Shown here: positions 1 to 62,757 of the stretch, piece by piece
Layout of the letters: the number at the start of each line of letters is the position of its first letter
How positions within the stretch are numbered: the first letter of the stretch is position 1
Origin: Phycisphaerae bacterium
Lineage (GTDB): Bacteria > Planctomycetota > Phycisphaerae > UBA1845
Direction of reading: 5' to 3'
Assembly: GCA_029260235.1 (NCBI GenBank)
Contig: JAJDDP010000040.1
Location: 1-62,757 of the forward strand
Length of the DNA stretch: 62,757 nucleotides
Position numbers and translations under genes: made by a program
The notes under the pieces: generated by a model
The model's database searches: none
The model's input: the letters and a program-made list of their open reading frames with translations, nothing else
Told to the model about the DNA's origin: nothing

Positions 1-631
1 GCAACAGGGCGCCGCGGGCGATCTCGTTGCTGTGGCCTACGACGAACACCGTGGCGGTTTCCATGTCAATGGCGATGGCGGTAACGCTCTTCAGGCGGTT
101 GAGGAATCCCTGGTCATGCTCCCACACGCGCCGGTTGGTAGTGTAGACCACGCCGGTGCGGTACTCGTAACCATGCTCAATGATCTTCTCTGACACGAAC
201 TTGTGGAGCTTGAACGAGGGCAGTGCTGGCACTTCTGGTGGGAAGTAATCATCCGATGTGCCCTCGCCTCGGATGGCTGCGATGGGCAAGATGAAGTGCC
301 CTATCTCGGACGTCGGTTTCAGTCCACCGCACTTGCCGAGGAACAACACGCCCTTGGGTTTGCGGGCGGTCAAGAGGTCCATGATGATGGCTGCGTTGGG
401 CGAGCCGATGCCAAATTTGACGATGGTCAGGCCGGCCGAGTTGGTGGCGGCCTGCATCGGGTGATCTTTTCCATAGATGTCGCACCCGAATTGTTGGGCG
501 AAACGCTCGACATAATTCGAGAAATTGGTGAGCAGGACGTAGTCACCAAATTGGTCAACGGGCATGCCGGTATATCGCGGCAACCACTCTCGGGCCAAGT
601 CACGCTTGGACGGTAAGCCACCCTGCTCCAT
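1..631 (-). CDS. amn: AMP nucleosidase, 3' end cut by window edge
   Basis: This gene starts at an ATG at 631 behind a strong ribosome site (GGGAGGTTGAA) and runs off the left edge, giving 210 visible codons. The translation shows the phosphorylase-superfamily signature HPMQAATNSAGLTIVKFG, GKCGGL, and an IDMETATVFVVGH motif that carries the usual Met-Glu-Thr substrate loop near the cut end. AMP nucleosidase hydrolyses AMP to adenine and ribose 5-phosphate in the cytoplasm and so controls purine pools. The short N-terminus suits the compact form found in Bacteroidetes and Chlamydia rather than the longer E. coli Amn. A more general nucleoside phosphorylase-like hydrolase is the alternative. Confidence 0.8.
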   Translation of the reverse strand, partial: MEQGGLPSKRDLAREWLPRYTGMPVDQFGDYVLLTNFSNYVERFAQQFGCDIYGKDHPMQAATNSAGLTIVKFGIGSPNAAIIMDLLTARKPKGVLFLGKCGGLKPTSEIGHFILPIAAIRGEGTSDDYFPPEVPALPSFKLHKFVSEKIIEHGYEYRTGVVYTTNRRVWEHDQGFLNRLKSVTAIAIDMETATVFVVGHSNEIARGALL

Positions 632-829
632 TTCAACCTCCCTAAGCACGTTGGTTGCACATGCTGACTACGAGCGTGATTCACACTGCATAAGCTTCTT
701 GCACAAGGACGGGCAGATTTGGCATCGCGGAATGCACACGGCCCACGCTCGTCACTCCCTTGATTCTCAAGCCGGCGCGGTCGTAAGTCAAACAGAACCG
801 CTGATTCGGTCCAGGAAGAAGAGCAAGCG

Positions 830-1831
830 CTACTCGGGCTTGAGTTGCCTGCACATGAGCATGTCGATGGCTTCGGCTGGGGGTAGGTGCTCAAAGAGCA
901 CTGAGTAGACCGCCTGGGTGATGGGCATGTCGATACGACATTCATGGGCCAGGGAAAGCACGCCCTTGGTGGTGGGAATGCCCTCGATGACTGACGGGCT
1001 TGAACGAATTACTTCGTCCACGGCAATGCCCTGGCCTATCAACTCGCCGGCAGAGCGGTTCCGCCCTATGGGCGAGATGCAGGTGGTCACCAAATCACCG
1101 AAGCCCGCCAGCCCGCGGAAGGTGTCCACATGAGCCCCCATAGCTACGCCCAGCCGGGTGATCTCGACGATGCCGCGGGTGAGCAGGGCTGCCTTGGCGT
1201 TGTCGCCGGCCTTGATGCCGTCGATGATCCCTGCGGCTATGGCGATTACGTTCTTGGTTGCGCCGGCCAACTCGACGCCTACGGTGTCAGAGTTGGTGTA
1301 GACCCTAAAGTGGCGGGTGCTAAAGGCCGCTTGAACCAGCTCAGCCAGGTCGTTGTCGTCGCTGGCAGCGACTACGGTTGCCGGCATTTGGGCGGCGACT
1401 TCCGGGGCGATGCTAGGCCCGGACAGCACCCCCAGCTTGGCGGTCGTTACGAATTGGCTAATGACCTGCGTCGGGCGTAGCTGCGTGTCCATTTCAATGC
1501 CCTTGGCTACGCTGACGATTCGGGCGTCGGCGGGTGCTTCCAGGCCGATCACTTCCCAGCAATGCCTGATGAACTGACAGGGCACTGCATTGACGATCAG
1601 TTCGGCGCCTTGAAGTGCCTCCCGGGCATCAGAGGTGACTCGGAAATTTTCCGGCAGGGGCAGGCCTGGCAGGAATTTCTTGTTCTCGCGATCCTGCTGG
1701 ATTTGAGCAACCTGCTCAGGGAAGAATCCCCACATGGTTACATGGATGCCCTTGCTGGCCAATAGTAGGCCACAGACGGTGCCCATAGCACCATCGCCGA
1801 TGATCGCTGCTTTTTGGATGGGTGGAGTCAT
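830..1831 (-). CDS. gpsA: Glycerol-3-phosphate dehydrogenase [NAD(P)+]
   Basis: The 333-residue protein has the family's usual length. It makes sn-glycerol 3-phosphate from dihydroxyacetone phosphate for phospholipid synthesis. The Rossmann loop GDGAMG lies at residues 12-17, the SVAKGIE motif has Lys110, GATKNVIAIAAG has Lys193, GFGDLVTTC has Asp246 and the GRNR motif is at 256-259, so all key residues are present. The small exported-protein gene at 1859-2056 lies just upstream on the same strand, about 27 bases away, and may share its transcript. The 198 bases between gpsA and amn hold no gene. Confidence 0.95.
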   Translation of the reverse strand: MTPPIQKAAIIGDGAMGTVCGLLLASKGIHVTMWGFFPEQVAQIQQDRENKKFLPGLPLPENFRVTSDAREALQGAELIVNAVPCQFIRHCWEVIGLEAPADARIVSVAKGIEMDTQLRPTQVISQFVTTAKLGVLSGPSIAPEVAAQMPATVVAASDDNDLAELVQAAFSTRHFRVYTNSDTVGVELAGATKNVIAIAAGIIDGIKAGDNAKAALLTRGIVEITRLGVAMGAHVDTFRGLAGFGDLVTTCISPIGRNRSAGELIGQGIAVDEVIRSSPSVIEGIPTTKGVLSLAHECRIDMPITQAVYSVLFEHLPPAEAIDMLMCRQLKPE

Positions 1832-1858
1832 GGCAACTCGGGGCGGCGCGTTTCGCGA

Positions 1859-2056
1859 CTAAAAGCCGCCAGTCCCAACCAGATTGAACTGGTCGCTGAC
1901 GTAGCTCGATATGAGCTGATTGGAGATCTCGAACGCCAATTGTTGGCCTAGCGTGCTTGTAGAGGTTGTGCAAGAGGCTGGCTGGAAGATGCATCCGCAC
2001 ACCGCCACGGCGGTTAGTAGCTTTAACACTCGAATGCGAAACTCAGGATGACGCAT
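1859..2056 (-). CDS. Small exported protein, probable lipoprotein-like
   Basis: A 65-residue protein with a good ribosome site (AGGAGCAGCC) before its ATG. A basic start (RHPEFRIRVLK) and a hydrophobic stretch (LLTAVAVCGCIF) form a signal peptide, with Cys20, Cys22 and Cys29 nearby. The mature part is short and polar, rich in Ser, Thr and Gln. I do not recognise a family with a known function; short proteins of this kind are common in planctomycetes. It sits directly upstream of gpsA on the same strand, which may be coincidence. A spurious reading frame is less likely given the ribosome site and the signal peptide. Confidence 0.6.
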   Translation of the reverse strand: MRHPEFRIRVLKLLTAVAVCGCIFQPASCTTSTSTLGQQLAFEISNQLISSYVSDQFNLVGTGGF

Positions 2057-2161
2057 TGGCTGCTCCTATGCTCTTGAAGCTCGGTTGGTCTGTCTGCCGG
2101 GGATTCTACTTTAGACCAAGTGACTCTGCCAGAGGGAGCAAGAGACAGTTTTTGAGTAAAC

Positions 2162-2191
2162 TTGTCATCCCATGTAATCGCCTGATATAGT
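2162..2191 (+). promoter_or_regulatory. Possible sigma-70-type promoter for the FHA-GAF-PP2C gene
   Basis: TTGTCA (2162-2167), an 18-base spacer and TATAGT (2186-2191). Transcription would begin at about 2198, at the ATG at 2199, so the transcript would have no leader. There is no ribosome site before either possible start, which fits a leaderless transcript. This was judged by eye only. Confidence 0.35.
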
Positions 2192-2198
2192 GCCCGTC

Positions 2199-3806
2199 AT
2201 GGCACAAATCCGATACCTAGACGACGCTGGCCACATCCAAACGGTTGACTTGGGCACGGACAGGTTCATTGTAGGTCGCGTTGCGTCGTGCAACGTCATG
2301 TTCGTCGATGACATGATCTCTCGCGAGCACATGGAAATCCAACCCACCGATGATGGGCGATTCTCTATCCGCGATTTGGGTAGTCGTAACAAGACCTACG
2401 TCAATGGCGAAGCTGTAACCGACACCATCCTGGTCGGCGGCGATGTGATTCGCGTGGGTGACCATGTGTTGGAGTTTCTGGACGACCATGCTAACCCCAA
2501 CAAAATCGGGCTTGAATTCTTGACGCCTGATCGCGAAGATCCTCCCAACTGCGACTGGATCAAGATCAAGACGCCGCTCTCGTTGACCACTGAACAGTTG
2601 GCTAGGTTGAGCGGGTTGGTTGGGAACCATAGCGTACTGGTTCGGGCGGAAGGCGTGGTAGACACCGCCTTATCCTACCTCATTGTCGATTTGCAGGCAG
2701 AGCGAGGCTTCGTGGCTATCCGCGGCGAAGGCAAGCGTGATCTGAAGGTCATCTGCCAGCGCGGATTGTCCCGCCCTCCAGGCACCGGTCTGATGCCCGT
2801 CAGTGAGTCCTTCGTCTTTTCGTCGATACTGCAGCAGGTGGCCGGCCGCTACCCCAAGAGCGGTACACCAATTTCTGAAGCGGTCGGATTCGCATCGACG
2901 GCCATGGTGGCGCCGATGGTATACCGGGGCGAGATCATTGGTCTGGTCTACTTGGACCGCACCGCAGCCAAACGTTCATTCACCGCGGCTGCCCTTCAAC
3001 AGTTTGCAGCTGCCGCCTCGCAAATGGCTGCACTCACTGCGACCGCAACCCACCGCCTTTCGAAATCTGCCCAGAACGAGGGCCGGGCCTACATGGGATA
3101 TGTTCGGCGCATGCATGGAGAACTGTCGCCGGAACTGCCCAAACCAAACGGCTTCGAGCTTGCCAGTCATCTTCTACCCGGGCATGGGCGATGCGGGGAC
3201 GTTTGCGATGTCTTTGAAGTAGGCGAAGAAGGGCTTTGCGCTCTGGTCGTCGATTCAGGCGGACACGGCATGCTGGGCCTCACCCAAGCGACGGCTATTC
3301 GGGTTGCCTTACGCACCGCGTTGAGTCTTCCAGACGCGATAGAGGACATGGGGGCGACATTCGACGCCCTGAACCAGACGTTGGCGGCATTGCCAGGCCG
3401 GCGATTCGTTCCCTGTTGCGCGGCCTATCTGGATGTTGGGGCCAGTCGATTGAGCTATATCAACGCTGGTACCTCCATGCCGCTTCTGTTGCCCGCAGCC
3501 ACACGCCTCCAAGTGCTCGACTACCCCTCCTTGATTCTGGGGACCGATGCTGAATACACCTACGAAACGACGACGGTGGACATGCCCGCCGTCTTCAGGT
3601 TTATTATGCACACGGACGGCTTGGTCGAATCTGGCAACGCAAGCGGCGAAGGGTTCGGCGATGATCGGCTGCGTAGCGTGCTCTTGGAGAAGAGGTCGTT
3701 CACCGATCCAGAGACAATGGTTCAGATCGTTGCCGAGTCGCTGGAAAAGCACACGGCTGGGCACAAGTGCGACGACGATGCCTTGGTCTTAGTGGTCGGG
3801 CGCTAG
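2199..3806 (+). CDS. FHA-GAF-SpoIIE (PP2C-like) phosphatase
   Basis: A signalling protein of 535 residues from ATG 2199 (a GTG at 2190 is the alternative start). The N-terminal FHA domain (about residues 15-95) has GRVASCNV, SREH and SRNKTYVNG, which bind phosphothreonine. A GAF-like sensor follows (about 145-285). The C-terminal half is a SpoIIE/RsbU PP2C phosphatase with GDVCDV, VVDSGGHG, HTDGLVESG and a DDDALVLVV end, so the metal-binding aspartates are present. Proteins of this kind dephosphorylate anti-sigma antagonists or other Ser/Thr-phosphorylated partners. The GspE/PilB ATPase gene starts 51 bases downstream, so the two may be co-transcribed. The partner phosphoprotein is unknown. 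Confidence 0.85.
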   Translation: MAQIRYLDDAGHIQTVDLGTDRFIVGRVASCNVMFVDDMISREHMEIQPTDDGRFSIRDLGSRNKTYVNGEAVTDTILVGGDVIRVGDHVLEFLDDHANPNKIGLEFLTPDREDPPNCDWIKIKTPLSLTTEQLARLSGLVGNHSVLVRAEGVVDTALSYLIVDLQAERGFVAIRGEGKRDLKVICQRGLSRPPGTGLMPVSESFVFSSILQQVAGRYPKSGTPISEAVGFASTAMVAPMVYRGEIIGLVYLDRTAAKRSFTAAALQQFAAAASQMAALTATATHRLSKSAQNEGRAYMGYVRRMHGELSPELPKPNGFELASHLLPGHGRCGDVCDVFEVGEEGLCALVVDSGGHGMLGLTQATAIRVALRTALSLPDAIEDMGATFDALNQTLAALPGRRFVPCCAAYLDVGASRLSYINAGTSMPLLLPAATRLQVLDYPSLILGTDAEYTYETTTVDMPAVFRFIMHTDGLVESGNASGEGFGDDRLRSVLLEKRSFTDPETMVQIVAESLEKHTAGHKCDDDALVLVVGR

Positions 3807-3857
3807 ACTTGGAAATGCCCTGGGCGGTACGCCCTGGCAAGGCTTATTGAGGGTTTC

Positions 3858-5546
3858 ATGCTCGCAGCCCAAGCAGCCGAAACGAAGATCGTCAGCAGAT
3901 TGGTCGAGGCAGGCCAGTTGAATCGCGGCGATCTCGCCGATTGCGCGATAGAGGCGGAAATCGCCAGCGTGCCTTTGGTCGAGGTGTTGATTGCCCGCGA
4001 TGTGGTCAGCGATGCCGATGTCGCCCAGGCCTATGCAGACTTCTATGGCATTCGCTTCCTCGATTTGACCCGCCGCAAACCCTCCGCCGCCTGGGTGCTC
4101 ACTTTGCCGGAGAACATCGCTCGGCGAAAGAACTGCCTGGTCTTCAATGAAGTCAGTGGCCAACTAGTGGTTTGCGTCTCTGACCCGGGCGACCCCAGCG
4201 TCAGCGCGATTGTTGAAGATCGTTTCGAGCGCACGATTCAGTACGTGGTCAGTCCGCGCTATCAAATCATCCAGGCCCACGACGCTGTTTATGGCGGAGC
4301 GCGAAAACGCGGCGGTCGCCTGGCCGATGTCGCCCCCATCGTATCCCCAACCAAGACAGTGTCCGCCACCGGACTGAACATGGTCGAACAGCTCGACAGC
4401 ATTATCGATGAAGCTGTTGATCGACGGGCGTCGGACATCCATCTGGAATACGAGCGTGACCGTATGCGGGTGCGACTGAGGATCGATGGCCGACTGATTG
4501 AGTCGCGGGCGTATCCGCTGGAAGCAGCCGCACCGCTGGTCTCGAGAGTCAAGGTGCTCTCAACTCTGGACATCACCGAACGGCGCAAGCCGATGGACGG
4601 TCGTTTCACCGCCGAGAGTTTCGAGCAGAGGATCGATGTCCGCGTCGCTACCATTCCGACGGTCGTCGGCGATCAGCAGGTTGAACGGGTCACCATGAGA
4701 TTGCTCAGCATGGATCGTTCCTCGCTCACCTTAGAACACTTGGGCATGGAGCCTGAATGCCGCCAAGCGTTCACCCGCCTGATCCAGAGGCCCCACGGGA
4801 TCATTCTGATTACCGGACCCACCGGCAGCGGAAAATCCACCACCATGTACGCTGCTCTACAGCAGATCAACAATATCGACCGGCACATCATTACCGTGGA
4901 AGATCCCGTGGAATACAACATCGACGGGGTAAATCAGGTCCAAGTCGATTCGGAGCACGGCGTTACCTTCCCAGCCGCTCTCAGGAGCATTGTCCGGCAT
5001 GACCCGGACGTGATCATGGTCGGCGAGATTCGTGACGAAGAGACCGCCCATCTAGCCTTGGAGGCGTCGCTCACCGGGCACCTTGTATTTGCCACGCTCC
5101 ATACTAACTCAGCCGTGGGCGCGCTAACCCGGCTGCTGGATATGGACTGTGAGCCTTACCTGGTGAGCAGCGCGATTATCGGCGTGATGGCCCAGCGACT
5201 GGTTCGCAGGATCTGCACCAACTGCACGCAGCCCATCCAAGCCAATGCCACCGAACGCAGCCTGATGAATATTCCAACTGAACGGTCGTCGGTCGAGATC
5301 TTCCGGGGCGCGGGCTGCTCGCGCTGCCTCCGTAGCGGCTACTACGACCGAGTGGGCGTGTACGAGTTGGTACCTTTTGATTCTGGCTTGGCAGATCTGG
5401 TGATGGAGAAGGCGCCTACCGAAACGCTTTTCAATTATGCCGTCAAACATGGGGCGATAACGCTGCGGTCTGACGCCGTCGCTAAGACCCTGCATGGCTT
5501 GACCACGTTGGAAGAAGCGCTGCGCATCACCACCGGCGAGTTATAG
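3858..5546 (+). CDS. GspE/PilB-type secretion or pilus assembly ATPase
   Basis: A 562-residue cytoplasmic ATPase that powers type II secretion or type IV pilus assembly. An MshEN-like N-terminal domain (about residues 5-150) precedes the ATPase core. Walker A is GPTGSGKST (about 320-328), the Asp-box/Walker B region reads DPDVIMVGEIRDEE (about 381-394), and a zinc-binding tetracysteine is present as CTNC (about 453-456) and CSRC (about 487-490). The length is normal. It lies downstream of the FHA phosphatase. The window also carries a prepilin peptidase (28102-29643) and a pseudopilin-like protein (33096-33935), but no inner membrane platform protein, so T2SS versus T4P cannot be decided. Confidence 0.9.
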   Translation: MLAAQAAETKIVSRLVEAGQLNRGDLADCAIEAEIASVPLVEVLIARDVVSDADVAQAYADFYGIRFLDLTRRKPSAAWVLTLPENIARRKNCLVFNEVSGQLVVCVSDPGDPSVSAIVEDRFERTIQYVVSPRYQIIQAHDAVYGGARKRGGRLADVAPIVSPTKTVSATGLNMVEQLDSIIDEAVDRRASDIHLEYERDRMRVRLRIDGRLIESRAYPLEAAAPLVSRVKVLSTLDITERRKPMDGRFTAESFEQRIDVRVATIPTVVGDQQVERVTMRLLSMDRSSLTLEHLGMEPECRQAFTRLIQRPHGIILITGPTGSGKSTTMYAALQQINNIDRHIITVEDPVEYNIDGVNQVQVDSEHGVTFPAALRSIVRHDPDVIMVGEIRDEETAHLALEASLTGHLVFATLHTNSAVGALTRLLDMDCEPYLVSSAIIGVMAQRLVRRICTNCTQPIQANATERSLMNIPTERSSVEIFRGAGCSRCLRSGYYDRVGVYELVPFDSGLADLVMEKAPTETLFNYAVKHGAITLRSDAVAKTLHGLTTLEEALRITTGEL

Positions 5547-5978
5547 ACCCGACTCAACGTCCGCAATCAACAAGAAATTCCCGGAAGATAACACGTCCAT
5601 AACCATCGCTCTGCCCGTGGCTGGAGGATGTGGACCTCAATCGAATTCGCGGCGGTCAAACTGTTCCTGCAAATTGTTGCCCCGTTGGGCAAGCCGGTCA
5701 CTATTTACCTGATCCGCGCAGAAGTTATAGCTGCATGAAGGTTGGATTGTATTGATTCGAACGAAGGTAGCGTCTTTGTCTCGATTCCGACCTTTGGAGC
5801 TTACCTGTTCTATTGGACCCTGCGGTACGTTCGTTATCAGAACGGGACGTAACGGCCTTTTTCAACGTTTCTTATGCGATCAAGTCTGGCACGAACGACG
5901 ACGATACGGCCTGTGGAAGCCGTTGCAGATGTGATGGCAATTTGGGGTTAAGCAACTGGGCCAATCGAGGCTAGGGTT
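5547..5978. other. Non-coding gap of 432 bases
   Basis: No convincing reading frame or RNA was recognised. A 60-codon frame at 5752-5934 has no ribosome site and an atypical composition. The stretch is more AT-rich than its surroundings from about 5690 to 5880. It probably holds the promoter of the HD-GYP gene. A c-di-GMP riboswitch was looked for and not seen. Confidence 0.4.
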
Positions 5979-7217
5979 TTGAATCAAGGTACCACCACAA
6001 TCGATCAGCTGACCGGCCTATTGGATCACCGGTCATTCCTGGGAGCTTTGTCTGATTGCCGGTCGCTCTGTTTCCGACGCGATTGGCCCTTGACGCTTGC
6101 GCTACTGGATATTCGCCGTTTCCGACAAATCAATGCCGACCATTCCCGCAGCACAGGTGACGCAGTGCTGGCTTCAGTCTCAGCTTCTATGCAACAGGAG
6201 TTATGCGATTCAGCCATCCTGGGGCGCTATTCCTGGGATTGCTTCGCAATGGCTCTGACGGACATGACCGAGCAACAAGCACTGGATGTAGCTACGCGCA
6301 TTCAGCGAGAGGCGTTTTGCCAGCCGATCGAAGTGCAAGGTCAATCCCTTACAGTACGGTGCTGCCTGGGTATAGCTCAGTCATCCTTTGCTGAGCGGAC
6401 CGGTGATCTTGTCGAGCGCACAGAGCAGGCACTCACTGCGGCCAAAGAAGGCGGCGGCGCACGGGTCGTCACCTATTCTTCGATTGCCCGGCGGGTGGCA
6501 AAACCTCGCGACTTGAACCAAGCCTCTATGCACACTGTATCTCAATGGATTCGAGGCACCCGTCAGCAGCTCAAACTCGCCTATATGGAATCCACCCGCG
6601 TCCTGGTTGGCGCGGTCGAAGCCAAGGATCCGTTCACCAAAGATCATTCACTCAGGGTCAGCGACTATGCCGCACAACTTGCCGGGTTCATGGGTTGCTC
6701 ATCCTCGCAGATCGAGTCGATCAAGACGGCTGCCATACTGCATGACATTGGCAAGATAGGTGTGCCCGATGCCATACTTCAAAAACGGGATGGTCTAAAC
6801 GACGAAGAGTTTGACCTGATCAAAGAACATCCCGACAAAGCCGTTCAAATTCTAGGCCCGGCCAGCTTCCTCGAAACAGAGATCCCGATTATCAAGCATC
6901 ACCACGAACGCTACGATGGGCGAGGCTATCCCGATGGATTGGCTGGCAACCAAATCCCTTTCGGTGCCCGCATCTTGGCCGTGGCAGATTCCATAGACGC
7001 AATGGCCTCCCCACGGGTATACAGGCCAGAGGGGTTCAGTCGAACACACATCACGGCTGAGCTGCGCAAACAGGCTGGCAAGCAGTGGGATCCGCTGGTG
7101 ATCGACGCCGCTATTGAGTGGTTGAACGATTCCCCCGATGCCTTGCACATCGAGGAGGCATTCATCATCCCAGACGAAGTAGCCCCTGCTCCAGACGAGG
7201 TTGCCAATCTCTCATGA
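5979..7217 (+). CDS. HD-GYP phosphodiesterase with degenerate GGDEF domain
   Basis: A 412-residue protein starting at TTG 5979 behind GAGG. Residues about 10-165 have GGDEF-like architecture (LTGLLDHRSF, LLDIRRFRQIN) but the active-site motif that should read GGDEF reads SWDCF, so the cyclase is very probably inactive. The C-terminal HD-GYP domain is intact: HDIGKIG (about 255-261), HHERYDGRGYPDG (about 308-320). The protein therefore likely degrades c-di-GMP, with the dead GGDEF as a GTP or c-di-GMP sensor. There is no membrane segment, so it is cytoplasmic. The folP gene is convergent 20 bases downstream. Confidence 0.88.
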   Translation: MNQGTTTIDQLTGLLDHRSFLGALSDCRSLCFRRDWPLTLALLDIRRFRQINADHSRSTGDAVLASVSASMQQELCDSAILGRYSWDCFAMALTDMTEQQALDVATRIQREAFCQPIEVQGQSLTVRCCLGIAQSSFAERTGDLVERTEQALTAAKEGGGARVVTYSSIARRVAKPRDLNQASMHTVSQWIRGTRQQLKLAYMESTRVLVGAVEAKDPFTKDHSLRVSDYAAQLAGFMGCSSSQIESIKTAAILHDIGKIGVPDAILQKRDGLNDEEFDLIKEHPDKAVQILGPASFLETEIPIIKHHHERYDGRGYPDGLAGNQIPFGARILAVADSIDAMASPRVYRPEGFSRTHITAELRKQAGKQWDPLVIDAAIEWLNDSPDALHIEEAFIIPDEVAPAPDEVANLS

Positions 7218-7237
7218 TTGTAGCAGGTAACGGGCCA

Positions 7238-8119
7238 TCATCGCGCTGAGGCGGATCTGACCGCCAAAGCGACCTTCATCGCCTGAACCGAATCAGCCAC
7301 GTCGTGAACGCGAACCAGCGTTGCTCCAGCTTGAACTGCCATCACCGTACACGCCAGCGAACCTGCCAGCCGCGCAGACGGAGCCTCGATGTTGGCTACA
7401 TATCCAATGAATGACTTTCTAGAAGCACCCATGAGGCACGGAACCCCCAAGCCGGTAAACTCCTTGAACCGTTTTATCATCGTAAGGTTCTGCTCGACCG
7501 TCTTGCCAAAGCCCAGCCCAGGATCTGCAATGATGCGGTCAAGACCAATGCCTCTAGCGACGGCGTATTCGATTCGCCCAGCCAAGAACGCCAACACCTC
7601 AGCCACCACGTCTTGATAGTCCGGTCCGCTGTCGGCGCTTTGCATGGTCTTCGGCGTGCCTCGCATGTGCATCAGAACGACATGGACGCCGCGATCAGCC
7701 ACGAGGTTAGCCATCGCATCATCGAACTTTAGGGCTGAGATGTCGTTGATCACCGAAGCGCCTGCATCCAGGGCATGCTTGGCTACCGATGCGCTCTGCG
7801 TATCTATAGAAATGGGCAGTTCGGGGTGCGACCTATGCAGGGCTTCGATGACTGGCCCTGTTCGCTTAATCTGGTCAGCGGTTGAAACCGGCTCGGAGCC
7901 AGGACGGGTGGATTCGGCGCCGACGTCGATGACGTCCGCGCCTTCGAGCAACATTTTATCTGCCTGGGCCAAGGCGTCATCAAAGGAGGCAAAGCACCCA
8001 CCGTCGCTAAAGGAATCGGGCGTCACGTTGAGGACGCCCATCACCACCGGTATCCTTTCCAGCCGGGCGCTGGATGCAAGAAGCCTATCGAATTGTCCTT
8101 GGCCTGATCTTTGCGCCAC
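7238..8119 (-). CDS. folP: Dihydropteroate synthase
   Basis: This enzyme joins p-aminobenzoate to dihydropterin pyrophosphate in folate synthesis. Motifs include MGVLNVTPDSFSDGG, DVGAESTRPGS, SIDTQSA, INDISAL and DPGLGFGKT, with GASRKSFIG near the end. I chose the GTG at 8119, preceded by GGAG with a 9-base spacing, which gives 293 residues, close to the usual size. The open frame continues to 8320, but that would add 67 residues of low-complexity sequence and overlap the moeB-like gene by 83 bases, so I think it is not translated. The gene is downstream of moeB on the same strand. Confidence 0.92.
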   Translation of the reverse strand: MAQRSGQGQFDRLLASSARLERIPVVMGVLNVTPDSFSDGGCFASFDDALAQADKMLLEGADVIDVGAESTRPGSEPVSTADQIKRTGPVIEALHRSHPELPISIDTQSASVAKHALDAGASVINDISALKFDDAMANLVADRGVHVVLMHMRGTPKTMQSADSGPDYQDVVAEVLAFLAGRIEYAVARGIGLDRIIADPGLGFGKTVEQNLTMIKRFKEFTGLGVPCLMGASRKSFIGYVANIEAPSARLAGSLACTVMAVQAGATLVRVHDVADSVQAMKVALAVRSASAR

Positions 8120-8237
8120 GAAAATCAGCTCCGATCTTTGGTCTTGTCGAGGGCGAAGGTAGCGGCATACCACCAAGACACTAAGGACGGCAAGGCCTGG
8201 TTGCGCAGTCCTTCGTAACTTCGTGGTCCACTTGGCT

Positions 8238-9317
8238 CTAGATTCCGATGTATCTGGCGTAGAGGGTTCTCGCTCGATCGGTGTCGGTGGTGCCTTTGAT
8301 GATCGCCCGTCCGTCCCCAAAAACGGTAACTTGATGCCCCTCGATGATCGCCCTCAGCAAGAAGCGATTATGCGTGACCGAACCGCATGAAGTCGATTCC
8401 AACTTTGAGGCCAAGTTTTCAAAGTCGATTTTGTCATTGCCCGGGGTGTTGATCTGCACTGCATCGCGCCCGCACAGTTGCGAAGTCATCGACGCGGACG
8501 CCCCATCGAGGTACTCGAAGTTCTTTGATTTGCAGCAGGGGCAAGGGTCTGCTTGTTCGGTGCTTTCGGTGTTCATGCGGACAACCCTGCCCGTCCAGAC
8601 GTCGATGTTGGTCAGCCCCCTGCTTAAGGCATCGAGTTGCCCCGTCAAAATTTTGAAGGCTTCGGTGCATTGAAATGCAGCCACCACAGCTACGGCAGGG
8701 GCGAGCACGCCGGCTGTGTCGCAGGTGGGCGAGAGTTCTGCCGGCGGCGGCGATTCAAAAACACATCTCAGGCAAGGTGTTTGACCGGGGATGATGGGCA
8801 TGCACAACCCCGTCGTGCCGATGACAGCCCCATAGACCCAGGCGATACTGTGCTTGATGGAAACGTCGTTGATCAGGTATCGCGTTTCAAAATTATCCGT
8901 GCCGTCCAGCAGCAGATCGCACCCACTTGCCAATCGTTCGATGTTGGTCGGGTTCACATCCGCCACGACAGCTTCTATCTCGATCCCGGAGTGGATGCGC
9001 ACCAGTTTTCGGCGGGCAGCCTCCGCTTTGGGTAAATCCGAACCGACATCTTGCTCGTCGAAGAGCACTTGTCGCTGCAAATTGTTGAGTTCAAGATAAT
9101 CGCGGTCGCAAATACGCAGGAACCCGACGCCAGCCCGTACCAACATGTCAGCGATGGCGGTTCCCAGCGCGCCGCAACCGACCAAGAGTACGCGGGCAGC
9201 CATCAACCGCTGTTGACCCTCAAGCCCGATCTGGCCTAGCAGGATCTGCCGCGAGTAGCGGTCCTTCCAATCAAATTCGGGTTCGGGAGCAGCGTTCATC
9301 GGCCGTTCTGGTTTCAA
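8238..9317 (-). CDS. moeB: MoeB/ThiF family adenylyltransferase with C-terminal extension
   Basis: An E1-like enzyme of 359 residues (TTG start; an ATG at 9301 is also possible) that adenylates the C-terminus of a small sulfur-carrier protein for molybdopterin or thiamine synthesis. Residues 21-34 match RYSRQILLGQIGLE; the nucleotide loop GCGALG is at 47-52, DGTDNFETR at 138-146, and zinc cysteines are PCLRC (C182, C185) and CPCC (C259, C262). About 100 residues follow the zinc ribbon and hold no motif I recognise; many MoeB proteins end in a rhodanese domain, but no CRxG-type active site is visible here. The start overlaps the stop of the upstream membrane protein gene by 4 bases, indicating translational coupling. 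Confidence 0.85.
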   Translation of the reverse strand: MKPERPMNAAPEPEFDWKDRYSRQILLGQIGLEGQQRLMAARVLLVGCGALGTAIADMLVRAGVGFLRICDRDYLELNNLQRQVLFDEQDVGSDLPKAEAARRKLVRIHSGIEIEAVVADVNPTNIERLASGCDLLLDGTDNFETRYLINDVSIKHSIAWVYGAVIGTTGLCMPIIPGQTPCLRCVFESPPPAELSPTCDTAGVLAPAVAVVAAFQCTEAFKILTGQLDALSRGLTNIDVWTGRVVRMNTESTEQADPCPCCKSKNFEYLDGASASMTSQLCGRDAVQINTPGNDKIDFENLASKLESTSCGSVTHNRFLLRAIIEGHQVTVFGDGRAIIKGTTDTDRARTLYARYIGI

Positions 9318-9958
9318 TCGTTCTTGGAGGATTCTGGATCAGGGGCTGCGAATTGGGACAAGAACCCTTCTGGAGCTGGTTCGTTCGTGCTTAGAGGCGG
9401 GGTTGGCTCTGGCGCTAGCTCTGGAGTCAACTCTGGAGTCGGTTCTAGGGCTGGCTCAGGAACTGGAAGTGGGGCCGTAGCCGCGGTCATGACGTCTTCT
9501 GGCAACGCGGCGGGTATGCCCAGGTGTGCTGGCTTGGCTTGTGCAGTTTTGGGCGCTCGGTAGGCGTTCCGAAGAGAGCTGAATTCCCGCCAACTCCGCC
9601 AACCCGAACTGCCAAACATCACCCCAAAGATGATGTTTATCATTGCTTGGAGACCGCCGCCCAGCACGAGCAGGCCACTCAGTGCCAGCAGTATTCCGAT
9701 AAGCCCGCAGACCACCGCATCGACTGCCAACATGGGCAGCTTGCCGGTGAACAGGAGCACGGCGGTAATAGCCAATGCCCAGCCGCCGAATTCCAGTGTC
9801 GAAGAGAATATCAGGCCCGCTGCCCGCGCCAGCCCTTCGCTCGGAATCCAAACCCCTCTTCCATAGGTGAAGTACAGCATGATCGCCGCACCGAACAGGG
9901 ATGAGCCTGCCGCTGAGCGCACGCGCTGTTGGATGATAGCATCTCTGACGTCAGGCAT
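9314..9958 (-). CDS. Membrane protein with Pro/Glu-rich C-terminal tail
   Basis: I chose the ATG at 9958 (ribosome site AGAGG), giving 214 residues and avoiding an overlap with the stress protein gene. Four hydrophobic segments lie at about residues 12-30, 40-65, 70-95 and 100-115. The C-terminal 75 residues are soluble and contain a run of PEPxLEPTPELTPELAPEPTP-type repeats. The family is not recognised. The repeat region probably forms a stiff extended arm or linker. The stop overlaps the moeB-like start, so the two are probably one transcript. Confidence 0.7.
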   Translation of the reverse strand: MPDVRDAIIQQRVRSAAGSSLFGAAIMLYFTYGRGVWIPSEGLARAAGLIFSSTLEFGGWALAITAVLLFTGKLPMLAVDAVVCGLIGILLALSGLLVLGGGLQAMINIIFGVMFGSSGWRSWREFSSLRNAYRAPKTAQAKPAHLGIPAALPEDVMTAATAPLPVPEPALEPTPELTPELAPEPTPPLSTNEPAPEGFLSQFAAPDPESSKND

Positions 9959-9996
9959 GCCGCTTGCCTCTGGGCCGGGTCTCGGTGCTGCCTGGA

Positions 9997-10470
9997 CTAC
10001 GGCATGACGAATTCGTGCTCGGGATCGCGTACCGTCAGCACCGGGCAGGGAGCCTTGCGGACCACTTTCTCGGCGGTGCTGCCCATCAATACCCACGACA
10101 GCCCGCTTCGGCCATGCGTGGATAAGATGATGATGTCGATGATCGCTTCTCTGGCGTAAACGATAATTTCCTTGAAGGGCAAACCCATCACGACCTTGGT
10201 GACCGGCGCATATTTCAGGCCTACCAAGTATTCATCCGCGAAATGGTCCATGTGCCCCTGGGCGATACCCAGGACATCCTCGGTGGCAATGCCAGCCGGC
10301 ACGCTTTCTGGGCCCATGGCTGTCCAGTATTGATAGGCTTCATCCACCACGTGCAGACAGTGCAATTGGGCGTCGAAGGTTGTGGCAAATTCCCGGGCGT
10401 AGGTCAGCGCGTGGCGCGACGTATCCGAGAAATCGGTAGGGAACAAAATCTTGCCGATCTTGATGGTCAT
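9997..10470 (-). CDS. Universal stress protein (UspA family)
   Basis: A 157-residue cytoplasmic protein of normal length for a single Usp domain. It begins IGKILFPTDFSDTS and ends with the nucleotide-binding signature GSTAEKVVRKAPCPVLTVR, with LSTHGRSG just before it, so it is probably an ATP-binding type. A strong ribosome site (GGAGG) precedes the ATG. It is divergent from lipA with about 165 bases between the two starts, which therefore hold both promoters. The specific role cannot be told from sequence. Confidence 0.9.
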   Translation of the reverse strand: MTIKIGKILFPTDFSDTSRHALTYAREFATTFDAQLHCLHVVDEAYQYWTAMGPESVPAGIATEDVLGIAQGHMDHFADEYLVGLKYAPVTKVVMGLPFKEIIVYAREAIIDIIILSTHGRSGLSWVLMGSTAEKVVRKAPCPVLTVRDPEHEFVMP

Positions 10471-10548
10471 CGCAGAAATACCTCCGTTCGAGCTGGCAGC
10501 CTATGTCAATCTAAATCAATCGTCCCTGCGGCGTCAACTGTCACCGGC

Positions 10549-10576
10549 TTGACGATGGGGAAGGCCCTACTATGAT
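10549..10576 (+). promoter_or_regulatory. Sigma-70-type promoter of the lipA-tmk-holB operon
   Basis: TTGACG (10549-10554), 16-base spacer, TATGAT (10571-10576). Start of transcription would be near 10583, about 50 bases upstream of the lipA ATG. Both boxes match the consensus in five of six positions. Confidence 0.55.
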
Positions 10577-10634
10577 CTACGAACTGCTTGGTATTCTGTT
10601 TAGCATGTTGCATACCGCTGACCTAGATTGAACG

Positions 10635-11582
10635 ATGCTCGAACTGCCAATAATAGCCCAGAACGCGGCAAAACCGATGCGCCGTCTGCCTCCATGGCTC
10701 AAGAGGCCGCTGCCGGTTGGCAAGACCTTCGCTGACACACGCCGGATTGTGGCTGACAGCGGCGTCGCTACCGTCTGCGAAGAAGCCCGCTGCCCGAATC
10801 TCTCCGAGTGCTGGTCAGCCGGGACCGCCACGTTCATGATTCTGGGCGATAAATGCACCCGGCGTTGCCACTATTGCGCCGTAGAGACCGCCAAGCCCGA
10901 TCCGCCCGAGGTAGACGAACCCCTCCGATTGGGCCGGGCAGCTGCCCAGATGGATCTTTCGCATGTAGTCATCACTTCGGTAGCCCGGGATGACCTCCCA
11001 GACGAAGGGGCGGGCCACTTCGCCGAGTGCGTCCGGCAGATTCGCCATGCCTGTTCGAGCACCACGGTCGAGGTTTTACCGGCTGATCTTCATGCCAGGC
11101 CTGAATTAGTGGCCACGCTTTGCGACGCCGAGCCCGATATCTACAACCACAACATCGAAACGGTCGAACGTCTGACGCCAGCGATCAGGCCTCAGGGGAA
11201 ATACCATCGATCCTTGGAGGTCTTGCGGCTGGTCAAGGAAGTATCGCCGGACATGCTGACCAAATCGGGCATCATGGTGGGTTTGGGCGAGTCCCAGGAA
11301 GAGGTCATCGGCACCTTCGAGGACTTGGCTGAGGTGGGCTGCGACGTGTTGACCGTCGGGCAATACCTTCAGCCCACCCCGCAGCATGTCCCCATTGACC
11401 GCTTCTATCATCCTGACGAGTTCGATAAGTTAGCCAAGGTGGCTGAGGCACTTGGATTCTTGAGCGTAGCCTCCGGGCCGTTCGTGCGATCCAGTTATAA
11501 TGCCGGCAAGGTGTTCGAGCGCACCCGAGCAGCTCGCTTGACCGCCGCCGGTAAGCCCGACACCTCATCTTCGACTGACTAG
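10635..11582 (+). CDS. lipA: Lipoyl synthase
   Basis: A radical SAM enzyme of 315 residues that inserts two sulfur atoms into protein-bound octanoate to make lipoyl groups. The auxiliary cluster cysteines are C48, C53 and C59 (CEEARCPNLSEC); the radical SAM cysteines are C74, C78 and C81 (CTRRCHYC). The C-terminal RSSYNAG contains the serine that ligates the auxiliary cluster. An internal ATG at 10677 (residue 15) is an alternative start. It leads a three-gene operon with tmk and holB, with 15 bases to the next start; the combination has no obvious functional logic. Confidence 0.96.
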   Translation: MLELPIIAQNAAKPMRRLPPWLKRPLPVGKTFADTRRIVADSGVATVCEEARCPNLSECWSAGTATFMILGDKCTRRCHYCAVETAKPDPPEVDEPLRLGRAAAQMDLSHVVITSVARDDLPDEGAGHFAECVRQIRHACSSTTVEVLPADLHARPELVATLCDAEPDIYNHNIETVERLTPAIRPQGKYHRSLEVLRLVKEVSPDMLTKSGIMVGLGESQEEVIGTFEDLAEVGCDVLTVGQYLQPTPQHVPIDRFYHPDEFDKLAKVAEALGFLSVASGPFVRSSYNAGKVFERTRAARLTAAGKPDTSSSTD

Positions 11583-11597
11583 CCAACAGGAGTCATT

Positions 11598-12308
11598 GTG
11601 GAAATCGACGTCCGCCAGTTGGCTGAGAAACTCTCGGGAAGATTCATTGTCTTTGATGGCCCCGATGGCTGTGGCAAGACGACGCAGCGCGACTTGCTGG
11701 GTCAAGCCCTATCCGACGCTGGCTGCAATGTGGTCAAGTGCAAAGACCCAGGCGGAACAGCCATCGGCAACCGGATTCGGCACATCCTGCTTGACTATGA
11801 CCTGTCAAAGATGGATGTCCGCTGCGAGGCGATGCTGTTCATGGCTTCTCGGGCACAACTGGTTGGCGAGTTGGTCGATCCTGCCCTGGCTGAGGGCAAG
11901 GTGGTCATCTGTGACCGCTACGTCTCCTCGACCTGTGCGTACCAGGGTGCCCAGGGTTACGACATCAAGCGGGTGATTGAGGTTGCACCTTTCGCTATCG
12001 GCGACCGCTGGCCTGATGCCACCATCGTGTTGGATATTGATGTGGAAACGGGTTTCTCGCGAACGGGCAGACAACGGCACCACGTGGGCAAGAACCGCAA
12101 GAAGTATGCCGGACAGCAGAACATGTTCGACGGCGCCCAGACCGATGCCATGGAGGCTCGACCCGTCGAATTCCACCGAAAGGTCCGTGAAATCTTCCTG
12201 CAGTTGGAACAGTTCTACCCCAGCAAGGTCGTCACCGTCGACGCCCGGGATGAAGCCGGCGTTGTTCATGCCAATGTGCTAGAGGTGCTAAGCAGTGTCA
12301 AGCTTTGA
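11598..12308 (+). CDS. tmk: Thymidylate kinase
   Basis: Starts with GTG behind AACAGGAG. It phosphorylates dTMP to dTDP for DNA synthesis. The P-loop FDGPDGCGKTTQ lies at residues 19-30, and the DRYVSSTCAYQG motif (about 107-118) holds the thymidine-binding site. The DRxE-type motif near the LID seen in E. coli reads TDAMEARP here, and the LID itself (SRTGRQRHH) is basic. The length of 236 is slightly above average (about 210). The stop overlaps the start of holB by 14 bases, a common tmk-holB arrangement. Confidence 0.93.
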   Translation: MEIDVRQLAEKLSGRFIVFDGPDGCGKTTQRDLLGQALSDAGCNVVKCKDPGGTAIGNRIRHILLDYDLSKMDVRCEAMLFMASRAQLVGELVDPALAEGKVVICDRYVSSTCAYQGAQGYDIKRVIEVAPFAIGDRWPDATIVLDIDVETGFSRTGRQRHHVGKNRKKYAGQQNMFDGAQTDAMEARPVEFHRKVREIFLQLEQFYPSKVVTVDARDEAGVVHANVLEVLSSVKL

Positions 12309-13425
12309 CATTCAACACCAGGATCGGGCCTACCGTTTGGTGCAGCGGGCAATGTCCGCCGAACGGCTGCCCCATGCCTACATATTCCATGGCCCTGACG
12401 GCGTCGGCAAAGAGACCTTCGCCCGTGGACTAGCCGCTGTACTGCTATGCAAGCATTCGCGCGAAGTGCCACCTTCCGACGAGCCAGTCGGCCGGCAGCG
12501 AGAAACACAGGCCTGCCGAGAATGTAGCGACTGTCTGACCGTGCAAGCCCAAACCCACCCCGATCTGCACTTGATCTACCGCCAGCTGATCAAGTTTCAC
12601 GATGATAGCGCAGTGCGGCGGCGCAAGGGTGCCGACATTGGCGTTGATGTCATTCGCCAATTCGTGATCGACAAGGTCGGGCATAAGCCGGTTCAGGGCC
12701 AAGCCAAGGTTTTCATCATCCGCCAAGCTGATCGCATCACGCCCCAAGCTCAGAACGCCCTGCTCAAGACGCTCGAAGAACCACCGGCTACGACCTTCAT
12801 CATCATGTTGGTTTCTTCGTTGGACCGACTGCTCCCGACTACGCGGTCCCGCTGTCAGTTGATTCCCTTCGGGACGCTGCCCAACGATTTTGTGGCGGCG
12901 CGGTTGACAGAACTGGTCCCTGGTACTTCAGCCAGCCAAGCGATGTTGATGGCCCGCCTAGCCCAGGGCAGCTTGGGCGTAGCGGCACAATATGTCCAAG
13001 ATGGTCTTGGCGAATTCAATGATCGGCTGATCAAGGCGTTGCAGAATCTGTCCAAGCAGCCGGTGGCTGAGGTCAGCGGTCGCCTTGAGCAGGAAGCAAA
13101 GACGCTAGGCGACGCCCACAAGGCAGAAGATCCTGAAATAACCGATACCCAAGCCCAGCGCCGCGGCTTGAAGACCTTGTTCAGCTTGGCGGCTATGTGG
13201 TATCGGGACGTATTGCACACCGCCTATGAATCGACCGACATGTTAGCCAACGCCGGATTGACCAAAGAATTGGCGGTAGCCAGCGCCACCTGCAGCCCAG
13301 GTCAAGCCGCGGCAGCCATTGCCCAATTGGCAGAGGCCCAGAGTCAGATCGACCTCAACGTAAACACGAAACTCTGCCTGGAGAGCCTGATCATCCGCTT
13401 AACGAGTTTGACCGCGCGGCGATGA
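12295..13425 (+). CDS. holB: DNA polymerase III delta' subunit
   Basis: The clamp-loader subunit that helps open and load the sliding clamp. Walker A is GPDGVGKE (33-40), a zinc-binding cysteine set is C52, C74, C77 and C80 (the CRECSDC run), the TLEEPP motif is present, and SRC at TTRSRC supplies the arginine-finger equivalent. Length is 376. It begins with GTG inside the end of tmk, so translation is coupled. It could also be read as DnaX-like, but the tau/gamma C-terminal domains are absent. Confidence 0.9.
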   Translation: MSSFDIQHQDRAYRLVQRAMSAERLPHAYIFHGPDGVGKETFARGLAAVLLCKHSREVPPSDEPVGRQRETQACRECSDCLTVQAQTHPDLHLIYRQLIKFHDDSAVRRRKGADIGVDVIRQFVIDKVGHKPVQGQAKVFIIRQADRITPQAQNALLKTLEEPPATTFIIMLVSSLDRLLPTTRSRCQLIPFGTLPNDFVAARLTELVPGTSASQAMLMARLAQGSLGVAAQYVQDGLGEFNDRLIKALQNLSKQPVAEVSGRLEQEAKTLGDAHKAEDPEITDTQAQRRGLKTLFSLAAMWYRDVLHTAYESTDMLANAGLTKELAVASATCSPGQAAAAIAQLAEAQSQIDLNVNTKLCLESLIIRLTSLTARR

Positions 13426-13564
13426 GCGAGCAACGGCCTGAGCCACCAAGGCACGAACATACTAAGGAAAGCCAGCCGCCGAAGTTTCTAGACGCTTACC
13501 TTCTGACTTGCCGTTCTTAGTGGCTCCTTCAGGCTCCCGATTTGGTCGCCTTGAGTTTTGTGGT

Positions 13565-13894
13565 TCAATGTTGTCTTGGTCTTTGCATGACGAGTCTGCT
13601 GACGGCATGTGCAGTTCTCTCTGCTTGGTCGCGCCCGGGCCATAGCGGTTCGGGGGTCGCTTCGTGCAAGGTGTCGCATTTCAGCTCGGTGCCGAAGTCG
13701 CGTTGGAAGCGGGCGAAGTCTTCTAGGTCGATGTCGGTGCCGCGATCTAGGTCGAAGCTTAACGGGACATGGGCATCGAAGCACTCGACGTTGGGGCCGT
13801 TGAAGACCGTTTGGCGGGTGAAGTTGCTAACCCCGGCAAAGCGTGCGCAGTCAGCCAAGTCGATCTTCCAGTCGCCCTGCCAAGCCCTCGTCGC
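13565..13894 (-). pseudogene. Decayed dockerin-type (EF-hand) fragment
   Basis: On the minus strand the frame reads GDWKIDLADCARF and then FDLDRGTDIDLEDFARFQRDF. These resemble two consecutive dockerin or thrombospondin-type calcium loops (compare DGDADVDLVD in the intact protein at 34007-35521). The first loop has lost its calcium aspartates (DWK instead of DGD). Two in-frame TAG codons lie just upstream (13894-13899) and no ribosome site or start is seen, so the fragment is probably a relic of a larger exported protein. Confidence 0.5.
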
Positions 13895-14635
13895 CTACTA
13901 TCGATCGTGAAGCTGCTAAGACAAGCACCCATCGACCCAAAGCACTCACCCGGCATCCCCCTGGGCCAAGCTCCAATGACTCCGATTGCGCCATCGGTAT
14001 CTCCTTACGAATTGGTGATGCCTGAGAACAAACAGCAACAAGAGAACTGGGCCGTCAATTTGACATTTTGCCGCCGCCGCTGCTTCGCCCGCGAATTGGG
14101 GTCACTATCTGCTGGGGACGGATAGATCCACTAGACCGATCTTTAGTGACCTAGCCCGGGAAGAGGTAATCCCTCCCAATCTGTGTTCTCCGCTGACAGT
14201 TGGCCCTGCTGGTGATGTCAGCATCGGGGGCTTAGAGATGGTTTCAATTCCCTCTGTGGCACCGGCTTCTAGCCGGTGGGCGTGCTGTAGGATGCAGATC
14301 CTTCGGGTACTGAAACAGTCTCTTAGTTATCCAGGCCAACATCGAGGGCGAGTTCGCCGTCCGGACTGCCGGCGGATTCATGCATGTCAAGGCGAGTAGC
14401 AGATTCAGAGGTTCTGAACTATGGCCCAACTCTCCACTCCAAACTAGCCCCAATTCTCTGACGCCTGCAGCTAGGTCAATGATCTTCCGGCGGCGGATGG
14501 GTCCCGCCGGGGGGCCGCGAATCGGTCACCCCGTAGATTTTGCCGCAATGCCACATTGGAGTGTTCTCAGATTCGGCTTTCATTTTTCTGGGCTAAGTGC
14601 CGATAAGTCCCAAAACCGTCCTTGGGAGATGTGAC
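13895..14635. other. Gene-poor stretch between holB and a methyltransferase
   Basis: About 740 bases with no gene I can support. Between 14330 and 14420 the plus frame reads like old coding sequence (QANIEGEFAVRTAGGF) but it loses coherence quickly and lacks a start. A hairpin, CCGGCTTCTAGCCGG, lies near 14262-14276. Nothing else is recognised. It may be a graveyard of decayed exported-protein genes. Confidence 0.4.
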
Positions 14636-15502
14636 ATGGCTATGCCCGTCTTGGTTGAGCGGATCGTTGGTGCCTTTCGGAGAGGCTCAAACGTGCAGGG
14701 TTGGAATTCCTTCGTCGGCGTTTCAAACCCGTCTTCGACTCCATTGCAGGCGGCGTTTGTGAAGCTGCGCGAAGGAGAGATTTCTGAGGCGGAGCTGCGA
14801 CTGGTCGAGCGCATCGAGGATCGCCGCAACGAACTTAGCCAAAGCGAAGTGGTCGCGACTTACCAAGATTTCGGTGCCGGTGATCCGGACCACCCGCACA
14901 CCGAACAACAACTCATCGACGGCGTCTGTCAAGAACGCCGGGTGGCAGACTTGGTCAAAGCCAGCGTGCCTCAGGATTGGGGCATGATTCTCTTTCGATT
15001 GATCCGCCAGTACAAGCCGTCGCGCCTCTTGGAATTGGGATCGGCGATGGGTATCTCCGGCTCTTACCAATCCGCCGCACTTTGGTTGAACAATCTCGGG
15101 CACCTTTTCACCCTTGAAGGCTGCCCCCAAATGGCTGAGCACGCCCAGGGCTCCATCTCCCGCGTTGCTGCAGATCGGGCGACTCTTATCCGAGGCCGGT
15201 TTCAGGACACACTCGATAGCGTGCTCACGGAAATGGGTGGCGTCGATTTTGCGTTCATCGACGGGCACCACGACGAAGAGGCGACCATCGGATACTGGAA
15301 CCAAATCCGTCCGCGTCTGAGCAGCTCATCTTTGGTCATTTTTGATGACTGTGATTGGTCCGATGGGATGCAACGGGCTTGGCGAAGTATCTCAGATGAT
15401 GACGAGGTTTCCTGTGCTGTGGACCTGGGCAAATTTGGTCTCTGTTTATGCAATGCCGCAGACAAGATCGAGCCTGAGCACTTTTCGTTCTCGCTCACCT
15501 GA
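14636..15502 (+). CDS. Class I SAM-dependent methyltransferase (Methyltransf_24-like)
   Basis: I chose ATG 14636, preceded by GGGAG, giving 288 residues; an upstream in-frame GTG at 14597 has no ribosome site. The Rossmann SAM loop is LLELGSAMGISGSY, followed by the acidic strand end FTLEGCPQMA, and FAFIDGHHDEEATIGYW near the active site. The N-terminal 130 residues are helical without recognised domain. The DGHHDEEAT pattern is typical of O-methyltransferases acting on sugars or catechol-like acceptors. The substrate is unknown. It is convergent with the HtrA-like gene. Confidence 0.8.
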   Translation: MAMPVLVERIVGAFRRGSNVQGWNSFVGVSNPSSTPLQAAFVKLREGEISEAELRLVERIEDRRNELSQSEVVATYQDFGAGDPDHPHTEQQLIDGVCQERRVADLVKASVPQDWGMILFRLIRQYKPSRLLELGSAMGISGSYQSAALWLNNLGHLFTLEGCPQMAEHAQGSISRVAADRATLIRGRFQDTLDSVLTEMGGVDFAFIDGHHDEEATIGYWNQIRPRLSSSSLVIFDDCDWSDGMQRAWRSISDDDEVSCAVDLGKFGLCLCNAADKIEPEHFSFSLT

Positions 15503-15517
15503 CCCGGGGCGCGGCGC

Positions 15518-16675
15518 TCATCGTCGGGACCAGAGGGCTACGTCTACGCTGATCATCTGTCCGCTCCGCTCAACAGACAGTCGAACCTGTTCTTGCCGTA
15601 GATTGCTCCGAACCAGTTCAGCCAGTTGAGCCGCACCACTTACAGGTTGACCATTGAAAGTGATGATCGAGTCTCCGATGCGCAGACCGGCGGTGGCAGC
15701 GGGGCTGTTAGCCATAATGTGCTGGACGGTGGTTGTGTTGCGGTGCCTTGGACAAGCACAGATGCCGACGCCCAGATAGCTATGATCGACGGGCATACCC
15801 TTGGTTAGTCGCTCTACCACGCTGAGGATGTAATCTGTCATCGGAATGGCATAGCCCGTCCGTCGGCCGGTGGATCGGCGGGTGACGGCTGCAGTGTTGA
15901 TGCCGATGACCCGTCCGCAGCTGTCCACCAAAGGGCCTCCACTGTGGCCTGGTTTCAGCGGAACCGTGGATTCGATCATGTGGCCATAGTAGCTGGCGTT
16001 GCTGGGATCAAGAGCAGTCTGGAGCGATCGATTCCATGCCGTGACTTCGCCCGACAGCGCAGTTGGCCCGTGCTCCGGCAGCTCGCCGGGGCTGTAGCCA
16101 ACGGCTACCACTTCTTGCCCTAGGGCGTTGTTCTCGCCTCGCCCAAGAGAGGCTGCGAATCCCAAAGTTCGGTCTATCGAAAGGACGGCGAGGTCGTCGA
16201 GCGGATCCGCCCCCACAAGCCGGGCTTGGGTCCAACCCAGGCCGGCTACCCAGACTTCCAGATCGTCCACTTCTCGCACTACATGGAAGTTGGTCAAGAC
16301 GAGGCCCAGCGTGTCGATGATGACGCCGCTGCCCTCCACAAGGAATTGCCGGTCCTTCTCCGAAGAGACCATAGAAGCTGAGGCCTTGCCTCTTGATCGA
16401 AGTCGAACTCCACGGATTGCGACCGTGTACCGGCTGGCGGTTTCGGTTACAGAGGAGAATTCCTGGTCGGGTAGATGAGGAGCGGGTGAAGAATTGGTGA
16501 AGGCTGGACGTCGGCTAGGAGAAGTGCCGCCGACCAGAATCAAATCTGTCCGGCAGGGTGTTTGTACAGGTCTTGCTGGTCCCCGGCGTGTCCTGGCGCC
16601 GTGTTGAAGCGGCTGAGCGCATCCATGAATGCACAGCAGCAGGGCAATGCCCAGCAGTCGTTTGCGGAATACCAT
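15518..16675 (-). CDS. HtrA/DegP-like serine protease, lipoprotein, single PDZ
   Basis: I chose the ATG at 16675, preceded by GAGGG, giving 385 residues. The first 20 residues (VFRKRLLGIALLLCIHGC) form a signal peptide with a possible lipobox. The trypsin-like triad is visible: His in TNFHVVR, Asp in DDLAVL and Ser in GHSGGPL. One PDZ domain follows (about residues 275-370, GVGICAC, ATAGLRIGDSI). Together they suggest an envelope protease or chaperone. It differs from the second HtrA at 36184-37524, which has two PDZ domains and no lipobox. Confidence 0.85.
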   Translation of the reverse strand: MVFRKRLLGIALLLCIHGCAQPLQHGARTRRGPARPVQTPCRTDLILVGGTSPSRRPAFTNSSPAPHLPDQEFSSVTETASRYTVAIRGVRLRSRGKASASMVSSEKDRQFLVEGSGVIIDTLGLVLTNFHVVREVDDLEVWVAGLGWTQARLVGADPLDDLAVLSIDRTLGFAASLGRGENNALGQEVVAVGYSPGELPEHGPTALSGEVTAWNRSLQTALDPSNASYYGHMIESTVPLKPGHSGGPLVDSCGRVIGINTAAVTRRSTGRRTGYAIPMTDYILSVVERLTKGMPVDHSYLGVGICACPRHRNTTTVQHIMANSPAATAGLRIGDSIITFNGQPVSGAAQLAELVRSNLRQEQVRLSVERSGQMISVDVALWSRR

Positions 16676-16874
16676 CTCTAGCTGTCCCTCGACGGCGATC
16701 ATTCAACCGAAGACTGTCCCAAGGGAAAGCTACGATACGGACAAGAGGCCCGCAAAATGGATTGCTGCCCAAACGACGGCGGCGACCCATAATAGGCTAT
16801 GCTGAGGCAGTGTAGCGGCGCGAGAATGTAGCCCGGGGGCGGCGCGTAGCTGGAATCGACTTGTGAGCGTTTGC

Positions 16875-17720
16875 TCAGTCCGGTAAGTCGTACTCGCAGG
16901 GGGATCTGTCTTGTTGCTTGGTGATCGCGACGAAGTCGTAGGCGTATCGTCTGATCATCCAGTGCCACAGCTTGGCCATCGGCCAACGGGCGGTGCGGGC
17001 GATGATGGGGCTTTTGAGGAACTTAGCGGGTACCGCCTGATGCCCCAGGTGTTCAAAGGGCTGCGTCAGTTTTCGGCAAGAGTAGAAGGTGTTCACGGAC
17101 AAGGTGAATTCGTACGGACGGCCCAAGATGCGCATGGCGATGAACGACCGCATTCGATTGGGCAGCAGAGAAATCAGCGGCAGGTGGAAGATAGAATCGC
17201 TGCCCATGCTCTTGAGGGCGGGCGATGTATGGACCAGGGCCAACCCGCCCGGCTTCAGCACGCGCAGCAATTCGTCGAAAAATCTGCCCAGGTCATGGAC
17301 GTGTTCGATGACAGCCATGCTAATGACCACATCGTAGCTCGTATTCCCGAATGGCCAGTCGTCGTTGCAATCAAACAGGGAATGATCGAGTGTTCCGTCG
17401 GCCTCCAATTGCGTCTTAAGATCGTCATAATCGTAGTCGTAGAGATCTGCGGCTGTGCAGTTTGCCCCTCGGGCACACAGGGCAGCTACATCACCTCCGT
17501 GGGCAGAGCCGACATCCAGCACGTGCTTGCCAGCGAGGCTGCCCACGCGGCACTCGATTTCATCGGCCAACCTCAGCCCGCGTTCAAAGAGGCTGGTCCT
17601 CCAGGCCCGGGCCGCCTTGGATGGTGTATGGTCATTGACGGCCTTGCCGAAGCGCTGGCGGAAGGTCTGGATCCGATCCGCTCTGACTGGGCGATGCACT
17701 TCGTGTGGTAGCGCGGTCAT
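16875..17720 (-). CDS. Class I SAM-dependent methyltransferase (Methyltransf_11/23 type)
   Basis: From ATG 17720 (overlapping the upstream stop as ATGA) it is 281 residues. The SAM-binding loop HVLDVGSAHGGDV, then AADLYDYDYDD, then SMAVIEHVHDLGRFFDELLRVLKPGG are classic for small-molecule or sugar methyltransferases. It is the last gene of a tight three-gene run with a CelD/GNAT-like protein and a polysaccharide deacetylase, so it probably modifies a glycan or glycan precursor. Confidence 0.85.
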   Translation of the reverse strand: MTALPHEVHRPVRADRIQTFRQRFGKAVNDHTPSKAARAWRTSLFERGLRLADEIECRVGSLAGKHVLDVGSAHGGDVAALCARGANCTAADLYDYDYDDLKTQLEADGTLDHSLFDCNDDWPFGNTSYDVVISMAVIEHVHDLGRFFDELLRVLKPGGLALVHTSPALKSMGSDSIFHLPLISLLPNRMRSFIAMRILGRPYEFTLSVNTFYSCRKLTQPFEHLGHQAVPAKFLKSPIIARTARWPMAKLWHWMIRRYAYDFVAITKQQDRSPCEYDLPD

Positions 17721-18859
17721 TTTGCAGCTCCTGCCAGCGTGCGCTTCAGCCGCTGCCACTGAGCGTCACCCAGCGTTCCTTGGACAGCTGCCTTGATTCG
17801 ATCCTTCAGGCGTTCAGCTGCCAGTCCTATGCGGGCTTTACGACTGCAGGCTACGACAAGAGTGGATTGCCGCACATGTTTCGATGCCCATCGGGCTTTG
17901 TAGAGTTCGTCTCCGCGAAGGAAGTCATATCTCTGAGCGCCTTCCTTGATGGCCTGTTCGATACTGGCAGCCATCACCACGACTCCAGGGCTGGCCACCG
18001 CACAATCTGGATTCCAGCCCATCTGATAGAAGGAAGCGGTGCCTTGCCAATGGAAGGCGAGCAGCACAGCTTCAATGGCGCCAGCCAGCTCGAGCACATA
18101 GGCCCGGGCCCAACCACGATCACATCCAAACGAACAGAACCGCCGCAGGAAGTCTTGCTTCTCGGGGTTCTGGAAGATGCCGTCTTGTCCGTCTCGCTGC
18201 CAACGAAGTTCGTGCAGCCTAAACAGGCTGCTTAGCGCCCAATCGACGTCGTTCGCGGTGCTCGCCATGTGCACGGCTGCACCGCTCATCTTGGCTAGAT
18301 CGCGTTTCCTTCGGCGAATGTGATAACGCATGTTGGAAGACAAACCAGCCTGGTAATCCTCGAACGTATTTGGCAAATCCGTGTAGGGCACGATGCGATG
18401 TTCCCGGCAGTGATGGGGGAAGCCGTGGTCCGTCGCCCAGTTGGTCAAGCTTTGCAAGGTGGGGGAGTCCGGGGCCAATTCTCCGATCACCAAGCCGTCA
18501 TACATTTGCTCAGAGTCGAAGTAACGCGTCAAGGCTTTGATGCAATCCAGATGGATCGCTTCTGTGGACAACAAGTCCAAGTGGTCGCCGCACACCTGTT
18601 CCCGGCCCATCTGCTCGAACCAATGGCTTGAGCGGGTTCGATCAACACAGCCAGGAAACAATCCAACCACTCGGCCAGTCGCATCTTGCACGGTCAACAC
18701 GACGGGATCCGCAGTTCGGCCCACGGTATCGGCCCAGCACTTGCACCACGGATAGGTGGAGAACAGACTTGCCCGGGGGCTGATTGCGCTGAGGAGCTCC
18801 CACTCTGCCCGCAAGGCAGCATCGTTCAAATCATGATGTTCAAAGACGGTCAGATCCAT
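17717..18859 (-). CDS. CelD/BioF2-type GNAT acetyltransferase
   Basis: From ATG 18859 it has 380 residues and overlaps the deacetylase gene end by 10 bases. Motifs include SMRYHIRRRKRDLAK-like sequence (about 180-195), LFRLHELRWQRDGQDG, FYQMGWNPD and a YDFLRGDELYKARWA run, all typical of the GNAT_6 (BioF2-like/CelD) family that acts with exopolysaccharide synthesis or PEP-CTERM loci. It probably transfers an acyl or aminoacyl group to a glycan or lipid. The exact donor and acceptor are unknown. Confidence 0.75.
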   Translation of the reverse strand: MDLTVFEHHDLNDAALRAEWELLSAISPRASLFSTYPWCKCWADTVGRTADPVVLTVQDATGRVVGLFPGCVDRTRSSHWFEQMGREQVCGDHLDLLSTEAIHLDCIKALTRYFDSEQMYDGLVIGELAPDSPTLQSLTNWATDHGFPHHCREHRIVPYTDLPNTFEDYQAGLSSNMRYHIRRRKRDLAKMSGAAVHMASTANDVDWALSSLFRLHELRWQRDGQDGIFQNPEKQDFLRRFCSFGCDRGWARAYVLELAGAIEAVLLAFHWQGTASFYQMGWNPDCAVASPGVVVMAASIEQAIKEGAQRYDFLRGDELYKARWASKHVRQSTLVVACSRKARIGLAAERLKDRIKAAVQGTLGDAQWQRLKRTLAGAAK

Positions 18860-19896
18860 CCCTGCTGCCTCTGCCGCCTCTTGTCCAGGAGGCCGGATAG
18901 CTCCATGGCAAATTTTTGCCGAGAGTGGCCCATTCCGATGCCTATGCGTGGCACTGCAAATCGATCTTGGTGATGGGCGGAACCGGTCCGCGTGCTCAGT
19001 GCGTAGCGAACGCCGAGTTCCCACAGTGTGCCTTCATCCTGATGCCCAAAATCTCCCGGACCGCCATTGGGGTAGGCAAAGCCGAGGACCGGCCTTCCAA
19101 GCCGGGCCTCGATCTCCAAGACGCTGGTGCGGATCTGCTGCCGTCGGATCGCGTCAGACTGTCGCCCCAAAATAACATGGTCTACGGTATGGGCGCCGAC
19201 ATCGTGTCCGGCGACGGCCAGATGGGTGGTTTGGTTCCAATTCATGGGGCTCAAGGTCATGAGTACATCATCGTTGGCTTGGTCGCGCACGGCTCGCTCG
19301 GTTGCGTCCATCAGCAGGCGTTGCTGGGCGCAGGGCATGCGCTTATATCCCTCGGGGTGGGCGATCAAATTTGCGAGAGCCGTAGGCTGCTCTTCACCAG
19401 CAAGGCCAGGAACAACGCGCAGCAGCCGCAGCACATCCGCATCGAACAATCGGCCGCTGGCAACGTTGGCCGTCGAGATGAAGAAGGATGCCTTGATGCC
19501 AAGTTCGTCCAGAATGGGTTGTGCGTGACGGAAGGTGCAGGCCGGTACGTCATCAAAAGTCACCGCGATCATTGGCTCGCTCAATTCGAGATCCAAGCCG
19601 TCGCCAGCCAACACGTCGGGCAAATGTACGAGGCGGCCGAATCGTCGGGCGAGTCGCATGTGCTGAGCGAACTGGGATGCCGTCACGAAGTATGAAGGCA
19701 TCCACGGTTCCAAGGCGAGGTTGTCGGCGCAGACGCCGTGATAGCAGAGGATGCGCAGCTGGCTGCGATGCGAAAACATGCGCCGGGCCAGTCCACTGCA
19801 ATCCATCAGACGTGCAACCGATTCGCTCACTCGACCAATCAGCTTTCGCCTTGGCGGGATCTGTCGGGCAGAGAGCATTTTGGTACTTGCAGACAC
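18850..19896 (-). CDS. Polysaccharide deacetylase (NodB-like)
   Basis: A 348-residue carbohydrate esterase 4 family protein. It opens with a basic N-terminus, then LRILCYHGV, VTFDDVP (TFDD at 113-116) supplying the metal-binding aspartates, GIKASFFISTA, and GAHTVDH for the metal-binding histidines, with FAYPNGGPGDFG later. It removes N- or O-acetyl groups from a polymer. No signal peptide is visible, so it may act on a cytoplasmic lipid-linked intermediate or be exported otherwise. It heads the compact run with the GNAT and methyltransferase genes. Confidence 0.85.
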   Translation of the reverse strand: MSASTKMLSARQIPPRRKLIGRVSESVARLMDCSGLARRMFSHRSQLRILCYHGVCADNLALEPWMPSYFVTASQFAQHMRLARRFGRLVHLPDVLAGDGLDLELSEPMIAVTFDDVPACTFRHAQPILDELGIKASFFISTANVASGRLFDADVLRLLRVVPGLAGEEQPTALANLIAHPEGYKRMPCAQQRLLMDATERAVRDQANDDVLMTLSPMNWNQTTHLAVAGHDVGAHTVDHVILGRQSDAIRRQQIRTSVLEIEARLGRPVLGFAYPNGGPGDFGHQDEGTLWELGVRYALSTRTGSAHHQDRFAVPRIGIGMGHSRQKFAMELSGLLDKRRQRQQGWI

Positions 19897-20078
19897 TTGG
19901 CTGATCTCCGTAAAAACTGGAACCAGATCTGCCCGCAGCGGGCATGATCAGGCCGGAACTCAACTGTGTATCGGACAATATCGGACGCTGATGAAGAAGA
20001 ACCTGCAGGATCTAGACGCACTTACATCGGCTTCCTTTGGGGAAGACGGGCGGCGTATCAGGTGGGTTTGGGCGCAGA

Positions 20079-21206
20079 TCAGTGCCGGGGTAAGGCCTCG
20101 ACGAGTTGGTCGATTTCCTTCTCGGTGGCATAGAAATGCGGGCTAGAGCGCAGACGACCGTTGCGGACGGCGATGACGATCCGATGCTCTGCTTGCAAAT
20201 GCCGCTGAATCTTTTCGTGCTCGTGGATGTCTGAGGAAAAGGCCACGATTGAGCTGGCCTCTGCCGGCTTGCGAGAACTGTGGATTCGGTATCCCTTGTC
20301 ACGCAGACCATCAACTAACCGTGTGGTCAAGCCGATTACCCGGGCTGCGATTTGCTCAATCCCAATTTCCAGGAGCATGTCGATGGCTCCGCCCAGGGCG
20401 TAAATGCCAGCCAGGTTGTAGGTGCCTGAATCGTAACGCCGGGCATCGTCCCGAAATTCCAATTTGTGATGGGCGTAGTCTTCGTGGTTCTTGACGCTCA
20501 GCCAACCGACGCAGCTCGGCTTGAGGTGGCCTTGAAGTTGTTTGCTGCAGTAGAAAAACCCGCAGCCTTCCAGCGCGCACAGCCACTTATGGCCTCCAGT
20601 GGCCAGGAAGTCGATGTGCATGCCTTTGACGTCGATGGGCATCACTCCTACGGATTGGATCGCATCGACGCAAAGCAATACGCCTTTGGTCTGACAGAAC
20701 TGGCCTAGTGTAGCCAGATCAGTCCGAAAGCCGCTGGCGAACTGGATGGAGGAGATGGTGACCAACCGCGTGCGGGAATTGATGGCCTCAATAATCCGTT
20801 CGATGGGGATGCGGCCATCCTCCTCAAGCACCGTGTTGAGTTGGACTCCGCGCGATTGAAGGGCCTGCCAAGGGTAGACATTGGCGGGAAATTCGACGTT
20901 GGCTGAGACGATGTTGTCGCCATTGTTCCAACTCAAGCCGTTGGCGACGAAATTAAGACCCTCGCTCGTGTTCTTGATGAAGGTGAGTTCGTCGGCGTTG
21001 GCATTGATGAGTTGGGCCGCTCTGAGTCGAACTTCGTTGGCATGCCGGTAGAACCGCTCGCCGAGGTAGCCGTTCTCTTCTGCAAGCTTCAGGTATCTAC
21101 GGGCCTCTTGGGCGGCTGGTGCGCAGATAGGGCCGACCGCAGAATAGTTCTGAAAGTTATAGTTCCTGGTGATGGGGAAATTGTCTCGCAGCGCTTCCCA
21201 GTTCAC
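20079..21206 (-). CDS. Class V aminotransferase family PLP enzyme (SufS-like)
   Basis: A 375-residue PLP enzyme. Lys207 in GGHKWLC is the Schiff-base lysine; FIKNTSEGLN and CVDAIQSVG bind the cofactor. Members include cysteine desulfurases and isopenicillin epimerase-like enzymes. The conserved active-site cysteine loop of SufS (RxGHHCA) reads differently here, so desulfurase activity is doubtful. It stands between the polysaccharide block and a TPR gene, with no obvious sulfur partner. Confidence 0.8.
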   Translation of the reverse strand: MNWEALRDNFPITRNYNFQNYSAVGPICAPAAQEARRYLKLAEENGYLGERFYRHANEVRLRAAQLINANADELTFIKNTSEGLNFVANGLSWNNGDNIVSANVEFPANVYPWQALQSRGVQLNTVLEEDGRIPIERIIEAINSRTRLVTISSIQFASGFRTDLATLGQFCQTKGVLLCVDAIQSVGVMPIDVKGMHIDFLATGGHKWLCALEGCGFFYCSKQLQGHLKPSCVGWLSVKNHEDYAHHKLEFRDDARRYDSGTYNLAGIYALGGAIDMLLEIGIEQIAARVIGLTTRLVDGLRDKGYRIHSSRKPAEASSIVAFSSDIHEHEKIQRHLQAEHRIVIAVRNGRLRSSPHFYATEKEIDQLVEALPRH

Positions 21207-21305
21207 AATTCTACCTCACCTGCGTATCCTCAAGCTGTAGCCGTGGCGAATTGAATCCTGCTGCCTAGCTTCCAGCCATTCCTTCGCCTATGGATTATAG
21301 GCGCT

Positions 21306-21551
21306 TCATTGTGTCTTGACTCGCGGGGCGTGTTCTGACGTCTCACAAGAGGGCGCCCCCGCCTTATCGTCATCGGCCTGCTCGGGCAGCGAGTCCATTT
21401 TAGTATGGGTCACAACATCCCTATCCGCAACCAGCCTCCTCAGAAGCCCTAGGACGCCTTCGTCTGAGAATGTCTGCCAAGCAGGCTTGATCTGGGCTGC
21501 TAGCCTGCGCCCCATTACCAAATTCTCAAGCGTTGGTTCAAGTCGAAACAT
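21306..21551 (-). CDS. Possible small hypothetical protein
   Basis: An 81-codon frame starting MFRLEPTLENLVMGRRLAA in the 487-base gap between the aminotransferase and TPR genes. The N-terminal half looks helical and the end is polar. There is no ribosome site and no recognised family, and a plus-strand frame overlaps it. Included because nothing else explains the gap. It may be non-coding. Confidence 0.25.
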   Translation of the reverse strand: MFRLEPTLENLVMGRRLAAQIKPAWQTFSDEGVLGLLRRLVADRDVVTHTKMDSLPEQADDDKAGAPSCETSEHAPRVKTQ

Positions 21552-21693
21552 TCAGGCGTCGCCAATTATCGGTCTGCTCAGGCACCACCGGTCACATTAG
21601 AACATTTTGAAGCCAACCCAGGCGGCTACTCGAACGATAAATTCTTAAGGGTGGCATCAGGAAACAGGGCTGCGGCCAGTGTTCTGAGGACAC

Positions 21694-23181
21694 ATGGCGT
21701 TGCCCCCGGGGGTCGAGTGTAAAATGAAGAGATGGCAACAACCCAAAGCAATTAAGCCCAAAGTGCCGGCCAAGAATAGGGGCAAAGCGACTTATGCTGC
21801 GGTGGCGACTCTGTTCATGGCACTGGCAACGATGATTTGGTTCGGCGGGCCGAGGTACGCCACCGGCGACGCCAACAACGATGCCCAGTTGGTACGCCGA
21901 GGTGATGAATTCCTCAGTAGTGGGAACAGAACCGCTGCGATGGCTGCCTATGACCAAGCCCTTCAAATCAATGAGGGACATCCCGAAGCGTTAACGCGAC
22001 GCGCTGAACTCTACGTCTCGTCTGGTGATCTCGACAAAGCCATCGTCGATCTGACCACTCTCATCGCGCACCATCCCGACCAAGCCGAGAGCCTCCTCAT
22101 GCGGGCGGAATGCCTTCAAGAGCTGGAGCGTTTTCCCGAAGCGGCGGCAGACTTCGGCCGGATCATCGAGTTGGGGGCATCCAGGCTAGAAGCGTATACA
22201 GGCCGAGGGCGATGCCGGTTGGCGCTGGAGGATTTCAAAGGAGCGGCGGAAGACCTCTCTTGGGCGATCGGCCGAAATCCGCGTGATTCGAGCCTGTACC
22301 GTGACCGGGGAGATGCCCGCCGAAAGCTGGGCGAATTGAGCCATGCGCTGAATGACTTCACCAGGGCGGTCGAGATTAGCCCCAGTGTGGCTGTCAACTA
22401 CCACAAGCGCGGCATGGCCCGCCGGGCAAACGGGGAATTGGCTGGGGCGATTGCCGACTATGACAAGGTGATCCACTTGCGGGTCCGCGACTCAAGTGTC
22501 TATTTCAACCGGGCCAACGCCAAGAGAGAGTACGGTGATCTGGCCGGCGCCCACGCCGACTACACAGAGGCAATCCGTTTGCAGCCCAAGGATGCTGATG
22601 CCTTTCTAGCCCGGGCAAACGTGTTGATGCACCTCGGACAGAAACATGAAGCCATCCAGGACTACAGCCACTACATCAATCTAAATCCGAACAGTCACGA
22701 AGGACTGGTCTTCCGCGGAAAGGCCAAGATGGCCTACGGCGATTACTCAGGGGCCGTTGCAGATTTCAACCGAGCGATCCAGGTCGACCCTGATGACCAC
22801 AAGGCCTACTGCGACCGGGCGGCGTCCAAGAACAACTTGGGAGACATTCAAGGTGCCATCGCCGACTACGAGAAGGCAATGGCCCTCAAGGCAGACCACG
22901 CCCCAGCCTATTGTGGTCGCGGTGAAACCTATCTAGGCACAAACCGACTCGACGCAGCCATGCAAGATCTAAACAAGGCCATCAAGCTCTCCCCAGGATT
23001 TGTGCGGGCCTACCGTGTTCGCGGCGACGTTCGCATCTTGCTCAAAGACGTCGATGGGGCCATCTCGGATTTTCGCTTGGTGCTGGACCGATCAACAAAC
23101 CGCGATTTGGTCCGCTTAGCCACTGCCCGTTTGCGCATGCTAGGGCCAGCCCAGGAAACGCCGACGCAAACGACACCCTAA
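21694..23181 (+). CDS. Membrane-anchored tetratricopeptide repeat protein
   Basis: A 495-residue protein (an ATG at 21724 is an alternative start). A basic N-terminus (KAIKPKVPAKNRGK) precedes a single membrane helix (residues about 36-52), then about eleven TPR repeats run from residue 65 to the end, with the usual Ala/Gly spacing such as AIADYDKVIHLRVRDSSVYFNRANAKRE-like units. TPR arrays bind partner proteins. The array faces either periplasm or cytoplasm depending on orientation; the positive inside rule puts it outside. No catalytic domain is present. Confidence 0.88.
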   Translation: MALPPGVECKMKRWQQPKAIKPKVPAKNRGKATYAAVATLFMALATMIWFGGPRYATGDANNDAQLVRRGDEFLSSGNRTAAMAAYDQALQINEGHPEALTRRAELYVSSGDLDKAIVDLTTLIAHHPDQAESLLMRAECLQELERFPEAAADFGRIIELGASRLEAYTGRGRCRLALEDFKGAAEDLSWAIGRNPRDSSLYRDRGDARRKLGELSHALNDFTRAVEISPSVAVNYHKRGMARRANGELAGAIADYDKVIHLRVRDSSVYFNRANAKREYGDLAGAHADYTEAIRLQPKDADAFLARANVLMHLGQKHEAIQDYSHYINLNPNSHEGLVFRGKAKMAYGDYSGAVADFNRAIQVDPDDHKAYCDRAASKNNLGDIQGAIADYEKAMALKADHAPAYCGRGETYLGTNRLDAAMQDLNKAIKLSPGFVRAYRVRGDVRILLKDVDGAISDFRLVLDRSTNRDLVRLATARLRMLGPAQETPTQTTP

Positions 23182-23420
23182 CGGTTTGTCCGGTCTAGAC
23201 TGCGATTCAAATCTCACGTCGGCTCGGCTGCCGGCCTGACGACACGTTCGCCCCTCGACCTAGATGCCCGGTCCAACCCTATCCCTTCTCGATGGTTCCT
23301 CAAATCCTGTTCCACGCTCAAATGCCGTATCTTGTCCGATTCGACTGGAAAAATCTGGGCTGAGGCTAATAATACCCAGTAGCTTGGACGAAGAGTGAAC
23401 AATACGAATTGGATGAACGA

Positions 23421-24023
23421 ATGGACAACGCAGAACGCATTGATAGATTCTTGAAGATGGCTGAGGCTGATCCAGATAATGAGCTGGGGCACTTCAGCCT
23501 CGGAAAGGCCCTTCTCGAAGACAAGCAGGTTGAGAAGGCCATCCCATCGCTCCAACGAACGCTAGACGTGAACCCTTCCTTCTCCAAGGCCTACCAAGTG
23601 CTGGCCGAAGCCCAGATCGAGCTGGACCAGAAAGGGCAAGCGGTTGAGACCCTGCGCAAAGGCGTCGCGGTAGCCGATGAGCGCGGCGATCTGATGCCTC
23701 GAGATGCGATGGCTACCATGTTGTCCGATTTGGGCGAGACGCCTCCATCCTTCAAGAGCAAGCCTCAACCCGAGGCAATCGACGCAGCCAGCGCCGACCT
23801 GATCTGTTCACGCTGCGGCAAGCCTTCTCCCAAGATGGAGAACCAGCCCTTCAAGGGCGAGCTGGGCATTCGGGTACACGGTGCAGTTTGTCATGACTGC
23901 TGGCGGGAGTGGGTTAGCATGGGTACGAAGGTCATCAACGAGATGGGCTTGGCCTTGGCGAGTCCCGAAGCCCAAGTCATATACGACGAGCACATGGTCG
24001 AATTCCTGCAAATGGATCGGTAA
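23421..24023 (+). CDS. TPR protein with C-terminal YggX/Fe(2+)-trafficking-like domain
   Basis: A 200-residue protein (TTG at 23409 is an alternative start). The N-terminal 110 residues are TPR repeats (HFSLGKALLED, AYQVLAEAQIELDQ). After a CSRCGK pair (about residue 132) comes FKGELGIRVHGAVCHDCWREWVSMG, then TKVINEMGLALASPEAQ and HMVEFL, matching the layout of the YggX family (YPGELGKRIFDNIS, EAWAEWQKKQTMLINEK, MVNFL). YggX protects iron-sulfur enzymes from oxidative damage. The additional cysteine pairs (CSRC and CHDC) may bind iron or zinc. Confidence 0.7.
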   Translation: MDNAERIDRFLKMAEADPDNELGHFSLGKALLEDKQVEKAIPSLQRTLDVNPSFSKAYQVLAEAQIELDQKGQAVETLRKGVAVADERGDLMPRDAMATMLSDLGETPPSFKSKPQPEAIDAASADLICSRCGKPSPKMENQPFKGELGIRVHGAVCHDCWREWVSMGTKVINEMGLALASPEAQVIYDEHMVEFLQMDR

Positions 24024-24041
24024 GACGAACTGATCAAGCGA

Positions 24042-25898
24042 TCAACGAGCTTGGGCCTCGATCCTTTGCGAATACTTGTCAGATGCGATGAGGTCTCCGC
24101 GCCGTTCGTAGATGTCCCGGAGCGTTCGGCAAGCATTCACATAGGCTTGAGCGTTCTGTGGACTGATCTTGCCGAATCTTTCAACCAGTTGCACAACCTT
24201 ACGAAGATGCAGGATAGCCTGGTCCAAGTCGCCCAGTTCGTGAGTGACTGCGGCTTGGTTGGCATGGAGAATCACGTCGTCAGGCCTGAGTCGAAGCGCC
24301 CGCCGATTCACTTCGGCTGACTGCTCATGCTTTCCAAGTTTGAAATACAAACTCCCAAGGTTCCGAAGAACATCGCCTTCCGTATCGGATAAGCCGAGAG
24401 CTAGGTCAGCGCGGTTCAACGCCTCAGCTGTTTGGCCCAGTGCAAGAAAGCTTTGGGCTGCGTTGGCATGGGCGGCTGGGATGCCTGGCTTGATCGCCAA
24501 CGCTGCGTCAAAGTGCTTCAGGGCAGCCCGATGTTCACCTCCTGGTTGAAGGGCAGATCCCAGGTTTACATGGGCGTTCCACGATTCAGGATACAAGCTC
24601 AGGGTGTGCTCCCACAGGGTCTGCGACGTGCGCCAGGTCTTGCACTGTTGCCAGCTCGCCCCGGCCAATCCCACGATTGCTGCCAGCGATCCCAAGATGG
24701 CAATCATCGCTAGTTGCGTTCTCATCAATCGCAAGACCAGTGCAGCGGCTAAGAGTGCCCAGGGCATGCACGAGATGTACGAATATCGATCCGCAGCCAA
24801 CTGCGGCCCGCTCTGGGCGATGCCCAAAACCGGCGATAGAACCACCGCGCAAATCAGCCAGGAGGCAAGACCGAACGGCCAGCGCTTGCGCATCGCAATC
24901 AGCCCGACAGTGACGACCACAACCAGTAGGCCGGCCAACAAGAAACGGACAGCCAGCGGATTCATCTCGACCGGTATCTCGTAGATGGGTGCCAGCTTGC
25001 TGGGGACAACAGTCTTAACCAGATAGAACACAAGTCCGAAGCAGGACTGCCCGATGCGTTCGGGCCAACCGTACTCGCTGACAGATTTCATGACCTGACC
25101 CACCGACTGAGCTTGGAGCGAGACGTACGCCACCCAGAGAGCGGGTAGCGCGTAGGGAATCTTGTCCAGGCATGCCTTCTTCGCTTGCTGGCGCCATGGA
25201 GAATCGGCACCCCATGTAATCCTGCGATAGGGATAAACGTCCATGATCAGCAATACCAAGGGCAGCGTGATGCCCCACGCTTTCGACATGAGCGATAACA
25301 CCAGAGCTAGGACGGACGCGGTGTACCACCCTTTGCCGGCGTCGCGGTCGGCGACATATCTTCCGTACAGCAGGACAGAGGTCAGCAAAAAAAATGTGGA
25401 CACCACATCGCGACGCTCTGTCACCCAGGCGACCGACTCAGTCCGTAGTGGATGGACCCCAAAGAACAAGGCGGCCAGCACAGCCGCGATGTAGAGCGCG
25501 AGGTCGGGCTTGTGCCGACGGCCGCAGAGGGTCAGCCGCAACAAAGACAGGGCCAGAAAATAGAAAAGCATCGCGTTGGCTGAATGGAAGAGAATGTTTG
25601 TCAGGTGAAATCCACGTGGGTCGAGACCATCGTAGATGGCATAGTCCAGCGCATAAGTCAGCCAAGTGATCGGCTGGTAGTGCCCCATGACCACACTGTT
25701 GAACATCCAGCTTAGATGGACAGGGCTGAATCCACGATAGCCGTACTGCTCCAGCAACACCTTGTCGTCGTCCCAATTGACGAACTGGTTGTCTATCGCA
25801 GGGATGAAGGCACAAAACGTTGCCCCCGCTACTGCCAGCGGCAAGAGGAAGCGGATCCAACCTGGAGCTGTTCGTGCTGAATCAGATTCAACATGCAT
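24042..25898 (-). CDS. TMTC-like multi-spanning glycosyltransferase with TPR tail
   Basis: A 618-residue membrane protein. About ten membrane helices fill residues 15-420, with NQFVNWDDDKVLL after the first helix supplying the acidic pair typical of GT-C glycosyltransferases (PMT/ArnT/TMTC family). The tail (about 425-610) holds five or six TPR repeats. In TMTC proteins this architecture mannosylates exported proteins; here the donor is probably a polyprenyl-phosphate sugar. It starts 42 to 60 bases from any neighbour and is convergent with the TPR-YggX gene. Confidence 0.75.
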   Translation of the reverse strand: MHVESDSARTAPGWIRFLLPLAVAGATFCAFIPAIDNQFVNWDDDKVLLEQYGYRGFSPVHLSWMFNSVVMGHYQPITWLTYALDYAIYDGLDPRGFHLTNILFHSANAMLFYFLALSLLRLTLCGRRHKPDLALYIAAVLAALFFGVHPLRTESVAWVTERRDVVSTFFLLTSVLLYGRYVADRDAGKGWYTASVLALVLSLMSKAWGITLPLVLLIMDVYPYRRITWGADSPWRQQAKKACLDKIPYALPALWVAYVSLQAQSVGQVMKSVSEYGWPERIGQSCFGLVFYLVKTVVPSKLAPIYEIPVEMNPLAVRFLLAGLLVVVVTVGLIAMRKRWPFGLASWLICAVVLSPVLGIAQSGPQLAADRYSYISCMPWALLAAALVLRLMRTQLAMIAILGSLAAIVGLAGASWQQCKTWRTSQTLWEHTLSLYPESWNAHVNLGSALQPGGEHRAALKHFDAALAIKPGIPAAHANAAQSFLALGQTAEALNRADLALGLSDTEGDVLRNLGSLYFKLGKHEQSAEVNRRALRLRPDDVILHANQAAVTHELGDLDQAILHLRKVVQLVERFGKISPQNAQAYVNACRTLRDIYERRGDLIASDKYSQRIEAQAR

Positions 25899-25966
25899 GG
25901 GATTATCTTAGCAGGGCCTAGCCTGGTCGGGGGATGTCCGCCCACAGATGAACGGCGGTCGAGGGT

Positions 25967-26809
25967 TCAGGGATTTAACCATGGATGGTTGTGGGAAGGT
26001 CGATACGGCAGGATTCTCTTGATCAGATCACTTCGCACGCGTTTTCCGGTTGGCTGAGCGGCTGAGTCCTGGCCTGACCATCGAATCGGATCCAACCTCG
26101 TAGCGGAGATGGCTTGATCGTACAATTCGCGACGGGTAATCGGTGATCCGCAGGTAAGGTTGAGGATTCCGTCATAGGGCTGTGAACGCAAGGCCAAACA
26201 GGCCTCGACAATGTCGTCACGGTGAATCAGATTGACCCAAATGTCTCCATCGCTGCGCTCCGCGCCCGCAGAAGCGATGGCTCCCCGCGATGGCCTGCGC
26301 CCAGGGCCGACGATGCCACCAAGTCTTAGAATGGTCGCAGTCTTGCCCAAGGCAGCCACAGCTCCCATGACCAGCTGTTCCGCCGAAAGTACAATCCGCC
26401 CGTTCTGCGTGGACGGGGAAGCGGGGGAGGTTTCGTCCACCCATTGCCCAGCCGTCTGGCCATAAACTGAAGTGGAGGAGATATGTACCAAATGACGGAA
26501 CTGAGAACCCGCCAGCGATTCAAACAGGTGTTCCATGCCGTCACGGTAGACAGCTTCATAGGTGTCGTACTGCGCGTTGGGGGCGACGCAGGTATAGATC
26601 AACTGCCGGTTAGCCAGCAGGGAGCGTAACTCATCCACCTGAGCAAGGACGACGCAGGCAGATTCAATCCCTGCCTCGGCCATCTGACTTAGCTTGGCTG
26701 AGGTTGTAGTCGTACCCAATACGTCGCAACCCGCGTCCACCAGGGCTGATCCCAATGCCAGCCCGACATACCCACAGCCAATGATCGCCACCTTATCATG
26801 CTCAACCAT
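25967..26809 (-). CDS. NAD(P)-dependent SDR epimerase/dehydratase (YeeZ-like)
   Basis: From ATG 26809 it is 280 residues, starting directly with the dinucleotide fold VAIIGCGYVGLALGSAL. The motif HISSTSVYGQTAG supplies the Ser and Tyr active-site elements, and RLGGIVGPGRR follows. This is the extended SDR layout of YeeZ-type proteins, whose substrates are poorly known. Upstream in-frame codons to 26878 lack the fold and are probably not used. It is convergent with nothing close and may be the first gene on this strand. Confidence 0.75.
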   Translation of the reverse strand: MVEHDKVAIIGCGYVGLALGSALVDAGCDVLGTTTTSAKLSQMAEAGIESACVVLAQVDELRSLLANRQLIYTCVAPNAQYDTYEAVYRDGMEHLFESLAGSQFRHLVHISSTSVYGQTAGQWVDETSPASPSTQNGRIVLSAEQLVMGAVAALGKTATILRLGGIVGPGRRPSRGAIASAGAERSDGDIWVNLIHRDDIVEACLALRSQPYDGILNLTCGSPITRRELYDQAISATRLDPIRWSGQDSAAQPTGKRVRSDLIKRILPYRPSHNHPWLNP

Positions 26810-26964
26810 GATGGAGATTGTGCCGCAGAACTCATGGGCGGGGCAATCCCAGTTATGCTCCAAATGATTGCCAAACAAAAACGCCCGCGATACGCGGACG
26901 TGGTGTGTTCGAGTGCTGCCTGGGTAAGTCGGATCCGCGGCACTTCAGGCCGCTCGCCCAGCTA

Positions 26965-27639
26965 CTACCGACCCGTGCCGCTAGCGCCTGGATCGAGGGC
27001 AAAAATCTCGACCCGACGATTCTTGGCACGGTCTTCCTTGGAACTGTTGGCCATGATTGGCCGGTGTTCGCCACAACCGCAAGCGACCAACCTCGAAGGG
27101 GAGATGCCAGCTTGATGCAATTGGCGAACTACCGATAGGGCACGCTGCGCTGATAGCTCGAAATTGTCCTTCCACCCGCTCTTCTTGATGGGCACGTTGT
27201 CGGTGTGGCCATAAACCAGAATGTCGTGCCCGGGGTACTGCGAGCTTACCGCAGAAACCACCTGGCCCAGGACGCTTCGGGCATCAGAGCGGAGCACGGC
27301 CTTGCCTGATGGGAAAAGAACCTCGCCGGGAATGGCGATCATGGCCCCGCCAGGTACTGCCGTCCAACCATCGGGCACATCGACTTGGGCTGATTCGAGA
27401 TCGGAAATCTGCGAGGCGAGCGAAGTGTTGTCCATACGCGCAGAAGCCAACTGCTGCTCGCATAGTGCCCGGGCTTGGTTAGCAGCGTCGGCATCGCCGC
27501 GCAGACGCCCCAACTCGTCGAGCAGTCGTTGATTGTCAGCTTCCAACAACGAAATACGCTGCTGCGGATCCTCGCCGCAACCCGAGAGGGCAACAATACC
27601 CAGGGCGATCGCTACTGCGGAAAACCGTCGAAGGGTCAT
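26965..27639 (-). CDS. OmpA-family outer-membrane lipoprotein
   Basis: A 224-residue protein with signal peptide and lipobox LSGC (Cys21). A coiled coil (about 28-85, EADNQRLLDELGRL) precedes an OmpA/MotB peptidoglycan-binding domain (about 105-215) with VYGHTDNVPI and SAQRALSVVRQL and the NRRVEI motif. It probably tethers the outer membrane to peptidoglycan. A serine-rich short tail follows. The neighbouring LapA-like gene at 27719-28105 lies 79 bases away. Confidence 0.9.
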   Translation of the reverse strand: MTLRRFSAVAIALGIVALSGCGEDPQQRISLLEADNQRLLDELGRLRGDADAANQARALCEQQLASARMDNTSLASQISDLESAQVDVPDGWTAVPGGAMIAIPGEVLFPSGKAVLRSDARSVLGQVVSAVSSQYPGHDILVYGHTDNVPIKKSGWKDNFELSAQRALSVVRQLHQAGISPSRLVACGCGEHRPIMANSSKEDRAKNRRVEIFALDPGASGTGR

Positions 27640-27718
27640 CTCTTCCTACCTCCACGCATGGCAGCCCCAATTAAGAGAGCCTGCTCTAAGAAATTCTGGT
27701 AACCGTCTGCGGCTACGT

Positions 27719-28105
27719 CTATTCGTCCTTGCCGGCGCCGCCCTCTTCTCCAAGCGATCTGGCGATCTTCTGGTCGATGCGGCGTTCCTGATCGTCGAGG
27801 CTCTTAGCCCGCGATTTTTGGGATGCCTCCCGCTCCTTCAGCTCCTCTTGCTGCTTCAACTCGCGCGTCTCTTTTATCAGCGACCAAGTGGCTAGCACGA
27901 CTTGCCAGCTGATGATTGAACCAACCGCAGTCCAAAGCAGCAGCCAGACAACATTGACCTGGGTGTCCTTCTCAACCAACCAGAAGAACCAAACGGAAAC
28001 CGTGTTCCCACGGTTCATGATCAGGATAGCTGCAACCGCGACTGCAACGGCCACGAACAGGACAGACTTAGTGTAAACTTTCGCTTTCTTGAATGCAAGG
28101 CTCAT
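27719..28105 (-). CDS. LapA-domain (DUF1049) membrane protein
   Basis: A 128-residue protein with two membrane helices (about 12-30 and 45-70) joined by a short loop with the VWFFWLVEKD motif, then a basic/acidic cytoplasmic coiled coil (ETRELKQQEELKERE). The pattern matches the lipopolysaccharide assembly LapA (YciS) family, which in E. coli works with LapB. It overlaps the prepilin peptidase gene by 4 bases, so the two are co-translated. Confidence 0.75.
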   Translation of the reverse strand: MSLAFKKAKVYTKSVLFVAVAVAVAAILIMNRGNTVSVWFFWLVEKDTQVNVVWLLLWTAVGSIISWQVVLATWSLIKETRELKQQEELKEREASQKSRAKSLDDQERRIDQKIARSLGEEGGAGKDE

Positions 28106-29643
28106 GGGCCTACCCCCGCCGACAAGGCTTGTGAAGTTCTATTTACTAACAGGTGAAAAACTTCGAGGTTGTTCTGCACCCATGGCAGGTGCAGGATGAA
28201 CTCGTAGTGGATCACCACGATCAAGTATCCGATGGTCAACCAAGGCACCAGAGGAATCCCCCTGGCTCGCTTGAACGGCAGCATGAGCACCAGAGCAGCC
28301 AAAGTGACGAAAATGGTCACGAAGAATCCGAGCAAGACGACGGGCCAACCGGCGACGCTTCCAGCTGCGGCCATGATGTGGATATCGCCGAGACCAAACG
28401 CCTCTTTGCCGAACAGAAGCGTTCCACCGATTCGCACCACCCAGCCAATGGCTCCGCCGATCACATATCCCGAGGCAGCGGTGGCTAGACCATACACAGG
28501 TTGCCACCCAGGCCTCGCCTGCCAATGAAGAACAGACGTCAATTGCGCTGAGTATTCCCCTCCGGGCCACATCAGCCAAATTCCGACAAATCCAAGAATG
28601 ATGGCTGGTATCAACAAGCCCAGCTCACCTAGGGCCATCCTGCGGGCGCCGTACCGCTCTGCCTCGATGGCTTCGATGATCTCGTGATCCGATTCCCGAC
28701 ACACCACTGCCTCGGATAGCACCAACCCGACGATCAGCAGCAGCGGCACAATGCTGCGCCAGGGCATCGCTATCAGGGGAGGCAGGTCGGCGCTGGCCAT
28801 CAGCATCGAGACCAACGCCAAGGCCAACACCCCGCCGATCAAGACCGCTGCGATCAGCCCGAGACGCCTCTGCATTCGGGAGGACGCGTCCGGAACTGCC
28901 GCGCCAGCCAACTCGCTTGAATCGTCTTGGGCGATCGGCTGCCACACTGAGCGCCACTCATCGGTGGGCATCCCTGCAGGATGCAGTGGGCCAAGTTCGA
29001 GAGTGTCTTCTGGCTGCGTCAGGTAATCGGGCGGACGGCGGCGTAACCACAGCCAAAGCGCCGCCAGGCCAATCATCGCGCCCAGTGCAGCCATGGCGGT
29101 GCCGTCGGCGGGCCGGGGCCAATCGCTGCGGTATCGCGGCGTCCAAATCATGTTCAATGCGAATCCAAACCAGGTCGCCACTGCTGTGAAGCGAATGTCT
29201 AGCCAGTACTCCTTCAGGTCGATGGCTGCCATAGGCAAGAGACAGGTGAAGAGCACCACATGGGCGAGATAGATCGGCCAGTCATCGGCGATGGCCCAGT
29301 TGATGTCGGCTTCGATGACCAGGCCAAGCCTAGTCCGGGCGATGAAGAAGGCATCGAACACGACCATGACCACCAGGGCGGTGAGCAACTCAATTATCGG
29401 ATAACGGGCTGAGATGGCTTCGTGGCAGTGCCGGCATCGGCCACGCAACATGATGTAGCTCAGAACAGGCAGATTGTCGTACCAGGAGATGCGATTCTGG
29501 CAGTGCGGGCATGCAGACCACACCGGCTGACTGAGCGAGAGGTTCCGCGGAATGCGGTAAATCACGACATTCAAGAAGCTTCCCAGGCACAAGCCCAGGG
29601 CGGTCCAGAAAAACAACCACCAACTGGTGATCAAGGTGATCAA
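28102..29643 (-). CDS. Type IV prepilin peptidase with a long internal insertion
   Basis: A 513-residue membrane protein that should cleave and methylate prepilins. The N-terminal zinc module has C45-x2-C48 and C70-x2-C73, as in PilD. The two catalytic aspartates are Asp142 (AAIDLKEYWLD) and Asp420 (FGLGDIH). These flank an insertion (about 155-390) containing several extra hydrophobic segments and a long soluble loop, making it about twice the usual length. The insertion is common in some planctomycetes, I think, but I cannot verify this. It probably processes the pseudopilin at 33096-33935. Confidence 0.85.
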   Translation of the reverse strand: MITLITSWWLFFWTALGLCLGSFLNVVIYRIPRNLSLSQPVWSACPHCQNRISWYDNLPVLSYIMLRGRCRHCHEAISARYPIIELLTALVVMVVFDAFFIARTRLGLVIEADINWAIADDWPIYLAHVVLFTCLLPMAAIDLKEYWLDIRFTAVATWFGFALNMIWTPRYRSDWPRPADGTAMAALGAMIGLAALWLWLRRRPPDYLTQPEDTLELGPLHPAGMPTDEWRSVWQPIAQDDSSELAGAAVPDASSRMQRRLGLIAAVLIGGVLALALVSMLMASADLPPLIAMPWRSIVPLLLIVGLVLSEAVVCRESDHEIIEAIEAERYGARRMALGELGLLIPAIILGFVGIWLMWPGGEYSAQLTSVLHWQARPGWQPVYGLATAASGYVIGGAIGWVVRIGGTLLFGKEAFGLGDIHIMAAAGSVAGWPVVLLGFFVTIFVTLAALVLMLPFKRARGIPLVPWLTIGYLIVVIHYEFILHLPWVQNNLEVFHLLVNRTSQALSAGVGP

Positions 29644-29736
29644 TGCGGGCTCATCCTCGAACTACCACGCCGTGACCCATCATTGGTAGGCCCGTTCGCG
29701 GTCACAAGCCTACATTGCTGAGCCGAAAGGATAGTT

Positions 29737-29979
29737 TCAACTTGGGGAACTGTGCGAACCGTCACACCAAGGCAATTGTCCACTGCGGCTGCATTGGCAG
29801 ATCGCTTTCTTACATGGCTCGGTGATTTCAACTACCTTCGGCACGATGCCGACGTCTTCCCTCGAATGGGCGCCGTCGCAGTATGGCAAGCGCTCGCTGA
29901 GTCCGCACATGCAGTAGGCCTTCTTGCCGGGAGTCTCGTCAATCACAATAGGGGCATTGACACGTTTGGGTTCAGCCAT
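29737..29979 (-). CDS. Double CDGSH iron-sulfur domain protein
   Basis: Only 80 residues, containing two CDGSH motifs: C23-M-C25, C34-D-G-A-H38 and C61-Q-C63, C72-D-G-S-H76. Each binds one 2Fe-2S cluster through three Cys and one His, so the protein probably carries two clusters. CDGSH proteins (mitoNEET family) handle iron-sulfur clusters or electrons. It lacks a membrane anchor. It stands alone, 93 bases from the prepilin peptidase start and divergent from the response regulator by about 285 bases. Confidence 0.85.
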   Translation of the reverse strand: MAEPKRVNAPIVIDETPGKKAYCMCGLSERLPYCDGAHSREDVGIVPKVVEITEPCKKAICQCSRSGQLPWCDGSHSSPS

Positions 29980-30193
29980 GACAACCTCGATCCGTCTTCA
30001 AAGTCCTCGCCAGCCCTCCGCCTGCGGGTTGATAGTAGATCAACACCTCTTAGGCGGCAAGTATTCCGCCGAACCTGGGGGAGCGTGGATGCGATGGCCG
30101 ACGACCGCCCGACCAGCTCATCGGCCCTAGCAATGGGTTGGTTTGGCGCACGAGTTCTGCCATACTCGGGCGACCCAGAGTCTGGACGCCTGC

Positions 30194-30223
30194 TGTACAC
30201 AAGCGGTTGAACCTACCTATAAT
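30194..30223 (+). promoter_or_regulatory. Promoter of the response regulator gene with an inverted repeat
   Basis: TGTACA (30194-30199), 18 bases, then TATAAT (30218-30223). The inverted repeat ACCTA-CCTATAA-TAGGT (about 30211-30227) lies over the -10 box and could be an operator, possibly for autoregulation by the downstream response regulator. This is inference. Confidence 0.4.
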
Positions 30224-30264
30224 AGGTGAGTAGCCTCAAGACAGAAGCCCCGTCGCTGTAGGGC

Positions 30265-31023
30265 ATGTTTGAACCATTTTCCGGAACGAAGGTGATGTCG
30301 CACACTGACACCACTCCGATCATAACCAAGCCATCTCAGGTTCTCCTGGTGGAGGATGATGCCGAGATCATCGCTACGGTCCAGGCAGGGCTGGATGCGG
30401 ATCGATTCTCGGTAACCTCGGCCAACACGCTGGCCCTTGGTCGGCGGTTGTTGCTCTCTGAACACTATCATGTGTTGCTGCTCGACTTGAACTTGCCGGA
30501 CGGGAATGGGCTGTCGCTGGCCGACGAACTGCGTTCTGCAGGGAGCCAGATCCCCATCATCATGCTGACCGCCCTGTCCACCGTGCAACAGCGGGTTGAA
30601 GGATTTTCGCACGGGGCTGACGACTACCTTTGCAAGCCTTTCTCGGTTGATGAGTTGACTGCCCGATTGGGTGCCGTGTTGCGCCGCGTTCAGCCCAGCT
30701 CACGACACTGTCTGCAGTACTCCGACATCGTTCTTGATCTGGTTGCCCGCGAGCTGCGGCGAGACAGTTTGCGGGCCAGGCTTTCTGCTCGGGAAGTCGA
30801 ACTCTTGGCCTACCTGATCCGCAACCAGGAACAGACCCTCGGGCGATCCAAGATCTTGGAGGATGTGTGGGGCCAGGACGCTGAAGAAGAGAGCAACGTG
30901 GTCAACGTCTACATCAATTACCTGCGCAACAAGATGGAAAAAGATGCCCGGCGCCGACTGATCCACACGGTTCGGGGAGTTGGGTATGTCCTGGCTATCG
31001 ACTCGCCTGAAGAATCCGCTTGA
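30265..31023 (+). CDS. OmpR-family response regulator
   Basis: A 252-residue DNA-binding regulator (an ATG at 30295 is the alternative start). The receiver domain (about 24-140) has the acidic pair at VLLVEDD, the phosphate-accepting Asp74 (LLLDLNLPDG), and a KPF motif with the conserved lysine. A winged helix of OmpR type follows (about 155-250), with LSAREVELLAYL, VWGQDAEEESNVVNVYINYLR and the hairpin wing HTVRGVGYVL. Its stop is 14 bases from the convergent histidine kinase gene, which is likely its partner. Confidence 0.92.
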   Translation: MFEPFSGTKVMSHTDTTPIITKPSQVLLVEDDAEIIATVQAGLDADRFSVTSANTLALGRRLLLSEHYHVLLLDLNLPDGNGLSLADELRSAGSQIPIIMLTALSTVQQRVEGFSHGADDYLCKPFSVDELTARLGAVLRRVQPSSRHCLQYSDIVLDLVARELRRDSLRARLSAREVELLAYLIRNQEQTLGRSKILEDVWGQDAEEESNVVNVYINYLRNKMEKDARRRLIHTVRGVGYVLAIDSPEESA

Positions 31024-31037
31024 CTCTCGTTTCTTGA

Positions 31038-32972
31038 TCAGCTGGATCTGCCCGAATTCGCTGCCGCCTCGGAGCTGGCCCGATCCAAGACAATCGCTGG
31101 CGGTTCTGGCGACGCGTCGCAGAGGGGCAATTCAACCCGAAAGGTCGAGCCCCCCCCCTGCCTGGAGCGAACTCGAATGGTCCCTGACGCATTGCTTACC
31201 GCTGAGTGGACGACGGCCAAGCCCATGCCTCGGCTGCGTCCCGAACTGCTCTGCTTGGCCGAATAGAACGGCTCGAAGATATGCTGAAGCTCTTTGACTG
31301 CCATGCCTCGTCCCGTGTCCGCCACCGACAATATTGCTAGCCTTGACGCATGCCCACTTCGTCGAGTTGTACTGCTCTCTTCCGCGGCGACGAGGATGCG
31401 CATTTCGCCTCCGTCCGGCATCGATTCTCGGGCGTTACACACCAGATTGAGAACAACCTGGGTCAACTGGTCCGGATCAACTCGGACAAAAACCGCTGGA
31501 TCGAAATCGGTGCGGACTTCGACCTCGGCTAAGAAGGTTTCGTCAAGCGACTCAAGAATCAATTCAACGGTTTCTTTCAGGCAGATCACCTCAGGCCTGC
31601 CCTTATCGCCGCTGGCGAACTCGAGCAGCTTCCTTGAGAGCGCAGCTGCCTGCTTGCACGCCTGAAAAACTCTCTGGGCGCGGTCATGGGTTGGCTTATC
31701 GGTTGTCTGTTCAATCAGCGGCGTGAGCGTCCCGATGGCAATTGTCAGAAGGTTGTTAAAATCGTGGGCTACACCTCGGGCGAAGGTCACGGTAGCTTCC
31801 ATGGCCTCATTTCGCCTAATCTGCTGGTCCAGCGTGCGCCGCTCGGTTACATCTCGAAGTACGATAGCCACATATCGCTGATTTCCAAACTCAACTGGAT
31901 AGGCAACTAGGTCGACGATGGCAGAGGAGTCGCCATCGGTTTGGCGAAGTAGCTCGATGTCTGGGATTCGCTTTTGAATTCCGGTTGAATGAACCTCGTG
32001 GATGAGGTTCAGCCAATCGACTGCGCCCGCCCGCCACTCGGGCCGATGCTTGAGTAGGGGTTGGCCTATCGCGCCGTCGGCACCGGGGCCCAACAGGTTT
32101 GTGTCTCCTGGGTGACAATCGATGATCATCCCGCTGCGATCACAAACTACGGCGGCGTCGCGCAAATTCTCGAACAGTGAACGATACTTAGCCTCTGAAA
32201 CTCTCAGCTCTGCCTGGGTCTTGGCCAGGGAGGAAGCCATGCTGTTCATGGTGTGTCCGAGCTGCCCGAGCTCGTCCTCCGATTTGACGATGACCCGAGC
32301 GGCCAAGTTGCCCTGCCCGATCTCCCGGGCGGCCAACTCTAGTTCCCGTACCGGCAAAATAACCCACCTACGGACCATAGCAGTACCCGCGGTCACCAGC
32401 CCAAGACCGAACACGCCGATGGCTACCGATACGAGCAGGATCTGTGTATCGGCAGTCAACACCTCATCCAGGCTGTGCCGCCGCTCCTCATCGAGTACAC
32501 CCTGGGCATCTGCGAGGCGGCGATCCAAAGCAGGTAGCAATTGACGCCTCGTACGTTCGAGGAGGTCGCGGGCCTTTTCAATTTGGCGATCATCGACAAG
32601 GGTTGCACATCGCTTGAAGTTGGCTTCGACGGTTCCGGTCAACTCTAACAGGCCTCGTGTGTCGATGCTCTGGTGCCTAGCTAGGCCGAACTGTGAAGTT
32701 TGTTGCAAGCGCGCGAAGAAGCCGTCGCGTTCAGCCAGATAAGGCTCGTCCAAATTCCGGCTTCCATCTACAACCTCGCGCAGCAAGAGATACTGCTCGC
32801 GGGCCTGTAGTCGAAGATCTTTGAGCGAAACCGCGTCACCTTGGGACCGTTCAAAACTAGAGGCAGCCCCTTCGACGTGAAGGCGGATACCGTAGACAGT
32901 GCCGAATGTTGCCGCGAGGGCAAAGACGGCGAATGCTGCCAATAGAATGGTGAGGCGGGTCTGGAGGTTCAT
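31038..32972 (-). CDS. Membrane sensor histidine kinase with HAMP and PAS domains
   Basis: A 644-residue kinase. A membrane helix at residues 5-25, a helical extracytoplasmic region (about 40-180), a second helix (about 185-210) and a HAMP linker (about 215-265, LELAAREIGQGNLAARV) lead to a PAS domain (about 270-390). His403 (in GVAHDFNN) is the phosphorylated residue of a HisKA_2-like dimerisation helix. The ATP-binding domain carries NLVCNARESMPDGGE, VADTGRGMA and GRSRGMGLAVVHSAV. It is convergent with, and probably partner of, the response regulator at 30265-31023. The ligand is unknown. Confidence 0.92.
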   Translation of the reverse strand: MNLQTRLTILLAAFAVFALAATFGTVYGIRLHVEGAASSFERSQGDAVSLKDLRLQAREQYLLLREVVDGSRNLDEPYLAERDGFFARLQQTSQFGLARHQSIDTRGLLELTGTVEANFKRCATLVDDRQIEKARDLLERTRRQLLPALDRRLADAQGVLDEERRHSLDEVLTADTQILLVSVAIGVFGLGLVTAGTAMVRRWVILPVRELELAAREIGQGNLAARVIVKSEDELGQLGHTMNSMASSLAKTQAELRVSEAKYRSLFENLRDAAVVCDRSGMIIDCHPGDTNLLGPGADGAIGQPLLKHRPEWRAGAVDWLNLIHEVHSTGIQKRIPDIELLRQTDGDSSAIVDLVAYPVEFGNQRYVAIVLRDVTERRTLDQQIRRNEAMEATVTFARGVAHDFNNLLTIAIGTLTPLIEQTTDKPTHDRAQRVFQACKQAAALSRKLLEFASGDKGRPEVICLKETVELILESLDETFLAEVEVRTDFDPAVFVRVDPDQLTQVVLNLVCNARESMPDGGEMRILVAAEESSTTRRSGHASRLAILSVADTGRGMAVKELQHIFEPFYSAKQSSSGRSRGMGLAVVHSAVSNASGTIRVRSRQGGGSTFRVELPLCDASPEPPAIVLDRASSEAAANSGRSS

Positions 32973-33095
32973 GAGAGGCTATGCCAAAAAGGTTTCCCAG
33001 CCCGTCGATCAAAATCGGCTGCTTGGACGGGCGTACAACACGGCTATCCGCCAGCAATCATAGCTGGCAGAATCGGCCGAGCACAGCGATCTTGA

Positions 33096-33935
33096 TCAAT
33101 TATCGATGCCGCCCTGGAAAGTCCAATCCCAAGACTCATGCCCTGGGTCGCGGCTTGAGAGAACATGGCCGCCCACAAATGCGACGTTTGTTTGTCCCCC
33201 GTGGCGTGAGGAGGGCATCCAGTATTGGCCGCTGGAGTATGGGCCGATCGATCCTCGAACCGCCGGTGCCGAATAGAACGGCTGAATCTTCCTCTCAGCA
33301 GCTTTGCCACCGTCCACGTCAAAAACCAAAGGCACATAAGGGTGGCTGAGAATGTTCTGAGGGACGTAGGTCTTTGAAGAACTCGCCAATATGAGGGAGT
33401 CTGGCTGCCCGATTTCAGCCCGTTGAAGCCGCATGTTGGCAGCCAGCGTGACATCCTCAGCCGGACCCAATGATCGGTTCGAGCAGGGGAAACCGCTCTT
33501 CTTGGTCAACACAGCCGGGCCAGCAGGGCACAACATCGGCTCGCTGGCTGCGATCAGCTCGCTGGCCAAGGTGCCAGGTTCGTCCCAGAATTCGTCGATC
33601 TTGTAGAGGCTCTCTTGGAAGTCATTGATGAAGAAGCTCCGCCGGCCTCGGATGTCGCTATCGCCGCGACCTTCGACGCTCTCGCCTTCGGCGAAGAGAT
33701 AGAACTTCAAGGCTACGGTTCGCATGTTGGATGAGCACTTGAGCATCTTCATGCGGCTGCGTACTGAGGACAAAGCCGGCAACAAGATGGACAACAATAG
33801 TGCAATGATGGATACGACCACCAAAGTCTCGATGAGCGTGAAGCCGACCGCCTTTCTCGCGGGGTGCCCGTCCCAGCCCACCAAGCGCGCAAAACCGCGA
33901 GTCGAACGACAACGCCGTCCGGCAGGTGATCTCAA
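33096..33935 (-). CDS. Type II secretion/pseudopilin-like protein with H-X9-DG-type tail
   Basis: A 279-residue protein (TTG start, unsure). A basic leader ends at GFTLIETLVVVSIIALLLSI, the type III prepilin cleavage and N-terminal methylation motif, here cut before the phenylalanine. The rest has an alpha-beta pseudopilin shape with the C-terminal VAFVGGHVLSSRDPGHE, similar to the H-X9-DG signature found in planctomycete pseudopilin families. It is expected to be processed by the prepilin peptidase at 28102-29643 and assembled in the envelope. Confidence 0.8.
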   Translation of the reverse strand: MRSPAGRRCRSTRGFARLVGWDGHPARKAVGFTLIETLVVVSIIALLLSILLPALSSVRSRMKMLKCSSNMRTVALKFYLFAEGESVEGRGDSDIRGRRSFFINDFQESLYKIDEFWDEPGTLASELIAASEPMLCPAGPAVLTKKSGFPCSNRSLGPAEDVTLAANMRLQRAEIGQPDSLILASSSKTYVPQNILSHPYVPLVFDVDGGKAAERKIQPFYSAPAVRGSIGPYSSGQYWMPSSRHGGQTNVAFVGGHVLSSRDPGHESWDWTFQGGIDN

Positions 33936-34006
33936 ACGCGAGGCGCGGTGGTCTACGTGACTAGTAATTATTGAAGCCCCCTCAAGAATCTCGAATTCAA
34001 CTCTTG

Positions 34007-35521
34007 CTAGTTTGGCCCGGTAATCGCCTCTTGGAATCGCCGGATATCGACCAAGTCGACATCCGCGTCTCCATCCAGATCAGCCAATCCACAGACTGAC
34101 GCGCCATAAGGTGCATCTGTACCGGAGAAGCAATTCGAAAACTCGGCAAAATCCTGCAAATCCAGGTCGCTGTCTTCGTTCTGGTCGCCGTAGTCGCTGA
34201 CCAGCAAGACATCAAGATTGTCGATCTGCCCGTTGTGGTTGATGTCGAAGACATGGAACTCCACAGCGAAGTTCTGGAGCACGACGATTTGGTCGGTTGT
34301 CCCGTCGGCAGAATCGTTGTCGGTGATGTACTGCTGGATGAGTGTCCGGTCGGTTTGATCTGCCAACCCGTCCCCATCGACATCGCCACGGAGCAGGTCG
34401 GGATAGACGTCAGTCCAGACAAAGTACGCCGAAGATGGATCGAAGTCGGTATAGCTGGTGCCCAGGATCGCGGCTACCGCCCAATTGGTTGGATCCAAAT
34501 AGTTGGTTGGATCCTTGGCGGCCCAGTCCAAGAGTATTTCTTCCGGTGCGGGCGTTGGTGCTCCGTACACGCTTGCGCTGAACTGAAGATCGTCGAGTGC
34601 TTCTAGCACGGAGGACTGATCCGTGGCGTCGCGGTTGAGCGGTTCAGGTGCTTCACCCCGCGAGAGGGCGTCGGCTTCGTTGGACAGCGGGTAGACCAAA
34701 GTGACGTGCGTAACATCCAGAGTCTGGTCATGCCAAAACTCAAGGGTGCAAAACGGGATGTAGCCTCCCTCAATGAATCCGCCTGTTGTGACCGTGAATG
34801 CTTCGAAGCCGTGGGCCCGATGAAACCAATCGCCCTGAATTTGCCAGGTCTCGCCGGCTTCAAAGATGTTGTCTGAATCACCGACTATTCTGTTGATATC
34901 CGCGTTCAAAAATTGGTTGCCAACCAGGGCCAGGTGGAATTCTTCGCCACTGCGATCGACAAACTGGGCGGTTTCGATGATGCCGTCAAAATCGGTGCTG
35001 CTTCTTGCGTAGCGATCAACGAAGCGCGGCGCCGATGGGGCTGCACCGAACCGAGCCAAGTTGCCGAGGTAGTGGTACTCAGGAAATTCCAATTCGCCTC
35101 CCGTGCAGGTGTCCAAGTCCATGTCAATTTCGACATATCCGTAGATAGGATTGGGTCCATAATCGAACGGTGCGAAGAACTGCGCCGCCGGGAAAGTATC
35201 TCCCGGAGGATTCACCAAGCCGTTGATAACCAATTCGAGCTTCATGAATTGGCCGTTCGTGGAAATTGATCCTGCGAACAAGTCAACCGCGGGGTCTGTC
35301 GGGTCCCACAAGCTCACATTCATTTGGAGTAAGTCGGGCAGGGCGTGGGCTGCGGGATCGACGGGATCATCTGCGTTCGGGTCCATCCGCCGGACCACCG
35401 TGTCATCACACTTATCGCTGTAGGAGATGGTTGTGACTGCTCCCCATGTTGCCGAGCAAATCCAGACGGACAGCAAGGCCGCACTTCCGCCGTTGCGGAG
35501 TAGGTTAGTTCTTGCACTCAT
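34007..35521 (-). CDS. Exported protein with dockerin-type repeats
   Basis: A 504-residue protein with a signal peptide (residues 1-28, ending near ATWG) and a large beta-rich region of unknown fold. The C-terminal 120 residues have calcium loops of dockerin type: DVDGDGLADQTD, DINHNGQIDNLD, NEDSDLDLQD and DLDGDADVDLVD, with a FxxCF element between them. Such tails are common in planctomycetes and bind calcium. The ligand or enzyme activity of the main domain is unknown. It lies 70 bases downstream of the pseudopilin-like gene on the same strand. Confidence 0.8.
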   Translation of the reverse strand: MSARTNLLRNGGSAALLSVWICSATWGAVTTISYSDKCDDTVVRRMDPNADDPVDPAAHALPDLLQMNVSLWDPTDPAVDLFAGSISTNGQFMKLELVINGLVNPPGDTFPAAQFFAPFDYGPNPIYGYVEIDMDLDTCTGGELEFPEYHYLGNLARFGAAPSAPRFVDRYARSSTDFDGIIETAQFVDRSGEEFHLALVGNQFLNADINRIVGDSDNIFEAGETWQIQGDWFHRAHGFEAFTVTTGGFIEGGYIPFCTLEFWHDQTLDVTHVTLVYPLSNEADALSRGEAPEPLNRDATDQSSVLEALDDLQFSASVYGAPTPAPEEILLDWAAKDPTNYLDPTNWAVAAILGTSYTDFDPSSAYFVWTDVYPDLLRGDVDGDGLADQTDRTLIQQYITDNDSADGTTDQIVVLQNFAVEFHVFDINHNGQIDNLDVLLVSDYGDQNEDSDLDLQDFAEFSNCFSGTDAPYGASVCGLADLDGDADVDLVDIRRFQEAITGPN

Positions 35522-36183
35522 GGTAACACCATCCCGGGTGAAACGCCGACCTTGGTGCCCGCTTTGCCCTAAAGGGCCAGCGCACCTTGCGAACGGAGGA
35601 GGCCCGAATTGCTCTAGGCTATTATACCAGCTCCGGTGCCAACAATATAGTCCGATAACCAGCTATCTTAACGTTTCAGGCCCCGCTGCTCTTGACCTGT
35701 GAATTCCCGTGAATCGCCCCAGGCGTGCGAAGCGGGAGTGGTTAGGCAGGCCTGGGGTTGTGATTTGGGAGCAAAAACGGCAATCAAACGGTTTTGACCG
35801 GTTCGCAATCGCCAACTTAGGAGATGGCGTCCAGTGTCCTTAGATAGCGGTAGTCAAATATGCCCGTGTCGTGACCGTCTGACCAGATGATTTTGATCGC
35901 ATAATTGCCCATCAGCTCAGCTCCCGACATTTGCGGCTCTTGGTCGGGCACGTTGGCTAGGATGTGGAGCGGGTTGTCGGCCTGCTGCTGTCGGTCAGTG
36001 CGGCATGAGGCACACGGACAGTTCCGGCGGAGTGTTGCTGCCGTGTAAGTACTCAGCTGCCCATCGGGCCAGGAGAGGATCAACTCTTGCTGCTCGCGTT
36101 TGAGCTTGATGTCGGCGGGCACCACCGGCGCCTGAGTTTGCCAGTGCCTTCCTATGGCACTCGACTCTGATGGCGGTTGTTGC

Positions 36184-37524
<1,341 letters not shown>

Positions 37525-37607
37525 TTTCCAAAGGCCTCGCCCGATCTGCCGGCTGGGCTACATGCCCAGGTGCAAATAGAGAAGTAGCAAGGAATCATCG
37601 CCCCTTA

Positions 37608-38777
37608 CTAACGACGTGCCCCAGCCCTGATTCCATTCACCTTCATTGGAGGAGGCGCTTGGTCTGGAAGCTGCCCAAGCGGCTGGGCTAGGTCGCTAAG
37701 CGTATCTGACATCAGGGCTGAGTCGGTCAGGCCAGCCAAGTGCTGATCAAAGAACGCAACGATTCGTTGGCTGTACTGCTCCGGCTGAACGATAGCGGAT
37801 TGATTGTGCTTGGCCCCAGGAACGATCCAGAGGTATTTTGGATCAGTGGCGAGTCCGTAGAGCATCTGCGATTGCGACACCTGAATGAAACCGTCTTTTT
37901 CACCATGAATGAAGAACATGGGGACGTTCTTCAACCGGCGGATCGCCTTGCGTACAGAGGGAAACCGACATCCAAAGGTGCGGTGTACATCCCGCAAGAG
38001 CAACCAACGCAGAAATCGCCAGAAAGCAGGAGGATGGTTTTGGGCAACCACCCGGATCTTGGCGAAAATGGTCGCCCAGCGTTTCATGTGGCTCTCGAGG
38101 GTCGTATCTGTGGAGAAGGCGCCGTCGGTCAAAATAGCTTTTACCCCGGGAACATCGACAGCGGCCATTATGGCAGCACAGCCTCCCCGTGAAATGCCGA
38201 ACAATCCGAGTTCGACGGGTAGGCCTTTGCGTTCCAAGTAATCCTTGGCAAAGGCAATAGCCCCCTCCATGTCAGCCTGTTCCCGATCCGATGCCCACTG
38301 TCTCGGTTTGTATCCTTCTTCGTTGGTCGATTGCCCGTGACCCCTGAAATCGAACGTCAGAACATCGTAACCAGCATCCAGAAGCGGTTTGCAATAACGC
38401 GCGCAACTATAGCCGTCGCTGGCGTACTCGTGGGCGAAAATGATGAATCCCCTGGGGGACTGTTGTGGATTCCCACTAACAATCATGCCCGACAAGCCAT
38501 GTCCATCGAAGGAACGGAAATCGACGGGGACTCCCTCAACGCGTTCAAAATCGCGCGGGCTCATCGAAAACGGCAGGGGCATGTCATCCAGAATGTTCCG
38601 AATGATCTTGACGTACTTGCGCAGAATCATCGCCGGCACGATGTACAACACGCACAGGGTGCCCACCATGGCGAACAAGGCCCAGTTGCGCAGGAAGAAT
38701 TCCACGAACCCCAGGGCCAGCAAATTCTGAGTCGTCCAATCCAAGGCGTGTCTTCCTACCGCCAAACCAAAATACAA
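37608..38777 (-). CDS. Membrane-anchored alpha/beta hydrolase
   Basis: A 389-residue protein with one or two N-terminal membrane helices (about 15-50) and a hydrolase domain (about 75-360). The nucleophile elbow is GISRGG (Ser in G-x-S-x-G), DGAFS and SQMLYG follow, and the C-terminal GAKHNQS supplies the catalytic histidine. The first strand reads FIIFAHEYASDGYS. These resemble the peptidase S9/dienelactone-like hydrolases. The substrate is not clear. It lies 83 bases upstream of the HtrA gene on the same strand. Confidence 0.8.
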   Translation of the reverse strand: MYFGLAVGRHALDWTTQNLLALGFVEFFLRNWALFAMVGTLCVLYIVPAMILRKYVKIIRNILDDMPLPFSMSPRDFERVEGVPVDFRSFDGHGLSGMIVSGNPQQSPRGFIIFAHEYASDGYSCARYCKPLLDAGYDVLTFDFRGHGQSTNEEGYKPRQWASDREQADMEGAIAFAKDYLERKGLPVELGLFGISRGGCAAIMAAVDVPGVKAILTDGAFSTDTTLESHMKRWATIFAKIRVVAQNHPPAFWRFLRWLLLRDVHRTFGCRFPSVRKAIRRLKNVPMFFIHGEKDGFIQVSQSQMLYGLATDPKYLWIVPGAKHNQSAIVQPEQYSQRIVAFFDQHLAGLTDSALMSDTLSDLAQPLGQLPDQAPPPMKVNGIRAGARR

Positions 38778-38888
38778 GATGCCCGCAACAACATGACCGC
38801 TTCCTTGATTAATCTCCGTGGGCTATTCTAGTCTTCTATCCCCCCGCGGCAACGGAGTGGACAGAATCGCCTGACCCCCGACGTCAGT

Positions 38889-39842
38889 CTACGACGGTGC
38901 GGCAAAACGGGGGACTTGCCCGTTGAGCACGGCGATCACATCATCCACCACATCGTTCATCCGGGCCAGCCCCGCATCGGTTCGGGCTGCAATATGAGGC
39001 GAAAGCAGCAGATTCGGGGCAGATAGGAGCGGATGATTCGCCGGCGGCGGCTCTGGATCATGCACATCCAACGCTGCACCTCCGAGTTTTCCTTCGGTCA
39101 AGGCAGCTGCCAGGGCATGCGAATCGACCACCGGGCCTCGTGACGTGTTGATTATCTTCGCATGGGGTCGCAGGGTAGCCAGGACGCTGGCGTCCACCAA
39201 ATGATGGGTCAACTCGGTAAGCGGCACGTGCAGAGAGACGATGTCAGCCTCAGCCCAGATACGCGGTTTCTCAGCGGGCGTCGCTTCAAAGTCGAGGCCT
39301 TCGATCGGCAGTAGATCATTGAACAAGACTCTCATGCCCAGTCCAGTCTGAGCGATTCGGCCAACCCGCCTGCCGATCTTGCCCATGCCGATGATGCCTA
39401 GCGTGAGGCTGCGGAGCTCGCGTCCCACCAGTGTTCGCCGGGCCTCTTTGAACCGTCCTTCGCGGAGCATGGATTGGCCCTTAGCGATGTGTCGTTCGAG
39501 GTTGATAATCAGCCCAATGGCAAACTCAGCCACCGAATCGCTGGCAGCGGCCGGCGTATAGACAACTTGGATGCTGTGCTTTCGGGCGGCGGCGAGGTCG
39601 ATCTCTTCCAGCCCCACACCACCCCGGCCAATGACTTTCAGACTCGTCCCTGCCTCGATGACGGCCGCTGTCACTTTGGCATAGGAGCGAACGACCAACG
39701 CATCGGCGCCGGCGACTTCATCAATTAGCGTAGCTTCATTGGTCTTGGACAGAACACGGACGCGCCCGATTGATTTCAAGCGAGCGGTGGCTGACTCGTC
39801 AAGCGGATCAGATACTAGAATGTCGAACGTGTCCTTGGGCAT
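38889..39842 (-). CDS. D-2-hydroxyacid dehydrogenase, SerA-like
   Basis: A 317-residue NAD-dependent enzyme without the ACT domain of classical SerA. The NAD loop is LGIIGMGKIGRRVG; NTSRGPVVDSHAL holds the substrate-binding arginine, and LSPHIAARTDAG the catalytic histidine. It may oxidise 3-phosphoglycerate for serine synthesis or act on another 2-hydroxyacid. It is divergent or unlinked to DsbD upstream, with 84 bases between the stop of dsbD and its start. Confidence 0.85.
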   Translation of the reverse strand: MPKDTFDILVSDPLDESATARLKSIGRVRVLSKTNEATLIDEVAGADALVVRSYAKVTAAVIEAGTSLKVIGRGGVGLEEIDLAAARKHSIQVVYTPAAASDSVAEFAIGLIINLERHIAKGQSMLREGRFKEARRTLVGRELRSLTLGIIGMGKIGRRVGRIAQTGLGMRVLFNDLLPIEGLDFEATPAEKPRIWAEADIVSLHVPLTELTHHLVDASVLATLRPHAKIINTSRGPVVDSHALAAALTEGKLGGAALDVHDPEPPPANHPLLSAPNLLLSPHIAARTDAGLARMNDVVDDVIAVLNGQVPRFAAPS

Positions 39843-39926
39843 AATGCGTGCAGACGATCATCAATCGAAGCACGCAGCACGTCAACTTGGAATCACTCGG
39901 TATCGCCAAGTCACCTGGCGGCTGAA

Positions 39927-42398
39927 TCAACCTGCCTCTGCCAAACGAGCCTCGGGGTTTGCCTCAGAAGGCCCTGCCTCTTCGAGGGCTGACCTCACTG
40001 CCCCCGTAGTCAGGATGATGGGCAGCACGATCGGTTGATCTGGCTTGTTTGCAGGTATGACCACGTTCAAGGGCACAGCGTTGCCGCCGTAGCGTCGCAT
40101 TTGGGCCAACATCCAATCGGGCTTCTTCGTGAAATCACCCTTGAGCGGAAAAATCTTCATCTCGTGCATCAAATTGCGGATGGCGTCGCGCTCCAACACA
40201 GCCTTCTTGTTCACTTGGCAGGTTGCACACCAGGCGGCCGTGAAATCTACATAGACCGTGTATCCCTCCTTCGCCAGATCGTCTTGCAGGTTTGCGGTGA
40301 GGAGGCGCCATGGAATCTCTAATTCCCACTCGGGGGAGGTTGGCGCAGGCGGGTTCTGCCCGCGGCCAATCGGCATAGCCGGGACTTTCTGACCCGGCTC
40401 ATATAACCAGCCGAATGAAAACCACAGCCCGAGCAGGGCGACGCCTAGGCCACCTGCGTAAGTCATCAATCTGGTGCTCAGATGCCAATTCAGTTTGATG
40501 CGTCCGATCAGCCAGCACGCAAGCCCTACGAATGCGAGGAAGGCCACCGTGGCTACCACGCCGCCGGAGTCCATTAACGCGTCGAGAATCCAGAGCAACC
40601 ACACCACCGTCGCCATCAAAACGAATCCCATGAACTGCTTGAAGGAGTCCATCCAAGCGCCCGGCCTGGGCATGAACTTCATCCAGCCGGGCTTTGCGGT
40701 CAGCAGTACATACGGGAAGGCCATGCCAACACCAACGGCAGTGAGGGCCAAGAAGATGATGGCGTCGGATTGGGTAAACGCAAAGGCCATGGCCGGGGCC
40801 AGTAGGGGAGCTGTGCAAGGCGTCGCCAAGAGTGTGGCTAGTACACCTTTGAGGAAGGCGCCCGGATAGCCTTCCTTGGCGGTCGCGCCGCTCAACTTGG
40901 CTGAGGCTGCTCCGGGGAGCGTTACCTCGAATACGCCGAACAAGCTCATGCCAAAGGCGAAGATGAGGGCGGTCATCCCAATCACAAATTCCGGGTGCGA
41001 AAACTGCCCGCCCCAACTCGCACCGGATGCTCCTTTGGTGATCACGGCAAAGATGGCCAGCGCCCAGAACGAAACCAAGATGCCCGTCGAGAAGGATAGG
41101 CCAAGGCGGAACACACGCCTTGGTTCCTCATCAGCCTGCTGAATGAAACTCAGGATCTTGATGGAGATGACCGGCAGCACACAAGGCATCACGTTGAGGA
41201 TGAATCCACCCAGAAAGGCAAAGGCCAACATCATCGGCAAAGAAAGCGACGCGATCCCCGAAGAACTACTGCCTTCCTCAGCAGGGATTGCTCCAGGCGC
41301 CGCTGGTTTTTCGTCGTCAGGCTCAACACTTCCAGCCGCATCGACTTGCGCATCGGAGTCCGGCGATTTTCCTGTGCTTGCATCAGCCTGTGCAGTCTGC
41401 GCACCAGTCAGGCCCATCGTGGTTGACCAAGCTACACCCTCGGGCGGAGCGCATTGGCCTTTATCATTACAGGCCTGGTATTTCACGATGCCATGAAATG
41501 TCAGCGAGGTTCCGCTGGCGTCATCGTTGACTTTCTGGATCGGAATCTTGACCACGACTTCGCCGGAGTATTCGCTGATCTTGCTGCGGGTAGCCTTGTC
41601 CATCCGGTCATGGGCGGGCGGATAGACCAGCGACCCCAGCTCAATACCATCAAGCGGAGCAACCAGCACATCGGTCGGGATCAGGTAATCCTGGTAGGGC
41701 TGACTCGACTGGATGTGGAAGCCGCGAACGATCTTGAGGGCGACCTCGACCTCGAATGATCCACCGACCGCTATCGACTCAACCGATGGCGTAGCCGTGA
41801 CCTTTAGGTGCTTTCCCTTGCCGTCTGGTTTGGGCAACTGGTCACGGGCCAGTTCAAACAGATCGACGTGGGTTGGTTTCCCATCGGCGTCGCCCGCGAT
41901 CACCGGCAGCTTGACGGCCACCTCAGCCTTCTCCATCAGGCAAGTGCTCTTGCAAACCAGGGTGGTGACCGTGGCGGAGATCTCGATATTGCCGCCCGGC
42001 TTCAAGTCAACCGGCGCGGTGATCGCGGCGAGTAGCGCTGGTTCACCGCCAAGCACATAAGTGGTCAGTCTGAAATCCGTTGGCCCGGACACATACCGCC
42101 GGGGGACCGGAAAGCGAAGCTCGGCGACCTTGAAGCCGGGGGGCAGCTTCCACTTGACCTTGGGTGCGGCGCCGCTTTCTCCGGGATTGATCCAATAGAT
42201 GTGCCAGTCATCTGCCACCTCGTACGCCAGGGCGACGTCGAAGGTGTCTCCCGGTTTGATGTTCTGGACCGAAGAGAGGAGCCGCACCGGCGCTTTGGAC
42301 CCCTTGCCGGCTGGCTGAGCCCATGCCCGTCCACCGCTGACCGCCCCGATCCAGGCGGCCAGTGCCACCGCGATTGTCCATTTCCGCTGCCACTTCAT
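39927..42398 (-). CDS. DsbD/ScsB-type thiol:disulfide interchange protein
   Basis: From ATG 42398 (ribosome site GGAGG; signal peptide KWQRKWTIAVALAAWIG) it is 823 residues. A periplasmic DsbD-alpha-like domain (about 30-300), an acidic linker, eight membrane helices (about 385-650) and a thioredoxin-like C-terminal domain with C724-A-T-C727 follow. It carries electrons from cytoplasmic thioredoxin to periplasmic disulfide reductases. The cysteine pair of the membrane core is visible as MPCVLP with a partner in TPCTAPL. An upstream start at 42494 would hide the signal peptide. Confidence 0.92.
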   Translation of the reverse strand: MKWQRKWTIAVALAAWIGAVSGGRAWAQPAGKGSKAPVRLLSSVQNIKPGDTFDVALAYEVADDWHIYWINPGESGAAPKVKWKLPPGFKVAELRFPVPRRYVSGPTDFRLTTYVLGGEPALLAAITAPVDLKPGGNIEISATVTTLVCKSTCLMEKAEVAVKLPVIAGDADGKPTHVDLFELARDQLPKPDGKGKHLKVTATPSVESIAVGGSFEVEVALKIVRGFHIQSSQPYQDYLIPTDVLVAPLDGIELGSLVYPPAHDRMDKATRSKISEYSGEVVVKIPIQKVNDDASGTSLTFHGIVKYQACNDKGQCAPPEGVAWSTTMGLTGAQTAQADASTGKSPDSDAQVDAAGSVEPDDEKPAAPGAIPAEEGSSSSGIASLSLPMMLAFAFLGGFILNVMPCVLPVISIKILSFIQQADEEPRRVFRLGLSFSTGILVSFWALAIFAVITKGASGASWGGQFSHPEFVIGMTALIFAFGMSLFGVFEVTLPGAASAKLSGATAKEGYPGAFLKGVLATLLATPCTAPLLAPAMAFAFTQSDAIIFLALTAVGVGMAFPYVLLTAKPGWMKFMPRPGAWMDSFKQFMGFVLMATVVWLLWILDALMDSGGVVATVAFLAFVGLACWLIGRIKLNWHLSTRLMTYAGGLGVALLGLWFSFGWLYEPGQKVPAMPIGRGQNPPAPTSPEWELEIPWRLLTANLQDDLAKEGYTVYVDFTAAWCATCQVNKKAVLERDAIRNLMHEMKIFPLKGDFTKKPDWMLAQMRRYGGNAVPLNVVIPANKPDQPIVLPIILTTGAVRSALEEAGPSEANPEARLAEAG

Positions 42399-42607
42399 GC
42401 TGGTTTTAGCCTCCGCTCTGCTGTTCGATCGGGAACATCCCGACCCCCCATTCCATCCCATCCAGGCCTCATGGACAAGTAACAATCTATTCACAATCGA
42501 CCCGCAGCCGGGAGCACCGGTTCTCGCCTTGCAGAGCCGTCCAACCGAAGGAAGGTCGGGGCTGAGTTTGAACTCCCCTGGCGGCCTTATTGTTCCAACC
42601 GATTCGC

Positions 42608-42635
42608 TTGACAGCCGCTGCAGGCGTTTTATACT
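42608..42635 (+). promoter_or_regulatory. Strong sigma-70-type promoter without a clear gene behind it
   Basis: TTGACA (42608-42613), 16-base spacer, TATACT (42630-42635). The -35 box is perfect and the -10 matches five of six. Transcription would start near 42642, in a region where no recognised gene lies for 700 bases on this strand. It may drive a small RNA or the rny gene at a distance. Confidence 0.55.
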
Positions 42636-42641
42636 GGTGGC

Positions 42642-42865
42642 CGTCGCGCAGGTATTTCGTCTGTAAGTTCTTTCTTGACAATGAACTACGGCCGTGCATC
42701 GGACTTGCGGGACGATAAATCGCAGCAGTGTCTGTTTTGGTGTTGACGCTGGTCGCGCAATCCTTGAAAGGAGACGTCAAGAACTTCGATCTGCGGCGTG
42801 CCGCGGGATGATCGGTTTGACTTGATCGGCACCCATATTCTGGAAGTGGAATCGCCAGATTTTTT
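42642..42865 (+). ncRNA. Candidate small RNA of about 220 nt
   Basis: Downstream of the promoter at 42608. Two separated segments are complementary (TTCTTGAC near 42673 and GTCAAGAA near 42777), with a second stem (CGCAG near 42647 and CTGCG near 42791) outside them. A terminator-like end follows: TCTGG, an 11-base loop, CCAGA and six T residues. Size would fit a 6S-like or other regulatory RNA, but no family motif is recognised. A 108-codon frame on the same strand (42798-43124) is the main alternative. Confidence 0.25.
42839..42865 (+). terminator. Terminator-like hairpin and T run
   Basis: TCTGG (42839-42843), loop of 11 bases, CCAGA (42855-42859), then TTTTTT (42860-42865). The stem is only five base pairs, so it is weak. 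It could end the candidate RNA. Confidence 0.3.
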
Positions 42866-43352
42866 CTTGGCGAAGTCAGAATGTGGTGTCGTTGGTCCAA
42901 GATACTTTTCGGTTGGTTGTTGTGCTCATGACAGATTCATTGCAAAGCAGCCCCAATGGGCTGGGAGGCGAAGACGTAAGACGCTAGTTGTCTGCCCCCA
43001 TCCTTCAACTGCTGCCGCCTGCGGAGTCTTGCCTGAGTGCGATGCACTTCCCAAGAGCTGGTCGTCCCCCGCTCGGGATGTTCCAAGGCTGATCCCGGCG
43101 CGTTCAAATCGAAACATTGCGTAGCTCTTCTGACTGCCAATCGGCTTTCGGCCACTGGATTGTGAGTCGGCGCAGGCGGATCTCGAAGGTGTGTTCGAGA
43201 GCTACGAATCGGACCTGTCTAGAGCAGAATCGAGTAAGAGCCTTTGCGGCCGGTGCTTCCGGCATACTGATCGGTCGATCGACATCGACCTCCGGAATCA
43301 GCCACGGCGGTTATCCGCCACGCCCGCGAAGTTGTGATACACGTTATGGGAA
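42866..43352. other. Rest of the dsbD-rny gap
   Basis: About 490 bases before rny. It holds a perfect hairpin (TCTCGAA, 6-base loop, TTCGAGA, 43181-43200) and an AGCCCCAATGGGCT hairpin near 42950. These may lie in the leader of rny. No gene, tRNA or riboswitch was recognised. Confidence 0.4.
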
Positions 43353-44951
43353 ATGCCAACCATGTTTACGAACCTTTTCCTCCCACTCGCCCAGAGTCCG
43401 GGGTGGCTCTCGCCCGCACTGCTAGGCCTGATGATCGGCACCCCGCTTGGTGTGTTGGGCATGTGGATTCGGTCCTACATTCAGCGGGGTCAGCTTGAAC
43501 AACTGTCTCGACGAATCAAGGAGGACGCTGAGAAGGCCGCTGAAAATATTACCAAGGCTGCAGAGTTAGATTCCAAAGCAGAGTACTCCAAGTGGCAGGA
43601 CGTATTCCAAAAGGAAACTGCCGAGACCCGCACGGAGCTTAAGGAGCAGGAGAAGCGGGTCACCAAACGCGAAGACAACTTGGAAGGAAAGCTCGACACT
43701 CTTTCGACCAAGGAACGGAATCTCGAACGCAGGGTCGAGCAACTAGACAAGCGCGACGCAGCCGTTGAGGTCAAAGAGCAAGAGGTCACAGGCCTATTGC
43801 GCGAGCAGCAGGACAAGCTACTCGACATCTCAGGGATGAGCGCCGACCAGGCCAAGCAGCAGCTATTCTCTAACCTCGAAGACCAACTAGAGGGCGAGAT
43901 GGCTGTCATGGTCGACAAGTCGGTCTCGGAGGCGAAAGACACCGCCGCTTCCAAAGTGCAGGACATCCTGGTGACTGCGATCCAACGCTATGCGGGCGAG
44001 CACACCTGCGACACCACTGTCTCAACGGTGGATATCCCCTCGGACGACATGAAGGGCCGCGTCATCGGGCGCGAGGGCCGCAACATCCGCGCTTTCGAGA
44101 AGGCCACCGGCGTTGATGTTATCGTCGATGACACGCCCGGCGTGGTCGTGGTCAGCGCCTTTGACCCCATTCGCCGAGAAGTTGCCCGCCGCTCACTCGA
44201 ACGCCTCATCCAGGATGGCCGCATCCATCCAGGCCGCATCGAAGAAATCGTGATCAACACGGGAAAAGAGCTGGAGAAGGAAGTTCTAGAAATTGGCAAG
44301 CGGGCCTCGGTCGACGCGAACGTTCCCGGTTTGCACCGTAAGATTTTGGATCTGCTTGGTAGGCTAAGGTACCGCACCAGCTACGGGCAAAACGTCCTTC
44401 AGCACAGCATCGAAGTGGCCTATCTCTGTCAAATCATGGCCGATGAACTCGGGCTTGACGGACGCCTTGCTCGCCGATGTGGTCTGCTGCACGACATCGG
44501 CAAAGCCGTCGATCACGAAGTGGAAGGTGGCCATCCCAAAATTGGGGCCGACATTTGCAAGCGACTGAATGAGGGCCCCGAGGTTCTCAATGCCATTGCC
44601 GGGCACCATGGCGACATCGAGGCGACAAGCCCCTACACGCCCTTGGTAATGGCCGGCGATGCGATCAGTGCGTCAAGGCCTGGCGGGCGCCGCGAGTCGC
44701 TGGAACGCTACATCAAACGTCTCGAACAACTAGAGGGCATCGCCACCGAACAGAACGGCGTCAAACAAGCCTATGCAATCCAGGCTGGGCGAGAAATTCG
44801 TGTGATCGTCGATTCTAACCGGGCAAGCGATTCAGTGGCGGCCAAGATTGCCAGAGACATCGCCAAGCGCGTCGAAGAAGAGATGACCTACCCTGGCGAA
44901 ATCAAGGTGACGGTGCTCCGCGAGATGCGAGCCGTCGAGTACGCCAGATGA
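43353..44951 (+). CDS. rny: Ribonuclease Y
   Basis: A 532-residue membrane-bound endoribonuclease that initiates mRNA decay. A membrane helix (about 12-32) leads into a long coiled coil (about 40-215), a KH domain (about 225-285, [22 protein letters not shown]), and an HD domain (about 345-445, [12 protein letters not shown] with the metal-binding His-Asp near 379-380, and AGHHGDIEA). The order and length match the family. It is followed 115 bases later by a YmdB-type gene, the same pair as in Firmicutes. Confidence 0.95.
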
Positions 44952-45066
44952 TCCGATCTCGCTTTTCAACCAAGGGCTGGCGTCGGTCGGCTACGGCTGG
45001 CCATGATTCCTTGCCGGAGGATTTCGTCTTCGGCGTCGCTCCATCTTTGGTTGATGGGGCGCCACA

Positions 45067-45885
45067 GTGATCAGACTGCTCTGCGTTGGTGACGTTGTGG
45101 GATCCCCGGGTAGGCGGGTCTTGGCTGAGGCATTGCCTGAACTCAAGGCATCGCACGACCTCGACTGCACTATCGTCAACGCAGAGAATATCGCCTCGGG
45201 AAGCGGTATGACGCCCGCCCTCTATCGCAAAGTGGTTGGCTACGGTGTTGATCTGATCACCATGGGTGACCACATCTATCGCCGCAAAGAGATCATTCCG
45301 ATCCTTGATCAGGCTGAGAACATCGTTAGGCCGATCAACTTCCCACCGGGCGCGCCGGGCAAGGAATTTGCCCTGTACACCACTGAGGCGGGCAGCCGGG
45401 TGGCGGTGGTGTCGGTCATAGGGCGTCTGTTCATGAACGTTCAGGCAGATTGCCCATTCCGAGCCATGGATCGAGTCCTGAAACTCATCCCATCAGATGT
45501 GAAGATCATCATCGTCGACATGCACGCAGAAGCCACTTCAGAGAAAATTGCCATGGGCTGGCACTTGGATGGCCGGGCCAGTCTGCTGTTCGGTACGCAT
45601 ACCCACGTCTCAACCGGCGACGAACGAATCTTGCCCAACGGGACCGCCTACATCACCGACCTGGGCATGACCGGTCCGTATGATTCGGTCTTGGGGCGCA
45701 TGAAGGATCGGGTTTTGAGTGCGTTTATCACCGGTGTACCTACGCCGTTCCATGTAGCCGACGGCGATCCTCGGCTTTGCGGCGTGGTGGTGGAAGTGGA
45801 CCCCGATACAGGCAAGGCGTCATCCATCGAAAGAGTCCGCTTCGAAGGAAGTGTTGATTCAGAAGATTCGCAAGCACGCCCATAG
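45067..45885 (+). CDS. ymdB: YmdB-family metallophosphoesterase
   Basis: A 272-residue protein (GTG start) of the TIGR00282 family, which in Bacillus hydrolyses 2',3'-cyclic AMP and works with RNase Y. It has CVGDVVG (Asp9), NAENIASG (Glu40, Asn41), a TMGDHIYRR motif (Asp68, His69) where the family usually has Asn-His, DMHAEATSEK (His-Ala) and GTHTHVST (two metal-binding histidines). The Asn-to-Asp change may alter metal binding. It lies behind rny in what may be one operon. Confidence 0.9.
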   Translation: MIRLLCVGDVVGSPGRRVLAEALPELKASHDLDCTIVNAENIASGSGMTPALYRKVVGYGVDLITMGDHIYRRKEIIPILDQAENIVRPINFPPGAPGKEFALYTTEAGSRVAVVSVIGRLFMNVQADCPFRAMDRVLKLIPSDVKIIIVDMHAEATSEKIAMGWHLDGRASLLFGTHTHVSTGDERILPNGTAYITDLGMTGPYDSVLGRMKDRVLSAFITGVPTPFHVADGDPRLCGVVVEVDPDTGKASSIERVRFEGSVDSEDSQARP

Positions 45886-45946
45886 CTGCGGAATCTTGCC
45901 GGCGATCCTTTGACCCATCAAACCACTTCGTAAGTCATCCAACTTC

Positions 45947-46306
45947 CTAAGAATGTGGCACCGGTTCGATGCTGCAGGACATGCTGCCGGCTGACCTGCC
46001 GAGCCGCCAGTCTAGGCCATAGGCGTGGATCTGGTCGCGTTTGAATTCGGCTCGTTCCATGGTTGTGGTGTCTACAACTGCTCGCCCGGTGGTGTCTACT
46101 TCGACGGCCAATGCATAAGCATGCGGTATATCATAGCCAAACAGCTTGCGCAATAGCCCCACCACATAGTCGTAGGTGTGGTCGTCATCATCATGCAAGA
46201 TGACGTGGTATGGAGGTTGGCGTTTCGGCCTCCGATCAGAAGAGAGGCTGCGTTGCCGGGCATCGCTCTTGTCTGTTTTTTCTGCTATTGCCGTCATTTG
46301 CCCCAT
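45947..46306 (-). CDS. clpS: ATP-dependent Clp protease adaptor ClpS
   Basis: A 119-residue adaptor that delivers N-degron proteins to ClpAP. After a basic, polar N-terminus (about 1-30) the ClpS core reads YHVILHDDDDHTYDYVVGLL (the acidic HDDDDH loop binds the N-end residue), then the helix YDIPHAYALAVEVDTTGRAVV, ending with VEDTTTMERAEFK-like sequence. The extension at the C-terminus is short. It is convergent with ymdB. ClpA or ClpC is not in the window. Confidence 0.88.
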   Translation of the reverse strand: MGQMTAIAEKTDKSDARQRSLSSDRRPKRQPPYHVILHDDDDHTYDYVVGLLRKLFGYDIPHAYALAVEVDTTGRAVVDTTTMERAEFKRDQIHAYGLDWRLGRSAGSMSCSIEPVPHS

Positions 46307-46651
46307 GGCTTGATTATCTCCGACGCCTCGATTCCCTGTGTACAGCGCTGAACCAAGCCAAATTTGCTGCCTCTCTTGGCGAAGAGGCGGCGGCTTTGCT
46401 CAACCAAGTCTTCCCCTGCTTTCACTTGATGACTGTACAGCAGATTTTTGGCTAAGCAACCCCTCTACACCCTCTGCGAGCCGGGAGTATGGCGACCCCC
46501 CTAGCCTTGACCGTCACTGAGCGCAAGTATGGATTGGCAGGAATCGATGGAAGAAGTTGTCATTTTGATCTGCTCGGCAAAACGAGGTGTTGCAATATCC
46601 GGGCGTTTGCGGCATAACGGATGCTAATATCGGGTTTACGGAGAACCAAAT
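46307..46651. other. Gap of 345 bases between clpS and the Rrf2 gene
   Basis: Carries the promoters of clpS (minus) and the Rrf2 gene (plus). A GCCTCT/AGAGGC hairpin lies near 46369-46388. The Rrf2 start has the ribosome site CGGAG. No gene or RNA was recognised. Confidence 0.4.
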
Positions 46652-47128
46652 ATGTTGACGACGACATCGACGTACGCCATGATCGCCATGACCACCATGG
46701 CGCGCAATGCCTCAAGGTTGCCAATGACCGCCAAGGAATTGGCTGAGCTGGGCGACATTCCCACCAATTACCTTTCCAAGATTATGCGACAGCTGGTGAG
46801 GGCTGAACTAATCGGCGGCTCACGAGGCATCGGTGGCGGATTCCGTTTTGTCAGGCCGCCGTCCCAGATCAAGCTCTCCGAAATTGTGGACTTGTTTGAA
46901 GAGGTGGAGAGGCCTCGCGTTTGCCCGTTTGGCAAAGGCACTTGCAACGATGACGATCCCTGCAATGTTCACAAGTCTTGGGGCGGGATACGCAATAACT
47001 TCATAGCTGTTCTCTCGCGCACCTCGCTGGCTAAGGCAGCCCGTGACACGGGGAAGGTCGCCAAACGTGGCGTGGCTAAGAACTCATCGAAGAAGAAAAC
47101 CGCGCCCAAGAAAAAGACGCGCCGCTAA
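46652..47128 (+). CDS. Rrf2-family iron-sulfur transcriptional regulator
   Basis: A 158-residue protein. The N-terminal winged helix (about 1-75) has the recognition helix PTNYLSKIMRQLV and the wing GSRGIGGGFRF. Three cysteines, C91, C98 and C104 (CPFGKGTCNDDDPC), are spaced as in IscR and NsrR and probably ligate a 2Fe-2S or 4Fe-4S cluster. The last 35 residues are unusually lysine-rich (KKKTAPKKKTRR), perhaps increasing non-specific DNA affinity. Its target is unknown; it stands alone and is convergent with the NUDIX gene. Confidence 0.9.
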   Translation: MLTTTSTYAMIAMTTMARNASRLPMTAKELAELGDIPTNYLSKIMRQLVRAELIGGSRGIGGGFRFVRPPSQIKLSEIVDLFEEVERPRVCPFGKGTCNDDDPCNVHKSWGGIRNNFIAVLSRTSLAKAARDTGKVAKRGVAKNSSKKKTAPKKKTRR

Positions 47129-47201
47129 CCCCATCTGCCACCAAGGACATTACAGCAAGACCAAATGGACTTGGCCGGTGCGCGTCTCGAACTGCGCACA
47201 G

Positions 47202-47798
47202 CTATGATCGGGCAGAATCGGATCCTTCAAAGAGAGGCGTCGCGACATGGAGCAAGTGGTGGATGATCCGGGCAGTCACACCCCAGATGTCACCGGCCGG
47301 CGCAGGGAAGACCAGCCGTGGCCCGATTTGCTCGGCATCCTTACACGCAAAGTCGTTAGATAGGCTGTGTTGCCATAAGTCGATAAGCGGCAGCTCGAAG
47401 ACCTCAGCCACCTCGGCTGCATTCGGCGTCGGGCAGGTCAGCCCGGCCCATTCACCGACGAATGCATTCAAGCTCACAAATCCGGTCAGCGTCATGAATT
47501 GTCCCAGGACGCTTGTGTGCGAGATCGCCTCTTGGGCGACTCCAATCTCCTCATTAACTTCGCGAAACGCAGCTGCCAACGCATCTGCGTCCGTTGGCTC
47601 GATATGGCCTCCCGGGAGGGCAAAGTGGCCAGCCCAGGGACCAGCCCCGTCGGCCCGGCGGATCAGAACGATGTTGGTCTGTTGCCTCTGGACCAGAAGA
47701 ACAAATACCGCAGATTGAACAGCCACGACCGAAGAGTCGATGGCAGGTTCGGGCTTCGATTCGATCAATGTCTGCAATCGGGCTATGTCGAGGATCAT
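47202..47798 (-). CDS. NUDIX hydrolase of the CoA pyrophosphatase (NudL) type
   Basis: From ATG 47798 it is 198 residues; a GTG at 47828 is also open. The Nudix box is GGHIEPTDADALAAAFREVNEEIGV, with the usual glutamates, although the first glycine-glutamate part carries the NudL-like insertion (PTDA). FALPGGHIEP precedes it, and the end has LVFPAPAGDIWGVTARI. It probably cleaves CoA, NADH or dinucleotides to monophosphates. It is the last gene of the minus-strand run and lies 72 bases downstream of the SPFH-propeller gene. Confidence 0.85.
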   Translation of the reverse strand: MILDIARLQTLIESKPEPAIDSSVVAVQSAVFVLLVQRQQTNIVLIRRADGAGPWAGHFALPGGHIEPTDADALAAAFREVNEEIGVAQEAISHTSVLGQFMTLTGFVSLNAFVGEWAGLTCPTPNAAEVAEVFELPLIDLWQHSLSNDFACKDAEQIGPRLVFPAPAGDIWGVTARIIHHLLHVATPLFEGSDSARS

Positions 47799-47870
47799 CG
47801 CTGGCTCGCCGCCTTGCTCACAGCCCACCCCAGGTGTTCAAAATCAGTGACTCACGCCCAAGCCTTGTCC

Positions 47871-49622
47871 TTACAACATGCAGACATCTTGAATTGAGTG
47901 CCCGGTCTGGCGGGCTACGCTGATGGTGCTCGAAGGCGCCGCTGCTTTGCCAGGCTTGAAGAGAAGCAGCCGGTCCCGCAGCTCATTCGTGGCCACGATC
48001 CAGTCCGGGGCGACCTCTACCCGTCGAATCGTCTGCCCACCCGCTTCGTATCGACACCCGAAAGTATCCCCCATGACCCGGGCGTGGACAGCCGTGGTCG
48101 TGTCGGTGAATAGCAATCGCGATATACCTCCGGCAGTCACCGTGTGCAGTGACTCAGCCGGGCGACGGCTGCCGGCATGGATAATCTCAGCCTTGGCGTC
48201 CCCGTCCTGGGGCCAGCGAAGAATCTGGCCCTCGGCATTGCCCGCATACAGGCTTGTCGGCGTCGGACAGATGGCGGTGATCAGTGAATTGCTCCCCCGA
48301 TAGACCCGGACGCTCGATTCGGTCGGATCATTGGCTTCAAGAGCAAGTACATCCTGATCGATCGAACAGAAAATCCTCCCATCGAAGACCTGGGCACCAC
48401 GAACAGCCCGGGCTGACTCGGTCAGGCCGGGCAGTAGCGACTGCGGAACTTCAGGACTACTTCGCTCCCAACAAACCAGCCCCATTTCAGAATGCGTGGC
48501 ATAGATGCGATCTGCTGTAGCAGCCGCAGAGTTAAACCCGCCGCGGACATCCACATCCAGGGCCAGCGCGTAGCTGGTAATGACTGGCTCGTCTTGGTCA
48601 ATCACTTCGTAGACGCCGCGGGCCGCTCCAGCCAGCAGGCAGTTCAAACCGGCGTCATTCTTGCTCGCACGCACCGAGCGCACCAACCCTACAGCGCCAT
48701 CCATGGACACCCGTCGGGCCGGGCTTTCGGCAGAATCTGGAGCGTAGTAAAGCAACTCGTTCCCCGCAGCGACCACGATCCAGCGAGTCAACGACTCGCG
48801 CCCTGAGGCGGCGAAGAGGGCTTCATAGATCTGCCCGCGCTGAGATTCGGAGAAGCTCCGCACCAGATCAGGCATCTCGACGTCCGGCGACTCATCGGAC
48901 AACTGCTTGAGTCGGCCCAACAACTCCTCGACCTCGGCAAGGTGCTCTTGGCGGGCGTCCGACAACGCGCTGTTGAGCTGCTGCTCGACTGCGTGCTCGT
49001 GTTTCTTGCGAACGGCCTGTTCTTCAATCCGGCGAACTTGATCGAAGGCCGTCGATGCGAATTGAACCGTGGGCTGATCCTCGACGAGCAATCCTGCCTC
49101 AAAGCACGGACCAGCCACAGCCTCGGCTATGGCGTTTTGGATGTCGTCGCCGCCCCGAGCGAGAGACTCGATGGTTCGATCATGAGATAGCCGCACGACT
49201 GCGTTGCGGATTGTTGGTTCCAGGTGCTCTTGGAGGTCGAGACGATTGGCCAGGCGTTTGCTGCCGATCAGTTGGTCGCCCAAACTCATCAATTCGCCGC
49301 GATCTCCGGATGGTCGAACGCGAAGCCCAACGTGCACCTCAGCCTGGAAATGGTCCGATGTATTGACTCGCTCGAAAGTCCAGGAGAGGTTGATCGGCGC
49401 CGTGCGCACAAACAGCACAGCCGATACGCCCTCACCATCCAACTCGTTGCCCGGGGGGCAGACCACTTGGCCTGCGCCGTTTCGTGTAACCAGGGCGGTT
49501 ACGTCGGGCGGCAGGGTTATCCGCCGATTCAATAAACTGAATATCTCCGCGTCATCGACCAAGGCGGCGACCGCTTCAGGAGAAGCGAAGAACTTGGTGG
49601 GGTCAAATTTGCTAGATGCCAT
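47871..49622 (-). CDS. SPFH-like protein fused to a beta-propeller
   Basis: A 583-residue protein without membrane segments. The first 200 residues have SPFH/band-7 style features: ITLPPDVTALVTRNG, VVCPPGNELDG, SAVLFVRTAPINLSW, then a helical tail with EEQAVRKKHEHAVEQQL. After a coiled coil (about 200-260) the rest (about 270-580) has about six or seven blades of a beta-propeller (LYYAPDSAESPARRVSMDG, SLITAICPTPTSLYAGNAEGQILRW). SPFH proteins scaffold membranes beside PspA/ESCRT-III proteins in several bacteria. The propeller presumably binds a partner protein. The domain calls are by eye. Confidence 0.55.
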   Translation of the reverse strand: MASSKFDPTKFFASPEAVAALVDDAEIFSLLNRRITLPPDVTALVTRNGAGQVVCPPGNELDGEGVSAVLFVRTAPINLSWTFERVNTSDHFQAEVHVGLRVRPSGDRGELMSLGDQLIGSKRLANRLDLQEHLEPTIRNAVVRLSHDRTIESLARGGDDIQNAIAEAVAGPCFEAGLLVEDQPTVQFASTAFDQVRRIEEQAVRKKHEHAVEQQLNSALSDARQEHLAEVEELLGRLKQLSDESPDVEMPDLVRSFSESQRGQIYEALFAASGRESLTRWIVVAAGNELLYYAPDSAESPARRVSMDGAVGLVRSVRASKNDAGLNCLLAGAARGVYEVIDQDEPVITSYALALDVDVRGGFNSAAATADRIYATHSEMGLVCWERSSPEVPQSLLPGLTESARAVRGAQVFDGRIFCSIDQDVLALEANDPTESSVRVYRGSNSLITAICPTPTSLYAGNAEGQILRWPQDGDAKAEIIHAGSRRPAESLHTVTAGGISRLLFTDTTTAVHARVMGDTFGCRYEAGGQTIRRVEVAPDWIVATNELRDRLLLFKPGKAAAPSSTISVARQTGHSIQDVCML

Positions 49623-49666
49623 GGATCACCTCCAGCCGGCCTCAAGTGACCAACACTCGACTGGGC

Positions 49667-50785
49667 CTATTTTCCGGTTTCTTCAAATCGCTCATAACGA
49701 GCGAGGTCTGCTTCGTGTACGGATCGAGCCGTATCCTCAATCACTGAGCGTAAGTCTCTCATCGAAATCGGGCGAGGTTCCTGGCCGGCGACTGATTCCA
49801 TAAACGGAATGGTAGCTGCCCGCTGGCAGACGTTCCGGATGTCTGCTCCGCTATAACCTTCCAACTGGTCGCACAACTCGCCCAAGTCCATGTCATCGGC
49901 CACCGGCCTGTCGCCCAAATGGATCTCCAGCAGCTTGAACCGGGCCGGGGCGTCGGGGAGTCCAACGTACACCTTGGCGTCCAATCGACCGGGGCGCAAC
50001 ATCGCTTCGTCCAACATCCACGGCTTGTTGGTCGCCCCTACAAATAATAGGGCCCGACCATCCTTGCGATCAAAGCCTTCCAGCTCTTGAAGGATCTGGG
50101 GTACAACTCTTTGCATTACGGTGCTGCCACCACTTTTACGGCGGGGCACCAATGCCTCCACCTCATCAATGAAAATGACGGCTTTTTCCTCTGCCTTGGC
50201 GGCTTCAAACAGCTTGCGGATGTTTTGCTCAGCCTCGCCCACCCATTTGCTCAGTACCTGGGCGGGCGAAATCAGGAAGAAAGTAGCCCCGATTTCGTGA
50301 GCGATCGCCTTGGCCATCATGGTCTTGCCGGTGCCGGGCGGGCCGTACAACAAGACACCTCCGCCGATGGCGATGCCGTACTTGTGGGCCAACTCTGGAT
50401 GGGCGAATGGGTAAATCATCTTCAAGCGGATGTCCTGCTTAACATCCTCCAGCCCGGCGATGTCATCGAAACCAATGTTTGGTTTGTCCTTGACCACCCA
50501 GTCCGAGGTATTCGCCCCAGAATCATCCTCTTTCTCACTGGCTAGCCCCTTGCCCGAACGAGTCTTCCCTTTGCGGGCCTGGCAATCCTTGGCAAGGTCA
50601 ATCAATTCAGCTGCGATCTCCTCATGCTGCCGCCTCGCCTCTGGTGACTTGGTACCTTGAGCCAACTCAACCATGCACTCTGCGGCTTCGACCAGGTAGC
50701 TCCGGGCGGTCACGTAGTCGCCGCTCTTGTATGCGGTGACACCCTTGCCTTTTAGTCGCTCAAATGTCGCAAATGAAACTGCCAT
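49667..50785 (-). CDS. MIT-like domain AAA+ ATPase of Vps4/katanin type
   Basis: A 372-residue AAA+ ATPase. Residues 1-75 form a three-helix MIT-like domain with the TAYKSGDYVTARSYLVEAAE pattern, and a linker follows. The AAA domain has IGFDDIAGLEDVKQDI (104-119), Walker A GPPGTGKT (148-155), pore loop KWVGEAE (180-186), Walker B FIDE (205-208), sensor 1 GATNKPW (250-256), arginines R264 and R267, and GYSGADI (310-316). These are the hallmarks of the Vps4/katanin/spastin clade. In eukaryotes Vps4 disassembles ESCRT-III filaments. The clade is rare in bacteria, so this is a strong sign of an ESCRT-like system. Confidence 0.8.
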   Translation of the reverse strand: MAVSFATFERLKGKGVTAYKSGDYVTARSYLVEAAECMVELAQGTKSPEARRQHEEIAAELIDLAKDCQARKGKTRSGKGLASEKEDDSGANTSDWVVKDKPNIGFDDIAGLEDVKQDIRLKMIYPFAHPELAHKYGIAIGGGVLLYGPPGTGKTMMAKAIAHEIGATFFLISPAQVLSKWVGEAEQNIRKLFEAAKAEEKAVIFIDEVEALVPRRKSGGSTVMQRVVPQILQELEGFDRKDGRALLFVGATNKPWMLDEAMLRPGRLDAKVYVGLPDAPARFKLLEIHLGDRPVADDMDLGELCDQLEGYSGADIRNVCQRAATIPFMESVAGQEPRPISMRDLRSVIEDTARSVHEADLARYERFEETGK

Positions 50786-50820
50786 CGATACTCGCTCTGT
50801 TCTTTCTCAAGACCCTTAGG

Positions 50821-52419
50821 TCATCGCCCGATTTCCTGCATCGGCGGCCCCGAGTCGTTCTCAGCAGAGACGATCTGCCACAAGTTTCTAAACGCCTCAG
50901 CCTCAAGTCCAGCCGGCAATTTCGGCGGCTTGGTGGTCAAGAATACGGGACAGTCACCGCACTCGGCCAGCAAGTCGGGAATCCGCTTGACCGAGTCAGC
51001 CACGATACGAAGATCATCCCGCCGGGCGACCTCCTCTTGAACGTACCACAAGGGAACAGCCGTTGCCCACTGAGCGCAAATCATGGCGTCGGCCGGAAGA
51101 GTGGCTAGATCGACTGCACTGACGAATGCCGTCGCGTCCGGCTCCAACCCTGCGTTGGATCGCCCCGGGGCATCGAACAGCGTCCAAATAGCCAACCCCA
51201 CGAATAAGACCATTGAAACCGCCGTTCGGTTTGCTCCCTCCCGAAACGGCCACACGGCTGCAATGAGTACGCCGCTGAGAACCATGCACGCCCAGAGCAA
51301 GGGCAGCAGATCGGCGGCTGCCCCGTGAACGCGGTACATGCCGATGAACACCAGTGGCTGAACGATCATGCCTGCCAACAAGCATGCCGCCGCCGTTGAC
51401 CGACGCCAGGTAAGTAGGAGGGCCAACAAGACGAGCACGAACGCGGAAATCATAATTGGCATCCAGTCCAAATCGAGTTGGCCTCGAAGCCAGCGGAACT
51501 TGGATCGCAGGCTTGACCAGTCGCTGCCCATCAAGTGCCGAAACTGGGCACCACTGGCTTGCCAAACGACTCGCTCGATCTTGGCTGACACGCCGGCGTC
51601 CGCTTCGGGCAACGCCTGCCACGTCTGGTTGTGTTGTTCGATGTAGTTGTAAGCCGCCCCAGGCGCATCTTGCAGATAGAGGAAACCGAATGCATAACCA
51701 AACGGAATGGCTGTGCATGTTCCAGCCAGCAGCAGCCCTTTGACCTGTTGAACCTTCCTCAGCGAGGGCACCTTCTTCGCCAAGAAGTAGGCGGCCACGA
51801 TGAAAGGCCAAGCGATTGCGGTGGCTGGCCTCGTCGCCGAGATCATCCCCAGCAACAGGGCGGCCAGCAACAAGTCGACCCTTCTGGTGGTCCGCGTATA
51901 CTTGAACAACAGGTAAACCGAACCTGCAAACAGGGCCAACGAAGGGCCGTAAACTTCCGGGCCAAGCAGATTCTGCCAAATCCGATATTGGGCGCTCCAA
52001 ATCAGCGCTGACGCCGCCGCCAAGTAGGCGGGCACGCCCAGTCGAATCTGAAACAAGATCGCCAGCCCCAGCGTTGCGAGAACCGAAGCCCAGCAGCCAA
52101 GGGTTACCCCCCATGGAGGGTCGAGGCCCGGAATCAGGGTCAGCAGAAATCCCAGAGAAACCAAGATTGGATAACCCGGCGGATGGGCGATGCCCAGCGT
52201 AGCCGACGCTAACTGCAAGTCTCCGGCGTCGCCGAAACAAATTCCGCGAGGCAGTCGAGACCAAGTCACGACGCCCACCAGAACAAGGGCCACCAAAATG
52301 GGAATCCACGGTCTCCATCCTAACCTCGGCCAATTCTCAAAAGCGTTCGATTGCTGCGGCTTGGATTGCATGCAGAAACACTTTGCAGCTTGATTCAGCG
52401 ACCATGCTTCAGTCTTCAT
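50821..52419 (-). CDS. DUF2723-type membrane glycosyltransferase
   Basis: A 532-residue membrane protein with about ten membrane helices. The first extracytoplasmic loop holds CFGDAGDLQLASATLGIAHPPG, the signature of DUF2723 proteins of the GT-C superfamily. Such proteins transfer sugars from polyprenyl-phosphate donors outside the membrane. It sits 12 bases behind an ESCRT-III-like gene and 35 bases before the MIT-AAA gene, so it is in the same transcript. Its link to the membrane-remodelling genes is not evident. Confidence 0.75.
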   Translation of the reverse strand: MKTEAWSLNQAAKCFCMQSKPQQSNAFENWPRLGWRPWIPILVALVLVGVVTWSRLPRGICFGDAGDLQLASATLGIAHPPGYPILVSLGFLLTLIPGLDPPWGVTLGCWASVLATLGLAILFQIRLGVPAYLAAASALIWSAQYRIWQNLLGPEVYGPSLALFAGSVYLLFKYTRTTRRVDLLLAALLLGMISATRPATAIAWPFIVAAYFLAKKVPSLRKVQQVKGLLLAGTCTAIPFGYAFGFLYLQDAPGAAYNYIEQHNQTWQALPEADAGVSAKIERVVWQASGAQFRHLMGSDWSSLRSKFRWLRGQLDLDWMPIMISAFVLVLLALLLTWRRSTAAACLLAGMIVQPLVFIGMYRVHGAAADLLPLLWACMVLSGVLIAAVWPFREGANRTAVSMVLFVGLAIWTLFDAPGRSNAGLEPDATAFVSAVDLATLPADAMICAQWATAVPLWYVQEEVARRDDLRIVADSVKRIPDLLAECGDCPVFLTTKPPKLPAGLEAEAFRNLWQIVSAENDSGPPMQEIGR

Positions 52420-52431
52420 GCGACAGGCGAC

Positions 52432-53037
52432 TTACTTCTGCTTCTCGCCCTCGCGTTTCAACGAATCGAGTTCCGCACGCAGGCCTTCCAATCTGCCCAA
52501 TTCCTTTTGATGCTCAGCCTCAGTCTCCGCGTCGATCATGCGGTCGATTTCCTCGTCGCTGAGTGCATCAGAGGAAGCCATTTCCACATCCTGGGCAGCG
52601 ATGTCTTCCACACTGTCCAGGAAGAGATCCATCCGCTCCTCCATGGATTGAGACTGGGCCATCGCTTTTTCCCATTCGCCCTGGGTCTTGACCAAATCGG
52701 TCGCCCCGAACATCCGACCAATCTCGGCGGCCATGGTTCCCATCGCCTGGGTAAAGTCAGCCGACGCCTCTGCCTGTCGCTTGATCAGCAAGGCGTTCTT
52801 GACGGTCAACAGTTGCCGCTCAAGCATCTTGCGGATGGTGGCTGTCTTCTTGAGCGAATTGCGAATGAACGCATATTGACTCGTGTCGCCGATCTTCTTG
52901 GCGTGTTGGGCGTTCTTGATGAACTCATCTTGAAACTTGCCCTGTTCGCGAATGGACTTCTCGATCCGCCTGATGCCCTGGCGAACCTTGATGTCACGTT
53001 CGATTCGGCGTTCTTCTTCTGATTTAAACAATCCCAT
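52432..53037 (-). CDS. ESCRT-III/CHMP2-like protein with MIM1-like C-terminus
   Basis: A 201-residue helical protein that begins MGLFKSEEERR and is dominated by a long basic hairpin (about 10-95), with QYAFIRNSLKKTATIRKMLE and NALLIKRQAEA, then an alanine- and methionine-containing stretch (FTQAMGTMAAEIGRM) and an acidic tail (about 135-175). The shape and pattern match Vps2/CHMP2: basic N-terminal helices, an AMG-TM motif, then acidic end. Residues 183-194 read LEGLRAELDSLK, close to the MIM1 spacing L-x2-L-x3-L-x2-L-K that binds Vps4 MIT domains. A PspA relative is the alternative. Confidence 0.65.
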   Translation of the reverse strand: MGLFKSEEERRIERDIKVRQGIRRIEKSIREQGKFQDEFIKNAQHAKKIGDTSQYAFIRNSLKKTATIRKMLERQLLTVKNALLIKRQAEASADFTQAMGTMAAEIGRMFGATDLVKTQGEWEKAMAQSQSMEERMDLFLDSVEDIAAQDVEMASSDALSDEEIDRMIDAETEAEHQKELGRLEGLRAELDSLKREGEKQK

Positions 53038-53078
53038 CGGTCGTAATCCTGTCGAACATCCTTAGCCAAGTAATCTTC

Positions 53079-53399
53079 TTACCCAACTCTCGCAAGCCGC
53101 AACGCTCCTATGATGCCCGTCAAACCGGCAAATACCAGCAACAGCGATCGCGTTGACTTGTTGGCCAGTGGATGATCGGGCCAATCTTCTTGGTTCAACG
53201 CCTGACTTAACTGCCAGGCTAGCACGAAGCATCCACATGCAGCGAAGTCAACCACAAAATATTCCAGGCGGATCGCCGCTATCGCTAAAGCCCCACCCAC
53301 GAAGGCCATGATCATGCCCAACATCGGAGACGGCTTTTCTTCCTCGCCGGCCTCTTCTTGCCCCAGCTGCTCTTCTTGCTGTTCAGGCTGAGTGTCCAC
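53079..53399 (-). CDS. Small membrane protein with acidic N-terminus
   Basis: I chose the GTG at 53399 behind GGAGG, 4 bases after the upstream gene stops, giving 106 residues. An acidic cytoplasmic N-terminus (PEQQEEQLGQEEAGEEE) is followed by three membrane helices (about 28-45, 50-65 and 85-102). The family is not recognised. It lies between two ESCRT-III-like genes and so may anchor or receive the filament at the membrane. Confidence 0.65.
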   Translation of the reverse strand: MDTQPEQQEEQLGQEEAGEEEKPSPMLGMIMAFVGGALAIAAIRLEYFVVDFAACGCFVLAWQLSQALNQEDWPDHPLANKSTRSLLLVFAGLTGIIGALRLARVG

Positions 53400-53403
53400 C
53401 GCT

Positions 53404-54012
53404 TTATTCCTCCGCAGCCTGTTGTTCGCGGACTCGGCGGTCTGCTTCGTCAAAGGCTTCGGATTGATCGCTGATCATCCCTGTATCCATCCTGTCCCAC
53501 ACGTCCATCACGGTTTGGCCTGCTTGGCTGAGGGCTGCGATGCCTTCATCCATCTCGCCGCCGATAGCCAGCACGTCGTCCAGTCGCTGCTGGTACATGT
53601 CAGCCTTGATGGCGTCATTTTCGATCAGCTTCCCCAGCTTCAAAATATCCTTCTCGCTGATCAACCCCAGCTTCGAGCCGGTTGCCTTGGCCCGGTCGGC
53701 GTTCTCCCTCAGCATCCGCAGTCTCGACACGGTCAACATCTCTTTGCTGCGGATATTCAACTGCCGGGCCATCATCAGCTGTTCGGTGGTCTTTAGCTCA
53801 AACTCCTGGGCCAAGATGCGGCGCACTTCGGGAATTTTTTCCGAAACACCTTTCTCGAATAGCTCCTGCTTACCCGTAGCCAACTTGGTGATGCGGTTCA
53901 CCAAACGATTCCGCTCTTTCTCCAGCAGCAGCTCCTGACGTCGGAGTTCCGAGCGGGTCATATCCGACAACGGCTTCTTGCGCTTGGTGAACCAATCGAA
54001 TAAGGACAGCAT
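53404..54012 (-). CDS. ESCRT-III/Snf7-like protein
   Basis: A 202-residue helical protein. It starts with a hydrophobic/aromatic segment (LSLFDWF), as Snf7/CHMP4 proteins do for membrane insertion, then a long basic hairpin (about 20-110, EKERNRLVNRITKLATGKQE and MARQLNIRSKEML) with a Gly at the turn, and an acidic C-terminal part (about 130-202, MYQQRLDDVLAI, FDEADRRVREQQAAEE). Predicted as an ESCRT-III-superfamily member by architecture, not by a signature motif; a PspA/Vipp1-type protein is the alternative. It lies in an operon with other such genes. Confidence 0.5.
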   Translation of the reverse strand: MLSLFDWFTKRKKPLSDMTRSELRRQELLLEKERNRLVNRITKLATGKQELFEKGVSEKIPEVRRILAQEFELKTTEQLMMARQLNIRSKEMLTVSRLRMLRENADRAKATGSKLGLISEKDILKLGKLIENDAIKADMYQQRLDDVLAIGGEMDEGIAALSQAGQTVMDVWDRMDTGMISDQSEAFDEADRRVREQQAAEE

Positions 54013-54088
54013 AGATTCTGTTCAATCCATCAATACCAAAAGCATTTCGCCGCCGTTGGTGTGTTCCACGATGAGCCGCAGACCGATT

Positions 54089-55552
54089 CTACGCGCCTTC
54101 TGGATCTGCTGTAGGCGGCTTTTCAGGAGCAGAAGATTCCGGCTTTTCCGGCTCGAAGGTCACGTTTCTGGATTGCTCCTCCGGTGCGGCCGGTGCACGC
54201 GCTGGCGGCTCCTTCGCAACCCGGGCGGCAGGAGCTTCTTGAGCAGTTTCAACCTCATCGAATTCCTTGAGGATAGCCAACTCTTCATCGTTGCTCATCA
54301 CTTCACCAAGGCCTGCCTCAAGACTGCCCACCATATCCGCGTCGGCCTTTAGACTCTCTAGCATCTCCTCGGCGTGGACGGCGTTCTCGGTCAGCTCTTC
54401 TGTATCGGGCAGCTGAGCCATTTCGCCTTGTTGGATCAACGTCAGGTTATGAATGTTGGTGCTCAAAATGTTGATCTGCTGATTGAGCATGTTGGCCGTC
54501 GTATTTTGCCGACCTATGTCCTTGCGCAATTGGGCCAATTGGCTGGCCAATCGGCGCTTTACCACCGACGAGGTGGTACTCTTGCCGTCATCTAGCATTT
54601 TGGCTTCTTTGACTTCCAACTTGCCGATGTCTTCATAGATGCGGTCTCGCCGTTGGCTCAACCCCGCGCGGCGTTCAGCCAGCATGTTTATCTTTTCGGC
54701 TTCGTCACCCTCTTTGGCGAACAGCGACCGAATCCGATCTACCATATTCATCGATGCTTTCTCCTGCGTCGAAGCGGCTGCGCCGCGGTACATCAACAAC
54801 GCGCCGGATTTCTTTGTCAACCTCAACTCCGAATCACCCTGCGCTATTTGTTCAAATGCCTGGTTCACCATGGGGACAGCCAAGCCCAAGTGCTCCGCCA
54901 CGCCTTCGGCATCGAGCCCACCGAGCAGGAGATCCGCACCACGCCGCTCAATCTCCTTTACGACTCGCTGGCTCTTCTGGGCAACGTCCTCGGGATCAAA
55001 CATAGCCAACACTTGCGGTGGGGCGTCGTCCGTCGTTCCCGATACCTTCCAGCCGCCGTCAGCCGCAGGCTCGATGAGGACCAGCGTCAGGTTGGGCATG
55101 TCCAGCCGGGCGGTGCGGGCTTCCTCTGAAAACCCGCTCGGGCTGCACACGCCGACCACATGGGGCACCTTGGCATCACCGACCAGCGAACGCACATGCT
55201 CTGCAAGTTCCCCCAAGCCGACGGGCGGCATCGATGATTCATTGCCAGCCGCCAAGTGATCCAAGGGGGCTAACGCGGACGCAATCGCTGCACCCGTCCG
55301 CCGCTTCCCGAAGAACCAACGCCGCTCGAAACCCGTAACAGCCAGCCGGCGATTTCTTGGCATCTGCTTGAGCAGGGCGCGGTCATGGCGCCGGTGGCGG
55401 GCCATCATAGCCCGCAGCGGGAGTTCCTCGTCATGACGCGCTGTCTGCCAGATAGATCCACGAAGCAAACCGCCCTTGGCTCGCTCGATGTTGGCTTCCA
55501 CGCCGGAGAGAAACTCGGTCTCGATCTGTAATGCCCGCTCGGCGTCACTCAT
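54089..55552 (-). CDS. Putative winged-helix plus ESCRT-III-like fusion protein
   Basis: From ATG 55552, overlapping the upstream stop as ATGA, it is 487 residues. Residues 1-195 hold an alpha-beta domain I do not recognise (VPHVVGVCSPSGF, LTLVLIEPAADGGWKV). Residues about 195-256 form a winged-helix-like unit (GVAEHLGLAVPMVNQAFEQI, LTKKSGALLMYRG). The core (about 285-420) is ESCRT-III-like, with RRAGLSQRRDRIYEDIGKLE, VVKRRLASQLAQLRKDI and MLNQQINILSTNIHNL. The tail is Pro/Ala-rich. Winged helices followed by an ESCRT-III core recall eukaryotic CHMP7. Confidence 0.55.
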   Translation of the reverse strand: MSDAERALQIETEFLSGVEANIERAKGGLLRGSIWQTARHDEELPLRAMMARHRRHDRALLKQMPRNRRLAVTGFERRWFFGKRRTGAAIASALAPLDHLAAGNESSMPPVGLGELAEHVRSLVGDAKVPHVVGVCSPSGFSEEARTARLDMPNLTLVLIEPAADGGWKVSGTTDDAPPQVLAMFDPEDVAQKSQRVVKEIERRGADLLLGGLDAEGVAEHLGLAVPMVNQAFEQIAQGDSELRLTKKSGALLMYRGAAASTQEKASMNMVDRIRSLFAKEGDEAEKINMLAERRAGLSQRRDRIYEDIGKLEVKEAKMLDDGKSTTSSVVKRRLASQLAQLRKDIGRQNTTANMLNQQINILSTNIHNLTLIQQGEMAQLPDTEELTENAVHAEEMLESLKADADMVGSLEAGLGEVMSNDEELAILKEFDEVETAQEAPAARVAKEPPARAPAAPEEQSRNVTFEPEKPESSAPEKPPTADPEGA

Positions 55553-55830
55553 TCCTTCATTCGTTCCGAACTTAGTCCGCTCTGACCAGACAACGACTCG
55601 CCGCAACGAGCACAGTAGTTCGCCCCCGCCCGATTGCCAAAGCGACATTCATCACTTGAGCATCGCCGCGTGGCTAGCGTGCCTGAACTCGTTTTGGGCC
55701 GCTGGGCATTCTTACTCGCACTCGATCTCGAGCCCATCACCTCGACGAGTCCGATGACAACCGCAAGCCCGACGCCAGCTACGCCAACGAGCACGGCCAG
55801 AATGATCAACGATTCGCCGGCGATGGCCAT
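55549..55830 (-). CDS. Single-span membrane protein with C-terminal zinc ribbon
   Basis: A 93-residue protein. A membrane helix (about 8-30, ILAVLVGVAGVGLAVVIGL) leads into a cytoplasmic part with four cysteines, C57, C62, C73 and C76 (CSSDECRFGNRAGANYCARCG), a zinc ribbon. Small zinc-ribbon membrane proteins accompany PspA-type proteins in Bacillus (the ydj operon), which suggests it recruits the ESCRT-III-like proteins. It overlaps the next gene by 4 bases. Confidence 0.7.
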   Translation of the reverse strand: MAIAGESLIILAVLVGVAGVGLAVVIGLVEVMGSRSSASKNAQRPKTSSGTLATRRCSSDECRFGNRAGANYCARCGESLSGQSGLSSERMKE

Positions 55831-55848
55831 AGGATCCCCACACCAATT

Positions 55849-56907
55849 CTAAACAGCCTCAGACCGCAACTTAGCCCCGCAGAAGATGCAGTACAGATCT
55901 TCGCTATGCACGAACGCCCGGCAAGAAGCACACCGCGGGATTTCAGCAGCGATCTGATGCCCACAGTGAATGCAAAACTGATCGCCGCCACCAACCACAC
56001 CCTTGCACGAAGTACAGCGATGACGACCGCTGACCCTCTGAGCATCCGTTGGCGTGACTGCCTGCGGAATCGGCGGCGGCGACTTCTGCCGACCACCGGC
56101 TTCGATCATGTCCAACATCTCTTGGGCCGACGCCAACCGCCGATCCAGGCGGGTATAGCTTCGTCGAAAAGTCTCGTCCAGGCTCTTGGGCACGTCAGAA
56201 CGAAGGGATCCGGGCAACTCCGTACCGCTAGGCCGTTCACCCATCAACAATTCAAACAGCACAATGCTACAAGAATAAAGGTCGCTCCGGGCATCAACCT
56301 CGCCACCTTGCTTCTGCTCGGGGGCCATGTAGGCGATGGTGCCTGAGATGTCGTTTCCATCTTCGGTCAGCATGCTTCCTGACTGCATGATCGAGACCGT
56401 GGTCATGTCGCCTGTCCGACCCAACCCGAAGTCGGTCACCTTGACCGCCTTAGCCGAAACAGTGGCGATCTGATCCAGGGGATGCTGGATCAAAATGTTG
56501 GCCGGTTTGATGTCGCGATGAATCAAGCCCGAACCGTGAGCGGCCGTCAAGGCATCGAGCAATCCACACATGATCTCAACGACGGCTGGTATGGGCAGGC
56601 CAGTGGCATTGGCATCGATCACCTGCCGCAGCGAAGGGCCGTCAACATATTCCATGATCAGGTATGGCGGATCCGCATAGGGGTCCAAATCGACGGCCCG
56701 GACGATGTTCGGATGTTTCAAGCCATGAATGGCAACCCCCTCGCGCTGCAGGTTGCGCACATACTGAGGATCGGTCGGAACCTTGATAGCCACATGCTTA
56801 TCGAACATGTGATGGCGAGCCCGCCAAACTTGACCAAAGCTGCCCTGGCCCACCTGCTCTTCGAGCAGGTAGTTGTTAATTCGATCTCCGATTTGGGGGC
56901 TTGACAT
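55849..56907 (-). CDS. Ser/Thr protein kinase with two C-terminal zinc ribbons
   Basis: A 352-residue cytoplasmic Hanks-type kinase. It has VGQGSFGQV (19-27), Lys42 (AIKVP), HRDIKPAN (130-137; Asp132), DFG (159-161) and APE (195-197), so it is predicted active. Residues 298-343 form two zinc ribbons (C298, C301, C312, C315 and C326, C329, C340, C343). There is no membrane segment. It is the gene before the zinc-ribbon membrane protein, so it may phosphorylate components of the membrane-remodelling set. Confidence 0.9.
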   Translation of the reverse strand: MSSPQIGDRINNYLLEEQVGQGSFGQVWRARHHMFDKHVAIKVPTDPQYVRNLQREGVAIHGLKHPNIVRAVDLDPYADPPYLIMEYVDGPSLRQVIDANATGLPIPAVVEIMCGLLDALTAAHGSGLIHRDIKPANILIQHPLDQIATVSAKAVKVTDFGLGRTGDMTTVSIMQSGSMLTEDGNDISGTIAYMAPEQKQGGEVDARSDLYSCSIVLFELLMGERPSGTELPGSLRSDVPKSLDETFRRSYTRLDRRLASAQEMLDMIEAGGRQKSPPPIPQAVTPTDAQRVSGRHRCTSCKGVVGGGDQFCIHCGHQIAAEIPRCASCRAFVHSEDLYCIFCGAKLRSEAV

Positions 56908-56940
56908 GACCCACCTTCTCCAAACGAACAGCGCGGGGAA

Positions 56941-57354
56941 TTAGAATTCGTCGCATCGGTCGGCCTGATAGTCGCAGACCAGGAAATTATAAACCCCTGC
57001 CGACAGAAATCCAAGCAATAGCACGATCCAGGTCAAGGTATTATGCCCGCCTGCGCCTCCGGCCAAGAACAGGGCGACCCCAACATCGACGGCCAGATAG
57101 CCTGCCAACATCAGGCCGGCAGCGAGGTTCGATTCCTTCTTCATCACCCAGGGTGGGACAAAGAACAGTGCCCAAGGCCAAACTACCACAAAGCCCAGCC
57201 AAGCCAACACATACTTGATGACCAGCCAAATAGACTGCAGTTGCTCTGGGTGCCGCCAGAACCAAATGATGCCACCGGCAGAGGCCACCACCAGCACCGC
57301 GGTCAAAACCTTGCCGCCAACGTATTTCCCGATGCTTTCCCACATCATGCTCAT
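56941..57354 (-). CDS. Small integral membrane protein
   Basis: A 137-residue protein with about four membrane helices (residues 15-32, 42-65, 78-97 and 105-125). No catalytic or ligand motif was recognised. It starts about 30 bases upstream of the kinase on the same strand, so it may begin the kinase/zinc-ribbon/ESCRT-III-like operon. Function unknown. Confidence 0.7.
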   Translation of the reverse strand: MSMMWESIGKYVGGKVLTAVLVVASAGGIIWFWRHPEQLQSIWLVIKYVLAWLGFVVVWPWALFFVPPWVMKKESNLAAGLMLAGYLAVDVGVALFLAGGAGGHNTLTWIVLLLGFLSAGVYNFLVCDYQADRCDEF

Positions 57355-57555
57355 CCCTCAGCCACAGGCTGACTTAGCGACATCCATCCACCATGAATGT
57401 ACCGCATTCGTTGCTCAGGGGCGATTACAATTGACCAAAAGGAATCGAATCGCAGCCGCCCAACCCAAGCAGGCCGCTTACGCGCGCACCGTCTTCTATG
57501 GCGCAGAGGCTTGCACACCTGGGTATTCGTAAGAACTGCTCCGATATTGGGAGAA

Positions 57556-58926
57556 TCAGACTTGGGCACCGGCCATGACGATGCGATTCTTGCCTTGATC
57601 CTTGGCCTTGTACATCGCCCGATCCGCTGCCTGCAGCAATTGACTGGGGGAGCTTGCACCGGATTCGGTCGTGCTTGCCACCCCGGCACTAATGCCGAGG
57701 GTGACCCGCGGCCACTGCTCTGCCAGGTCAATCGCAAACTTATCGGCAATGCGACTGGCGAGGATTTGGGCTCGGTCGCTGGAGGTGTGGGGCAGGAGAA
57801 TGATGAATTCATCGCCCCCAAACCGGGCGGCTAAATCGGCAGCCCGAAGCTGGCTGGAAATGGTCGTCGCCATGGTGATCAGAACCTCGTCGCCAACTTG
57901 GTGTCCAAACTTGTCGTTGACCCCCTTGAAGTCATCAAGGTCAATCATCAGACATGACAAGTCTGCACCATAGCGAGTTGCCTCAGAGAATCGATGGTCC
58001 ATGACTTCGCTAAGATGGCGCCGATTGTACAGGCCTGTCAACGGCTCACGTACGGCAAGCTCGTTCAGCTGTCGAGTTCGGTATTGAACACGGTTTTCCA
58101 AGTCCGCATTCATGGTGACGATTTGTTGGTGCTTACGGTGCAACTCGTCGGCCATGACGTTGAACGCTGAAGCCAAGTCTCCGATCTCGTCGTTGCGGCG
58201 GACCTTGCTCCGTGCAGAATAGTCGCCGTGTGCAAAGCGCCGCACAGCCGAAGAAACTTCTTTGATGGGCACGACCGCAAATCGAACAACCAAGAAAGCA
58301 AGCGGAATGGTGCCAGCCAAGATGGCGATCATGATCCCAGAAACTAAATCGACAGACGAGGCCAAGTCATGCATGGTTTGATCGACATTCAATCCCAACT
58401 GAACGTAGCCGAGCAGGGGTTTGACATTCTCGTCGATTGAACCTGCGAAGCTAATCGGATACGTTACCCGGAAATGGGCCGGGCCGCCGGATGAACGGTC
58501 CACGAATATGGGCCTGCCAACAACGTCATCCTGCGGAATGGACTTGGGATCACTCATCTTGCCCAAGAACCCATCAACACCGGCCAATCGCGTTCCATCC
58601 GTGTTGGTAAAGCGTACAAAAACGATCGGATCACCGTCGCAAAACTCGTCGGCCAGCCATTGCAGCATGGAGTGGTCTCCCCGCAGCAATGATTCGGTAG
58701 CTCCCTTGGACAAGAGTGAGGCAAGCTGGGAACACTCTTCGCGGGCCTGCTGATTTGCGGTATGGCTGACCACTTCCACTACGACGATGCCAATCATCGC
58801 AGCCAGGGAGAGCATCAGGGCTAGAACCAGGAGCGTGAATCGCAACTGCAGCCCGACCCCGCCGCCACTCTCCGACCTGAAAGGCGGGGCTTGAGGTGTC
58901 TGTGTGTCGATTGGCTCTGTCATCAC
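57556..58926 (-). CDS. Membrane diguanylate cyclase
   Basis: A 456-residue c-di-GMP synthase. A membrane helix (about 28-55), an extracytoplasmic sensor region, a second helix (about 195-215), a HAMP linker and a coiled coil precede the GGDEF domain (about 290-455). The active site is intact as RFGGDEF (about 371-377), and the product-inhibition site RAAD stands five residues before the motif. The ligand is unknown. It probably raises local c-di-GMP, opposing the HD-GYP protein at 5979-7217. Confidence 0.92.
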   Translation of the reverse strand: MMTEPIDTQTPQAPPFRSESGGGVGLQLRFTLLVLALMLSLAAMIGIVVVEVVSHTANQQAREECSQLASLLSKGATESLLRGDHSMLQWLADEFCDGDPIVFVRFTNTDGTRLAGVDGFLGKMSDPKSIPQDDVVGRPIFVDRSSGGPAHFRVTYPISFAGSIDENVKPLLGYVQLGLNVDQTMHDLASSVDLVSGIMIAILAGTIPLAFLVVRFAVVPIKEVSSAVRRFAHGDYSARSKVRRNDEIGDLASAFNVMADELHRKHQQIVTMNADLENRVQYRTRQLNELAVREPLTGLYNRRHLSEVMDHRFSEATRYGADLSCLMIDLDDFKGVNDKFGHQVGDEVLITMATTISSQLRAADLAARFGGDEFIILLPHTSSDRAQILASRIADKFAIDLAEQWPRVTLGISAGVASTTESGASSPSQLLQAADRAMYKAKDQGKNRIVMAGAQV

Positions 58927-58987
58927 CCAAGACCTACTGGGGACATTACCCCATTACCCTAACCATACGATACGCACAGCCGTTGCA

Positions 58988-59150
58988 AGCGAAACGAGTT
59001 TCGCTCACGCGGTCGCCAACAGCGTGCATAGTCCAGATTCGTTATCGGAAAGAGTGAACACTGTCTGAAGGGCAGGGCGGGTGCCAACGGCTATGAATAT
59101 CGTTGGGGAGGAAGTCCGAAGTATGGCGGGCTAGCGAGATTCGCTTACGC
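58988..59150. repeat. Two similar hairpin-containing segments in a gap
   Basis: AGCGAAA-CGAG-TTTCGCT (58988-59005) is a perfect hairpin followed by CACGCGG. A second copy, AGCGAGATTCGCTTACGCGG, lies near 59134. CCAACG and CGTTGG form a further stem near 59082-59104. They might be an old repeat or transcription end signals. The gap otherwise (58927-59197) holds no gene. Confidence 0.35.
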
Positions 59151-59197
59151 GGCCAAGGCCTCGGAACGGGGGGCCGATAATGAGAAGCGTATCAGCT

Positions 59198-60232
59198 TCA
59201 GGATCCAGGATGTGGGGTCGCCGTCGGGCTGGTGACTTCGACATCCGATGGAAGACCGGCCCGCTCGCGGAGAATGCCGAACTTGTTGCCGACCTCGGTC
59301 GCCATCCGGGAGTTGGGGAACTCCTCTGCGATCTGGACACCAATCTCCAGGGCGTCCCGCCAGCGCTCTTCGCTCACTGCAAAACGGAATCGTACGCCGA
59401 GCTGCTCGAGCTTCCCTTTCACGACCTTGCGGGCGGATTCTTCCAGTTTCTTCACCTCATCGCCCGTCAGGTAGCCATCTAGTTCCTTGAGGGTAGCCAT
59501 TCCTGTGTCGATGTCGATGTCGTCTCGCCGTACCGCATCGGTAAAGCTCTTGATCAGTTCTTCTTTTCGGGCCTGATGTCGGAACTTAAGCTCTTCGCGT
59601 AACTGTGCGAAACGCGCCTCCTTTGGAAACGCCTGGAGCAACCGGTTGATCTCCAACTCAGCCTTGGTCCAATCATGGGCTTGAAACAGGGCTTCGATTG
59701 CAGGAACAGCTTTGTCAACCTCTTGCTGATAGAACGTAGACTGCTCTTCGTGAAGCTGCTGGCGTAGTCGGTCAGCCTCCTCCTTGAAACCAAACCGCCG
59801 TTCGATCTCAGAGATGAAATGCCAAGCGGCTTCCCAGTTGTGGGCTGAGATCTCTGATTGGATCGCTCCGCGGAGCGCGATGCGCTCTTCCTCGCGGTGG
59901 GCGAGTGATCTGGCTGAATCCGAAATCCGCGTATTATCCACCACGTCAGCTAGGCGTCGCTGGTGCTTCTGAAGCTCTTCAAGCACATCCTGCATCACGG
60001 CTGAGACACGCACGGTGTTGGCATCAAGCCGGATGGAGATGAACCCAATGATGGCAGCAAAGGAACACGACAGAACCGCTGCGGCGCCGGCAAAGATCAA
60101 CCAAGCCTTCTGGGGATTCGAGGGCTGGATGATCCCCAGCACCACCATGACAATTCCCCCGATGATGCCGAGGGTCGCGAGCAGGGCTAAGACCAATCGA
60201 AATTTGGAAAACCGAGCTGCCTGTCCGTACAT
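59198..60232 (-). CDS. Membrane protein with coiled-coil/TPR-like soluble domain
   Basis: From ATG 60232 it is 344 residues (an open frame extends to 60283). Two membrane helices (about 14-35 and 45-65) are followed by a long helical region (about 75-325) with TPR-like spacing and coiled coil (LRQQLHEEQSTFYQQEVDK, WTKAELEINRLLQAF). The last residues are Pro/Ser/Thr-rich. The family is not recognised. It is on the same strand and near the ESCRT-like genes, but separated from them by the cyclase. Confidence 0.65.
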   Translation of the reverse strand: MYGQAARFSKFRLVLALLATLGIIGGIVMVVLGIIQPSNPQKAWLIFAGAAAVLSCSFAAIIGFISIRLDANTVRVSAVMQDVLEELQKHQRRLADVVDNTRISDSARSLAHREEERIALRGAIQSEISAHNWEAAWHFISEIERRFGFKEEADRLRQQLHEEQSTFYQQEVDKAVPAIEALFQAHDWTKAELEINRLLQAFPKEARFAQLREELKFRHQARKEELIKSFTDAVRRDDIDIDTGMATLKELDGYLTGDEVKKLEESARKVVKGKLEQLGVRFRFAVSEERWRDALEIGVQIAEEFPNSRMATEVGNKFGILRERAGLPSDVEVTSPTATPHPGS

Positions 60233-60329
60233 AATCCGACGCTTCCTTCCCACAGACCGCGGGCAAAAGAACTCGCCTACCAACCGTAGTCTAATCTAAA
60301 GTCGGCTAGATGGGACGTCAATTCTGGGG

Positions 60330-60491
60330 CTAGGCATTCTGGCGATCTAGAGCCCTTTGGGCGTCTTGAACCTGTTTGTGCAAGACACGCGAATGGCGGA
60401 GTACCCGCAACTCGTCGGCGACGAGCTTGAGGAACAGCACGCCGCCCATCAAGGCAATCAAGATCGGAATGATCATCGCCCAAGGTACCAT
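60330..60491 (-). CDS. Very small single-span membrane protein
   Basis: From ATG 60491, behind GGAG, it is only 53 residues. A membrane helix (residues 5-24, IIPILIALMGGVLFLKLV) is followed by a basic coiled-coil tail (LRHSRVLHKQVQDAQRALD). It lies about 100 bases upstream of the TM/coiled-coil gene on the same strand, so they may be coexpressed. Longer upstream frames to 60686 lack a ribosome site. Confidence 0.6.
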   Translation of the reverse strand: MVPWAMIIPILIALMGGVLFLKLVADELRVLRHSRVLHKQVQDAQRALDRQNA

Positions 60492-61152
60492 TGGTGGCTC
60501 CAACTCTACCGTTCCCGCCAACTGTCGCGACCAGCAGCTGAGGCCGGCCGTTGTGTGCAATCCCCGGCTTATCGGTGAATTCGCGATACTCCTGAGGGAA
60601 CCGGCCTGTATTATCTGGTCAAGCCTCAACCGCTCGGCTGTGCGGCCTGATTCCGATAACAACCTTGCTGTCAATACTTTGCCCAAAGAATGCGAAGCTT
60701 GGCGCCGCAGAGTTGGCCGCGAAGTTGAAGTGCTGCTTGCTCCTGACTTGGATTGTGGAGAGGCGAGACTCGCCGGGCTTGTTGGGTAATCCTATAATGG
60801 CAAGGAGGAGCGCACGTAAGGTTCGTGATGATTCCGCTAGCGGCAGTCCGGGTGATATGCCTCGTATCAGGGATGATGATCCTGTTGATGCGCCTGGCGA
60901 CGCGTTTGGCTGATCACTCCTGGCGTTGTTGCAGACCATCACCCAAGCCCAATCGCTGCCTCCTTGGTGACGCAACAGCCGCGTTGATGTCTACTTGATG
61001 AACGGTGGACTGGAAACTGCGGCTGAAACTGCTAGAGTGATCGGCGCGTGAGGCATCGCCCGTAAGTTGGCCGATCCCGACGGTCATGGCCGACGACCGA
61101 GTTCCTCGGAAGGGCCCTCCAGTGCTGCTGACAACTCCGGGAGACACTGCAG
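60492..61152. other. Gap of 661 bases upstream of ilvE
   Basis: A perfect palindromic hairpin GGCGAGACTCGCC lies near 60761-60773, and TATAAT occurs at 60793-60798 without a good -35 box. A 38-codon charged frame (60797-60913) lacks a ribosome site. The ilvE leader (61090-61152) ends with a good ribosome site. Nothing else is recognised. Confidence 0.4.
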
Positions 61153-62214
61153 ATGACATCATTCGATACAACCTTCACAGGCCCGGGCACCGACATTCCT
61201 GATCTGGATTGGCCCAACCTCGCCTTCGGTTATTTACAAACCGACTACAACATCCGCCATACCTGGCGCGATGGCCGGTGGAGCGAGGGCAAATTGACCA
61301 GTGAGCCGACCATCCCGCTCCACATTTCTTCGACTTGCCTCCACTATGGGCAGGAGTGTTTCGAAGGACTCAAAGCCTACCAGACCGCCAGCGGCGACGT
61401 CGTGCTGTTTCGGGTCGATGAAAACGCCAGCCGTTTGCGCTATTCCTGCCGCAAGATTCTCATGCCTGAGATTCCCGAGGAGATGTTCATCGAGTCGGTG
61501 ATGCAGGTGGTGGACGCCAACCGCAGGTTCGTGCCTCCATATGGCACTGGGGCAAGCCTCTACATTCGCCCGCTGGTGATCGGCTCGGGCCCTATTCTGG
61601 GGGTCAGGCCTTCAGAAGAGTACACGTTCCTGGTTTTTGTCACCCCGGTAGGCCCGTACTTCAAGACGGGCTTCAAGCCGCTGGACTTCATCGTCGAAGA
61701 AGACATCGACCGGGCGGCTCCTTTGGGCGTGGGTGATGCAAAGGTAGGCGGCAATTACGCAGCTAGCCTCCGCGCCGGCGTACCGGCCAAGAAGAAGGGA
61801 TATGCCGACGTCATCTATCTGGACGCCCGAGAGAAAAAGTACATCGATGAATCCGGACCGGCCAATTTCTTTGCCATCACCAAAGAAGGTCAATACATCA
61901 CCCCGGATAGTCCATCGATCCTGCTGTCGATTACCAATAAGTCGCTTATCACCTTAGCCGGCGAAAAGGGGCTGAATCCTCAGCGTCGGCGGGTTGCCAT
62001 CGACGAAATTGTGGATTTCACTGAGGCTGGCTGCTGCGGCACGGCAGCTGTGATCACCCCGATAGGTTCGATCACCTGGAAGGACAAGAAAATAGTCTAT
62101 GCCAAGGATGGCAAGCCAGGCCCGCATTGCACCGAACTCTACAATGCACTGACCGCGATCCAAGTGGGCGACGCCGCCGATCCACATGGCTGGGTGCGCA
62201 CCATTCCTGGCTAG
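61153..62214 (+). CDS. ilvE: Branched-chain amino acid aminotransferase
   Basis: A 353-residue class IV PLP aminotransferase that makes valine, leucine and isoleucine from their keto acids. Lys197 (GDAKVGGNYAAS) carries the PLP Schiff base; HYGQECFEGLKAY and YIRPLVIGSGP are class IV motifs, and DESGPANFFAI follows. The ribosome site CGGGAG precedes the ATG. The C-terminus (DPHGWVRTIPG) is normal length. The transposase remnant begins in the same reading frame directly after its stop. Confidence 0.95.
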   Translation: MTSFDTTFTGPGTDIPDLDWPNLAFGYLQTDYNIRHTWRDGRWSEGKLTSEPTIPLHISSTCLHYGQECFEGLKAYQTASGDVVLFRVDENASRLRYSCRKILMPEIPEEMFIESVMQVVDANRRFVPPYGTGASLYIRPLVIGSGPILGVRPSEEYTFLVFVTPVGPYFKTGFKPLDFIVEEDIDRAAPLGVGDAKVGGNYAASLRAGVPAKKKGYADVIYLDAREKKYIDESGPANFFAITKEGQYITPDSPSILLSITNKSLITLAGEKGLNPQRRRVAIDEIVDFTEAGCCGTAAVITPIGSITWKDKKIVYAKDGKPGPHCTELYNALTAIQVGDAADPHGWVRTIPG

Positions 62215-62751
62215 GCTGGCCGCTTCGTCGAAGAACGGAACGGCTACCGGCTTTATGAGTGCTTCGTCGATGGCACCTTCTCCAAAGCCAAAGGTGGCGG
62301 AGATGGCATCGGCAACACAAAAGCCGGAAAGGGCGTCAAAATCATGGTCCTGGTGGATGCTCGGGGATTGCCGGTGGCTATCGACACATGCTCGGCCAGC
62401 CCGCACGAGAGCAAACTCGTCCAGCCACTTTTTGATTTCATGCTGACCGTAGAAAACCCGAAGCGTTTGATCGGCGACAAGGCCTACGACAGCGATCAGT
62501 TGGCTGATGAGCTTGGCGAGCAGGGCATTGAGTTGATCTCCCCGCACCGCAAGAACCGCAAGCCCGAGAACGTCACGCAAGACGGTAGGCCGTTGCGACG
62601 ATACAGGCGGCGATGGAAGGTCGAACGAACCATCGCATGGATTCAAAACTACCGCCGCCTCTGCATTCGATGGGAGAAATCGACGAAGCTGTTCCAAGGG
62701 TTCCTCCATCTCGGATGCACCATGCTATTGCTCAAACACGTTTTGGGATAG
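62215..62751 (+). pseudogene. 5'-truncated IS5-type DDE transposase
   Basis: The frame directly after the ilvE TAG reads RFVEERNGYRLYECFVDGTFSK and continues to 62751. It holds all three catalytic residues of an IS5-family transposase, Asp in FVDGTF, Asp in GDKAYDSD and Glu in RRWKVERTIAW, but lacks the N-terminal 80-100 residues and any start. So the insertion sequence is a fragment. The right terminal repeat, if any, is beyond the window. Confidence 0.8.
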
Positions 62752-62757
62752 GCTCTA

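Follow-up and report, generated by a model that had tools for sequence, protein, structure and literature searches.

A conserved planctomycete gene block encoding a probable ESCRT-III/Vps4-type membrane-remodelling machine

A block of genes in a 62,757-nt stretch of DNA from a Phycisphaerae bacterium (the whole stretch analysed, hereafter the window) quite probably encodes a bacterial ESCRT-III/Vps4-type membrane-remodelling machine. An initial sequence-only reading had proposed an ESCRT-like system consisting of a Vps4-type ATPase with an MIT-like domain and three ESCRT-III-like proteins; in our analysis this held for the family of protein C, for the predicted topology of the segment E and for the Vps4_C segment of the ATPase, but not for the Pfam MIT domain, and protein B is tied to E alone. 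The passages of PMC10936438 that treat the distribution of these systems place ESCRT-III together with Vps4 in archaea and eukaryotes only, and we found no report of the present operon in the accessible portions of the literature searched, which included PMC7203096, PMC11804906, PMC5840170 and PMC4475061 and few subscription papers. A conserved bacterial operon with both ESCRT-III and Vps4 would alter the view of the origin and spread of these machines.

Materials and methods

Locus L049 was excluded from alignment A3 because of its aberrant length. Alignment A7 comprised 11 of the 23 named relatives plus the distant relatives, with a single copy taken from each genome of the latter, and alignments A8 and A11 exclude L034, L036, L041 and L043, with one partial hit also removed from A8. 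Five rows of alignment A9 (L053, L083, L097 and two of L100) were chosen for their position and appearance and not through a search match. Of the 19 relatives in A4, alignment A10 contains seven; three distant ORFs lacking the P-loop string were skipped. The broad profile was run within Planctomycetota.

A conserved gene block

The observation of an ATPase and three helical proteins in one run is confirmed: according to the ORF list of the window, the minus-strand run 49667-55552 carries a Vps4-like AAA ATPase (49667-50785) and three helical proteins (52432-53037, 53404-54012 and 54089-55552), all on one strand as had been claimed. The features of the block and its flanks are as follows.

55849..56907, minus: Ser/Thr protein kinase carrying a double zinc ribbon; its gene opens the conserved block (Pkinase 1.6e-37, synteny)
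55549..55830, minus: small zinc-ribbon membrane protein (DZR 0.0072, below cut-off)
54758..55552, minus: W, conserved N-terminal domain of protein A (comparison of loci)
54089..54757, minus: E, ESCRT-III-like C-terminal half of protein A by prediction (AlphaFold2, Foldseek)
53404..54012, minus: protein B, 202 aa, helical; a candidate for an additional ESCRT-III-like subunit (profile match to E)
53079..53453, minus: small membrane protein whose gene overlaps that of B at its end (ORF)
52432..53037, minus: protein C, ESCRT-III/Snf7-family subunit, 201 aa (profile, Pfam, Foldseek)
52456..52491, minus: leucine-rich segment of the last helix of C, aa 183-194, with MIM1-like spacing (pattern count)
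50821..52419, minus: TMEM260-like membrane protein between C and ATP1 (PF11028 5.2e-9)
49667..50785, minus: ATP1, Vps4/CdvC-like AAA ATPase, 372 aa (Pfam, NCBIfam)
50561..50785, minus: MIT-like N-terminal domain of ATP1, aa 1-75 (profile matches)
49679..49780, minus: Vps4_C segment of ATP1 (over curated cut-off)
47871..49622, minus: SPFH (Band_7)-like protein, 583 aa (Band_7 8.5e-4, synteny)

The conserved unit reads, in order, Ser/Thr kinase, A, B, C, ATPase and SPFH protein, and all six genes occur in this order in 12 of 15 long loci, which we selected from the 50 genomes with C and which belong to the same order (the rank) of planctomycetes. Of 59 other related genomes, 49 carry protein C at 66-87% identity (50 of 60 once the window genome is counted), and the gene order is retained across families, placing the run far from chance. 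In several other lineages, A is split into separate genes and a second such ATPase (ATP2) is present. Outside the class, an ATPase relative lies inside the locus in 18 of 20 loci, one of them (L090) assigned by the N-domain alone at a contig end, and several of the 20 encode W and E as two genes; these distant loci were sorted by profiles iterated on the same ORF set, and such profiles can drift. The sequence-only reading had been silent on the N-terminal domain of the 487-aa protein, on the flanking SPFH and kinase genes and on the second ATPase elsewhere.

With ESCRT-III and Vps4 otherwise described from archaea and eukaryotes, in the relevant passages of PMC10936438, archaeal DNA misbinned into a bacterial genome was also considered. 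We give this next to no credence: the same window carries ordinary bacterial genes, judged from their translations (RNase Y, ClpS-like, Rrf2-like and LipA-like), and the occurrence of the system in 49 of 59 related genomes, two of the loci lying within contigs of 3.9 and 4.3 Mb, contradicts it as well.

Protein C is a member of the Snf7/ESCRT-III family

The family membership of protein C is supported by searches in both directions. A profile of 48 relatives gave seven matches at E ≤ 10 among 177,635 distinct PDB sequences, all seven to ESCRT-III chains (SNF7, the best, as well as CHMP3 and CHMP2A), a match that is modest because the best E-value is only 0.0028. Conversely, Pfam Snf7 (PF03357) matched 39 of the 48 single members at E ≤ 10 (best 2.7e-6), and in a blind Snf7 scan of 392 planctomycete genomes 35 of the 46 places found, including the best 24, were C loci, with the remaining 11 lying elsewhere. 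The curated Snf7 cut-off was passed in four of the 392 genomes, each time at a C locus; S. acidocaldarius, an ESCRT-III-bearing archaeon used as control, falls short of the same cut-off. The Snf7 relationship stands at the level of the family, with these four genomes and 39 members, but not for the window copy by itself, which scores 10.8 bits against a cut-off of 27.3, and the profile scan found no Snf7 match in the window genome. At E ≤ 0.01, no Snf7 match was present in 21 of the 56 C-bearing genomes. In a narrow set of 41 relatives, CodY was found in 15 (best 0.0018) and Snf7 in 13 (best 0.28). Neither a single-sequence PDB search with C nor the narrow profiles of C and of B found anything, indicating that diverse alignments are needed.

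The model of C (overall pLDDT 73, pTM 0.54) predicts helices at residues 7-49 and 52-110, forming a long alpha1-alpha2 hairpin with pLDDT 68-90 to residue 100, followed by helices at 114-129, 131-153 and 161-200, with pLDDT about 55-61 over residues 101-160. In a Foldseek search with this model, ranks 1-6 were all ESCRT-III, the best being CHMP2A (A type) and CdvB holding ranks 3 and 4, and ESCRT-III accounted for 24 of the best 50 of 234 rows. For the models of both C and E, TM-scores were modest, rmsd values large and no match reached E 0.001 or better.

The last helix of C contains a leucine-rich segment that we regard, from its residue pattern, as a putative ATPase-binding motif. The arrangement acidic-x2-hydrophobic-x3-hydrophobic-x2-hydrophobic is found within the C-terminal 35 aa in 29 of 48 members, compared with 3.1 in shuffles, and its hydrophobic part alone in 40 of 48, compared with 9.0; the window protein fits the hydrophobic-only pattern, not the full one.

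The ATPase ATP1

All motifs that had been named for the ATPase (GPPGTGKT, KWVGEAE, GATNKPW and GYSGADI) are found in the ORF at 49667-50785, which encodes only one AAA domain, of the classic type, matched in one stretch by AAA (PF00004, 1.9e-40); AAA_lid_3 also matches (1.2e-8). Its Vps4_C segment exceeds the curated cut-off of 21.3 bits in the protein scan (8e-5, 23.0 bits) and in the genome scan (25.9 bits), and is the sole Vps4_C match at E ≤ 0.001 in the whole genome. Among 14 control genomes, Vps4_C matched in M. jannaschii and S. acidocaldarius only; none of seven related ATPases scanned passed the cut-off, the best reaching 21.0 against 21.3. The best NCBIfam model is CdvC (4.3e-70), aligned over residues 15-369 of 372 with 236.5 bits, far under the equivalog cut-off of 650, and the CDC48 model (1.2e-69) is close behind. 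A Vps4/CdvC-like nature is backed by Vps4_C and the CdvC alignment, but the CDC48 and PAN models fit the AAA domain about as well as CdvC does, and for one relative of ATP1 the FtsH model scores best; the NCBIfam scores do not decide between Vps4/CdvC and other AAA clades.

The N-terminal domain had been described as MIT-like. Its profile matched N-domain chains of VPS4, SKD1 and chitin synthase over about 60 of 77 positions at E 0.002-0.3, with TPR proteins scoring higher; these match one hairpin with far better E-values than the VPS4-type chains. Ten of the best 60 of 98 rows span at least 55 positions, namely eight of VPS4/SKD1 or chitin synthase and two de novo designs. We take the matched VPS4/SKD1 and chitin synthase chains to be MIT domains. 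What supports an MIT-like fold is this match to solved Vps4 N-domains, but the Pfam MIT model (PF04212) was matched nowhere in the window genome, was absent from the 16 families found for 20 N-domains and was not among the best 25 of 32 families for 32 N-domains. The narrow N-domain profile pointed to TPR, not MIT, and TPR_2 was a weak Pfam match.

Proteins A and B

Protein A (54089-55552, minus) has 487 aa from the start used by its homologues; an in-frame ATG at 55648 would make it 519 aa. Its W domain had no PDB or Pfam match of note, and the end of W looks like a winged helix by eye. CHMP7 is a B-type ESCRT-III protein with an N-terminal extension, and protein A similarly consists of an ESCRT-III-like half preceded by an additional domain, whereas W resembles a winged helix by eye only and its PDB and Pfam searches gave no ESCRT-II match of note.

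The E half, single-copy in the window genome, is predicted to have ESCRT-III topology. The AlphaFold2 model (pTM 0.52) contains helices at residues 5-13, 18-60, 64-113, 119-154 and 158-174, with a hairpin at pLDDT 94-98 over residues 21-110, and Foldseek against the PDB gave Asgard ESCRT-IIIB (best), CHMP2A or Vipp1 at ranks 1-6, the ESCRT-III superfamily making up 30 of the best 50 of 381 rows. By sequence, E had no match of note: designed coiled coils headed its profile matches, and CdvB appeared only at E 1.7.

Vipp1 or PspA account for 14 of the best 50 of 381 rows for E, PspA belongs to the ESCRT-III superfamily according to the relevant part of PMC8281802, and some bacterial PspA loci encode an SPFH protein, as stated in a passage of PMC10936438. 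These points favour a PspA/Vipp1-type membrane-stress system whose helical proteins are divergent PspA relatives and which acquired an unrelated AAA chaperone. We consider this quite improbable, since C matches Snf7 and PspA_IM30 is missing from the 22 families found for 41 C members and from the best 25 of 75 families for 48. The window genome has no match to PspA_IM30 (PF04012), and a PspA match lies elsewhere in the genome in 28 of 56 C-bearing genomes, which indicates that the C system and PspA are separate; furthermore, the Vps4_C segment over its cut-off argues against a stress chaperone.

Protein B is related to E. The profile-profile match of 18 B rows to E had a probability of 85.7 (E 5.4e-6, 141 columns), rising to 95.3 (E 2.4e-8) with the five rows added by eye, while early narrow alignments had matched B to A with a probability of 28 (E 6e-4). 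Profile searches with B gave no direct match to ESCRT-III, and its PDB profile search found an ATG16 coiled coil; B is a candidate ESCRT-III member via E only. Profile-profile comparison linked C to neither E nor B, and likewise to neither A nor B with narrow alignments. Of the three ESCRT-III-like proteins originally claimed, C is thus upheld by sequence and E by predicted structure, but B is linked only to E. The claimed basic N-terminal and acidic C-terminal parts fit the net charges of all three: +10 and -15 in C (split at residue 110), +4 and -20 in E (split at 113) and +9 and -10 in B (split at 105). Across the family alignments, the N-terminal part is positive in 48/48, 22/29 and 23/23 members of C, E and B, respectively, and the rest negative in 48/48, 29/29 and 23/23.

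The coiled coils found by the E and B profiles, the SMC, YscO and BAR chains that are also among the matches listed for the C and E models, and the TPR hairpins that beat MIT by E-value, together with the weak TPR_2 match, would all fit unrelated coiled coils encoded beside a TPR-like AAA chaperone, the ESCRT resemblance then being one of general helical character. This explanation is very unlikely: the C profile found ESCRT-III chains only, the blind Snf7 scan landed on C loci, the N-domain rows of at least 55 positions are mostly VPS4/SKD1 or chitin synthase, as given above, and the six-gene order is conserved.

Proposed machine and comparison with known systems

If the block encodes an ESCRT-III/Vps4-type machine, as we think probable, the SPFH protein and the W domain of A could mark the membrane site, and the E half of A and B would start a filament at the inner membrane, on its cytoplasmic side. 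C would join later as an A-type-like subunit, comparable to CHMP2/CHMP3, and its leucine-rich C-terminal helix may recruit the ATPase through the MIT-like N-domain in an MIT-MIM type of binding. By pulling subunits out, the ATPase would tighten or turn over these filaments so that the membrane is bent, cut or resealed, with assembly possibly regulated by the kinase.

This organization resembles the Asgard systems of A- and B-type ESCRT-III with Vps4 in that a single block encodes a Vps4-like ATPase alongside distinct ESCRT-III subunits, and the best structural matches of C and E are of CHMP2A (A type) and Asgard ESCRT-IIIB, respectively. A leucine/isoleucine-rich C-terminal helix is shared with Asgard Vps2/24/46, as described in part of PMC7240154. 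Here, in contrast, the host is bacterial, kinase and SPFH genes belong to the block, the sequences are very distant and no ESCRT-I or ESCRT-II domain was found among the nine neighbouring proteins scanned. Archaeal Cdv (CdvA, CdvB, CdvC) is similar in that CdvC is the best NCBIfam match of ATP1, nearly at full length, and CdvB chains rank 3 and 4 for the C model, but CdvB lacks MIM1 according to the same portion of PMC7240154, whereas C ends in a leucine-rich helix. The archaeal Meth_adaptin ESCRT loci, in their description within PMC10936438, also encode an SPFH protein with ESCRT genes, but no adaptin or GOLD domain was present among the nine neighbouring proteins. Bacterial PspA/Vipp1 shares the superfamily and hairpin topology; in contrast, C matches Snf7, not PspA_IM30, and a Vps4-type ATPase is encoded beside it. 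Bacteria have no clear Vps4 homologue according to a passage of one review (PMC7615534), and the relevant part of PMC11237479 reports Vps4-like ATPases in several bacterial lineages and some bacterial Snf7 homologues. Some of the latter are in operons with an AAA ATPase, as here, but those Snf7-bearing operons contain other genes, and an unrelated TPR/6TM gene takes the place of snf7 beside the VPS4-like ATPases, going by the same part. Planctomycetes are unnamed in the main text of PMC11237479 (0 occurrences).

A true ESCRT-like machine could serve cell division in these FtsZ-less bacteria, analogous to archaeal Cdv. The window genome, at 94.9% completeness, has no tubulin/FtsZ match (13 of 14 controls do), nor does any of the 56 genomes with C. 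However, 385 of 392 planctomycete genomes have no FtsZ match, 329 of them without C (Fisher p 0.6 for FtsZ absence against C presence, relatedness ignored). FtsZ is thus missing almost phylum-wide and its absence does not predict the system, and, of the nine neighbouring proteins scanned, only the CdvC-like ATPase bears a resemblance to a division protein; we regard a division role as unlikely. The passages of PMC5147048 and PMC6524685 that deal with the internal vesicles and membrane invaginations of planctomycetes describe the way they form as unknown. With FtsZ absent and internal membranes unexplained, the operon gives concrete genes to test for either process. At its fullest, the reading would be of a complete eukaryote-like machine in which E/B act as early and C as late subunits, with one or two ATPases that bear MIT domains, a site-marking SPFH protein and control by the kinase, performing membrane scission in FtsZ-less planctomycetes (division or internal membranes), a multi-subunit ESCRT that arose in bacteria independently of archaea or by ancient exchange; we hold this to be doubtful, with a modest chance of being right.

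Further genes in and beside the block

Band_7 scores 19.9 bits in the window SPFH-like protein, under the cut-off of 23.6, and was found in six of 13 family members (best 2.3e-6). A WDR36-type propeller matched in one of the 13, and by eye the C-terminal part is possibly a beta-propeller. The gene of the small zinc-ribbon membrane protein shares 4 bases with the start of A, and relatives of it were detected at only four of the 23 named loci (L031, L032, L034 and L050). Two membrane-protein ORFs inside the run, at 53079-53453 and 50821-52419, had gone unmentioned in the sequence-only reading. For the former, no relative was detected in the compared loci other than the window's own. The latter, TMEM260-like protein has relatives adjoining C among the compared loci only at L012 and, partially, at L047, and is probably a lineage-specific neighbour outside the machine.

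Gene block

Nine genes follow one another on the minus strand of the window, with intergenic gaps of at most 76 bases and two overlapping gene pairs, and their coordinates therefore make a single operon likely. In transcription order, they are:

56907-55849, minus strand, Ser/Thr kinase with a zinc ribbon
55830-55549, minus strand, small zinc-ribbon membrane protein
55552-54089, minus strand, protein A, 487 aa
54012-53404, minus strand, protein B, 202 aa
53453-53079, minus strand, small membrane protein
53037-52432, minus strand, protein C, 201 aa
52419-50821, minus strand, TMEM260-like membrane protein
50785-49667, minus strand, AAA ATPase, 372 aa
49622-47871, minus strand, SPFH-like protein

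The sequence motifs and the charge pattern described in the sequence-only reading were both found in the window proteins. The TMEM260-like gene (50821-52419) separates C from the ATPase here and in few relatives.

Protein C

On its own, the window C matched the Snf7 model weakly (E-value 0.39, 10.8 bits against a cut-off of 27.3). Among 41 relatives forming a narrow set, 13 matched Snf7 (best 0.28) and 15 matched CodY (best 0.0018). Among 48 diverse members, 39 matched Snf7 at E-values up to 10 (best 2.7e-6), the runner-up among the families listed being matched by 7, and all seven PDB sequences matched by the C profile at E-values up to 10 were ESCRT-III (best 0.0028). To test this independently, the 392 genomes of the phylum among which the C profile had matched 56, the window genome counted, were scanned with the Snf7 model by itself. 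At E-values up to 0.01 it found 46 places in 45 genomes: 35 at C loci, among them every one of the top 24, and 11 elsewhere; its curated cut-off was passed in four of the 392 genomes, each time at a C locus. At this threshold the model found nothing in the window genome, and 21 of the 56 C-bearing genomes were without any Snf7 match; the control S. acidocaldarius was matched, but below the curated cut-off.

The AlphaFold2 model of C (mean pLDDT 73, dropping to about 55-61 over residues 101-160) consists of helices at 7-49, 52-110, 114-129, 131-153 and 161-200. In a Foldseek search of 350,542 PDB chains, CHMP2A/CHMP3, CdvB, Loki CHMP4-7 and CHMP1B occupied ranks 1-6, and 24 of the best 50 of 234 rows were chains of the ESCRT-III superfamily; TM-scores were modest and no E-value was below 0.001. 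The diverse relatives decide where the single sequence and the narrow set do not, and their profiles support C as an ESCRT-III/Snf7-family protein. A C homologue of one draft contig (L056:1501-2097) has one in-frame TAA.

Proteins A and B

Genomes of the window's order encode A as a single protein joining an N-terminal half, W, to a C-terminal half, E. At several more distant planctomycete loci the halves are separate adjoining genes, though in L099 they are joined. W is conserved, yielded no assignment in searches of PDB and Pfam, and ends in what by eye looks like a winged helix. Sequence did not identify half E as ESCRT-III, its profile ranking designed coiled coils first and reaching CdvB only at an E-value of 1.7. 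Its predicted model has a short helix (5-13), a long hairpin (18-60 and 64-113; pLDDT 94-98 across residues 21-110, hence confident) and two further helices (119-154, 158-174). Foldseek ranks 1-6 were Asgard ESCRT-IIIB, CHMP2A and Vipp1, and the ESCRT-III superfamily made up 30 of the best 50 of 381 rows, none with an E-value below 0.001.

The profile of B found no match of its own. Compared with that of half E, it gave a probability of 85.7 (E-value 5.4e-6) with 18 B rows and 95.3 (2.4e-8) with five extra rows picked by eye; by this comparison of sequence profiles the two are relatives. C matched neither half E nor B and so stays unlinked to both; this speaks against a comparison that simply joins any two coiled coils. 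Of the three ESCRT-III-like proteins initially proposed, C is upheld by the Snf7 and PDB profiles, half E fits in its predicted topology, not in sequence, and B is linked solely to half E. At L084, L087 and L088, paired copies of B lie side by side.

ATPase

The window ATPase matched AAA, AAA_lid_3 and Vps4_C, each above cut-off, and is the sole Vps4_C match in its genome; two of the 14 controls had one (M. jannaschii and S. acidocaldarius), and none of seven related ATPases scanned reached the Vps4_C cut-off. Its best NCBIfam model was CdvC (spanning 15-369), well under the equivalog cut-off and closely followed by CDC48 and PAN, and the top-scoring models of its relatives were PAN, CDC48 or FtsH.

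The MIT-like N-domain of the sequence-only reading held in part. Pfam MIT was not matched. Among the best 60 of 98 rows for a profile of 32 members, many are TPR proteins that align with a single hairpin, and about 60 of 77 positions are covered (E-values 0.002-0.3) by chains of VPS4B, SKD1, VPS4A and chitin synthase, which we take to be MIT domains. We read the domain as MIT-like, short of a proven MIT.

Outside the class, seven of 20 loci have two such ATPases, the second standing between the small helical proteins and C in all four read in detail (L083, L088, L097, L100). Second ATPases with an MIT-like N-domain lie at L083:8577-9758, L088:8452-9672 and L097:10550-11815. None was found in the window genome, whose other AAA match is a 695-aa frame elsewhere. 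An ORF at L089:6759-7850 fits the N-domain part of the profile only and may be either a broken copy or an MIT-like protein standing alone.

Conservation and spread

C turned up in 49 of the 59 related genomes besides the window's own. Among 15 long loci that we picked from the 50 genomes with C, 12 carry kinase, A, B, C, ATPase and SPFH in that order; L111 and L113 lack ATPase and SPFH within reach, and L116 is without kinase, A and B. Across 23 named planctomycete loci, all metagenome-assembled by title and several on contigs too short to decide, all six genes occur in nine, and in 17 a nearby AAA relative shares the strand of C. No such relative was found within 8 kb at L036 or within 3-4 kb at L046 and L052, and A and B are missing from the 10 kb before C at L040 and L044. 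The 20 loci outside the class include 18 with an ATPase relative (N-domain only in L090; none found in the L096 and L099 loci), 16 with an E domain and 10 with SPFH. The distribution is patchy, since the C profile matched none of the same-class genomes among those listed from the 392.

A fuller block, L088:3510-12142, holds SPFH, W, E, two B copies, a second ATPase, C and the first ATPase. In distant lineages, Ser/Thr kinases near the block (L083:14314-15753, L100:4246-5544) have an N-terminus that by eye is like that of the window kinase.

Relation to known systems and possible function

In the literature searched on the question we found no published report of this operon. In the excerpts available to us, ESCRT-III together with Vps4 is placed in archaea and eukaryotes (PMC10936438), a clear Vps4 homologue is said to be missing from bacteria (PMC7615534), and VPS4-like ATPases transferred to bacteria are described without snf7; some bacterial Snf7 homologues are mentioned as well, part of them in operons with other AAA ATPases (PMC11237479).

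In its anatomy the block is consistent with a membrane machine made of filaments and an ATPase. The last helix of C is rich in leucine, and MIM1-like spacing occurs in 29 of the 48 members versus 3.1 in shuffles, an excess for which an amphipathic helix of any kind could partly account; the window C fits only the hydrophobic part of the pattern. Excerpts on Asgard relatives describe similar leucine-to-isoleucine variants in the C-terminal helix (PMC7240154). The kinase of the block recalls the phosphorylation of ESCRT-III by ULK3 reported, in the portion available, for human cells (PMC4475061).

The window genome gave no FtsZ match; since only seven of the 392 genomes have one, none of them with C, and 329 lack both, a role in division is no more than possible. 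Three of the seven tubulin/FtsZ-family matches (G216, G268, G320) come from one same-class genus, and all seven genomes are without C. PspA was not matched in the window genome and was matched in 28 of the 56 C-bearing genomes, so the system is no replacement for PspA.
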